A stretch of DNA of 42,390 nucleotides. Source: Candidatus Methylomirabilis sp. (GTDB lineage: Bacteria > DYJV01). Positions 1 through 42,390 of the stretch are shown piece by piece. The notes under the pieces are model-generated. The model saw only the letters and a program-made list of their open reading frames with translations. It searched no databases and was not told where the DNA came from. Made by a program: the position numbers and the translations under genes. How positions within the stretch are numbered: position 1 is the stretch's first letter; the number at the start of each line of letters is the position of its first letter. The stretch covers positions 13,950 through 56,339 of the forward strand of contig DYJV01000006.1 of NCBI GenBank assembly GCA_020722945.1, given 5' to 3'.

Positions 1-13
1 TTAATATAAATCT

Positions 14-56
14 TGTAAATATTCTATAAATATTCTGTAAATATTCTGTAAATATC
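14..56 (+). repeat. Four 11-bp direct repeats, likely response-regulator operator
   Basis: Units TGTAAATATTC (14-24), TATAAATATTC (25-35), TGTAAATATTC (36-46) and TGTAAATATC (47-56) follow each other without a gap, 35 bp before the sensor-kinase start. OmpR/PhoB-family regulators bind tandem direct repeats with an 11-bp period, one helical turn, and an OmpR-type regulator is encoded just downstream. Autoregulation is therefore the natural inference. The array may extend beyond the window edge, since weaker similarity continues to base 3. A TTGAAA at 57-62 could be a -35 element, but no good -10 is seen. Confidence 0.6.
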
Positions 57-90
57 TTGAAAATTTTATTTTTATTAGATAGAAGTAGAT

Positions 91-1674
91 ATGAAATTTA
101 GAAATTTATTTAACTCTCTTAATTTTAAATATTTTATTACGATCTCTCTTATTCTATCCATAATATTTACTCTCATCTTTTATTTTTTCTACAATTTACA
201 AAAAAAGAGACTATTAGATCTTGTCCATCAAAAAGCTGAAGTAGTAGTCGATCAGATAATTCTTACAAGGAAATGGCTATCAGATATGCAAGGAGTTTTT
301 GTTATAAAAAAGGATGGTATTGAGCCAAATCAATATCTACAGAAACCAGAAATATCTTGTGGGGACACAACTCTCGTTCTTAAAGATCCTGCTATTGTGA
401 CAAAGGAGTTATCAGAATACTCAAAAACCAGAACTTTATATTCATTTAGGTTAACAAGTGAACATATTATAAATCCTGCAAATGCTCCTGACCATGTTGA
501 AAAAAAAGCTCTAAAACTTTTTAAAGATAAAAATATAGATCAATACAGCACTATTGAAACAATAAATAACAGAAAAGTTTTTAGACTTTTAAAACCATTG
601 TATGTTGATAATAGCTGCCTTGGATGTCATTTTTATCAAGGTTACTCTCTTGGAGAATTAAGAGGGTGTTTTAGCATATTCATCCCTATGGATAAAGTTA
701 TCAGTGATATAGAGAAGATGAAACTACATTTCCTTATAGCTGGCATATTTATTATTTTATTTACAACTATACTGATATATTTTGTCAATTATTTTTTGAC
801 AATAAAACCTATTACATCACTTACTAATACACTTATCAGATTTAAAGAAAATATGAATACAGAGATAAACTTTTTAAAGAGAGATGATGAAATTGGGAAC
901 CTTCAGAGAAATTTTATCAGCATGGCTGAAAGAATCAAACAGAATTATCATTTAATGGAGGATGAGATCAAAAAAGCTACTTCAGAACTTAAAAAGAAAG
1001 ATAAAGCAAAAACAGATTTTCTCGCTACAATATCTCACGAATTGAGAACACCCCTTACCACTATACAAGGGGGGATAGAGTATCTTTTTAAAGTTACAAA
1101 GAGGGATGAAAATATTGAATTTTTGACAATAGTAGATAACAATCTAAAGAATCTTATTTTAATGGTGAATAACCTGCTCGATATTGCAAAAATTGAATTA
1201 GGTAAATTAGAGCTGAATTTAGAACCTGTAAATATCAAAGAATTAGTTCAAGATGCTCTTATTTTTTTTAAAGGATACAGTAGCCAAAAAAACATTTCAA
1301 TAAAATATGAGAATCCCTTTGATTACACAATTAAAATAGACAAAAATAGAATTAATCAGGTTTTAATTAATATAATTCATAATGCAATCAAATATTCACC
1401 TGAGAATAAAGATATAATAATACAGATGTCCAAGAGTCAAACTTTTTTTACTCTTACTGTAAGTAACAACACTTACTCAGAAATATCTATCCAAGATGTT
1501 GGAAAATTTTTTATAAAATACAAATATTTTGCTACTGGAAGTCAAAAGGGAAGTGGAATTGGTCTTGCTACCGCAAAAGCTATAATGGAGGCACACAAAG
1601 GTGATATTAAAGTAAAAATTATAGATAAACAAAAAATCTCCTTTGAATTGATATTTAGAGGTATATATGATTAA
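91..1674 (+). CDS. Membrane sensor histidine kinase with periplasmic DUF3365-type heme (CxxCH) domain
   Basis: A 527-residue sensor kinase. Membrane helices lie at about 14-35 and 212-233, enclosing a periplasmic domain that carries CLGCH at 176-180 in the context typical of DUF3365 (Tll0287-like) sensors, which bind c-type heme and sense redox state or a gas ligand. A HAMP linker (about 235-287) and a coiled coil lead to the HisKA domain with the phospho-acceptor in SHELRTP (His316). The ATPase domain has a good N box (NIIHNAIKYSP) and G2 box (GSGIGLA), but the usual DxG of the G1 box is not evident: the segment reads SIQDVGKFF. Its end overlaps the response-regulator gene by 8 bp, so the two are translationally coupled partners. 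The start has only a weak Shine-Dalgarno sequence (AGAAG). The ligand is unknown. Confidence 0.88.
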   Translation: MKFRNLFNSLNFKYFITISLILSIIFTLIFYFFYNLQKKRLLDLVHQKAEVVVDQIILTRKWLSDMQGVFVIKKDGIEPNQYLQKPEISCGDTTLVLKDPAIVTKELSEYSKTRTLYSFRLTSEHIINPANAPDHVEKKALKLFKDKNIDQYSTIETINNRKVFRLLKPLYVDNSCLGCHFYQGYSLGELRGCFSIFIPMDKVISDIEKMKLHFLIAGIFIILFTTILIYFVNYFLTIKPITSLTNTLIRFKENMNTEINFLKRDDEIGNLQRNFISMAERIKQNYHLMEDEIKKATSELKKKDKAKTDFLATISHELRTPLTTIQGGIEYLFKVTKRDENIEFLTIVDNNLKNLILMVNNLLDIAKIELGKLELNLEPVNIKELVQDALIFFKGYSSQKNISIKYENPFDYTIKIDKNRINQVLINIIHNAIKYSPENKDIIIQMSKSQTFFTLTVSNNTYSEISIQDVGKFFIKYKYFATGSQKGSGIGLATAKAIMEAHKGDIKVKIIDKQKISFELIFRGIYD

Positions 1675-2341
1675 AATTCTGCTGGTTGATGATGATAAAG
1701 ATATCTTAAAAGTTTTAAAAGCAAATCTTACTTTTGAGAATTACACTGTTGTAACCGCAGAGAGTGGAAGTGAAGCATACGAAAAGATAACTACCTATAC
1801 ACCTGAAATAATTATACTTGACCTTAACCTACCTGATATAGACGGGATTCAGCTTTGTAAAAGATTAAGAAGTGAGGATATAAATATCCCAATAATAATG
1901 TTGACTGCGAGAGACTCTCTTTCAGATAAAATTTTAGGTTTGGAGTGTGGTGCAGATGATTACATAATTAAACCTTTTAATTTTTTAGAACTTAATGCAA
2001 GAATAAAAAATTGCATTAGAAGACTGAAAGAGATCAATATTAATGCCAATACAGAGTTACTCAAGTATAAAAGTTTGACTATTAATCTTGAAAAACATGA
2101 AATTCTACAAAACGATAGAAAGATAGAATTAACAAAAACAGAATACAATTTATTTATTTATCTCTTTCAGAATAGAACAAAAGTCTCACACAGAAAAGAA
2201 ATAATAGATATTTTATGGAAAGATAAAGATATATACAACTGGTCAAGAACAGTTGATATACATATTACTCACCTCAGAAAGAAACTTCCTGATGACATTA
2301 CTATAAAAACTGTTGCAGGTTTCGGTTTTGTTTTAGAGTGA
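1667..2341 (+). CDS. OmpR/PhoB-family two-component response regulator
   Basis: A 224-residue DNA-binding regulator. The receiver domain (1-120) has the acidic pocket VDDD (8-10), the phospho-acceptor Asp52 in ILDLNLPDIDG, the conserved Thr in MLTARD and the Lys in IIKPF. A winged-helix Trans_reg_C domain follows (about 130-224), ending in the typical RTVDIHITHLRKKL recognition region and VAGFGFVLE. The start overlaps the kinase stop codon, with GAGG six bases upstream. It is almost certainly phosphorylated by the heme-domain kinase before it. The 11-bp repeats at 14-56 are the obvious candidate binding site; further target genes cannot be told from the window. Confidence 0.93.
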   Translation: MIKILLVDDDKDILKVLKANLTFENYTVVTAESGSEAYEKITTYTPEIIILDLNLPDIDGIQLCKRLRSEDINIPIIMLTARDSLSDKILGLECGADDYIIKPFNFLELNARIKNCIRRLKEININANTELLKYKSLTINLEKHEILQNDRKIELTKTEYNLFIYLFQNRTKVSHRKEIIDILWKDKDIYNWSRTVDIHITHLRKKLPDDITIKTVAGFGFVLE

Positions 2342-2360
2342 TATAAAACAGTAGAACTAA

Positions 2361-2378
2361 ATTTTAAATATTTAAAAT
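2361..2378. repeat. 18-bp perfect AT palindrome between convergent genes
   Basis: ATTTTAAATATTTAAAAT is a perfect palindrome lying between the stop of the response regulator (+) and the stop of the DUF486 gene (-). It is made only of A and T, so hairpin stability is low. It may help end transcription in both directions or may simply reflect base composition. Confidence 0.25.
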
Positions 2379-2411
2379 TATCTTGAGAATATTGAGAAAA
2401 GATAAAAAAGT

Positions 2412-2759
2412 TCAAAATTTACTTCTGAACATAAAATATACACCTGCCATAATACATAATCCAGAGTAAATATAATCAAGAGTTATCTTCTCTTTCATAT
2501 AAAAGAGTGAAAAAGGTATAAATATAGTAAGAGTAATAACTTCTTGCAATATTTTTAACTCCCCTGTGGACATAACCTGATACCCTATCCTATTTGCAGG
2601 GACTTGTATCATATACTCAAAAAAGGCAATTCCCCAGCTTATAAAACTAGCAACTATCCAATGTTTATCTGATAAATTTTTGAGATGGGCATACCATGCA
2701 AAGGTCATAAAGATATTACTTAAGAAGAGCATTACTATTGTTATTAAGTAAGAATTCAT
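2412..2759 (-). CDS. DUF486 (DMT-superfamily-like) small membrane protein
   Basis: A 115-residue integral membrane protein with about four hydrophobic helices. The sequence fits DUF486 along its whole length: an N-terminal NIFMTFAWYAHLK segment, the central SWGIAFFEYMIQVPANRIGY signature, then LKILQEVITLTIF and a C-terminal GVYFMFRSKF. DUF486 proteins resemble one half of a drug/metabolite transporter, but their substrate is not established. It lies downstream of nuoN on the same strand, separated by a strong terminator, so it probably has its own promoter or depends on readthrough. The Shine-Dalgarno sequence (GGAAAT) is weak. Confidence 0.85.
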   Translation of the reverse strand: MNSYLITIVMLFLSNIFMTFAWYAHLKNLSDKHWIVASFISWGIAFFEYMIQVPANRIGYQVMSTGELKILQEVITLTIFIPFSLFYMKEKITLDYIYSGLCIMAGVYFMFRSKF

Positions 2760-2783
2760 CTAATCTAATTTCCAGTAAATATA

Positions 2784-2817
2784 AAAAGAGCTTTCACTTT
2801 TAGATGAAAGCTCTTTT
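2784..2817 (-). terminator. Rho-independent terminator after nuoN
   Basis: A perfect 13-bp stem, AAAAGAGCTTTCA (2784-2796) against TGAAAGCTCTTTT (2805-2817), encloses an 8-base loop. Read on the minus strand it lies 25 bases after the nuoN stop and ends in a T-rich arm, so it closes the nuo operon. The stem is symmetric and could work in both directions. Confidence 0.85.
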
Positions 2818-2841
2818 AGCTATATATTGTAGGTAATAATG

Positions 2842-4290
2842 TTAAAGAAGAGTTGTAACTGATTTCTGTAAAAATTCTATTATTGAGGATGGTAATATTC
2901 CAAGGTATAAAACACCTGCCATAGCAAGAGATAGTGCTAAAACAGTAGAAGCATTATACTCAATAGGTGCACTACTTTCACCTTTAAAATATAGGTAAAC
3001 AAGAATTCTCAAGTAGTAGTAAGCAGATATTGCACTATTTATAACAGCTAAAATAGTAAGTCCATAGAGCTTTGCATTTATTGCAGCAGAGAAAAGGTAA
3101 AATTTCCCAAGAAATCCTACTGCTGGTGGAACCCCTGCCATAGAGAACATAAATACGCACATTGCAATACCAAGAAATGGATATTTCAAACCAACTCCCT
3201 TTATATCATCGAAGTTGCTTTTACCAATTGCAGCAAGAACAGCAAAAGCTCCAACATTCATAAATCCGTAACCTAAAAGATAAAAAAGAATTGCAGAGCT
3301 GCTAATAGGAGTCCCTGCAACTATTCCAACAAGTATATAACCTGCATGTGCTATACTTGAATAAGCAAGAACTCTTTTGACATTGCTTTGATTAAGAGCA
3401 ATAAGGTTCCCACCAAACATTGTAATTACCGCAAAAAATGCTATCAATGAAGCATACTCTGAATGGTAAGATGAGAATGATGAGAGTAAAATTCTCAAAA
3501 ATGCAGAGAAAGCAGCAGCTTTTACACCTGTTGCCATAAATCCTGTGATTGGCGATGGGGCACCTTCGTAAACATCAGGTGTCCACATATGGAAAGGAAC
3601 TGTCGATACTTTAAAAAGAAAACCTGTAAAGATAAGAGCGATACCACATATAAGCATAGGATTGGTTCTGTATTCTGAATATATTGTTATGTATCTGTAT
3701 ATCTCTTTGAGATCTAACACGCCAGTAGAGCCGTAAATAAAAGCTATTCCAAGAAGGAGAAATGCAGCTGAGAATGCACCTAAAATAAAATATTTAACAG
3801 CACCTTCAACACTTTTTATATCTGTTTTCTTAAATGCAGCCAAAGAGTATATTGCCACAGACATCATCTCAAGGGCTATAAATATCATTATAAGATTAGT
3901 AGATGAGGCCATAAGCATCATTCCAACAGATGCAAAGAGTATCAATGAATAATACTCTCCCAACTCTATACCTTTTTTAACTGTGTAGTTCATTGAAGAG
4001 AGTATTGTCAAACCTGTAATAGCAAGGATAACAGCTTTAAAAAACCAAGCAAAGCCGTCAAGAACTACCATATGATTAAACGCTGTAATATTTTTCCCGA
4101 AAAGAGGAATCATAAAGAGAGATGTGAGAATTACACCTATAAAAGAGATATATCCATTGTAGGAGGTTTTTGATTTCTTAGATTCACCAAATACTCCGGC
4201 AATCAGAACAATCATAGCAAATATTGAAAGTGTAAGTTCAGGCAATATAACTATTAACTTTGGATCCGCAATAGCTTTAAAATCAATCAT
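2842..4290 (-). CDS. nuoN: NADH-quinone oxidoreductase subunit N
   Basis: A 482-residue antiporter-like subunit of the complex I membrane arm, with about 14 membrane helices. It shows the family features of NuoN: the conserved helix with KVSTVPFHMWTPDVYEGAPSPITGFMATGVKAAAF, which carries the channel lysines, and LAYSSIAHAGYILVG further on. It takes part in proton translocation. The length is normal (E. coli 485). It is the last gene of the operon, 10 bp after nuoM, with GGAGG before the ATG. Confidence 0.97.
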   Translation of the reverse strand: MIDFKAIADPKLIVILPELTLSIFAMIVLIAGVFGESKKSKTSYNGYISFIGVILTSLFMIPLFGKNITAFNHMVVLDGFAWFFKAVILAITGLTILSSMNYTVKKGIELGEYYSLILFASVGMMLMASSTNLIMIFIALEMMSVAIYSLAAFKKTDIKSVEGAVKYFILGAFSAAFLLLGIAFIYGSTGVLDLKEIYRYITIYSEYRTNPMLICGIALIFTGFLFKVSTVPFHMWTPDVYEGAPSPITGFMATGVKAAAFSAFLRILLSSFSSYHSEYASLIAFFAVITMFGGNLIALNQSNVKRVLAYSSIAHAGYILVGIVAGTPISSSAILFYLLGYGFMNVGAFAVLAAIGKSNFDDIKGVGLKYPFLGIAMCVFMFSMAGVPPAVGFLGKFYLFSAAINAKLYGLTILAVINSAISAYYYLRILVYLYFKGESSAPIEYNASTVLALSLAMAGVLYLGILPSSIIEFLQKSVTTLL

Positions 4291-4300
4291 ATTTTCCTCC

Positions 4301-5806
4301 CTATTTATCTATTACCATTGAAACAGAATGATTACATTTAATTGTGTTTATGAAATTGATTGAAGTATTATTAAACTTTTTAATAAAATATTGAGGGAAA
4401 ATTCCCATTATAAATATAAGAAGAATAAGGGGGATAAGATAACCAAACTCCCTTACATTCATATCTTTAAGCTTTTTATTACTCTCTTTATCTAATGGAC
4501 CAAAAAAGGCTCTCTGATACATCCAAAGTATATATATTGCACCAAGAACAGTAGATGTAGCAGCAATAGCAGCATAAAATATTTTAGCTTTAAAGATACC
4601 TATAAAGAGTAAAAATTCACCAATAAATCCATTTGTCCCTGGTAAACCAACAGATGCAAGCATTACTATCATAAAGAATGTTGCATAAAGAGGCATCTGT
4701 TTTGCAAGACCACTATAATCCTTTATCATGCGAGATGAACTTCTTTCAAAAAGGATTCCAAGAAGAAGGAATAGTGCTGCTGTAATCACTGTATGATTCA
4801 ACATTTGGAAAATAGCACCCTGAACTCCCTGAACAGTGAGGAGATACATCCCCAAAACAATAACTGCAAGGTGTGCAATCGATGAATATGCTATAAGTCT
4901 CTTCATATCTTTCTGAACAATGGCAATCAAAGAGATATATACTACAGCTATTAAGGTTAATGTAGCTATTAATGGTGTAAAACTTAAAGATGCCTCAGGA
5001 AATAGTGGCATTGCAAATCTATAAAATCCGTAAAGACCCATCTTTGATAAAACAGCACCGAGAAGAACTGTGCCAACAGTAGGTGCATTGACATAGGTAT
5101 CAGGCTGCCATGTATGAAATGGAATAATAGGAACCTTGATTGCAAATGCTACAAAGAAAGCAAGATAGAGCCATGTCTGTTTTGCAACAGGAATATTCAT
5201 TTTATACATTTCAAGTATTTCAAAGTTTCCTTTACCTTGTAACCAGTAAAGTGTAAATATTGCAACAAGCATAAGAACACTACCAGCCATTGTATATATG
5301 TAAAATTTTAGTGTAGAGTAAATTCTCTTATAATCACCCCATATACCTACTATAAAATACATAGGAACAAGCATAACTTCCCAAAATATATAAAATAAAA
5401 CAAGATCAAGTGCAGCTAATGACCCTATAACTCCAGATTCAACAAATAAAACACACAGATAAAACTCTCTTATATATTTTTTGATGTTCCACGCTGCAAC
5501 CAAACATATAAATGTAACAAGAGTAGTCGCAACAATAAGATACATACTCACTGCATCCACACCAAGATAATATTGGATACCAAGAGATTTTATCCACTGA
5601 TATTTTTCTATAAACTGAAATACAGATCCTTCACTTGAATAAGCAAAAAAGAGACATAATCCAAGCAGAAAGTTTAAAAAACCAAAGAAAGAACCAGTAA
5701 GCTGAACTCCACCGTCATTATCTCTTTGAAAACCGAGAAGAGTAATCGCTCCAACAAGTGGCAAAAAAATCATAATTGATAAAAGATTATTTGTTATAAT
5801 TTCCAT
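4301..5806 (-). CDS. nuoM: NADH-quinone oxidoreductase subunit M
   Basis: A 501-residue antiporter-like proton-pumping subunit of complex I with about 14 membrane helices. Diagnostic segments are FYIFWEVMLVPMYFIVGIWG, with the essential glutamate of NuoM, AIKVPIIPFHTWQPDTYVNAP, with the channel lysine, and RLIAYSSIAHLAVIVLG. The length is normal for the family (about 500). It sits between nuoL and nuoN with 20-bp and 10-bp gaps and has AAGGGGA upstream. No key residue appears to be missing, so pumping capacity should be intact. Confidence 0.97.
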   Translation of the reverse strand: MEIITNNLLSIMIFLPLVGAITLLGFQRDNDGGVQLTGSFFGFLNFLLGLCLFFAYSSEGSVFQFIEKYQWIKSLGIQYYLGVDAVSMYLIVATTLVTFICLVAAWNIKKYIREFYLCVLFVESGVIGSLAALDLVLFYIFWEVMLVPMYFIVGIWGDYKRIYSTLKFYIYTMAGSVLMLVAIFTLYWLQGKGNFEILEMYKMNIPVAKQTWLYLAFFVAFAIKVPIIPFHTWQPDTYVNAPTVGTVLLGAVLSKMGLYGFYRFAMPLFPEASLSFTPLIATLTLIAVVYISLIAIVQKDMKRLIAYSSIAHLAVIVLGMYLLTVQGVQGAIFQMLNHTVITAALFLLLGILFERSSSRMIKDYSGLAKQMPLYATFFMIVMLASVGLPGTNGFIGEFLLFIGIFKAKIFYAAIAATSTVLGAIYILWMYQRAFFGPLDKESNKKLKDMNVREFGYLIPLILLIFIMGIFPQYFIKKFNNTSINFINTIKCNHSVSMVIDK

Positions 5807-5826
5807 AATCTATTCCCCTTTAAGCC

Positions 5827-7767
5827 TTAAATATTAATAAAGTATGTAACAACAATCGCAATCCCCAATAGTAAACTCACAGCATAATATTGAATAGATC
5901 CTGTCTGGAAAAATCTCAACCCATATCCAATACCTTTTATACAATTTACAACTCCCATAACTATCCCATCAACAATAAGCTCATCCCAAACAACCCATAA
6001 AATACTCCCGAGAAAATTACCCGGTTTCTCAAAAATTGCTTCATATATCTCATCAACATACCATTTGTTGTAAAAGAGTTTGTGGAGAAGTGGAAAAGAG
6101 TTTGCAAGATTTTCAGGGATACTCTTACTCTTAACATACATTAGAAACGCAGTATAAATACCTGCTAAACCAACCAAGACAGCTATACCCATCAGCATAA
6201 ACTCTGTCCCATGAGAGAGATGAGCTGCATGGTGAGCTGAAGAGTGCCCATAATAGAAAGATGTATGGAGAAAATGTTCTATATTGTTTGAGCCACCCAA
6301 TATAGCAGGAACTCCTATATAACCACCAAAAATAGATAATATTGCAAGAACTATCATTGGGAAAGTCATAGTTGCAGGGGACTCATGAACATGCTTTGCA
6401 ACATCAGGCTTCATTCTGCTTTCACCAAAGAAAGTCATAAATAAAACTCTAAACATATAAAAAGATGTCAATCCTGCTGTAATTGTAGCAAGTGCCCATA
6501 AGAAATAATGTCCATTGGCAAATGTCTGTGCAAGTATTTCATCCTTACTAAAAAAACCTGAAAGTCCGGGAATCCCTGCAATTGCAAGACAAGCTATTAA
6601 AAATGTCCAATATGTTATTGGAATTTTATTTTTTAGACTACCCATATATCTCATATCTTGCTCACCTGATAGAGCGTGTATTACACTACCAGCACCAAGA
6701 AAGAGGAGAGCTTTAAAAAATGAATGAGTTACAATATGAAACACACCTGCTGAAAAAGCAGTAACTCCAACACCAAGAAACATATAACCAAGCTGAGAGA
6801 TTGTGGAGTATGCTATTACTTTCTTTATATCGTTTTGTGCTAATGCCATTGTAGCAGCAAAAAATGATGTTAAACAACCAACTATTGCAACAATTTCAAG
6901 AGCAAGATGACCATGAAGATAAAGAGGAGCACACCTTGCAACCATATAGACCCCTGCTGTAACCATAGTTGCAGCATGGATCAATGCACTTACAGGAGTA
7001 GGACCTGCCATCGCATCAGGCAACCATACATAAAGTGGAATTTGAGCAGATTTACCTGTAGCTCCTATAAACAGAAGTATTCCTACTGTAGTTGCTACGC
7101 CTACTGGGATTAAACTTGAATGGCTCAACACTTTATAAAAATCTAAAGAGTAGTGATTAGTAGTTTTACCTACTGCAAAAAATAGAAGAAACATTCCAAG
7201 TATAAATGCAAAATCACCTATCCTGTTAAAAACAAAAGCTTTTTTACCAGCACTTGCATAACTTTTGTTTTGAAACCAAAATCCTATAAGTAAATATGAA
7301 CAGACACCAACACCTTCCCAACCTAAAAACATTAATACAAAGTTGTTAGCTAATATCAGATTTATCATAGAAAACATAAAGAGATTAAGATATGTAAAAA
7401 ATCTATAATATCTACCTTCATCGTGCATCATATAACCAATAGAGTATATGTGTATCAAAAATCCAACACCTGTAACAAACATAGCCATTGTGATTGAAAG
7501 TGTATCAACTAAATATGCAACATTTACCCCTAACTCCCCAGAGGTAAACCAATTATAAACTACTACTTCAAAATGTCTATGGTCAGGGGGGAGAGATATG
7601 AGTTCTCTAAAAATCATCCATACAACTAAAAAAGATAGGCCTGCGGCAGAACAAGCTACCCAATGAATTATACTTTTACTGAATTTTTCAAGCTTCCACC
7701 CTAAAATGCCATTAATTAAAACACCTATTAGAGGAAAAAACGGAACTAACCAGACAAACTTAATCAT
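5827..7767 (-). CDS. nuoL: NADH-quinone oxidoreductase subunit L
   Basis: A 646-residue distal proton-pumping subunit of complex I, with about 16 membrane helices and the long C-terminal lateral helix that runs along the membrane arm. Recognisable motifs are FLGWEGVGVCSYLLIGFW (glutamate), GATGKSAQIPLYVWLPDAMAGPTPVSALIHAATMVTAGVY (lysine and the family signature) and IAYSTISQLGYMFLGVG. Length and domain order are normal. The Shine-Dalgarno sequence AAGGAG precedes the ATG, and the gap to nuoK is 11 bp. The full pump set (L, M, N) is thus present in this operon despite its altered input module. Confidence 0.97.
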   Translation of the reverse strand: MIKFVWLVPFFPLIGVLINGILGWKLEKFSKSIIHWVACSAAGLSFLVVWMIFRELISLPPDHRHFEVVVYNWFTSGELGVNVAYLVDTLSITMAMFVTGVGFLIHIYSIGYMMHDEGRYYRFFTYLNLFMFSMINLILANNFVLMFLGWEGVGVCSYLLIGFWFQNKSYASAGKKAFVFNRIGDFAFILGMFLLFFAVGKTTNHYSLDFYKVLSHSSLIPVGVATTVGILLFIGATGKSAQIPLYVWLPDAMAGPTPVSALIHAATMVTAGVYMVARCAPLYLHGHLALEIVAIVGCLTSFFAATMALAQNDIKKVIAYSTISQLGYMFLGVGVTAFSAGVFHIVTHSFFKALLFLGAGSVIHALSGEQDMRYMGSLKNKIPITYWTFLIACLAIAGIPGLSGFFSKDEILAQTFANGHYFLWALATITAGLTSFYMFRVLFMTFFGESRMKPDVAKHVHESPATMTFPMIVLAILSIFGGYIGVPAILGGSNNIEHFLHTSFYYGHSSAHHAAHLSHGTEFMLMGIAVLVGLAGIYTAFLMYVKSKSIPENLANSFPLLHKLFYNKWYVDEIYEAIFEKPGNFLGSILWVVWDELIVDGIVMGVVNCIKGIGYGLRFFQTGSIQYYAVSLLLGIAIVVTYFINI

Positions 7768-7778
7768 CCCCTACTCCT

Positions 7779-8081
7779 TTACCATTTTAAAATATTTAAT
7801 TTATCAATATTGATAGTCCCTTTATTTCTAAATATTAAATAGAAAAGAGCCAGCCCTACACCAGCTTCTGCAGCTGCTATAGCTAATACAAAAAGGACAA
7901 GCATAATACCATCTATAGATCTTAAAAAATGTGAATATGTTATGAGGACAAGATTTGCGGAATTAAACATAAGCTCTATGCACATAAAGATTACAATTGC
8001 ATTTTTCCTTACTACTACGCCAATGGCTCCAAGAGAAAATAGGAATATTCCTAAAAAAATTACTATTTCATGGCTGTGCAT
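7779..8081 (-). CDS. nuoK: NADH-quinone oxidoreductase subunit K
   Basis: A 100-residue membrane subunit (MrpC/ND4L family) with three helices. It has the two conserved membrane glutamates in the segments MCIELMFNSANLVL and AIAAAEAGVGLALFYLIFR, which belong to the proton path next to the Q-module. The size is that of typical NuoK. It is preceded by AAGGAG and packed between nuoJ and nuoL with 11-bp gaps. Confidence 0.96.
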   Translation of the reverse strand: MHSHEIVIFLGIFLFSLGAIGVVVRKNAIVIFMCIELMFNSANLVLITYSHFLRSIDGIMLVLFVLAIAAAEAGVGLALFYLIFRNKGTINIDKLNILKW

Positions 8082-8092
8082 CTATTATCTCC

Positions 8093-8605
8093 TTAATTTT
8101 TTTTATCTTTTTTCGCTAAAACAACTGCACCTGCAATAGCTGCTAAAAGTAGTAGAGATGTAACCTCAAAAGGTAGAAGGTATTTTGAGAAAAGCTCATA
8201 AGCAATATATTTAACTCCACCAAAAGTTTCTGGAATTTTCTTATAATCCAAACCTTCCCATCCAATCAATTTAGAGCAACCTGAAAGCATTGTTTGTATA
8301 AAAAGTATTACGACAAATGCCACCCCTACAATAGCAGAGAGCTGGATTTTGATCTTTTTTTTCAAATCCTCTTCTATGCTTGTGAGCATGATTACATAAA
8401 TAATGAGCATCATAATTGCTCCGGCATAAACAATAATCTGTATTGCAGCAATAAAATCAAACTCAAGTAGCAGATATATAACTGCTGTTGAGAAGAGTGT
8501 AGAAACCATCCACAAAGCACTATGAACAGGATTCCTTGCACAAACAACCATAATTCCCGAACCCATTGCAAAAACAATAGCCATAAAAAATATTATAACA
8601 GCCAT
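8093..8605 (-). CDS. nuoJ: NADH-quinone oxidoreductase subunit J
   Basis: A 170-residue ND6-family membrane subunit with five hydrophobic helices. It has the conserved helix-3 region AAIQIIVYAGAIMMLIIYVIML, which contains the pi-bulge segment of ND6/NuoJ. A C-terminal lysine-rich tail follows the last helix. AAGGAG stands six bases before the ATG; neighbours nuoI and nuoK are 10-11 bp away. Confidence 0.95.
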   Translation of the reverse strand: MAVIIFFMAIVFAMGSGIMVVCARNPVHSALWMVSTLFSTAVIYLLLEFDFIAAIQIIVYAGAIMMLIIYVIMLTSIEEDLKKKIKIQLSAIVGVAFVVILFIQTMLSGCSKLIGWEGLDYKKIPETFGGVKYIAYELFSKYLLPFEVTSLLLLAAIAGAVVLAKKDKKN

Positions 8606-8615
8606 CTCTATCTCC

Positions 8616-9095
8616 TTACTTCCCTTGATAAATATATTTTTCAGGATTTTCTAAATCTTCTTTCTCCAATTTAAACTCTTCTTTAGTATAACCAACAAAA
8701 TCATAAACTTTACTGTATTCAATTGCATCCTTGGGGCAAACTTCAACACAATATCCGCAGAAAATACATCTTAACTCATCTATCATAAATCTTGATGGGA
8801 ATCTCTCACCATCTTCTGATTCTTCTGTAACAATAGTGATTGCTTTGGGTGGACATACCGCAGCACATAGACCACATCCAACACATTTGTATTTACTGTT
8901 ACTATCTTTTATAAATCTGTGAATTCCTCTCCATCTATCAGAAATTTCTCTTCTTTCTGTAGGATACTGGATAGTTGGCGGCTTGGTGCAGAAAATTTTA
9001 AAAGTATAAGCCAAGCCTTTTAATAGAGGAGTTATCAAACCAGGATTTCTTAAAGAATCTCTTATACTATCAACAGAGTAATACCCTTTTTTCAT
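8616..9095 (-). CDS. nuoI: NADH-quinone oxidoreductase subunit I (two 4Fe-4S clusters)
   Basis: A ferredoxin-type subunit that carries clusters N6a and N6b and passes electrons from NuoG to NuoB. Two classical motifs are visible: CVGCGLCAAVCPPKAI and CIFCGYCVEVCPKDAI. The N-terminal part forms the membrane-contact helix. An upstream in-frame ATG at 9104 lies directly against the AAGG sequence, so the ATG at 9095, nine bases after AAGG, is the more likely start (159 residues, MKKGYYSVDSIRD). It is located between nuoH and nuoJ. Confidence 0.95.
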   Translation of the reverse strand: MKKGYYSVDSIRDSLRNPGLITPLLKGLAYTFKIFCTKPPTIQYPTERREISDRWRGIHRFIKDSNSKYKCVGCGLCAAVCPPKAITIVTEESEDGERFPSRFMIDELRCIFCGYCVEVCPKDAIEYSKVYDFVGYTKEEFKLEKEDLENPEKYIYQGK

Positions 9096-9112
9096 TTTAA
9101 CCATCCTTCTTT

Positions 9113-10102
9113 TTAATTGAAAAATGACATTACAATAGCTGTAACAACAAGATTAGCTAATGCAAGAGGCATCAGATATTTCCAACCAAGAGTCAATATT
9201 TGGTCTATCCTTAATCTTGGATATGTAGATCTCTCCCACACAAAGAAAAACATTAAGAGAACTGATTTTAGCAAGAACCACACTGTCCCCGGTAAAAATG
9301 GACCATGCCATCCACCAAGATAAAGAGTTGTTATTAAAGCACTAATTGTGAATAAATGGCAATACTCAGCCATAAAAAACATTGAAAATTTCATACTGCT
9401 GTATTCTACGTTAAATCCACACGCAAGCTCAGATTCTGTCTCAGGCATATCAAAAGGTGTCCTGTTTATCTCTGCAAGTGCACCTATTATTGCCAAAACA
9501 AATCCTAAAGGTTGTTTTATGATATTCCACAAATCTGCTTGTGCATCAACTATCCCACTAAAACTGAGTGTCCCACTTACCAAAACTACACCTATTATTG
9601 TTAGTGCAAATGGAAGTTCATAACTTATCATAAGAGCTGTAGCTCTCAATGCACCTACAAGACTGTATTTGTTGTAGGAAGCGTAGCCTCCAAGCACACA
9701 ACCGTATGAACCTATTGCAGCAAGAGCAAATATATATAAAACAGATACATCTATATCAGCAAGAATAAGCTTTACCTCCCTGCCAAAAAGAGTAACTTTG
9801 TCTCCAAATGGTATAACAGCAATAACTCCGAGAGCACATGCAAAACTTATCATTGGAGCAAGCACAAATACTATTTTGTCAGCTTTTTCAGGAATGACAT
9901 CCTCTTTAAAAAAAGACTTAACTGCATCTGCAAGTGGCTGCATCAATCCTTTATAACCAACTCTCATTGGACCATATCTTAATTGAAAGCCTCCAAGAAG
10001 TTTTCTTTCAAACCAGGTTGAGTAGGCTACAATAAGAAGCAATCCAACAAAAACAATCAAGTTAAGAACAACTGTAATGCTTATATCGATTAGAAAATCC
10101 AT
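9113..10102 (-). CDS. nuoH: NADH-quinone oxidoreductase subunit H
   Basis: A 329-residue membrane subunit (ND1) with eight or nine helices that forms the quinone chamber and its link to the pumps. Signature segments are STWFERKLLGGFQLRYGPMRVGYKGLMQPLADAVKSFFKED near the N-terminus and AEINRTPFDMPETESELACGFNVEYSSMKFSMFFMAEYCH in the middle, with the conserved acidic loop residues in place. This argues that the complex still reduces a membrane quinone. GGAGG lies eight bases before the ATG; nuoG ends 15 bp upstream. Confidence 0.97.
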   Translation of the reverse strand: MDFLIDISITVVLNLIVFVGLLLIVAYSTWFERKLLGGFQLRYGPMRVGYKGLMQPLADAVKSFFKEDVIPEKADKIVFVLAPMISFACALGVIAVIPFGDKVTLFGREVKLILADIDVSVLYIFALAAIGSYGCVLGGYASYNKYSLVGALRATALMISYELPFALTIIGVVLVSGTLSFSGIVDAQADLWNIIKQPLGFVLAIIGALAEINRTPFDMPETESELACGFNVEYSSMKFSMFFMAEYCHLFTISALITTLYLGGWHGPFLPGTVWFLLKSVLLMFFFVWERSTYPRLRIDQILTLGWKYLMPLALANLVVTAIVMSFFN

Positions 10103-10117
10103 TAATTAAACCTCCAC

Positions 10118-12805
10118 CTAAGCTTTCTTTATATTAACTGCACAAACTTTATACTCTGGGATCCCTGCAACAGGATCAAGAACAGAATTTGTGAGCCTAT
10201 TAATAGCTGATTCTGAAAAATGAAAACATCCAAAAACAACTCCTTCTGAGACTTTATTAGATATTTTGGCATTAGTGGACACTGAGCCTCTCCTTGAAGA
10301 GACAACTATTTTTTCACCATCAGATATTCCAAGTTTTTTAGCATCTGAAGGATTAATTTCAAGAGCAGGTGATGGACTATAATAATTGAGTGCCTTAGCC
10401 CTCCTTGTCATTGTAGCTGTATGATAATGCTCATATCTTCTCCCTGTTGTAAGAATAAAAGGATACTCTTTATCAGCAAGCTCTTTAGGAGCTCTGTTCT
10501 CTATAGGAACAAGCAAACCTTTACCCCTTGCAATCTTTGCAGTGTGAAGAACTGGTGTCCCTTGATGCTCTTCATCAGGACAAGGCCAGCATACACCATC
10601 ATTTGCTTCTATCTTACTATATGAAATTCCTGCATACTGTGGAGTAACTTTTCTTATCTCTTCAAATACTTTTTGAGCATCATCAGAGAAATTCGCTCCT
10701 AATTTAGAAGCTAACATAGAGAGTATCAATATATCCTCCTTAGCATCTCCCGGAGCATTTACAGCTTTTCTAACTCTCTGAACTCGTCTTTCAGTATTTG
10801 TAAATGTCCCCTCTTTCTCTGCAAAACAAGCAGCAGGAAGAACAACATCTGCCTTCTGAGCTGTCTCTGTAAAAAATATATCTTGAACAACAATAAAATC
10901 AAGTTTATCAAAAGCGTGCTCAGCATGAGATAAATCAGGTTCACTGAGCATAGGATTTTCACCCATAATATATAGTGCTTTAAGCTCACCTTTCTCTACC
11001 ATTTCTGGGATATCTGTAAGTGGTCTCCCTTTTTTAAGGTTGCAAGATGAACCCCATACTTCAGAGAATTTGCTACAATTCTCTTCACTATCAACAGGCT
11101 GATAACCTGGATAAACATTAGGTAAGCCACCCATATCACAAGCACCCTGAACATTGTTCTGTCCTCTGAGAGGGTTGACTCCAGCACCCTCTTTCCCAAT
11201 ATTACCGGTAATCAGTGCAAGGTTAGAGAGTGATTTTACGTTGTCGGTGCCAGTTGTATGCTGAGTAATACCCATAGCATAAAGAATGGAAGCTTTTTCA
11301 GCTTTCCCATAAAGAGTTGCGGCTTTTATCAGTTTATCTTGGGGGATACCTGTAATTTTTGCAACTTCCTCAGGTGTATATTTGAGAACTACCTCTTTAA
11401 GTCTATCAAAACCTTCTGTTCTTTCATTTATATAGGCATCATCTTGGAGATTGTTATTAATGATAACATTCATAAAACCATTTATCCAAGCTATATTGTT
11501 ACCAGGTTTGGGCTGCAACCATATATCAGCATAATCAACAAGGTCTATCCTTTTAGGATCAACAACTATCAACTTTGTTCCATGCTTCATTACAGCTTCT
11601 CTGATATAATTTGCTATAATTGGATGACACTCCGATGTGTTGGACCCTGTCACCAATATTACATCAGCTTTTGTAGTGCAATCTTTTATAGAGTTTGTCA
11701 TTGCTCCGCTTCCAAGTGTAGCAGCCAGACCGGCCACTGTAGAGCTGTGTCAGAGACGGGCACAATGGTCAATATTATTAGTCCCTATTACACTCCTAAA
11801 AAGTTTCTGAAAGAGATAATTCTCCTCATTTGTTGCTCTTGCAGAAGTCAATCCATAAATGGCATCAGCCCCATGCTTATCTTTAATATCTTTTAATTTA
11901 TTTGCAACAAGATTCAGAGCTTCTTCCCATGAAGCATCTCTGAATTTCCCATTCTCTTTTATCATAGGCTTTGTAAGTCTATCTTCACTATGGATAAAAT
12001 CGTAACCATATCTACCCTTAATACAGAGTGAACCTTCATTAACCCCCACACCATTTTTTGTTGTAACTTTTATAACTTTCCCCTGAAATACATTTAGTTC
12101 AAGTTGACAACCACAACCACAATATGAACATGTAGTCTGAACCCTATTAATAAACCATTTTCTACCTTTGAGACTTGTCAATTTGTCGGTCAAAGCTCCT
12201 GTAGGACATACTGAGAGACACTCTCCACAAGATTTACAAAGTTCTGGCTTAACAACTTGTATCTTTGCATCCCAACCTTTGCCAACAATATTTATTGCCT
12301 GATTCCCTGTTATCTCCCTACAAGCAGTAACACACCTGAGACACATTACACATCTGTCAGCCCACTGTCTTATAAAAGGGGTAGCATATTCAGGCATACC
12401 TTTTTTTGGAAGCTTCTCCTGAAACTCAACTTGTTCAATATTAAACTGGTACACTAAATCTTGAAGTGTGCACTCTCCAGCTTTGTCACAGATAGGACAA
12501 TCAAGAGGGTGATTCAACAGTATCAGCTTTAATGCATCCCTTCTCATCTGATAAAGAAGATCAGAATTTGTAATTACTTCTATATCGTTATCCACATGAG
12601 TCATACAAGCAGGAACAGGATGCTCGTAACCTTTAACCTCAACTACACACAATCTGCATGATCCTATCGGAGTAAGTCTATCGTGATAACAGAATGTAGG
12701 GATTGTTATCCCTGCAGTTTTTGCAGCTTGAAGTATAGTAGTGCCTTTTTTAACCTCTACTTCTTTACCATCAATTTTTAATTTGAACATAGCTTCTTGT
12801 GACAT
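10118..12805 (-). CDS. nuoG: Selenocysteine-containing NuoG / formate dehydrogenase alpha subunit (TGA read through at 11750-11752)
   Basis: Two apparent ORFs in one frame are joined by a single TGA, giving 895 residues with Sec352. In order: a 2Fe-2S domain (Cys39, 50, 53, 67), a His-Cys 4Fe-4S site (His99, Cys103, 106, 112), two 4Fe-4S motifs (Cys152/155/158/162 and Cys190/193/196/200), then a molybdopterin domain with its own 4Fe-4S ligands (Cys226, 229, 233, 261). Around the TGA the protein reads DHCARL-U-HSSTVAGLAA, the formate dehydrogenase active site. Partner residues are also present: Lys263 (CIKGRYG), His353 and Arg547 (PLRGQNNVQG). The Sec-to-Arg distance of 195 compares with 193 in E. 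coli FdhF (Sec140, Arg333). This is unlike ordinary NuoG, whose molybdopterin domain is vestigial. It lies between the NuoF/GltD fusion and nuoH, so it is part of the complex I operon. SD is GGGGA. Formate oxidation is inference, strongly supported. Confidence 0.93.
11720..11752 (-). promoter_or_regulatory. Bacterial SECIS element directing selenocysteine at TGA
   Basis: On the mRNA the UGA (11752-11750) is followed by 11 bases, then a 7-bp stem AGUGGCC (11738-11732) against GGCUGCU (11726-11720), closed by the loop GGUCU (11731-11727). The loop sequence is that of the E. coli fdhF SECIS, and it starts 18 bases after the UGA in both. The U that is bulged in E. coli (position 17 counted from the UGA) is also U here (11736), in a weak U-G/G-U step. 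SelB is known to recognise this loop and U. Confidence 0.9.
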
Positions 12806-12837
12806 CTATCTTCCCCTGATAAAATTTTCTTGCCTAA

Positions 12838-14778
12838 CTAAATTGCAATCATTCCCACCCTATAACATTTGAGACATCTTTCAGCCTCAGCTCTTGCTTC
12901 TGCTATAGAGTATCCTTCAGTATATTCAACAAAACTTTTTTTCCTCTCTTCGGGGGACATATGCTTAAAATGGAGTCTCTCCATTCCTGCTACTATCCCT
13001 ACATTTTCAGAGGAGTTAAAAACTTTAACTTCAGAAAGAAAATCTTCCATCTTCTCTTCTAAATTTCTATCTATCTTCTCACCTCTTAAATATTTATCAA
13101 TTTTATCAGCTGCTCTTTTTGCACCCGCACATGCTCTAATAAGAGCAGAAGGAGATGTAACCACATCACCTGCTGAGAATATACCTTTTTTGGAAGACAT
13201 ATACGTATTGGCATCTACAACTACTGTCCCCTTTCTGGTAACTTTTATATCAGAATCACCTGAAAGAACTTCAAGATTGATTGCCTGACCTATTGCAGGA
13301 ACAACAATATCACAATCAAGTATATATTCAGAACCTTTTATTGGGACAGGACTTCTCCTCCCTGAAGCATCAGGCTCACCTAATTCCATTTTGACAAGTT
13401 CGAGGCCTACAACTTTCCCATCTTTGGCAATAAGCTTTGTCGGATTTGTGAGGTATAAGAAATTGACACCCTCCTCTTCAGCTTCCTCTATCTCTTCAAT
13501 ATTTGCAGGCATTTCATTTTTGGTTCTTCTGTAAACAAGATTAACCTCATCTTTATTCATCCTTAAAGAGCATCGCACACAATCCATAGCAACATTACCA
13601 CCACCAACTACTACTACTCTTTTCCCATCAGGGTAAGGATCTACTCCACTGTTTATATCGAAAAGATATTTAACGCCTGTAATAAAACCTGCATAACCAT
13701 CATCTTCACCTGCAACACCCATTTTGGAGCTGTCATGAGCACCTATTGCAATTATAATTGCATCAAAAGTTTTCTCTAAATCTTTCAACATAATATCTTT
13801 ACCAACATAGGTATTATACTGAATCTCAACACCGAGAGACTTTATGGCTTCGGTTTCAATTTTGATGACATTTCTTGGAAGTCTATAATCAGGGATACCA
13901 ACTGCTGCCATACCACCAGTCTCTCCAAGCCTTTCAAAAATTTTAACTTTGTAACCTTTCATACCAAGATGATAAGCTGCAGTAAGACCAGCAGGTCCTC
14001 CACCTATTATCGCAATTTTTTTATTTTTAGCAGATTCTACTGATTTAAAATTAGCTACACCTTTTTTGTCAAATTCAAAATCAGCGACAAATCTTTTTAG
14101 ATGTTTAATAGCGATAGGTCCATCAAGAAGCATTCTTCTGCAGTTGTCCTCGCAAGGTTTAACACAGACTCTTCCAACAATACCTGGGAGTGGCAACCTT
14201 GTTCTTATGACATCAAGTGAATCTTGGAATCTACCCTCTCTTATGGCTTCAACATACTCTGGGATAGGTAAATGTATTGGGCAAGCATCTGTGCATGGAG
14301 CAGTAAGATGGGAATGATAGGTAAGATTTGACTTCTTTACTATACCCTTTAAAGCGGCTTTGATATCCTCTTCATAGTATTGAAGTGCATCCATAATAGG
14401 CTTCGTAACTGTCTGACCTAAATTACACCTTGACCCCTCTTTTATAGAGTTGCTTAATTTTTTTACAATTTCAAGGTCTCTATCCTTACCTTCACCATTA
14501 TATATTTTATTAAAGATATCAGCCAAGACTTTAGTCCCAACCCTGCATAAAAAACATTTACCACAAGAGTACTTTTGAGCTTCCTCCATATACGATTTGC
14601 ACAATTCAACAATATCAACATCAGAATCTAAAATAACAAAACCATCCCAGCCCATAAAAGCCTTTACTCTCTGAGAATTAAATTCTTCAGGTAGCTTCAA
14701 TCCTTCAAGATCTATAGGACCTTTGCCTCTATTGTCAACAACGTCTTCTTTCCAGCTACTAAATAGAACTTTTGCCAT
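12838..14778 (-). CDS. NuoF C-terminal Fe-S domain fused to GltD-type FAD/NAD(P) oxidoreductase
   Basis: A 646-residue fusion. Residues 1-140 match only the C-terminal part of NuoF: MGWDGFVILD, then SCGKCFLCRVG (Cys72, 75, 78) and Cys118 for the N3-type 4Fe-4S cluster. The N-terminal FMN/NADH-binding domain of NuoF is absent. From about 155 on it is a GltD/DPYD-like module: Fe-S ligands CTDAC (162, 166) and Cys205, 209, 213, an FAD motif IIGGGPAGLTAAYHLG (about 257), an NAD(P) motif VVVGGGNVAMDCVR (about 395) and a C-terminal FAD-contact SAGDVVTSPSALIRACAGAKRAA. It ends with a Cys pair (RCLKC). This module takes or gives hydride from NAD(P)H via FAD. It replaces nuoE and most of nuoF between nuoD and nuoG; the nuoD gap is only 38 bp. 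SD is GGAG. Whether it prefers NADH or NADPH is not decidable here. Confidence 0.9.
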   Translation of the reverse strand: MAKVLFSSWKEDVVDNRGKGPIDLEGLKLPEEFNSQRVKAFMGWDGFVILDSDVDIVELCKSYMEEAQKYSCGKCFLCRVGTKVLADIFNKIYNGEGKDRDLEIVKKLSNSIKEGSRCNLGQTVTKPIMDALQYYEEDIKAALKGIVKKSNLTYHSHLTAPCTDACPIHLPIPEYVEAIREGRFQDSLDVIRTRLPLPGIVGRVCVKPCEDNCRRMLLDGPIAIKHLKRFVADFEFDKKGVANFKSVESAKNKKIAIIGGGPAGLTAAYHLGMKGYKVKIFERLGETGGMAAVGIPDYRLPRNVIKIETEAIKSLGVEIQYNTYVGKDIMLKDLEKTFDAIIIAIGAHDSSKMGVAGEDDGYAGFITGVKYLFDINSGVDPYPDGKRVVVVGGGNVAMDCVRCSLRMNKDEVNLVYRRTKNEMPANIEEIEEAEEEGVNFLYLTNPTKLIAKDGKVVGLELVKMELGEPDASGRRSPVPIKGSEYILDCDIVVPAIGQAINLEVLSGDSDIKVTRKGTVVVDANTYMSSKKGIFSAGDVVTSPSALIRACAGAKRAADKIDKYLRGEKIDRNLEEKMEDFLSEVKVFNSSENVGIVAGMERLHFKHMSPEERKKSFVEYTEGYSIAEARAEAERCLKCYRVGMIAI

Positions 14779-14816
14779 TGATAGTTCTCCTTAAATTTAT
14801 ATTCAAAATAAAAATC

Positions 14817-15986
14817 CTATCTATCTATCTCTCCTAAAACTATATCCAAGCCGCCAATTGCTGTGATTATATCAGAAAACATATAACCCTCTATCATAGC
14901 AGGCAAAGCTGAAACATGTATGTAACATGGTGATTTTATTTTGAGTCTGTAAGGCTTACTACCTCCGTCACTATAAATATAATACCCAATCTCACCCTTA
15001 GAACCCTCTACACTTTGATAAACTTCACCCTTAGGTGCATTAAACCCTGATAGAACAAACTTAAACCTTCTGATAAGTGCATCTATATCTGTCCTCACCT
15101 TTTCTTGAGGAGGGTTAAGATAAGGAACATCTGCCATAATTGGTCCATCGGGTAAATTTTCTATTGCTTGCCTTACTATATTGATTGATTGCCTAAACTC
15201 TTCCATTCTACAAAAATATCTATCAAATGCATCTCCGCGTGTCCCAACAGGTATCTGAAAATCAAAATCTTGATAACTGCTGTAAGGAAAAGCCTTTCTA
15301 ACATCATAATTAACCCCTGAAGCTCTTCCAACTGCACCAGTAAGACCAAGGTTAATAGCTTCATCGTGCGATATTACTGCTAAATTCTCGTTTCTCTGCC
15401 TCCAGATTATATTGTCAGTGAGAAGAGTCTCATAACCATCTATCTTCTCAGGAAACATTTTACAAAAATATTTGACTCGTTCTATAAATTTGTCAGTAAC
15501 ATCTTTGGCAACCCCACCTATCCTCATATATGTAGGAGTCAATCTTCCACCACTTGCTTCCTCTATACACTCCATAATAATTTCTCTGTCAGCAAATGTA
15601 TAAAAAACAACTGTCATTGCACCAAGGTCAAGAGCAGAACTACCTATCCATAAATGATGACCCATAATCCTTGAAAGCTCTGAAATTATAACTCTTAAAT
15701 ATTGTGCTCTTTTCGGAACTTCAATTCCAAGAAGTTTCTCAACCGCCAAAACATATCCGAGATTATTTAAACTTGCTGCAGTATAATCTAACCTGTCTGT
15801 AAGTGGTATTACCTGATGAAAAGTAAAATCTTCGGCTATCTTCTCTATACCCCTATGAAGTTGACCTATAACAGGAGTAGCTTTTACTACTTTCTCACCT
15901 TCGAGCTCCAACTCAATCCTCAAAACCCCATGCGTAGATGGGTGGTGAGGTCCCATATGTAATTTCCAGGTTTTCTCTGCTGCCAT
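14817..15986 (-). CDS. nuoD: NADH-quinone oxidoreductase subunit D
   Basis: A 389-residue 49-kDa-type Q-module subunit, homologous to the large subunit of NiFe hydrogenases but without the nickel-binding cysteines. Recognisable are MGPHHPSTHGVLRIELELEGE at the N-terminus (the His-bearing quinone-site loop), QLHRGIEKIAEDFTF, GSSALDLGAMTVVFYTFADRE and the C-terminal FSDIITAIGGLDIVLGEIDR. Length and ends are typical of free-standing NuoD, not a NuoCD fusion. It is 27 bp downstream of nuoC. Confidence 0.97.
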   Translation of the reverse strand: MAAEKTWKLHMGPHHPSTHGVLRIELELEGEKVVKATPVIGQLHRGIEKIAEDFTFHQVIPLTDRLDYTAASLNNLGYVLAVEKLLGIEVPKRAQYLRVIISELSRIMGHHLWIGSSALDLGAMTVVFYTFADREIIMECIEEASGGRLTPTYMRIGGVAKDVTDKFIERVKYFCKMFPEKIDGYETLLTDNIIWRQRNENLAVISHDEAINLGLTGAVGRASGVNYDVRKAFPYSSYQDFDFQIPVGTRGDAFDRYFCRMEEFRQSINIVRQAIENLPDGPIMADVPYLNPPQEKVRTDIDALIRRFKFVLSGFNAPKGEVYQSVEGSKGEIGYYIYSDGGSKPYRLKIKSPCYIHVSALPAMIEGYMFSDIITAIGGLDIVLGEIDR

Positions 15987-16013
15987 TTTATCTTCCTTTT
16001 CTAAAAATATTTA

Positions 16014-16532
16014 TTAGTAATTCAAAACATTATCTTTGATAGTTTCTGGATTCCACTGCTTATCAAAATCGTAACCTTTAACAGGGAAATCTTTTCTTAA
16101 AGGATGATATTCGTAACCTGGCCACATTAACAATCTTCTGAGGTCAGGATGTCCGTCAAATTTGATACCAAACATATCAAAAACTTCCCTTTCAGGAAAA
16201 TTAGCAGATTTCCATACAGAGTAAACAGAAGGAACAGATTCACCATCGTTAACCTCTGTTTTTAAGATTAACCTTTCATCTTTCTCTATTGAAACAAGTA
16301 TATACGCTATATCAAAACGAGGTGTCCTACCTTTTGGAAGAAAATCAACAGCAGTAATATCAACAAGAAGATTAAATTTTAAAGAATTTTCTTTAAATAA
16401 ATATTGTGCAATATCAAGCAATTTATCTTTTTTGACTTTAACTATCGGTTCACCTCTAAACTCTTCAGCTTCAATAACTTCATTTTTAAACTTCTTTTTG
16501 ATTGCATCTATTATTTTTTTTGCTTGAGCCAT
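16014..16532 (-). CDS. nuoC: NADH-quinone oxidoreductase subunit C
   Basis: A 172-residue 30-kDa-type subunit of the peripheral arm. The signature region is [43 protein letters not shown], preceded by the conserved beta-strand [12 protein letters not shown]. It packs against NuoD and stabilises the Q-module. It is a separate gene, 17 bp after nuoB. No unusual insertions are seen; the N-terminal 30 residues are lysine-rich and variable, as is usual. Confidence 0.95.
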
Positions 16533-16549
16533 TGTTAAACCCTACCCTA

Positions 16550-17092
16550 TTATGCTATTTTTATTTTTCTTGCTTCACAATATTTAGCAACTTCTTCATT
16601 AGTGATTACATCAGGCAACTCTTTAAATCTACCCTTTTCTATCTTCTCCTGCAACTTCATAATCCCTGCAAGCAAAGCCTCTGGTCTCGGTGGACATCCT
16701 GGGATATAAACATCAACAGGAATAACTTGGTCAACACCCTGAACAACTGCGTAACTTTGGAATATACCTCCACACGAAGCACATGCACCCATAGCTAAAA
16801 CCCATTTAGGTTCAGAAATTTGCTCATAAATTGTTTTGACCATAGGAGACATCTTTTTGGTAAGGGTCCCTGCAACGATCATAAGATCAGATTGTCTCGG
16901 AGATGGTCTGAAAACCTCAGAACCAAATCTTGCAATATCGTAATGTGAAAGACTTGTAGCCATCATTTCAATAGCACAGCATGCAAGACCAAATGTACAT
17001 GGCCAAATAGAATTTTTCCTTCCCCAGTTAACAAGCTTCTCTAATGTTGTAGTAACAACTGAACCCTCTGGCAATAAATATTCTAATCCCAT
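16550..17092 (-). CDS. nuoB: NADH-quinone oxidoreductase subunit B
   Basis: The PSST-type subunit that holds the terminal 4Fe-4S cluster N2 next to the quinone. It has the adjacent cysteines in [12 protein letters not shown], then [26 protein letters not shown] and the last ligand in [14 protein letters not shown]. An in-frame ATG at 17113 exists, but AAGGAG lies seven bases before the ATG at 17092, which starts the usual [10 protein letters not shown] sequence (180 residues). With that start the gene overlaps the nuoA stop by 10 bp, indicating translational coupling. Confidence 0.96.
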
Positions 17093-17460
17093 TCTAATGC
17101 TCCTTTTTTCCATACATATATAAAACCTACTAAAAGTATAAACATAAAAACAAACATCTCAATTAAACCAAAAAAACCGAGCTGTTTAAAGTAAACTGCC
17201 CACGGATACATAAAAACACACTCTATATCAAACAGAAGAAAGAGAAGTGCAAAGATGTAATACTTAACATCAAAAGAGTACCATATCCTTCCTTGTGTAG
17301 GGAGACCGCTCTCATAAGTAACATCTTTGTATGGATTATGCCTGCGGGGACCTAACAGTGCAGATAAAAAAAGCATCGCAACAGCTGCAAAAGCACCTAA
17401 AAATAAAATAATAAAAACTGAAACATAACTTCCAAGATAGGATGTAATTGAAGGTGTCAT
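17083..17460 (-). CDS. nuoA: NADH-quinone oxidoreductase subunit A
   Basis: A 125-residue ND3-family membrane subunit with three helices. The conserved loop after helix 1 is present (the region around [15 protein letters not shown]), as is the helix-2 segment [23 protein letters not shown] with its conserved acidic residues. It is the first gene of the nuo operon. AAGGGG lies six bases before the ATG, and a candidate promoter lies about 40-70 bases upstream. Confidence 0.96.
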
Positions 17461-17499
17461 GATTAACCCCTTGTGAATTTTTTCTAATTTACGGAGATT

Positions 17500-17528
17500 T
17501 GATTAAACTAATTAAAATCATTTGTCAA
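17500..17528 (-). promoter_or_regulatory. Candidate sigma-70-type promoter of the nuo operon
   Basis: On the minus strand a perfect TTGACA (17528-17523) is followed, after 17 bases, by TAATCA (17505-17500), a mediocre -10 hexamer. Predicted transcription would start about 33 bases before the nuoA ATG. The rest of the 162-base gap to mgtE is AT-rich and shows no other clear signal. No terminator hairpin was found after mgtE, so readthrough from mgtE cannot be excluded. Confidence 0.45.
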
Positions 17529-17622
17529 GAAAAAAGATTTAAAATACAAAATATTATATACAGCAATTTTTCAGAAAAAGAGTAAGTTTAATAGAAAAAA
17601 ATAAATAAATACAAATGGATAA

Positions 17623-18993
17623 TTATACAGTGTTATTTAAAAAAAATTGTGCTATAGAAAGATAAATCAAGAGTCCCGATATATCAACAATGGTTGTGAG
17701 AGCCGGACTTGCTATCAGAGCAGGATCAAGCTTTAATTTGTTGACAATAAGGGGTAAGAGTGCACCAAGAAGTGTGGCTGATATTGTCTGGATAGCTATT
17801 GCAGCAGAAACAATAATAGCAACCTGATCAAGTGTGAGAATGGTTGAGGAGTTTTCAAAATTAAAAATATAGACTCTCAAAAGTATAAAGAGAGCAAGAA
17901 TAATTGCGAGTAAAAATGATATTTTAAACTCTTTAAATAAGACCTTTGGAATATCTCTGTATGAAAGCTCTCCAAGTGCCAAAGCCCTTATAACAACAGT
18001 AGCAGACTGGCTGCCAGTATTGCCACCTGTTTCAGTAAGAAGAGGCATATAAACAGTAAGGATCGTCAACTGCTGAATAACATTTTCAAATCTATGAACA
18101 ACCATAGCAGTAATAGAACCTAAAAAAGCAAGTATAACTATCCATGTAACTCTGTTTTTGAAATGGGTTAGGGATGGGGTTTTGAGATAAACTCCAGTTT
18201 GGTGATAACCTGTAATACCCATCATTTTTTCAACATCTTCAGTCTGCTCCTGACGGATTATATCAAATGCATCATCGTGAGTAACTATCCCAAGCAAAAC
18301 ATTGCTATCGTCAACAACAGGAATAGCAATTAAGTCAAATTTCTCAATTTTTTTAGCAATATCCTCTTGGTCATCATTTATATTTGCAAAAATAACCTCT
18401 GTTGCCATAATATCTTTGACTTTTAGATAAGATGGAGCCAAGATTAGCTCTCTTAAAGAAACAGATCCGATAAGATGCCTATTATGGTCTATAACATAAG
18501 CATAATATATGGTTTCTTTGTCTGGGGCTTCTTTTCTGAGATGGTCAATAGCTTCATTAATCGTGAAATCTGCAAGCAGAGCAGCATAATCAGAAGTCAT
18601 TACTGCACCTGCTGTCCTTTCACTGTAAGAGCTTAATTTTATTATATCTTCTCTCTCTGCTCTTGCTAAATGGCGAGTAAGGAGATCTTTTATCTCATCA
18701 GGAGATTTTTTATATAAGTCAACTCGATCATCAGGAGACATATTTGTAATAATATCAGCAAGTTCTGATTTGCTAATAATTTTAGAAAGTTGTATCTGGT
18801 GGTCAATAGGCAGGTATGTAAAAATTTCAGATTTTACATCTATATTTTTTATAATAGATAAAACAGTGTATATAGTAGAATCTTCAAGAGTGCTTATTAG
18901 TTCAGCAACAGAGGGTGGGGGAGTCTCTTCACATATTTCAATTATTTTGTCAAAATCTTTATCATTTATAAGTTGTTTAAAATCGTATTGCAC
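17623..18993 (-). CDS. mgtE: Magnesium transporter MgtE
   Basis: A homodimeric Mg2+ channel of about 456 residues. The N-terminal helical MgtE_N superhelix domain (about 1-125) is followed by two CBS domains (about 130-255), with the segments AGAVMTSDYAALLADFTINEAIDHLR and VKDIMATEVIFANINDDQEDIAKKI, which sense cytoplasmic Mg2+. Five C-terminal helices contain the pore signature MPLLTETGGNTGSQSATVVIRALALGEL. A GTG at 18993 (VQYDFKQL) preceded by TTGGGG is taken as the start; an upstream TTG at 19005 is the alternative. It follows the tetraheme cytochrome gene by only a few dozen bases and may share its transcript. Confidence 0.95.
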   Translation of the reverse strand: MQYDFKQLINDKDFDKIIEICEETPPPSVAELISTLEDSTIYTVLSIIKNIDVKSEIFTYLPIDHQIQLSKIISKSELADIITNMSPDDRVDLYKKSPDEIKDLLTRHLARAEREDIIKLSSYSERTAGAVMTSDYAALLADFTINEAIDHLRKEAPDKETIYYAYVIDHNRHLIGSVSLRELILAPSYLKVKDIMATEVIFANINDDQEDIAKKIEKFDLIAIPVVDDSNVLLGIVTHDDAFDIIRQEQTEDVEKMMGITGYHQTGVYLKTPSLTHFKNRVTWIVILAFLGSITAMVVHRFENVIQQLTILTVYMPLLTETGGNTGSQSATVVIRALALGELSYRDIPKVLFKEFKISFLLAIILALFILLRVYIFNFENSSTILTLDQVAIIVSAAIAIQTISATLLGALLPLIVNKLKLDPALIASPALTTIVDISGLLIYLSIAQFFLNNTV

Positions 18994-19030
18994 TATTAAC
19001 CCCAACTTTTTAATAAAATTATTAAAAAAT

Positions 19031-19345
19031 TTACTTAACTACACTTAATTTGTTGTGGCAACTCACACACTTAGCTATAATAGCATGATTTTGGTCTTTT
19101 GGAAGAGTAGTATGACAATCAAAACAGTCAGAACCACAAGCAGTGTTACTCTCTTTGTCACCTGACAAAGATTGCTCTCCACACCCACCCTTATGACACG
19201 ATATACACTGAGTGATAAATTTATGTTCTACAGGCTTTTCAAGATTAAGCTTGGGATGACAAAGAAGACACGAACCACTACATGCAAAAATTGAATGAGT
19301 AATAAAAAAAGATGAAATGAATAACAAAATTAGAAATTTTTTCAT
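19031..19345 (-). CDS. Small exported tetraheme c-type cytochrome
   Basis: A 104-residue protein with a signal peptide (MKKFLILLFISSFFITHSIFA) and four CxxCH heme sites at residues 26-30, 47-51, 74-78 and 93-97. It should be attached to heme c in the periplasm. The start is set by GGAGG five bases before the ATG at 19345; a longer in-frame extension upstream has no ribosome site. The mature N-terminus begins CSGSC, and IFAC could act as an imperfect lipobox, so membrane anchoring is possible. The heme spacing does not let me assign it to a named cytochrome family. It probably carries electrons between periplasmic redox proteins; its partner is unknown. Confidence 0.8.
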   Translation of the reverse strand: MKKFLILLFISSFFITHSIFACSGSCLLCHPKLNLEKPVEHKFITQCISCHKGGCGEQSLSGDKESNTACGSDCFDCHTTLPKDQNHAIIAKCVSCHNKLSVVK

Positions 19346-19390
19346 GTTAACCTCCAAAAAAGAAGAGAGAAAATTTACTTTAAGATACAA

Positions 19391-19918
19391 TTAAAATTTA
19401 AGGAAATACTATAAATTAAAAAGAGCACAATGTCAAATTTTAAAATATTAATATTTTGAATATTAAATATTAGCTTTAAATTGAATTTAATAAAAAAAGA
19501 GGAGCAAAAGTAAAAAACTCACATAATAGTAAAATTATTTTCGATATAGCTTTAGGAATTGTAGTAGAAATATAACCTGTTACAAACTTGAAATTTTAGA
19601 TAATAATTCTCAAATTCTTTAATTTATTTATTTTTTAGTTTTAGATGATCTGGCTGAAGTTAGGCAGAAAAAATTTAATTTTGAATTTTTATAATAATAT
19701 GAAATAAATTTTAAAATAAAAATATATCAATTTAGATAGAAACAAGGAAATAGTTCCTGCTTTTAATATAAAATATGATATTTTCAAAAGTAATACATTG
19801 TTGTTTTTTTACCTACGTATTATATAACATTAAAAATTAAAATTTTCCTGTCTGCCAATAGGCAGAATAATTTATCTTTATTAGTTATAAAAAGAAATAT
19901 CACGCAAAAATGAACCTA
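19391..19918. other. 528-bp AT-rich intergenic region without a recognisable gene
   Basis: No ORF with a ribosome site or protein-like sequence was found on either strand. The promoter of the tetraheme cytochrome should lie at its left end. The only clear structure is a short GC-containing hairpin at 19851-19866. The length is unusual for this compact window. Confidence 0.5.
19851..19866. repeat. Short hairpin TCTGCC-AATA-GGCAGA
   Basis: A perfect 6-bp stem with a 4-base loop lies 53 bases after the stop of the minus-strand response regulator. No run of T follows directly on the minus strand, so it is a poor intrinsic terminator, though the position fits transcript end formation or mRNA stabilisation. 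Confidence 0.35.
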
Positions 19919-20350
19919 TTACTTAAATAAACCTATATTAAATTTTTCACCTTTCTCAAAAACCTTTCTCCATCTTTCAATTTTTTTGATAGAGTGAAGG
20001 AGTATCTCGTAAACCTCATCAAGAGATTCAAAAGGCTTAATAATAAAGTCATTTGCACCCTCTTTAAAAGAGATTATTATTCTCTCATAAGAGACATAGG
20101 CTGTGGTCATAATTATCTGGATAAAAGGATTAACTTCTTTAATCTCTTTTAAGACTGTAAGTCCACTTTTTTCAGGCATTTGAATATCTATAAGTGCAAT
20201 GTGTATATTCTCTCGCTTTATTGTATCAACAACTTTTATAGGATTTTTCTCGGTAAAAACATTAATGCCACCTTTTAACTCAAAAAAATTTTTTAGAGTT
20301 GTTAATATCAATGGATCATCATCTACAATAAGAATATTAATGTTTTTCAT
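19919..20350 (-). CDS. Single-domain response regulator
   Basis: A 143-residue CheY-like receiver without an output domain. It has the acidic pair in IVDDDP (10-12), phospho-acceptor Asp55 in IALIDIQMPEKSG, Thr in MTTAYVS and Lys in FIIKPFES. About 25 residues of amphipathic, lysine-rich helix follow the receiver. It probably passes a phosphoryl signal by protein contact. It lies 13 bp after the kinase-like gene and is the last gene of a three-gene unit. Confidence 0.9.
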   Translation of the reverse strand: MKNINILIVDDDPLILTTLKNFFELKGGINVFTEKNPIKVVDTIKRENIHIALIDIQMPEKSGLTVLKEIKEVNPFIQIIMTTAYVSYERIIISFKEGANDFIIKPFESLDEVYEILLHSIKKIERWRKVFEKGEKFNIGLFK

Positions 20351-20363
20351 CTGCTCACCCTTT

Positions 20364-21167
20364 TTAATTATTTATTTTGTGTAAAGGAAAAAATAACTCT
20401 AATTTTACTCGCTGATCTGGAGATTTAGCAAAAGTATATACAGCACCATAAAAATCAAGGATAGATTTAATAAGGTTAAAATTAGCTGTATAGTAGTTAT
20501 ATTTTTCAACATTTCTAATACTACTATCATCTCTTTGATCAAAAAACAACTCATATTGAAGATAATATGGACACTCAACACTGAAAAGAAGATATTTGCC
20601 AGCATTGAAAGATCTTAGATGAATGGCTCTCTCTTCAATGTTTTGGTTAAACTTTACCAATTTGACAAAGTAAAGAAATATTTCAAATATAGCTAATTTT
20701 AAAATTTGATCAAAAATTTTCAGTTCAGAAGTTTCTTGAGAAAAATCTTTAAGGAACTTGATATCTCTAAAATAATTAAACTTCAGCTTTATTAAAACAT
20801 CATCAACTATATCAGACAGACTCTTTTTAATCAATTGTGAAGCTGATGACAAAAAAAGTGAATCAGTAAGATCAGAAACAATATCAGCAATAAGGGTTGT
20901 GCCCTGAAACATCTCACCCCCTAAAGTTTTTAGGGAGTTTAAGATACTTAAAACTTCTCTTTTGGAATCAGTATTATCTATATCTTCAAGTAAATCAAAT
21001 GTTTTTTCAACGTATAGAGGAATAATTTCAGCATTTCCCCTTATATAAGTAAGTGGGGAATTAATATCATGAGTAACAGAAGACAACAACCTTCCTAAAA
21101 GATAGAAATCAATGGTTTGATTTAAAATTTGAAGTATAGACGCCTCTTTACTCTTATCAAATGACAT
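20364..21167 (-). CDS. Histidine-kinase-like protein with degenerate ATPase domain
   Basis: A 267-residue soluble protein. Residues about 20-110 form a HisKA-like helical hairpin with an H-box variant, SSVTHDINSPLTYIRGNAE (His33). The C-terminal half follows the secondary-structure order of a HATPase_c domain and ends like one (IKSILDFYGAVYTFAKSPDQRVKLELFFPL), but the N box, the G1 DxG and the G2 GxGxG are all absent. It should therefore not bind ATP in the usual way. Phosphotransferases such as ChpT share this plan (dimerisation helices with His plus a dead ATPase fold), which suggests relay to or from the neighbouring receiver. No sensor or membrane segment is present, and no good Shine-Dalgarno sequence is seen. 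Confidence 0.7.
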   Translation of the reverse strand: MSFDKSKEASILQILNQTIDFYLLGRLLSSVTHDINSPLTYIRGNAEIIPLYVEKTFDLLEDIDNTDSKREVLSILNSLKTLGGEMFQGTTLIADIVSDLTDSLFLSSASQLIKKSLSDIVDDVLIKLKFNYFRDIKFLKDFSQETSELKIFDQILKLAIFEIFLYFVKLVKFNQNIEERAIHLRSFNAGKYLLFSVECPYYLQYELFFDQRDDSSIRNVEKYNYYTANFNLIKSILDFYGAVYTFAKSPDQRVKLELFFPLHKINN

Positions 21168-21178
21168 AAAAATGAAAG

Positions 21179-21814
21179 TTATTTATTAAGCTGGAAATAC
21201 TCTAAAGCCTTTTTAATCTCTACAGTAGAAACAGACTCTTCAACAGATATACTCTTTAAGCTGCTCCCATAGGTAGGCTTTACACTCATCCAACTATCAA
21301 GGATATCATGAGGGATAAAATTATATTTAAAAATCATAATATTAGGGGTATATGAGAAATTAGAGAAAAATTCTTTCTTTAATGATGGGAGTTTCTTCTC
21401 TGCTAAAGTGGTGAATACATCATCTGGAGCCTTAATATTCAATACAACCATAATTTCTGAATCTTTATTGACAAGAATAGAAAATATCTGATCAATATAT
21501 GATTCAAGAGAGGAAACAATAAATTTTTTAAATTCAAAAACAAGCTGCTTTAGTTTGGCTGTAAAGATAGGGACAATAATCTCTCTTACAAAGAAATTAT
21601 CATAATTAAGCTGATAACCTTTGCTATTTTTGTAGGTTACAATGCCTATATCAATAAGCTCTTTAAGTGAAAGCAAACTTGATCTTGGGCTAATATCAGC
21701 ATATTTACAGATATAGTTAGCGGAGTAGATACCTACATTGTTAGAAAGGAAATTGAGTATTTTAACTTTTGACCTTGAAGCTAATGCTTTTTCTATAATT
21801 TTTTCATTTTCCAT
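21179..21814 (-). CDS. Winged-helix protein, first gene of signalling cassette
   Basis: A 211-residue protein. Residues 1-75 look like a winged helix: ALASRSKVKILNFLSNNVGIYSANYICKYADISPRSSLLSLKELIDIGIVTYKNSKGYQLNYDN, a pattern seen in ArsR/MarR-like regulators. The remainder (about 85-200) is helical, then has a segment around SEIMVVLNIKAPDDV in the place where winged-helix/nucleotidyltransferase fusions carry their nucleotidyltransferase fold, but the catalytic GS and DxD motifs are missing. It is 11 bp upstream of the kinase-like gene. GGATGA precedes the ATG. It may be the DNA-binding output of the cassette; function not recognised. Confidence 0.65.
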   Translation of the reverse strand: MENEKIIEKALASRSKVKILNFLSNNVGIYSANYICKYADISPRSSLLSLKELIDIGIVTYKNSKGYQLNYDNFFVREIIVPIFTAKLKQLVFEFKKFIVSSLESYIDQIFSILVNKDSEIMVVLNIKAPDDVFTTLAEKKLPSLKKEFFSNFSYTPNIMIFKYNFIPHDILDSWMSVKPTYGSSLKSISVEESVSTVEIKKALEYFQLNK

Positions 21815-21877
21815 AATTCATCCTATAATATTTTTATTTTATTATGTCAATAATTTTATTTTTTTTAAAATAAAAAT

Positions 21878-22930
21878 TTAATTAAAATTTATTAATTTAT
21901 TAATATAATTTGCTATTGCTGGTGCTGCAGTAAGTCCGGGAGATTCGATCCCAAGAAGATGAATCTTGTTACTTTTCCTAAAAATAAGGAAATCTTTTAT
22001 ATAACTACTTTGGTGAAAACATTTTGGTCTTATACCTGAAAAACCTTCACTAACTTTTCTCTCTTCAAAATCATTCAAAAGCATTCGGCAAGCATCAATA
22101 AATATATCAATACCCTGACTTAGACTATAATCATCTTTACTGATAGTCTGATACGAAGTGGGACCTATCCATATCTCATCATACGCCGATCTTGTAAGGT
22201 GTATTCCAAGATGGTTTTGCTGACCAGGAACAGGATAGATCATCCCATTAACTTTAGGATCGTTGAGCGAGTAATACTCACCTTTAAATGGAACTATCTG
22301 AAAATCTTCCAATCCAGAGCTTTTTGCAATATTATCAGAGTGAAGCCCAGCAGCATTAATAAGAAAATCAAATTTTAACTCACCCCTGCTACTGTAAACA
22401 ATATTTTGCTCTACTTTTGTTACTTCACATTTGGTGATAATATTGACTTTTCTCTCTTGAAGTAGTGCTTCCATCTTTCTATAATAATCGGAGCAGTTAA
22501 CCACACCAGTCCATGGGGAGTAAAGAGCATACTCTGATTTACAAAAAGGTTCTACTTTGAGAATCTCATTTCGGCTTATAAGTTTTAAATCAGGAACTCC
22601 ATTAAAATCACCATTCTCTTTAAGAGATTTAAGAGTGTCAATCTCCTCTTCAGAAGATGCAACAATGAGTTTCCCCGATATATTATGCTCTATGTTATAT
22701 TTTTTAAAAAATTCATAAGACTTCTTTGCACCTTCTATACAAAATATCCTTTTAAGTGTGTGATACTCATAATATATCCCAGAATGGATCACCCCACTAT
22801 TTCTGGTGCTGGTGTGAAACCATAGAGATGGTTCTTTCTCTATAAGAAAAATTTCGTTACCAGCAAAATTTGATAGCTCAAGAGCTATCCAGCTACCTAC
22901 AACTCCCCCTCCAACAACTACAATTACCAT
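21878..22930 (-). CDS. FAD-dependent oxidoreductase, LhgO-like (L-2-hydroxyglutarate oxidase family)
   Basis: A 350-residue member of the DAO family. The FAD dinucleotide motif is at the very N-terminus (VIVVVGGGVVGSWIALELS, with the acidic residue in IEKEP). Family features of L-2-hydroxyglutarate dehydrogenase/oxidase follow: TSTRNSGVIHSGIYY, where the His may be a flavin contact, the stretch NAAGLHSDNIAK, and the C-terminal GIESPGLTAAPAIANYI that closes the FAD site. The length is slightly short of LhgO (about 400). Substrate is probably a 2-hydroxy acid such as L-2-hydroxyglutarate; glycerol-3-phosphate-like substrates are less likely. It is transcribed divergently from the amidohydrolase gene, with about 180 bp between them. 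Confidence 0.8.
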   Translation of the reverse strand: MVIVVVGGGVVGSWIALELSNFAGNEIFLIEKEPSLWFHTSTRNSGVIHSGIYYEYHTLKRIFCIEGAKKSYEFFKKYNIEHNISGKLIVASSEEEIDTLKSLKENGDFNGVPDLKLISRNEILKVEPFCKSEYALYSPWTGVVNCSDYYRKMEALLQERKVNIITKCEVTKVEQNIVYSSRGELKFDFLINAAGLHSDNIAKSSGLEDFQIVPFKGEYYSLNDPKVNGMIYPVPGQQNHLGIHLTRSAYDEIWIGPTSYQTISKDDYSLSQGIDIFIDACRMLLNDFEERKVSEGFSGIRPKCFHQSSYIKDFLIFRKSNKIHLLGIESPGLTAAPAIANYINKLINFN

Positions 22931-23112
22931 CCATATACCTCTATAAATCAGATAAATGTTACCTTAATATTAAATTTTGGTTTACAATACAATTAAAAAA
23001 TATTATCAGAGTAAAAAATCAGCTTAAATACCTTTTGTTATACAAAGGTAAATTTATATAACAAAATATTCACAAAATTCAAACTATTTTTTACTATATG
23101 GAGTTACTTTTT

Positions 23113-24867
23113 ATGACACCAGACAAACTTGCTTCTCTTATAAAAACATCTATGGGCCAAGAAAAAGCTGACAAAGTGATCTCTTCTGTTCAACTTCTAA
23201 ATGTATACAGCAAAGAGATATTACCCGATACTTTTATTGCAATAAAAGATGACACAATTGTTTATGTTGGGAAAGAGGACAAAAATTTAATCGGCAACGA
23301 CACATTAATAATTGATGGAGAGAATTGCTATGCTATCCCGGGCTTTATAGAAGCACATACTCATATAGCTCAATTATTCAAAATATCTTACTTTTCTAAA
23401 TATGCGGCTCAAAATGGAGTAACTACTGTAATTACAGAGTGTGGTGAGCTTGGAAATGTTTTTGGTAAATCAGGGATTGATGTTTACCTACAAAAAATAT
23501 CATCACAACCAATAAATATCTTCCTTACTTTGCCACCACTTACTCCCCCATTCCCCCAGTTTGAAACAAGCAAAGGCCTTACTCTCAACGATTACAAAGA
23601 GCTCCTTGACAATCCTCTTGTTATTGGTTTGGGAGAGTCTTACTGGCCAAGGGTCATATCTTGCGATAAACCTGTAATGGAATTATACTCTTATGCTTTA
23701 AATAAAAATAAAATCCTTCAAGCTCATTCAGCAGGAGCAAAGGGGAACAAACTAAACGCATACATAACATCAGGAGTTTCAGGTTGCCACGAGCCTGTCA
23801 CATCTCAAGAAATAATAGATAGAATGAGACTTGGTTTAGAGCTTATCCTGAGAGAGGGGAGCGTAAGGAGAGATTTTTCCTCAATTTTCTCAAAAGGTTT
23901 TAAATTAGCCGATTACAGAATGGTTGCAATCGCCACAGATGGAGTAACTCCGGTAGATCTGATAAATGATGGACTACTTAACAACATTGCTAAAAAAGCT
24001 GTTAAATTTGGGATTGACCCAATAGAAGTAGTCAGGATGTTGACTATAAATCCTGCAACTTTCTTCAATATACATCACCGTTTTGGAGGGATAGCTCCCA
24101 ATAAATCAGCAGATATATCAATAGTGGAAAACCTACAAGATTTTAACATCAAAAAAGTTTTCTCAAAAGGTAAACTTATATTTGACAGCAGCAAAAATAT
24201 AGATTTTACAAGTCATGATCTCAAATATCCAAAAGAATTTTACAACAACATAGGGATAGAGAAGCAGAGCATTAAAGATTTTAAATTCAATATTCAAAAT
24301 AGAAATAGTGTAAAAGTAAGAGCAGTTCGATTATTCAAAGAACTGGTAACTCAAGAAGAGGTAATTGAATTACCCGTCAATAAAGGTGATATAGATATAT
24401 CTTCTCATAACGACCTTCTAAAATATGCAGTTTACAACAGATATGGAGAATACAGAAAAAATCTCGGATTTCTAATAGGCACAGGAATCTCATCAGGAGC
24501 TTTTGCATCAACTTTCAATTGGGAAAATTATCAGCCTATTGTTTTTGGGAAAAAAGAGTCAGATATGGTAATAGCAATCAACAGACTCATCGATATCAAT
24601 GGAGGGATTGTTCTTGTAAATAATGGTGAAGTATTATCTGAGATCCCCCTTAGTATCGGAGGAATAATCTCAGATTTATCAATAGAGGAGCTTGCAGAGA
24701 GGGAAGCTATCCTTGTAAAAAAATTAAAAGATTTGGGATGCACAATAGATAATTCATTTATGATACTACAAACTTTATCATTTACAGGGTTACCATTTAT
24801 AAGATTGACAGATAAAGGACTTGTAGATATAAAAAATCAGAAATTTGTCCCTATAATTGTTGATTAG
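23113..24867 (+). CDS. Adenine deaminase family amidohydrolase (divergent)
   Basis: A 584-residue metal-dependent amidohydrolase. Numbered from this start, likely metal ligands and catalytic residues are His82 and His84 (AHTH), Glu175 (GLGES), His205 (AHSAGAKG), His226 (SGCHEPVT) and Asp276 (IATDG). The block ITSGVSGCHEPVTSQEIIDRMRLGLELILREGSVRRDF is typical of adenine deaminases, as is the C-terminal GGI/SIGGIISDLSIEELAER region. Known enzymes convert adenine to hypoxanthine. Differences: the usual DPHE motif reads TECGE, TDD reads TDG and the HIESS motif reads HIAQL, so substrate may differ. GGAG nine bases before the ATG at 23113 sets the start; the ATG at 23098 has no ribosome site. Confidence 0.8.
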   Translation: MTPDKLASLIKTSMGQEKADKVISSVQLLNVYSKEILPDTFIAIKDDTIVYVGKEDKNLIGNDTLIIDGENCYAIPGFIEAHTHIAQLFKISYFSKYAAQNGVTTVITECGELGNVFGKSGIDVYLQKISSQPINIFLTLPPLTPPFPQFETSKGLTLNDYKELLDNPLVIGLGESYWPRVISCDKPVMELYSYALNKNKILQAHSAGAKGNKLNAYITSGVSGCHEPVTSQEIIDRMRLGLELILREGSVRRDFSSIFSKGFKLADYRMVAIATDGVTPVDLINDGLLNNIAKKAVKFGIDPIEVVRMLTINPATFFNIHHRFGGIAPNKSADISIVENLQDFNIKKVFSKGKLIFDSSKNIDFTSHDLKYPKEFYNNIGIEKQSIKDFKFNIQNRNSVKVRAVRLFKELVTQEEVIELPVNKGDIDISSHNDLLKYAVYNRYGEYRKNLGFLIGTGISSGAFASTFNWENYQPIVFGKKESDMVIAINRLIDINGGIVLVNNGEVLSEIPLSIGGIISDLSIEELAEREAILVKKLKDLGCTIDNSFMILQTLSFTGLPFIRLTDKGLVDIKNQKFVPIIVD

Positions 24868-24927
24868 AGCAATCACAATTCAATCTAAACCAATATTAAA
24901 CACCATTCCAGTAAGAACACTCAAATA

Positions 24928-27519
24928 TTAAATTTGGTTAATATCAGAAGTTGGAAGGGCAAGATCTTTCCTTATATAGACTATTTCCCCCTCAGAACCT
25001 GCTATTTTAAAATCAAATTTCTTTACAAATTTTAACATCTTGGTATTTTCGGCAAGAACAGAACCAAAAAAAGTCTTTATTCCTTTACGGGTGGCAATAA
25101 ATATTAATCTCTCCATAAGAACTTTTGCAACACCTTTACCCTGAAAATCATCTGAGACAACTATTGCAAATTCATATTTATCATCATTTGGATAGTAAAC
25201 AAGCCTTATCACTCCAACAATAGAAGTAACGCTATTACTCTTTTGTATTGCAACCAAAGCAATCTCCCTGTCATAATCTATCTGTGTGAAACTCGCAATT
25301 TGCTCATGAGTCAAAACTTTTCTGTAGCTGAAAAATCTGTAATAATTACTCTCTTTTGAGAGAGATGCTATAAAATTAACAAGCATGTCCTCATCTTCAG
25401 GCATAATTGCTCTTATAAGTATTTTTGTGCCGCAATTAAGCAAACATTCAAATTCATAGTTATTTGGATAGGGAGTAATCACAAAATGATTAGGAGCTGC
25501 AATTTCAGATTTTTTTATTTTAACATAAGAATTTAAAGCAAAAAATTCACCATTGCAACATACTAAAGGGTCAATTATAAGCTCATCAATTTCTGCAAAT
25601 TCACTGCTTAAATTGGAAAGTTTTATAAGTATTTCAACTAATTTATCTACTATATTGAGCTCTTTTAGGAAGCTGTATATATTGAAATGTTCTATCAATC
25701 TCTTTGAGAGAAATTCATTGAGTGGTGGCAACATTATAGATACACTCGGATTAATTTTACTATATTGTGTCCCTAACCCAAGAAAAATATATGGTCCAAA
25801 CTCTTTGTCAGTTTTGATACCTGTTTTCAAAACTATTTCAAACTTCTCAATCCTTTTCTCCAAAAATATTGATGAGCTGATACTTCTAATATCATCTTCT
25901 TTCTCCAATATTTTTTTAAGTAGCTTTGGAGTTTCAACTTTCTTACGCTCAATATCAAAAAGATTTTTTAACTGAACAAAATATAGCGGATAACCTATAC
26001 TACCGGCATAAAAAAATATATCCCTCATATTTTCTACAGCTACATTTTTTACTACCGGAATTTGATAAGCCTCCAATAACCTTCTCGTATCTAAAAATGG
26101 GAGTAAATTATTACCATCGAAAAGGTTATTAAGAAGTATCTCCCTTACCAATACAGAGTTAAAACAGAAATCAGAGTTGAAGCTCTTAGGAGTTGATATA
26201 AGCTTTCTAAGTTTAAAACGGTAATTAACACCGTAATAGTAAGCATCTATCCCATACTTTAAATCAAAAAAAATATTTGAGAGTGAGTCTAATCTATGAG
26301 AAAAATCTTCATTCAAACCAAGTAATATAAAGATAATATTTTTTCTATATATGTTCATTTTAGTGATTTGATTTATTATGTAAATAGGGTCAAGATGCCA
26401 GTTTTGATCAATTATAACTATTATACTGTCAACATCCTTTGATTTTAGGAAGACATCAGCAACATTGATAAACTCAACCCCAGTGCAATTACCTGATATG
26501 TCAACAGGATTTTTTAGGTAGCCCGTAAAAGGTATTATATTTTTCAATATTGCAATAGAATCAGAACTTATATCTTTAAGTTCTAAATTTCTGTTTTGAA
26601 GCTCATCAACAGCTATAATCCCTGAGGTAGCAGAATTTGTAATAATAACAAGATTATCACCTTCAGGTATCTTACTATTAGTAAGAATATCTGCTGAAAT
26701 CAACAATTCATTTAATTGGTCGACTTGTATAATCCCTGCTCGTCTAAAAGCATTTTCATAAACTTCAAAACTTCCAACAGGTTCAGAAAATCTTTCAGCA
26801 ATAATTTCGTAACTTTTCCGATTATTCCCACTTTTAAGAGCAATAATAGGTTTTACCCTTGAAGTATGTCTGGCAGAACTGAGAAAATTTTTAACATTCT
26901 TAACTTTTTCAATATAAAGAGCAATAGCTCTTGCATCCTCTTCACCCCAAAGAAAATCTATCAGATCACCAAAATTAACATCAACTATTGTCCCTACATT
27001 TATAATATACTTAAATCCTATACCCTTTTTATCAGCAAAATCAAGTAGCGAAGCCATAGCTGCTCCACTTTGGGAGATAAGAGCTATTTTACCTGTTTTA
27101 GGCATCTTTGGATAGAAAGATAAATTGAGATTCAGCTCAGGTATAATTAACCCTATAGAATCCAAGCCTACAAATCTTACACTGTTTTCTGAAACTATTC
27201 TTTTGATTTCAAGAAGTATAAGTTTGTCTTTATCACTTTTAATCCCGGTAGTTATTATAATGTTTGCAATTTTTGAGAGCTTTAATCGTTTGAGGTAGAA
27301 AATAATTTTACTTATCTCTAATGTAAAAACAACTATATCAAAATTTTTATCAATTTTACTTATTTCGTTAATATCGGAGGAGTGGTGGACTTCACCTTTA
27401 AAACCAAAAGATTTAACATTTTGAAGAAGGAGATTACCCTTACAGAGATCAGAAGATAGATTACCTATTATTAACAGTGAGTTAGGTTTGAATAATTTTT
27501 CAAGGTTTTGAACACTCAT
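24928..27519 (-). CDS. Pat-like protein acetyltransferase: degenerate acyl-CoA synthetase (NDP-forming) plus GNAT domain
   Basis: An 863-residue protein. Residues 1-450 match the CoA-binding and succinyl-CoA-ligase-like domains of ADP-forming acetyl-CoA synthetases, followed by an ATP-grasp-like part (about 450-690; TRRLLEAYQIPVVKNV, GSIGYPLYFVQLK) and a C-terminal GNAT acetyltransferase domain (about 700-850) with motif A in VVSDDFQGKGVAKVLMERL. The catalytic His of the synthetase, normally in SHTG, is missing: the segment reads RFSEPVGSFEVYENAFRRAG. This is the pattern of PatZ/Pat lysine acetyltransferases, in which the synthetase half is non-catalytic and regulatory. Target proteins are often acetyl-CoA synthetases. 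It is a lone gene, convergent with the deaminase gene. Confidence 0.85.
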   Translation of the reverse strand: MSVQNLEKLFKPNSLLIIGNLSSDLCKGNLLLQNVKSFGFKGEVHHSSDINEISKIDKNFDIVVFTLEISKIIFYLKRLKLSKIANIIITTGIKSDKDKLILLEIKRIVSENSVRFVGLDSIGLIIPELNLNLSFYPKMPKTGKIALISQSGAAMASLLDFADKKGIGFKYIINVGTIVDVNFGDLIDFLWGEEDARAIALYIEKVKNVKNFLSSARHTSRVKPIIALKSGNNRKSYEIIAERFSEPVGSFEVYENAFRRAGIIQVDQLNELLISADILTNSKIPEGDNLVIITNSATSGIIAVDELQNRNLELKDISSDSIAILKNIIPFTGYLKNPVDISGNCTGVEFINVADVFLKSKDVDSIIVIIDQNWHLDPIYIINQITKMNIYRKNIIFILLGLNEDFSHRLDSLSNIFFDLKYGIDAYYYGVNYRFKLRKLISTPKSFNSDFCFNSVLVREILLNNLFDGNNLLPFLDTRRLLEAYQIPVVKNVAVENMRDIFFYAGSIGYPLYFVQLKNLFDIERKKVETPKLLKKILEKEDDIRSISSSIFLEKRIEKFEIVLKTGIKTDKEFGPYIFLGLGTQYSKINPSVSIMLPPLNEFLSKRLIEHFNIYSFLKELNIVDKLVEILIKLSNLSSEFAEIDELIIDPLVCCNGEFFALNSYVKIKKSEIAAPNHFVITPYPNNYEFECLLNCGTKILIRAIMPEDEDMLVNFIASLSKESNYYRFFSYRKVLTHEQIASFTQIDYDREIALVAIQKSNSVTSIVGVIRLVYYPNDDKYEFAIVVSDDFQGKGVAKVLMERLIFIATRKGIKTFFGSVLAENTKMLKFVKKFDFKIAGSEGEIVYIRKDLALPTSDINQI

Positions 27520-27577
27520 TTTCTATAAAATTTTTATTGACAATTTTAAAATTTTTCTATATCAGAGTTACTTCAAT

Positions 27578-27650
27578 GCCGGGTTAGCTCAGTCGGTAGA
27601 GCAGGGGACTGAAAATCCCCGTGTCCTTGGTTCAATTCCGAGACCCGGCA
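27578..27650 (+). tRNA. tRNA-Phe (anticodon GAA)
   Basis: A 73-base cloverleaf: 7-bp acceptor stem GCCGGGT/ACCCGGC, D arm GCTC/GAGC, anticodon stem GGGGA/TCCCC with loop CTGAAAA (anticodon GAA at 27611-27613), a 5-base variable loop, T arm CTTGG-TTCAATT-CCGAG and discriminator A. The CCA end is not encoded; TTTTT follows and may end transcription. All stems pair fully. Confidence 0.97.
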
Positions 27651-27814
27651 TTTTTCTAATTTATTTTCCCCTATCTGTCAACTTTTATTTTACTATTAAT
27701 ACCAATATTATCAAATTGTCACTTATCCCCTTTATTATAAATCTTTATATATTATATAATTTTAATCTTCAAAATTTCAAGGAGTATAGAGCTGGGGCAA
27801 CTGAACACATTTTA

Positions 27815-28020
27815 TAAAATGATAAATGTTGAATTGAGAATTATGAATTTAGAATTTAAAATATTGCTAACCAATGTAAATTCCCCTCTATGGAGGGGTG
27901 GGCAGCTAAGCTGGACGGGGTGGTTGTTCTTTTCTTTTATCTCTGTGTCTTCTTTTTCTGTTTTTAATTTTTGTTTTTATCTTTCCTTGAGCCTTACACA
28001 CTTCAACCTTTAACCTATTT
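27815..28020. repeat. Patch of degenerate interspersed repeats
   Basis: Several repeat-like pieces sit side by side in a gene-free stretch. GAATTGAGAATTATGAATTTAG lies at about 27833; CCCCTC-TATG-GAGGGG, a 6-bp hairpin, lies at about 27883-27898, followed by CAGC-TAA-GCTG and GACGGGGTGGTT, bounded by AACCA and TGGTT. Then come pyrimidine-rich TCTCTGTGTCTTC and CCTTGAGCC...CAACCTTTAACC. Pieces of this style recur in many bacterial genomes as short dispersed repeats. The local GC content stands out against the surroundings. The open frame across it (64 codons) is not protein-like. The rest of 27651-28288 shows nothing I can name. Confidence 0.4.
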
Positions 28021-28288
28021 TTAGAGTGTATCATTACAATTTAAATTTTAAACATTGAAATTGTTTTAATTGAAAAAAATAGAATTAAAATAGATGGTTA
28101 TTAAATCTCACCTATACACTACAAATTATTGAGACTTCAATAAAAGATAATATTAGAGAGCTCTTTTTGTTTAAAATGCTCTTAAAAATTGAAATCAAGT
28201 AACCAAGAAGTGAATATACAACAATCTTACTCTTTCGCTGTATATTTTTTAGAAAGAAATATAATTTATATTACATTACCTCAAATAA

Positions 28289-28316
28289 AATAAAGCGGGG
28301 AAACCCCCGCTTTATT
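28289..28316 (-). terminator. Rho-independent terminator after glnA
   Basis: Stem AATAAAGCGGGG (28289-28300) against CCCCGCTTTATT (28305-28316) with the loop AAAC. On the minus strand the hairpin starts 13 bases after the glnA stop and the descending arm runs into TTTATTTTATTT. GC-rich core and T-rich tail make it a clear intrinsic terminator. Confidence 0.92.
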
Positions 28317-28328
28317 CATATTAAAATA

Positions 28329-29741
28329 TTAAATATCGTAATAAAGCTCAAATTCGTGTGGATGAGGTCTCATTCTCATAGGATCAACCTCTTTTGTTCT
28401 CTTATAGCTTATCCAGTCAGTAATTACTCTCTCTGTAAAAACATCACCTTTTAACAAGAATGCATGATCTTTCTCCAAGGCACAAAGTGCTTCATCAAGT
28501 GATCCAGGAGTAGATGGAACACCCACAAGCTCCTCTGGAGATAATGAATAGATATCTTTATCAAGAGGCTGTCCCGGATCAATTTTGTTCTCAATACCAT
28601 CAATACCTGCCATCAGCATTGCAGCAAACGCTAAATAGCCATTACATGAAGGATCAGGGAATCTGACTTCTATTCTCTTTGCTTTTTCACTCATTGAATA
28701 CATAGGGATTCTAATTGATGCACTTCTATTTCTGCTTGAATATGCAAGATTTACAGGAGCCTCATAACCAGGAACAAGTCTCTTGTATGAGTTAGTAGTA
28801 GGATTAGTAAGGGCACAAAGAGCAGCAGCATGCTTGAGTATCCCACCTATATACCATAATGCTTCTTTGCTCAATCCACCATAGCCGTTGCCTGCAAAGA
28901 TGTTCTTACCATTTTTCCATATAGATTGGTGAACATGCATACCACTTCCATTATCACCAAAGAGTGGTTTGGGCATAAAAGTAACAGTTCTTTCATTTCT
29001 GAAAGCAACATTTTTTATGATATATTTAAACCACATAAGGTTGTCACCCATTTCAAGAAGTTTAGCAAATCTAAGATCTATTTCAGCCTGACCTGCTGTT
29101 GCAACTTCGTGGTGCTGACATTCAACATGCATCCCAATTCTCTCCATCTCCATAACCATTTCGTTTCTTAGATCATTTAGGCTATCTGTTGGAGGCACAG
29201 GGAAATAACCCTCTTTATATCTTGGCTTGTAACCAAGGTTTGGAGCTTCATCCTTTGCAGTATTCCATTTACCCTCTATTGAATCTATCTGATAAAATCC
29301 CTGATTCTGTGTAGTAATAAATCTTACATCATCAAATATAAAAAACTCTGCTTCAGGACCAAAATATGCAGTATCACCTATCCCTGTTGATTTGAGATAA
29401 CTGTCAGCTTTTTTAGCTATTGAACGAGGATCCTTCTCATAAGGCTCTCTTGTAATAGGATCAACTATATCACATATCAAACTTAAAGTCTGTGCCTCGG
29501 GAAAAGGGTCGATTTTAGCAGTTTTGGGATCAGGGATAACAAGCATATCACTTGCATGTATAGGCTGCCAACCACGAATACTTGAGCCATCAAATCCATG
29601 TCCATCATCAAAAAATCCTTCGTCAACCTCTGATAGAGGGATAGTAAAATGTTGCCACATACCTACAAAATCTGTAAATTTTAGGTCTACCATCTTTACA
29701 TCATTCTCTTTTGCAAAATTTATTACTTCTTTTGGTGTCAT
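28329..29741 (-). CDS. glnA: Type I glutamine synthetase
   Basis: A 470-residue GS-I subunit (dodecamer), making glutamine from glutamate, ammonia and ATP. Signatures are [13 protein letters not shown] near the N-terminus, PEAEFFIFD (metal ligands), [16 protein letters not shown], the ATP loop [23 protein letters not shown] and [10 protein letters not shown]. The adenylylation region is present with Tyr398 in DIYSLSPEE, so it is a GS-I-beta type that can be controlled by GlnE. It lies 45 bp after glnB on the same strand and should share the sigma-54 promoter before glnB. Confidence 0.97.
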
Positions 29742-29786
29742 AAAACACTCCTCCTTTTTTACTTTTATATCTTTATATTTAAGAAT

Positions 29787-30179
<393 letters not shown>

Positions 30180-30200
30180 TGATAAAAATCAAAGATTTTA

Positions 30201-30234
30201 GTATCAAACTGTAACTATAAAAATATAGTGATAC
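30201..30234. promoter_or_regulatory. Inverted repeat upstream of the sigma-54 promoter
   Basis: Arms GTATCA (30201-30206) and TGATAC (30229-30234) enclose an inner CTATA-AAAA-TATAG. It lies 22-55 bases upstream of the -24 box, where an activator or bending protein could bind. It does not match the enteric NtrC consensus (TGCAC-N-GTGCA), so its role is open. The rest of the gap 30235-30492 is AT-rich, with a small repeat AACTT-GG-AAGTT near 30469 and no gene. Confidence 0.3.
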
Positions 30235-30492
30235 AAAAATGGATTTTTAAAAAATAAAAGATAGACAAATTTAGTTGTTAATATATAAAAAACTTATTTT
30301 TTACAAGATTAAAAAATTATTAAGGGGTAAATGTGAGGAGAAAAAATTTAGATATACAGAGCTACACAAAATTCAAGCAAATTATAAAGAGAAAAAAGAT
30401 TAAAAGTAATATCTAAAAATAAAAACAATTATGTATCGACAAAACATTTTTGTTTTATTTTAGGTGGAACTTGGAAGTTGGAAATGAAATAT

Positions 30493-31536
30493 CTATAAAA
30501 AAGTTGGAATAGCAGTTAATCCTGTATGCTCAGGCAATCCAAACAAAATATTCATATTTTGAATAGCCTGCCCAGATGCACCTTTGACAATATTATCTAT
30601 AACAGAGACAACTATTAACTTTTTAGATTCAGGGATATACAAAAACCCTATAAAGCAGAAGTTGGATGCTTTAACATATGCAGTAGAGGGGGTCTCACCC
30701 TTAGGCATAATTTTTACAAAATAATCATTTTTGTAAGTATCAATATATAGTTGGGACAATTTATCAGATGAGAGTGAATCATCGAGAGTATCTATATACA
30801 AAGTTGAGAGGATACCTCTATTTATAGGGAGAAGATGGGGCGTAAAAGTAACTTTAAGCGGACTATTGTAAATCTCTGTAAGTTTCTCTTCTATTTCTGG
30901 CTGATGTCTGTGCTTCCCAACAGAGTAAGCTGAAAAGTTGTCATACACTTCTGTAAATAGCGTTTTGAGGGAAGGATTTCTCCCAGCACCAGTAACACCA
31001 GATTTGGAATCAACTATTATATTGGGTGATATTTTAATCTTCTCTTTCAAAATAGGATAAAGAGCAAGTATTGCACTCGTGGGGTAACAACCCGGGTTTG
31101 CAATTACTTTGGCATCTTTTATCTTATCCCTAAAAACTTCAGGCAAGCCATAAACAGCATTAGCTGAAATATCTTTACATATATGTTCACAGTAAAATTT
31201 TTCGTAGGTTTCGATGTTAGAAAATCTGAAATCTGCACTAAGATCAATTATTTTGACACTAAAGTTATTGAGCTGTGAAATTATCTCCATAGATGCTTTA
31301 TGCGGTAATGCCGAGAAAACAACATCACTCTTTGCTGCTATCTTCTCTATATCGAGCTGTTCAAAAGATATTGGGGGGATAGCATTAAGTGATGGGTAAA
31401 GGCTCTGAATAGAAACATTATCGTTTGATCTTGATACAATTGAAGATATCTCTACATTGGGATGTAAATGCAACAGCCTGACAAGCTCAAGACCTGTATA
31501 CCCTGTTGCTCCGATAATAGATGCGTTTATTTTCAT
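30493..31536 (-). CDS. argC: N-acetyl-gamma-glutamyl-phosphate reductase
   Basis: A 347-residue NADPH-dependent enzyme of arginine synthesis that reduces N-acetylglutamyl phosphate to the semialdehyde. The NADP site is at the N-terminus (ASIIGATGYTGLELVRLL), the catalytic cysteine is Cys150 in VIANPGCYPTSA, and the substrate region KSGVTGAGRNPS and HRHQPEIEE follow. Length and motifs fit ArgC of about 345 residues. It follows rpsI by 49 bp, but a strong terminator lies between them, so argC is probably transcribed separately or at a reduced level from the ribosomal promoter. Confidence 0.96.
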   Translation of the reverse strand: MKINASIIGATGYTGLELVRLLHLHPNVEISSIVSRSNDNVSIQSLYPSLNAIPPISFEQLDIEKIAAKSDVVFSALPHKASMEIISQLNNFSVKIIDLSADFRFSNIETYEKFYCEHICKDISANAVYGLPEVFRDKIKDAKVIANPGCYPTSAILALYPILKEKIKISPNIIVDSKSGVTGAGRNPSLKTLFTEVYDNFSAYSVGKHRHQPEIEEKLTEIYNSPLKVTFTPHLLPINRGILSTLYIDTLDDSLSSDKLSQLYIDTYKNDYFVKIMPKGETPSTAYVKASNFCFIGFLYIPESKKLIVVSVIDNIVKGASGQAIQNMNILFGLPEHTGLTAIPTFL

Positions 31537-31549
31537 TTGAATTAAAGAG

Positions 31550-31578
31550 AAAAGATACAGATATGCTCTGTATCTTTT
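31550..31578 (-). terminator. Rho-independent terminator after rplM-rpsI
   Basis: A perfect 12-bp stem AAAAGATACAGA (31550-31561) against TCTGTATCTTTT (31567-31578), with a 5-base loop, lies directly after the rpsI stop. Read on the minus strand it is followed by TTTTCTCTTT. It is placed between rpsI and argC and ends only 14 bases before the argC ATG, so attenuation of argC is possible. Confidence 0.85.
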
Positions 31579-31585
31579 GGAATTT

Positions 31586-31975
31586 TTATCTTTTAGAAAA
31601 TTGAGGACTTTTTCTTGCTTTCTTTTTACCGTATTTTTTTCGCTCTACAACTCTCGGATCTCTTGTAAGAAAACCAGCTTTTTTGAGAGTAGTTCTTAGG
31701 TCTGAATTAAACACAACAAGTGCTTTTGAGATCCCATGTCTTATCGCTCCTGCTTGTCCTGAAAGACCGCCACCGTAAACTTTTATGTCAAGATCAAATT
31801 TGCCGCTTGATTCAACCATTTTTAAAGGCTGGTTTATTATCATTTTTAAAGTATCTCTCGGAATATACTCCTCTATTTTTCTACCATTTATACTTATTTC
31901 ACCACTACCTTGTTTAAGCCATACTCTTGCGACAGCACTTTTTCTTTTACCAGTTGCATAAAATTTTGTTGCCAT
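31586..31975 (-). CDS. rpsI: 30S ribosomal protein S9
   Basis: A 129-residue ribosomal protein. Family features are [27 protein letters not shown] at the N-terminus, [19 protein letters not shown] in the middle and the basic C-terminal tail ending [11 protein letters not shown], which reaches the P-site tRNA. It is 17 bp downstream of rplM, the normal bacterial arrangement. Confidence 0.98.
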
Positions 31976-31992
31976 TAAAAGACTCCTTTAAA

Positions 31993-32421
31993 TTAAATTT
32001 CTAATTTTTCTGGTTGTTGTGCTGAGTGAGGGTGTTCTGTCCCTTTGTAAATTTTAAGCTTACTTAACATATCTCTGCTTAATTTATTTTTGGGCAACAT
32101 CCCTTTTACAGCTTTTCGAAGAATCTCTTCAGGATTTTTATCTAAAAGCTTACTCGCTGTTATCTTTTTGATCCCACCTGTAAACCCTGTATGTGAATAG
32201 TAAACTTTATCTTGAAATTTTTTACCTGTAAGATTTATCTTGTCTGCATTAACAACTACAACAAAATCACCCGTATCAACATGAGGCGTATAAATTGGCT
32301 TACTCTTCCCGCTAAGTATGGTAGCAAGCTTAGATGCAACTCTTCCAAGAACTTTATTCTCCACATCTAATATCCACCATTTTTTCTCTACACTCTCTTT
32401 TTTTGCCATAAAAGTCTTCAT
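31993..32421 (-). CDS. rplM: 50S ribosomal protein L13
   Basis: A 142-residue ribosomal protein that starts MKTFMAKKE and shows the L13 features [48 protein letters not shown] and [36 protein letters not shown]. First gene of the rplM-rpsI pair. GAGGGAG stands ten bases before the ATG. Confidence 0.98.
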
Positions 32422-32468
32422 CTTAAAGAAACTCCCTCTATAAAATTCTGAAAATAGAAGAAGGCTTT

Positions 32469-32492
32469 ATTATAACGCACTACAAAAGTCAA
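32469..32492 (-). promoter_or_regulatory. Candidate promoter of rplM-rpsI
   Basis: In the 78-bp gap after bcp the minus strand holds a perfect TATAAT (32474-32469), about 48 bases before the rplM ATG. TTGACT (32492-32487) lies 12 bases before it, closer than the usual 17, so the -35 contact is uncertain. Confidence 0.4.
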
Positions 32493-32499
32493 GTATTTT

Positions 32500-32973
32500 T
32501 TATAGATTAAGGTCATTTATTATTTTATCAACATGTCCCCTTGCTTTTACATTTCTCCATATCTTCAAAATTGTCCCATCAGGATTAATCGCATAAGTAG
32601 TTCTTATAACTCCTTCTATTGTTTTGCCATACATTTTTTTCTCTCCATAAGCACCATAATTTTTCATAACATTTTTTTCTGAGTCACTCAAAAGATAAAA
32701 ATTAAGAAGATGATTCTCTTTAAATTTTTTGTGACTTCCAACAGAATCGGGACTAACTCCCACAACTATACATTTTGATGTAAGCCTATTGATATTATCT
32801 CTAAAATCACAAGCTTCTGTGGTGCATCCGGGGGTATTATCCTTTGGATAAAAATATAAAATAACTATCTTCCCCTGATTTAAAAAATCTCCCAAAGAAA
32901 AATCTTTCTCCTCCCCTGATGGAGACAACCCTGACAATGAAAAAACTGATGCTCTATCACCTTCGTTCAACAT
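32500..32973 (-). CDS. bcp: Thioredoxin-dependent thiol peroxidase (peroxiredoxin Q/Bcp)
   Basis: A 157-residue cytosolic peroxiredoxin that reduces hydrogen and organic peroxides. The peroxidatic Cys50 is in PKDNTPGCTTEACDFRD, with the resolving Cys55 five residues later, the mark of the PrxQ/Bcp group. GVSPDSVGSHKKFKENHLLNFYLLSD and the late Arg in IRTTYAINPDG complete the active-site frame. AAGGGGGG stands before the ATG. It precedes rplM on the same strand, but a promoter is likely between them. Confidence 0.95.
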   Translation of the reverse strand: MLNEGDRASVFSLSGLSPSGEEKDFSLGDFLNQGKIVILYFYPKDNTPGCTTEACDFRDNINRLTSKCIVVGVSPDSVGSHKKFKENHLLNFYLLSDSEKNVMKNYGAYGEKKMYGKTIEGVIRTTYAINPDGTILKIWRNVKARGHVDKIINDLNL

Positions 32974-33006
32974 CTTACCCCCCTTTTAAAGTTTATTTAG
33001 AAAATT

Positions 33007-33972
33007 TTAATAATCTCGTCCCTTTCCAGAATCAGTAATATCAAGTAAATCAAATGGATAAGGATTAAAAAAAGTTTGCTTGAGTATATACTCATTGCTA
33101 CTTCTCACAGCATACGAATAGAGAAGTGCTGATAAAACCGAAAGAGGAGCTTTCCTCTTTTTGAAGTTATCAAGTAGTTGGAAAAAATACTCTTTTTCAG
33201 AGGATGTCAAAATATCTTTAAAAAACCCATAAATATGGACAATACTATTAATGGTGGTAGATATACGCCATTGACTCTTTATTAAAATAAATAGAAGATC
33301 CTGATAAGCTTCAAAAACATTATCAAAATTAGATGCAACTACTTTACCAAGCTTCCTCATTATTGACTCATTTATTGCAAGAAATAAGAATTTATTTTCT
33401 GATTGAAACTCTATAAGCTCTTTAATAATTTTGCGTTTCTTTATCTCTTTAAATTTTGCAAGTATAAAAATAGATATTAGGAATTTCTCTCTTATTTTAA
33501 AGTTGGACAACCTTGCTTCAGATTCAATAGGTAAATATGGGTAAAACTCCTTTACCTTCTCTGCAAAAAATCCATCTGTTTTGCCACAAGGTGCATAGAC
33601 ACCTACCCTATTTTTAGTGTAATATTTTGCACTCCCTAATCCACAGCTTGGTGAAGACTCTTTTAGAATAAATCCATCACTATCTTTAAAAAGAGGAAGC
33701 ATCTTTTGAGTATAATCTTCTATCTCTTTTGTAAAAAATCTATCACTATTTGGCTGAAAAAGATGTTTACGGTTATCAAAATATATCACTCTCAAAGGTG
33801 CTCTTGGAATCCCAAGCCCTATTTCAAATTCAGGACAAACAACTTGAAAGTTGACAAAAGGTTTCAGTCTTTCAATAAAATCATTGTTTATTATCTGAGC
33901 ATCATATCTGCAAGGTGAAAATGTGAGGCATTTGCTGATAGTAATAATTGGTTTAGAAAACTTATCCTTCAT
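33007..33972 (-). CDS. DUF523 and DUF1722 domain protein (YbgA-type)
   Basis: A 321-residue two-domain protein. The DUF523 domain (1-150) has conserved cysteines in SKCLTFSPCRYD, VVCPEFEIGLGIPR and ESSPSCGLGSAKYY, suggesting a metal or Fe-S site. DUF1722 (about 190-310) is the helical domain found in E. coli YbgA, here with KFLFLAINESIMRKLGKVVAS and the terminal PYPFDLL. Fusions of these two domains are common, often near photolyase or redox genes, but the function is not settled. It lies 33 bp before bcp on the same strand. Confidence 0.85.
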   Translation of the reverse strand: MKDKFSKPIITISKCLTFSPCRYDAQIINNDFIERLKPFVNFQVVCPEFEIGLGIPRAPLRVIYFDNRKHLFQPNSDRFFTKEIEDYTQKMLPLFKDSDGFILKESSPSCGLGSAKYYTKNRVGVYAPCGKTDGFFAEKVKEFYPYLPIESEARLSNFKIREKFLISIFILAKFKEIKKRKIIKELIEFQSENKFLFLAINESIMRKLGKVVASNFDNVFEAYQDLLFILIKSQWRISTTINSIVHIYGFFKDILTSSEKEYFFQLLDNFKKRKAPLSVLSALLYSYAVRSSNEYILKQTFFNPYPFDLLDITDSGKGRDY

Positions 33973-34110
33973 AATTTTTCTAAATATTATAAATTCTAAT
34001 AAAAATCAATACGATGACCCCTCTATAAAATTAAATAAAAATAATATTATTGACCATAATTTTACCAAATGTTATTTTTAAAAATCTTATTTATGAATGG
34101 GGAGAAAAAT

Positions 34111-34476
34111 TTGAGAGCTTTACTAATAATTGCTCACGGTAGCAGAAGAGAGGATGCTAACAACGAAATCAGAGAGCTTGCCAAAAAACTCAAAGATAGT
34201 GTTACCAATTTTGATTTTGTAGATTATGGGTTCCTTGAAATAGCCCAACCTTCAATAGAGCAGCAACTATTGATATTATGTTCCAATCAATCCATTTCAG
34301 ATATCTATATATTCCCATACTTCCTCACCGCTGGCAACCACATAACCAAAGATATCCCTGAGATTATAAATAGTGTAAGAAAGCAATTTAGTGTTAAAAA
34401 TATTATAATTACAGATTATCTCGGGAAAGATGAGCAGTTAAAAAATTTTATCCTCAATATGTTAACTAAAATTTAA
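34111..34476 (+). CDS. CbiX/SirB-type sirohydrochlorin chelatase, small form
   Basis: A 121-residue single-domain chelatase that inserts cobalt or iron into sirohydrochlorin for cobalamin or siroheme. The metal-binding histidines are His9 (LLIIAHGSR) and His77 (FLTAGNHITKDIP), and QPSIEQ and IYIFPYFL are family segments. The start is a TTG at 34111, six bases after TGGGGAG, giving the usual MRALLIIAHGS; upstream ATG codons at 34069 and 34093 have no ribosome site. The short form is the archaeal/bacterial CbiX-S type, which acts as a dimer. It is 10 bp upstream of the epimerase gene. Co2+ or Fe2+ cannot be decided from the sequence. Confidence 0.87.
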   Translation: MRALLIIAHGSRREDANNEIRELAKKLKDSVTNFDFVDYGFLEIAQPSIEQQLLILCSNQSISDIYIFPYFLTAGNHITKDIPEIINSVRKQFSVKNIIITDYLGKDEQLKNFILNMLTKI

Positions 34477-34486
34477 GGAGACTATT

Positions 34487-35389
34487 ATGAAAAAAATTCT
34501 TATATCAGGTGGCACAGGTCTAATCGGGAGTTCTCTTGCCAAGCTACTCAAAAGTAGTGGTTACGAAGTTGCAATACTTACAAGGAGAAAAGGTGCATCC
34601 GAATATTCCAATTTTCTCTGGAATATTGAGGATAATTTCATAGAAGAAGAGGCATTCAAAGGGACACAGATAATTATACATCTTGCAGGGACAAATATTG
34701 GCAAGAGGAGTTGGACTCCAGAAGTAAAGCAGGAGATCCTTCAAAGCAGGACAAAATCCGCCCAACTTATTTTTAATTACTCCAAAAATTGCGGTAAATC
34801 TCTTGAAACCTTTATATCAGCTTCAGCAATAGGTTATTACGGTGCAGTTACATCTGACAAAATATTCTCTGAAGATGAGCCTCCTGCAAAAGATTTTCTT
34901 GGTAGCACTTGCAAATTATGGGAAGAGTCAGCAGATAAATTCAAAGAGCTATCTTTGAGAGTTGTAAAGATAAGGACTGCTCCTGTAATTGCAAAAAAGG
35001 GTGGGATAATTGACAAATTACTTCTCCCTATCAAACTCGGATTAGGTTCACCGGTAGGCTCAGGTAGGCAATATATGCCTGTGATACACATTGACGATAT
35101 TTGTAATATTTACAAATTTGCAGTTACAAATGATATAGAAGGAGCGTTTAATGCTTCGGCACCTGAGCAGCTCACTAATCGTGAAGTTCTACGAACCATT
35201 GCAAAGAAACTTCATAGACCTTTTATCTTTCCCTCTGTTCCATCATTTGCGATGAAAATAATTTTTGGTGAGATGGCTAAGATAATTCTTGAAGGGAGCA
35301 GAGTCTCAACAACTAAAATAGTTAGCAAAGGATTTAGATTCAGTTTTGATAAGGTAGATAAGATGCTTGAAAATATTTTACATACCTAA
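34487..35389 (+). CDS. TIGR01777 family SDR-type NAD(P)-dependent epimerase
   Basis: A 300-residue extended short-chain dehydrogenase relative (YfcH/SDR39U1 group). The nucleotide motif is GGTGLIGSSLAKLLKSSGYEV, followed by IIHLAGTNIGKRSWT, the ASAIGYYG catalytic segment and the C-terminal family signature SRVSTTKIVSKGFRFSFDKVDKML. Function within this family is not known in detail; sugar-nucleotide epimerisation is not established. AAGGAG stands before the ATG. Its last 12 bases overlap a small convergent gene. Confidence 0.9.
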   Translation: MKKILISGGTGLIGSSLAKLLKSSGYEVAILTRRKGASEYSNFLWNIEDNFIEEEAFKGTQIIIHLAGTNIGKRSWTPEVKQEILQSRTKSAQLIFNYSKNCGKSLETFISASAIGYYGAVTSDKIFSEDEPPAKDFLGSTCKLWEESADKFKELSLRVVKIRTAPVIAKKGGIIDKLLLPIKLGLGSPVGSGRQYMPVIHIDDICNIYKFAVTNDIEGAFNASAPEQLTNREVLRTIAKKLHRPFIFPSVPSFAMKIIFGEMAKIILEGSRVSTTKIVSKGFRFSFDKVDKMLENILHT

Positions 35390-35521
35390 CTTTTTTTCTA
35401 TCTCCTTTATCCTTTTTAATATTATATCCCTCTCTTTTTCAGAGACAGTGTTGTTTTCTATCTTTCTTTTTAAACCAAGAAGTTCCATTTCAAGTGAATA
35501 CTCTTTGCAACAAATTCTCAT
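35378..35521 (-). CDS. Small 47-residue protein, probably coiled coil
   Basis: A 48-codon ORF missed by a length cut-off: MRICCKEYSLEMELLGLKRK, then IENNTVSEKERDIILKRIKE and IEKKLGM. After a CC dipeptide it is two charged amphipathic helices with heptad-like Leu/Ile spacing, so dimerisation is plausible. AAGGG lies eight bases before the ATG. It overlaps the convergent epimerase gene by 12 bp. The composition is protein-like, whereas the other frames of this gap contain stops. Function not recognised. Confidence 0.6.
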   Translation of the reverse strand: MRICCKEYSLEMELLGLKRKIENNTVSEKERDIILKRIKEIEKKLGM

Positions 35522-35597
35522 TATTCGCACCCTTTTGTAGATTGCACCACATAAAATATAAATTTTAAACTATAAAATTGGAAGGTTAAAATTTGTA

Positions 35598-36305
35598 TTA
35601 TATAGTAGGTTCTTTCCAAGATATAAACTTTAAATCGTTAACAAAATCTCTCTCTATATCAGCAATAAAAGTTTTAAGATAGAAATTTTTTCTAGTTCTA
35701 AATTTTAACTTGAAAACTATAGATATTTTAAGTTTTTTTAAAATAATATCTTTCTCAAATTCAAAAAGTCTCAAATCAAGATTCTTATTTTTTATATAAA
35801 GCTTAATATTATCAAGTAATTGTGGATAATCATCAAATATTAGATCGAGTTTTACATAAGAATCTTTAAAATACATCTGCTCTACCTTGTTGAGGAAGAG
35901 AAGTGAGAAAAGTGCTACAAAAGTTGCAAAAGAGGCTAAATAAAAATTACCTACTCCAACAGCCATCCCCACACCTGCACAAACCCATATACAACCAGCA
36001 GTGGTCAAACCACGAACATCAATCCCATTTCTTATCACAGCACCCGCACCTATAAAACCGATACCTGCTATTATTTGAGCTGCAACCCTTGCGGGATCGA
36101 TTCTGAGAACAGAATCAGAGTTACTATCTCTGTATAAAGTATAAATTTCCATCGAAACAAGCATAAATAAGGTAGAACCTAATGCCACAAGGATATGAGT
36201 CCTTAAACCTGCGGCTTTACCTCTTACATCTCTTTCAAGACCAATCAAACCACCCAAAATAGCTGATAATAGTAACTTGATAAAATACTCTTTAAGCTCT
36301 AACAT
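35598..36305 (-). CDS. MgtC/SapB family membrane protein
   Basis: A 235-residue inner-membrane protein with about four or five helices in the first 140 residues. Family features are LSAILGGLIGLERDVRGKAAGLRTHILVALGSTLFML, ARVAAQIIAGIGFIGAGAVIRNG and VRGLTTAGCIWVCAGVGMAVGVG. A cytoplasmic C-terminal domain of about 85 residues follows. MgtC proteins act in low-Mg2+ survival and can inhibit the F-ATPase; this longer C-domain form is common outside pathogens. Its start overlaps the rpe stop by 7 bp, so translation is coupled. With mgtE the window carries two Mg2+-related genes. Confidence 0.88.
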   Translation of the reverse strand: MLELKEYFIKLLLSAILGGLIGLERDVRGKAAGLRTHILVALGSTLFMLVSMEIYTLYRDSNSDSVLRIDPARVAAQIIAGIGFIGAGAVIRNGIDVRGLTTAGCIWVCAGVGMAVGVGNFYLASFATFVALFSLLFLNKVEQMYFKDSYVKLDLIFDDYPQLLDNIKLYIKNKNLDLRLFEFEKDIILKKLKISIVFKLKFRTRKNFYLKTFIADIERDFVNDLKFISWKEPTI

Positions 36306-36946
36306 TCTTTTAAAATTTTTATAATCTCACTATAATCGTGATGTTTAAAAATAGTCGAACCTGCAACTATAACATTTGCACCAGCATCTTTAACTTGTTT
36401 TACATTATCAGCTGTAATCCCTCCATCAACTTCTATAAGTGGTTTTATGGAGAGTTCAGATACCATTTTAGAAAGTTTAGCTATCTTTTTTGTGGAAGTT
36501 TCGATAAATTTCTGACCGCCAAACCCGGGATTTACAGACATTATAAGAACAAGATCCAGATATGGTAATATTTCGGATAAAACTTCAACAGGGGTGGCAG
36601 GATTTATGGAGACACCAGCACACTTCCCAAGATGTTTTATCTGCTCTACCAATCTATGAAGGTGATTTGTAGCTTCATAATGAACAGTTATTATATCAGC
36701 TCCAGCATCAGCAAAATCTTTTACAAAATACTCAGGAGATTTTATCATAAGGTGAACATCAAAAGGGAGAGAAGTCAACCCTCGTATTGATTTAACTACT
36801 AATGGACCAATAGTTATATTAGGAACAAAAGCTCCATCCATTACATCGATATGGATATAATCTGCTCCACTTCTATCAAGAGAGATTATATCTCTACCAA
36901 GATTTGCAAAATCTGCTGAAAGTATTGATGGTGCTATTTTTGTCAC
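36299..36946 (-). CDS. rpe: Ribulose-phosphate 3-epimerase
   Basis: A 215-residue TIM-barrel enzyme interconverting ribulose 5-phosphate and xylulose 5-phosphate. Family segments are IAPSILSADFANLG, YIHIDVMDGAFVPNITIGP with metal/catalytic residues, FDVHLMIKSPE, VLIMSVNPGFGGQ and IEVDGGIT, then VAGSTIF for phosphate binding. The start is a GTG at 36946 after a run of seven G (five bases spacing), giving MTKIAPSIL; the upstream TTG at 36967 is unlikely. Same strand as the CoA-transferase pair, 28 bp after it. Confidence 0.96.
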   Translation of the reverse strand: MTKIAPSILSADFANLGRDIISLDRSGADYIHIDVMDGAFVPNITIGPLVVKSIRGLTSLPFDVHLMIKSPEYFVKDFADAGADIITVHYEATNHLHRLVEQIKHLGKCAGVSINPATPVEVLSEILPYLDLVLIMSVNPGFGGQKFIETSTKKIAKLSKMVSELSIKPLIEVDGGITADNVKQVKDAGANVIVAGSTIFKHHDYSEIIKILKEC

Positions 36947-36974
36947 AATACCCCCCCTAAAAATCAACTATCAT

Positions 36975-37766
36975 CTAATGTTTCTCTAATCTTATATCAT
37001 TTACACCAGATTTTCTAACACCATCAGGGTCAATTTTGTTTATAAATTCTAATATTTCTGCTGGCGGCTCCTCTGTAATAGGGATATTCTGACCAATAAT
37101 AAGCTCAAAACCTGTATTCTCCTTTACCTTTTCAATACTCACACCTGGATGAAGAGAAAAAAGCCTCATATTTTTGGTAACAGGCTCAAAATCATAAACT
37201 GCAAGATTTGTAACTATTTTGGCAGGTCCAGCTCCAGATAAACAAGAATTTTTCCTTGAATCACCCCCTGACAGATAACCTTGCCCTGTAATAAAATCAA
37301 CTTTATCAACAAAAATTTTATTGCTCTGATTTGTAAGCCAAAGAACTGTCCTTTGTGCAATTGCACATAAAAATGATGAAGCTGCTCCACCCGGCAGTCT
37401 AACTTTTGGCTTGTGGTAATCACCAATAACACTGAGGTTGGTATTCCCATATTTATCAACTTGTGCCGCACCAAGAAATATCATTCCAAGTTTCCCCCGC
37501 TGTGCAAGATCAAATGCAGAGTAGAGATCAGAAAATGCAACGGGTCTATGTGTAAGCAGGACATCCGCTGTCGAAGCAGGGAGTTTTTGGGTATCAGGGT
37601 CGATAGAGTCTGCTACATTTATGTAGGTTGCATCAGGAGCCAAAAACTTCTTTGCAATATGTGCAGCAAGCATCGGTAACGGTGAAGATAACCCCTGTAA
37701 AAATATTTCACCATTTTTGATCTCTTTTGCTAAAGAATACGCCATTATATCAGCTATATGAATCAT
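36975..37766 (-). CDS. CoA-transferase subunit B family protein (GctB/IpdB-like)
   Basis: A 263-residue beta-type subunit of class I CoA-transferases. It shows GKLGMIFLGAAQVDKYGNTNLSVIGDYHKPKVRLPGGAASSFLCA and the C-terminal LFSLHPGVSIEKVKENTGF. The (S/E)ENG or ESG motif that carries the catalytic glutamate in true CoA-transferases is not seen; IpdB-type CoA-ring hydrolases also lack it. So either transfer of CoA between acids or hydrolysis of a CoA-linked ring is possible. Partner of the gene 11 bp upstream. Confidence 0.82.
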   Translation of the reverse strand: MIHIADIMAYSLAKEIKNGEIFLQGLSSPLPMLAAHIAKKFLAPDATYINVADSIDPDTQKLPASTADVLLTHRPVAFSDLYSAFDLAQRGKLGMIFLGAAQVDKYGNTNLSVIGDYHKPKVRLPGGAASSFLCAIAQRTVLWLTNQSNKIFVDKVDFITGQGYLSGGDSRKNSCLSGAGPAKIVTNLAVYDFEPVTKNMRLFSLHPGVSIEKVKENTGFELIIGQNIPITEEPPAEILEFINKIDPDGVRKSGVNDIRLEKH

Positions 37767-37777
37767 CGTTACTCTCC

Positions 37778-38575
37778 TTATAACAAGTTTTTTAGGTATG
37801 CTTGAAAAGTCTCTTCACTCTTGAGACTCTTTGCATAAGCAGAAACTTCTGAAGCATCACTCTCATAATACCCGTAACAGGAAGTTGGATAAGCACCTTT
37901 TGGGACTTCTACTACTTTGGTAACATAAAAGTAAGGTATTGTAGTAAGATCTGGATTGTTACGGATCTCATCATTAGAGATTATTTTCTCAACAGTAACG
38001 ATAGATTTTTGGGCAGATTTTACCATTAGCTCATCTTCAAATCTTGTCCCTCTGATTCTTATATTTCCATACTCATCACCCTCTTGTGCATGAATAATCG
38101 CAACATCAGGATTAATAGCAGGAACAGCTACTAACTTCTCCCCTGTAATAGGGCAGTTGATCTCTTTAAAATCTTCCCTTACATTGAGAAGGTCAGAGCA
38201 GTATAGACCTTTTAGTGGGATAAACGGTATTCCCATCACCCCTGCCCTAAATCCTGCAAGAACAGAACCGCATGTATGCTCTATAAATTTTATCTCACCA
38301 TTTTCAACTTTTTTTCTAAAATTTAGAGCAAGACCAAACTCTTCAAGCCCTACATATGCTGCAGATGATTTTGAGGCAACACCTGCACCAATAAGTATGT
38401 CAAAATCGATACCCTTTTCTCTACCAATAATATAAAGATTTCTCTTTTTCTGCCTTATAAGCTCTTTTACAGCAGCAAAAGGGACTTTATTCCTCCCTAC
38501 ACCCCCAAGAGCCACACTATCCCCATCTTTGACAATAGAAATTGCATCAGATAGTGAAGTAAGTTTACTTTGCAT
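37778..38575 (-). CDS. CoA-transferase subunit A family protein (GctA/IpdA-like)
   Basis: A 265-residue alpha-type subunit. Family segments: VKDGDSVALGGVGRNKVPFAAVKELI, LIGAGVASKSSAAYVGLEEFG, FIPLKGLYCSDLL and VAIIHAQEGDEYGNIRIRGTRFED followed by IVTVEKIISNDEI. This matches glutaconate-CoA-transferase-A and IpdA-type proteins. The start is ATG 38575 (MQSKLTSLSDA), four bases after AAGGGGGG; an upstream in-frame ATG at 38602 has no ribosome site. With the next gene it forms the A2B2 enzyme. Substrate unknown; no ring-cleavage or fermentation genes are next to it. Confidence 0.82.
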   Translation of the reverse strand: MQSKLTSLSDAISIVKDGDSVALGGVGRNKVPFAAVKELIRQKKRNLYIIGREKGIDFDILIGAGVASKSSAAYVGLEEFGLALNFRKKVENGEIKFIEHTCGSVLAGFRAGVMGIPFIPLKGLYCSDLLNVREDFKEINCPITGEKLVAVPAINPDVAIIHAQEGDEYGNIRIRGTRFEDELMVKSAQKSIVTVEKIISNDEIRNNPDLTTIPYFYVTKVVEVPKGAYPTSCYGYYESDASEVSAYAKSLKSEETFQAYLKNLL

Positions 38576-38602
38576 TTGACCCCCCTTAAAATTATAAAAC
38601 AA

Positions 38603-38891
38603 TATTTCATATATTTAAAAAAATAATATATCATCTAACTTAAAATTGCAATTTTTTATTTTTAGCAGAATTTGAATCGTTATAAATAAATAATTTACAA
38701 TTAATAACAATATGTTAGACATACTTACTCCAGATTCGGCGTAAAGCAATTTACGCATTATAAAATTAAAACAACACTTCTAAAATTAAATTTTACTTTA
38801 GAATTTTTGATTATACTATTTCATATAAAGATTTATTTTTGAATTGATAATTTAGATATTTTATTGTAATTAGTCAAAGGGAGGGCAATAT
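38603..38891. other. 289-bp divergent intergenic region with palindromes
   Basis: It lies between the CoA-transferase genes (-) and glgP (+) and should hold both promoters. A perfect 14-bp palindrome AAAATTGCAATTTT (38642-38655) and a hairpin at 38739-38756 are present. No ORF of note and no convincing -35/-10 pair were found. Confidence 0.4.
38739..38756 (+). promoter_or_regulatory. Hairpin with GNRA tetraloop upstream of glgP
   Basis: GCGTAAA (38739-38745) and TTTACGC (38750-38756) form a perfect 7-bp stem closed by GCAA, a GNRA-type loop. It lies about 135 bases before the glgP ATG. It could be part of a structured leader or an operator; no known riboswitch was recognised. No T run follows. 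Confidence 0.3.
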
Positions 38892-41444
38892 ATGAAGTAT
38901 AGAGAGTTTTATGTAAATATAAATTTCCCCGAAAAGCTCAAGCCACTTGAATCTCTCGCCTACAATTTATGGTGGACTTACAACAACGCTGCAAAAGACC
39001 TTTTCAAAATGATCAATCCTGACCTCTGGAGAATGAGTGCAAACAATCCAATTGCAGTGCTTTCATCCCTGAGTCACGAAAAAATGGAAAAACTTGAAAA
39101 AGACCCTGTATTCTTATCACGGCTCGAAAGTGTATGGAATCACTACATAGAGTATCTCTCTACTCCAAAATGGTTTGAGATGAACTCTTCAGAAGCAAGT
39201 AAAAACCAAAATATGCTTATCTGCTATATGTCAATGGAGTATGGATTACACGAATCTATGCAGACATACGCAGGAGGTCTTGGAATATTGTCAGGAGATC
39301 ACTGCAAATCAGCAAGTGATATAGGGTTACCATTTGTTGCTGTTGGGATTTTATACCGCAATGGTTACTTTCACCAATACCTCAACTCTGATGGCTGGCA
39401 GCTTGAATCTTATCCATACAATGAATTTTCAATGATGCCTATAAATAGTGCACTCAATGAAAATGGTGAAAATATCTACATATATATTGACACCTTCAAC
39501 GAAACAATCAAAGTAAAAATATGGCTTCTCAATATAGGATATGTCAAATTTATCCTACTTGATACAGACATCCCAGAAAATTCTGAAGAGGCAAGAAAGA
39601 TAAGTGGCAAGCTTTATGACGGTGATCCTGATATGAGGATCAAACAAGAGATACTGCTTGGTATCGGAGGTATACGGGCTCTGGAGAAATTAAATATTTC
39701 ACCTTCAGTTTACCATATCAACGAAGGACATCCTGCATTTTCAGTTTTTGAAAGAGTAAAAAATCTTATGGAACAAAATGGCTTGACATTTGAAGAGGCT
39801 TTTACTTTTGTTCACAAAACAACCCTATTTACAACCCATACCCCTGTTCCGGCAGGCTTTGATGTCTTTGACACATCAGACATAAACAAATTTATCGGTC
39901 CTATCTACTCAAAAACACCATTAAAAATAGATGACATACTCAAGTTAGGGAAAGTAACCGAATCTAACATCCATGAAGGATTTTCTCTTGCAATATGCTC
40001 TGCAAAAGCAAGCACTTACAGAAATGGTGTAAGCAAATTGCACGGGCAGGTCTCAAAAGATATATTTACTCCATTATGGCCATCTATCCCAAAAAATTTC
40101 ATTCCAATTGACCATGTTACAAACGGCGTCCACCTGCCTACATGGGTTGCTGACGAGTTCAAAACCTTATACAATAGATATCTTGGAGAGGAGTGGTATC
40201 TCAAACCACAAAATTTTGCAATCTGGGACAATGTAGATGATATTCCTGATCTTGAGCTCTACGAAGCCAAACAAATTTTAAGAACAAGAATGGTTGAATT
40301 TATTCGTAAAAGATTAAAGGAGAGTATCAAAAAACGGGATAGTGCATACAATGAGCTACTTATCGCAAGTGAAAAATTGCGTTCTGATGTTCTTACCATA
40401 GGGTTTGCAAGGAGATTTGCGACATACAAAAGGGGATTTTTACTCTTTTCTGATACCAAACGACTATTTAATATACTATCCAATTCCAAAATGCCTGTTC
40501 AGGTAGTTATTGCAGGTAAAGCCCACCCTAAAGACAACGAAGGTAAAGAGATCATAAAACAGATAAATCACATAGCAAAGAAAGCTGAATTTAGAGACAA
40601 AATAGTATTTGTTGAAGATTATGACATTCAGCTTGCTAAATTTTTAGTTAGAGGAGTTGATATATGGCTCAATAATCCACTAAGACCTATGGAAGCAAGT
40701 GGGACAAGCGGTATGAAAGCTGCGATCAATGGTGGATTAAATTTCTCTATTCTTGACGGCTGGTGGGTTGAAGGCTACAACGGTGAAAACGGCTGGTCTA
40801 TCGGAGCAGGTGAAGAGTATGAAAATAGCAAATACCAAGATTATATTGAAAGTGAAGAGATGTATGACAAATTGGAGAACGAAATAGTCCCAATGTTTTA
40901 CAATAGGGACAAAAACAATGTCCCAAGAGAGTGGATACGGGTAATGAAAAACTCTATCAAATCAGTATGTTCATACTTCAATACTACCAGAATGTTAATA
41001 GAATACACAGAAAAGTATTACAACGACCTCAATTACATGAACTACCAGCTTTCTAACAACAATTACCAAGAGCTAAAAGATTATGTATCATGGATTCAAC
41101 ATATAAAAAATACTTGGAATTCCATAAATGTTTACGATGCATACCTTGATTACAAAAATTTAAAAATTGGTGATACCGCAAAACTAATAGTCAAAGTTAA
41201 CCTAAATGGTTTATCTCAAAATGAAGTCTCTGTTATTGCAATGCTTGGAAGGAGCTGCAGCTTTGAGGAGGATCCTAATAAAATTGTCGAGCTTGATTTT
41301 ATCGGCAAATCAGATTTAATTTCACTTTTTGAAAAAGATATTATCTTGAGTTGCCCCGGAAGATTTAGCGTTACCTTTGGTATTTTCCCAAAACACAAAT
41401 TCATAAAAAACAGATTTGAGAATAATCTTTTTATTTGGTGCTGA
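38892..41444 (+). CDS. glgP: Alpha-glucan (glycogen) phosphorylase, TIGR02094 type
   Basis: An 850-residue PLP enzyme that releases glucose 1-phosphate from glycogen or other alpha-1,4-glucans. It begins with the DUF3417-type N-terminal domain (about 1-110; LESLAYNLWWTYNNAAKDLF). The catalytic parts include SMEYGLHESMQTYAGGLGILSGDH, YHINEGHPAFSVFER, FTTHTPVPAGFDVF and the PLP lysine in EASGTSGMKAAINGG (near residue 608). This short phosphorylase group differs from the enteric GlgP/MalP and has a C-terminal beta-rich extension. AAAGGGAGGG precedes the ATG. It is a single gene; other glycogen genes are not nearby. Confidence 0.93.
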   Translation: MKYREFYVNINFPEKLKPLESLAYNLWWTYNNAAKDLFKMINPDLWRMSANNPIAVLSSLSHEKMEKLEKDPVFLSRLESVWNHYIEYLSTPKWFEMNSSEASKNQNMLICYMSMEYGLHESMQTYAGGLGILSGDHCKSASDIGLPFVAVGILYRNGYFHQYLNSDGWQLESYPYNEFSMMPINSALNENGENIYIYIDTFNETIKVKIWLLNIGYVKFILLDTDIPENSEEARKISGKLYDGDPDMRIKQEILLGIGGIRALEKLNISPSVYHINEGHPAFSVFERVKNLMEQNGLTFEEAFTFVHKTTLFTTHTPVPAGFDVFDTSDINKFIGPIYSKTPLKIDDILKLGKVTESNIHEGFSLAICSAKASTYRNGVSKLHGQVSKDIFTPLWPSIPKNFIPIDHVTNGVHLPTWVADEFKTLYNRYLGEEWYLKPQNFAIWDNVDDIPDLELYEAKQILRTRMVEFIRKRLKESIKKRDSAYNELLIASEKLRSDVLTIGFARRFATYKRGFLLFSDTKRLFNILSNSKMPVQVVIAGKAHPKDNEGKEIIKQINHIAKKAEFRDKIVFVEDYDIQLAKFLVRGVDIWLNNPLRPMEASGTSGMKAAINGGLNFSILDGWWVEGYNGENGWSIGAGEEYENSKYQDYIESEEMYDKLENEIVPMFYNRDKNNVPREWIRVMKNSIKSVCSYFNTTRMLIEYTEKYYNDLNYMNYQLSNNNYQELKDYVSWIQHIKNTWNSINVYDAYLDYKNLKIGDTAKLIVKVNLNGLSQNEVSVIAMLGRSCSFEEDPNKIVELDFIGKSDLISLFEKDIILSCPGRFSVTFGIFPKHKFIKNRFENNLFIWC

Positions 41445-41913
41445 TACTCCATTTTTTTATAAATATCCTTTACTGAAAAAGAGTGATTTAAAAATATAGG
41501 ATACTGCAAACATTATACCCCTTACCTCGACCAACTATCAAATGTGGATAGGAGATATTGCTAATGTTTACCCCAAAAAATAGATGCTCCACCATAGACA
41601 ATTTCAAAAATATTTTAGAAATTTCAACTACCACAAACCTTATAACACTATCTTATACATCAGATAAAATTTTAAACCGTATCTATTTACCAAATTATAT
41701 GTGTAATCATTTTTTCCCTCTAAAAGTGGAATGCAGAGAGATTTTTAAAAAGGAACAAAAATTTAATTTTTTCTTTTTTAAGAAGGGGGGGAAGCGGTAT
41801 TTTTGCTCCAAGTATTCGCAAAAATGATTTATTTATTTTTTAAATGGAAAATAAAGAGAAATACTTTATACTAAATATAAACTTTTACTTTTAAGGCTTT
41901 TAAGGATAACACT
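41445..41913. other. 469-bp region between glgP and the methyltransferase gene
   Basis: AT-rich. It contains an 89-codon open frame on the plus strand (41558-41827) with AGGAG nine bases before its ATG. Its product is rich in Lys, Phe, Asn and Cys, has homopolymeric F and K runs at the end, and resembles no family I know. I regard it as doubtful (about 0.2). No terminator for glgP was found. Confidence 0.4.
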
Positions 41914-42390
41914 ATGCAACAAACAAAACTAAAACAACTCATACTCGAAGTCTTACAATCTGACGAAAGACTGTGGAACGAAGACAAAACAGAGCTCAAT
42001 CAAACTCTTCTTTTAGATTTGGTGGAAAATATTGATGAAAAAATCATTGATTTACTCCTTCAAGAAAAAGAATTGAGAGAAAAATTTTTTGTAAAAATCA
42101 AAGATGTCTATGTTTTCAAGACCAACGATTTTCGTTTTTTTATGGAAGAAAACAAGATAGATAATTCTTATACTGCATACAAAAATAGGATAGGGCTAAC
42201 TGATGGCAAAAGATTTTTAAAAGATACTAATGATATCGTTTTGAATTGGCCTTACAAAGATTGTGTGCTAGAAGGTGGACAAAGTACAGAAGAAGGCACA
42301 GACACATATTTTGAGTATGATGAAAAAACTGATGAGTATGAGCAAAAGCAAGGCAAAAGAAAAGAGATATTTTTCAATTCTGTTTTGGCT
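41914..42390 (+). CDS. Type III restriction-modification methyltransferase (Mod), N-terminal part, cut by window edge
   Basis: 159 codons are open to the end of the window. The sequence (QSDERLWNEDKTELNQTLLL, KFFVKIKDVYVFKTNDFRFF, YKNRIGLTDGKRFLKDTND, LEGGQSTEEGTDTYFEYDE, KRKEIFFNSVLA) is the characteristic N-terminal region of type III Mod subunits (site-specific adenine-N6 methyltransferases). The catalytic DPPY and the SAM motif FxGxG lie beyond the edge and cannot be checked. AAGGA stands nine bases before the ATG. A Res gene is expected downstream. Such modules are commonly acquired by transfer. Confidence 0.85.
   Translation, partial: MQQTKLKQLILEVLQSDERLWNEDKTELNQTLLLDLVENIDEKIIDLLLQEKELREKFFVKIKDVYVFKTNDFRFFMEENKIDNSYTAYKNRIGLTDGKRFLKDTNDIVLNWPYKDCVLEGGQSTEEGTDTYFEYDEKTDEYEQKQGKRKEIFFNSVLA

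Follow-up and report, generated by a model that had tools for sequence, protein, structure and literature searches.

A flavoprotein fusion and a selenocysteine formate dehydrogenase probably take the place of NuoE, NuoF and NuoG in a complex I operon

Which donor feeds a complex I whose operon has lost nuoE and the FMN domain of NuoF? The question is raised by a stretch of 42,390 nucleotides (hereafter the window) from a metagenome-assembled genome of 2.5 Mb in 184 contigs (98% completeness, 5.8% contamination), in which 13 genes in the order nuoA-B-C-D, FUS, FDH, nuoH-I-J-K-L-M-N occupy positions 2842-17460 of a single (minus) strand, separated by gaps of 8-38 bp apart from one 31-bp overlap. 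Throughout, FUS denotes a 646-aa N3/GltD fusion and FDH an 895-aa selenocysteine formate dehydrogenase. Our answer, to which we give a probability of roughly 60%, is that these two genes form a module that replaces NuoE-NuoF-NuoG and makes this a formate-fed, proton-pumping complex I with an NAD(P)H port.

The membrane arm and the quinone-reducing core are those of complex I. All on the minus strand, nuoA (17083..17460; PF00507), nuoB (16550..17113; PF01058), nuoC (16014..16532; PF00329) and nuoD (14817..15986; PF00346) lie on one side of the FUS-FDH pair, and on the other lie nuoH (9113..10102; PF00146), nuoI (8616..9104; recognized by Pfam and by the cysteines of two [4Fe-4S] motifs) and nuoL (5827..7767; PF00361/PF00662), together with nuoJ (8093..8605), nuoK (7779..8081), nuoM (4301..5806) and nuoN (2842..4290), which were assigned from gene order and from matches to syntenic copies. 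Residue inspection revealed the N2 cysteines of NuoB (C45, C46, C111 or C114, and C140) and the quinone-site motif HHPSTHG of NuoD, and found NiFe ligands absent from the window NuoD. The N2 tandem cysteines, the NuoD motif and the presence of NuoH, NuoL, NuoM and NuoN characterize the core as that of a quinone-reducing complex I. Elsewhere in the window, a histidine kinase (with a Tll0287-like sensor) and response regulator pair at 91-2341 is encoded on the opposite strand and directed towards the end of the nuo operon, and two genes without a Pfam match (20364-21814) sit between a response-regulator gene and an FAD-dependent oxidoreductase (DAO) gene.

FUS (12838..14778, minus strand) stands where nuoE and nuoF would be expected, and its assignment as a NuoF N3 domain joined to a GltD/StnC-type FAD-NAD(P)H module draws on Pfam, matches to the StnC, NfnA and PreT chains of the PDB, Foldseek and synteny. 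Since only 38 bp separate nuoD from FUS there is no room for nuoE, as the sequence-only reading of this locus had claimed. The N3-type cysteines that it saw retained are likewise in place (C72, C75, C78 and C118, in the NADH_4Fe-4S domain of residues 59-141; 14356..14604; PF10589, E 4e-23). Behind them come the Fer4_20 double-cluster domain (residues 159-238; 14065..14304; PF14691, 1.7e-24), with C162, C166, C205, C209, C213 and K228, the FAD and NAD(P)H Rossmann domains (Pyr_redox_2, residues 254-549; 13132..14019; PF07992, 2.9e-31) and, recognized by alignment, a C-terminal RCLKC cluster motif (residues 634-638, C635/C638; 12865..12879), all on the minus strand. A Pfam search found no Complex1_51K (FMN) domain in FUS, and neither that domain nor NuoE in the operon, so that a canonical NADH module is lacking there; the proposed exchange of the FMN/NADH domain for a GltD-type flavoprotein with its own cysteines, and with it a rebuilt input arm, is thus borne out.

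The flavoprotein part of FUS resembles StnC more closely than NfnB. Its nearest solved chains are the large subunits of Stn/Nfn-ABC (9bov, 9n5u, 8oh5), followed by PreT and NfnB, and although the predicted fold is of moderate quality (pLDDT 67), Foldseek also places the GltD part nearest Nfn-ABC/StnC. FUS, like StnC, has its cluster motif (RCLKC) at the C terminus, while NfnB and PreT have theirs at the N terminus; the five Fer4_20 cysteines are invariant across 48 relatives; and Arg299 aligns with a conserved arginine that StnC shares. Most telling is Lys228, which aligns with K170 of StnC at a position where NfnB and PreT have Glu; of the 48 relatives, 44 have Lys there and 3 have Arg. FUS thus possesses the FAD and NAD(P)H Rossmann folds, the Fer4_20 domain and the C7-cluster lysine of StnC/GltD flavoproteins, and a lysine instead of the proximal-cluster glutamate ligand that goes with bifurcation in NfnB. 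The flavin of StnC has been shown not to bifurcate by itself (PMC10482914), and the shared lysine makes a simple NAD(P)H port the likeliest role for FUS. From its likeness to StnC/Nfn and from a YRR motif we would guess that it favours NADP over NAD.

The sequence-only reading was right about the fusion, but it missed that the adjoining 'nuoG' is a selenocysteine formate dehydrogenase. This gene (10118..12805, minus strand) encodes 895 residues when its in-frame TGA (11750..11752) is read as Sec352, within the motif HCARL-U-HSSTVAGL, and its product matches both HDCR FdhF and FdsA. It scores 880 bits against TIGR01591 (Fdh-alpha; cutoff 666) and 453 bits against TIGR01973 (NuoG; cutoff 470), that is, over the first cutoff and under the second, with the N-terminal cluster domains present. 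The active site has Sec352-His353 and LRGQNNVQGACDMG, the latter for the RGQNNVQG arginine motif; every ligand of the 2Fe-2S, His-Cys3, double ferredoxin and Mo-proximal clusters has its counterpart in the alignment with Rhodobacter capsulatus FdsA, and the Mo/W domain aligns with HDCR FdhF. By family score and ligands the protein is predicted to be a formate dehydrogenase. A Tat signal was absent from its N terminus as read from the sequence, which fits a cytoplasmic N-module.

Sequence and relatives both point to selenocysteine at the TGA. Folding and conservation identify a bacterial SECIS-like hairpin with a GGUCUG apical loop at 11708..11745 (minus strand), a hairpin with this loop follows the TGA in all seven Sec loci that were folded, and TGA occupies the same codon in three further loci (L004, L119 and L005). 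The in-frame UGA and its SECIS are matched by SelB and tRNA-Sec, which are encoded in the genome, as is FdhD, each scoring over its cutoff; no second Fdh-alpha over the cutoff was found there. We considered a frameshift or a pseudogene 'nuoG' and ruled these out, given that the TGA coincides exactly with the catalytic codon, is retained in relatives and is accompanied by the hairpin. Comparison with two relatives (NG86) gives dN 0.13-0.17 and dS 1.4-1.7 for FDH, both halves of which are kept, and for FUS and FDH together dN 0.13-0.19 and dS 1.4-3.3 (saturated), as expected under purifying selection.

These two relatives have the same operon including the TGA. One lies on a contig labelled Bacteroidales (L004), which may be misbinned, and is 80% identical in both FUS and FDH; the other (G001, the only genome of the same order among the genomes searched) is 74% identical in FUS and 78% in FDH, its piece spanning nuoD to nuoM, with nuoD also present on another contig. 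The syntenic orthologs of FUS in these two genomes indicate that the fusion is genuine. More widely, 62 of 386 genomes (mostly one per family) encode proteins that match both the N3 and the GltD parts at 1e-30, in two forms: one of ~1,000-1,080 aa that includes the complete NuoF, and one of ~640-790 aa that lacks the FMN domain. Proteins of the long form, with the whole NuoF including its FMN domain joined to GltD (~780-1,060 aa), were seen at L123-L127, L179-L182 and L128, the last of which adjoins nuoABCD in G022.

The FMN-less form is found beside or inside nuo genes in eight genomes (G012, G160, G299, G335, G319, G025, G172 and G310) and at L006. In G012, G299 and G319 the nuo operon holds FUS together with NuoG, and these three genomes, like G001, have no Complex1_51K domain in a genome-wide search. 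In G036 and G315 FUS and a NuoG-like gene lie away from an 11-gene nuoABCDHIJKLMN operon (operon and separate pair at L257 and L120 in G036, and at L263 and L164 in G315), possibly as an N-module acting in trans. By NCBIfam the partners in G012, G335, G025, G036 (in trans) and G315 score as NuoG and not as Fdh-alpha, and no HCAR-U/C motif is present in those NuoG-like partners whose Sec position was aligned. Since the partners so examined score as NuoG and those aligned lack the motif, the window lineage is, among the loci seen here, alone in combining a nuo operon with an intact FDH (the sequence of L006 ends before the active site). Judged by gene content, the FMN-less FUS with its NuoG or FDH partner appears as a recurrent two-gene N-module across families.

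Several variants of these clusters were also seen. In six FMN-less fusions (L120, L169, L170, L173, L175 and L177) glycine stands in for the third N3 cysteine (CxxCxxG), and the cluster at the N3 site may therefore be altered. At L121, L174 and L176 FUS-NuoG is followed directly by nuoJKLMN, with nuoA-D, nuoH and nuoI not in the cluster, and in the nuo operon of G319 two tandem NuoG-like genes come after FUS (L169:3612-8349). Finally, FUS is paired with a Sec-FDH in G384, G120 and G265, where no NuoD was found at 1e-100; the stand-alone pairs (L167, L165, L166 and L005) are apparently undescribed in the literature we searched, and each is predicted to be, probably, a soluble FMN-less formate:NAD(P)+ oxidoreductase.

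In the FUS tree the window group joins the stand-alone Sec-FDH group, L005, G036 and G315 with strong support (100/99), and closer pairing among them is weak (83/77). For the N termini of the G subunits, the tree unites most partners of FMN-less FUS in a single clade (98/94) that excludes L005 and G311, and the window group forms a subclade with G265, G120 and G384 (99/97). The agreement of the two trees suggests that FUS and the G subunit behave as one inherited two-gene module. The window NuoD is about equally close to many NuoD proteins, and as these come mostly from standard nuoABCD-E-F-G-HIJKLMN operons, the simplest reading would be that E-F-G gave way in place to a FUS-FDH module; elsewhere, other FUS-NuoG pairs may have taken the opposite course and lost the FDH motif.

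As the slot of NuoG is occupied by a selenocysteine formate dehydrogenase, the likely fuel of the complex has changed. Most likely, judging by its genes, the complex is an oxidoreductase that pumps protons while passing electrons from formate (and NADPH) to menaquinone, with exchange between formate and NADP+ as well; we infer its physical assembly, activity, direction of flow, NADP preference and proton stoichiometry. Formate would be oxidized at the Mo/W-Sec site of FDH, and its electrons would pass from the proximal [4Fe-4S] cluster through the ferredoxin-type clusters to the NuoG-type chain, and on through N6a/N6b (NuoI) and N2 (NuoB) to menaquinone, with NuoH, NuoL, NuoM and NuoN pumping protons. 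FUS would enter the same chain through its N3 cluster as a second port, at which its FAD and NAD(P)H (NADP(H) being the probable partner) would pass electrons back and forth without bifurcation. For this fuller scheme, in which direct formate input at the NuoG position drives pumping and menaquinone reduction while the non-bifurcating FAD/NADP(H) port exchanges electrons among formate, NADPH and quinone, we see a little better than even odds. The genome encodes a prenyltransferase near MqnP, NapA with NapH, a PhsA-like enzyme and Rnf, and the first three make menaquinone respiration with nitrate or sulfur compounds plausible.

The weak point of a formate-fed complex I is assembly, as stand-alone pairs exist without complex I; contamination of the assembly and the moderate fold model of FUS also count against it. 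One could instead suppose that FUS and FDH make a soluble formate:NADP+ oxidoreductase lying by chance inside the nuo operon, the complex I itself being an 11-subunit enzyme of the ferredoxin type. Pairs outside nuo operons, in genomes that lack a NuoD at the threshold given above, suggest that FUS-FDH can probably work in soluble form, a NuoG-like N terminus is also possessed by soluble formate dehydrogenases such as FdsA, and ferredoxin should be available since the genome encodes Rnf and a pyruvate oxidoreductase. We nonetheless consider this reading unlikely, for the pair fills the exact E-F-G slot from nuoD to nuoH in three genomes, and the occurrence of FUS with motif-less NuoG in nuo operons of genomes without any other 51K domain would be difficult to account for if FUS did not serve complex I. 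Ordinary NADH dehydrogenase activity, with complex I completed in trans from one of two nuoE/HydB-type loci (C50 or C146), is scarcely credible to us. A complete nuoEF elsewhere would have spoken against the rebuilt arm, yet the genome-wide search returned four Complex1_51K matches and no canonical nuoF: two were HydB-type, one was RnfC in an rnf operon and one was PduS/RnfC-like (the names of the RnfC and PduS/RnfC-like proteins rest on their sequences and neighbouring genes). The HydB-type proteins (620-634 aa) carry extra C-terminal ferredoxin domains, neither locus is near nuo genes and one lies behind pyruvate oxidoreductase genes, and G001 has the same operon with no 51K domain at all. 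A possible second complex I (C41) was set aside, as its protein shares only 22% identity with NuoD and has antiporter-like genes for neighbours; it is probably a relative of group-4 hydrogenases.

The direction of flow and the role of the flavin allow two further readings. The complex might work mainly as an NADPH:menaquinone oxidoreductase through FUS, or run in reverse, with FDH reducing CO2 to formate at the expense of NADPH or the proton-motive force. FUS does resemble the NADPH-binding module of StnC/Nfn, and FDH is closest to HDCR FdhF; Mo/W-Sec formate dehydrogenases of this kind are CO2 reductases. Electron transfer from menaquinol to CO2 is, however, steeply uphill (about -74 versus -420 mV; PMC9304861), and we rate this pair of readings as quite improbable. 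Electron bifurcation at the GltD FAD, coupling ferredoxin, NAD(P)H and quinone as in NfnB, had been hinted at by the sequence-only reading from the fold family that FUS and NfnB share. This we hold to be very improbable: the C7-cluster position carries the lysine of non-bifurcating StnC and not the glutamate of NfnB, and the FMN bifurcating core (HydB) is not in the operon.

If a formate-fed, pumping complex I is indeed encoded here, respiration of formate (about -420 mV) would gain a proton-pumping entry at which the driving force towards menaquinone exceeds that available from NADH. More generally, a GltD-type NAD(P)H port has replaced the FMN port in complex I operons of several lineages, some of them without any NuoF-type domain, and annotation pipelines would list such operons as complex I lacking some subunits and having a disrupted nuoG. 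The long-standing view of NuoG is that of a formate dehydrogenase deprived of its active site; a nuo operon whose NuoG slot holds a formate dehydrogenase with an intact motif opens the modular origin of complex I to a direct test. In the literature searched we found no account of FUS or of a formate dehydrogenase in the place of NuoG in a quinone-reducing complex I; as the search covered open-access papers, this is weak evidence of novelty.

Compared with the canonical 14-subunit complex I (NuoA-N), the window operon shares nuoA-D and nuoH-N, their order, the N2 cysteines and the quinone-site motif of NuoD, but it lacks NuoE and the FMN domain of NuoF, of which the N3 domain alone persists, fused to GltD, and its NuoG is replaced by the Sec formate dehydrogenase. 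An exchanged input module is also the hallmark of Nuo-Bfu, a complex I with HydBC-type bifurcating input predicted for Deferribacteres, Geobacter and Nitrospirae (PMC9304861). Nuo-Bfu keeps the FMN protein BfuB along with BfuC, whereas the window operon has neither a 51K domain nor nuoE, and formate is its likely donor. In Epsilonproteobacteria/Campylobacterota nuoEF is replaced within the nuo operon by NuoXY (PMC6682613), described as different genes whose products use flavodoxin/ferredoxin. StnC/NfnA of the Stn (Nfn-ABC) transhydrogenase (8oh5, 9bov, 9n5u) shares with FUS the GltD-like FAD module, the C-terminal cluster motif, the K170-type lysine and a NuoG/FdhF-like neighbour; in StnC, however, the GltD module interrupts a NuoG-like chain whose FDH domain is dead, and this module feeds StnB, while in the window it is fused to the N3 domain and FDH, its motif intact, has a gene of its own. 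StnC-like single proteins (2Fe-2S, GltD and FDH) at L039:9737-13765 and L042 differ from StnC in that their FDH part keeps a cysteine active-site motif, HCARLCHAPTVAG. The FdsABG-type NAD-dependent formate dehydrogenase (PDB 6tg9) matches the window FDH in its alpha subunit, NuoG-like N terminus and all cluster ligands, but there FdsB/FdsG bind FMN and NAD, and in the window FUS takes their place and the genes lie inside a nuo operon. Lastly, formate dehydrogenase on a complex I-like membrane arm is known from formate hydrogenlyase (PMC9474812) and has been proposed for FDH-Ehr (PMC6349859); the former ends in a NiFe hydrogenase and the latter in the NiFe-less Ehr, whereas the core encoded in the window is that of a quinone-reducing complex I.
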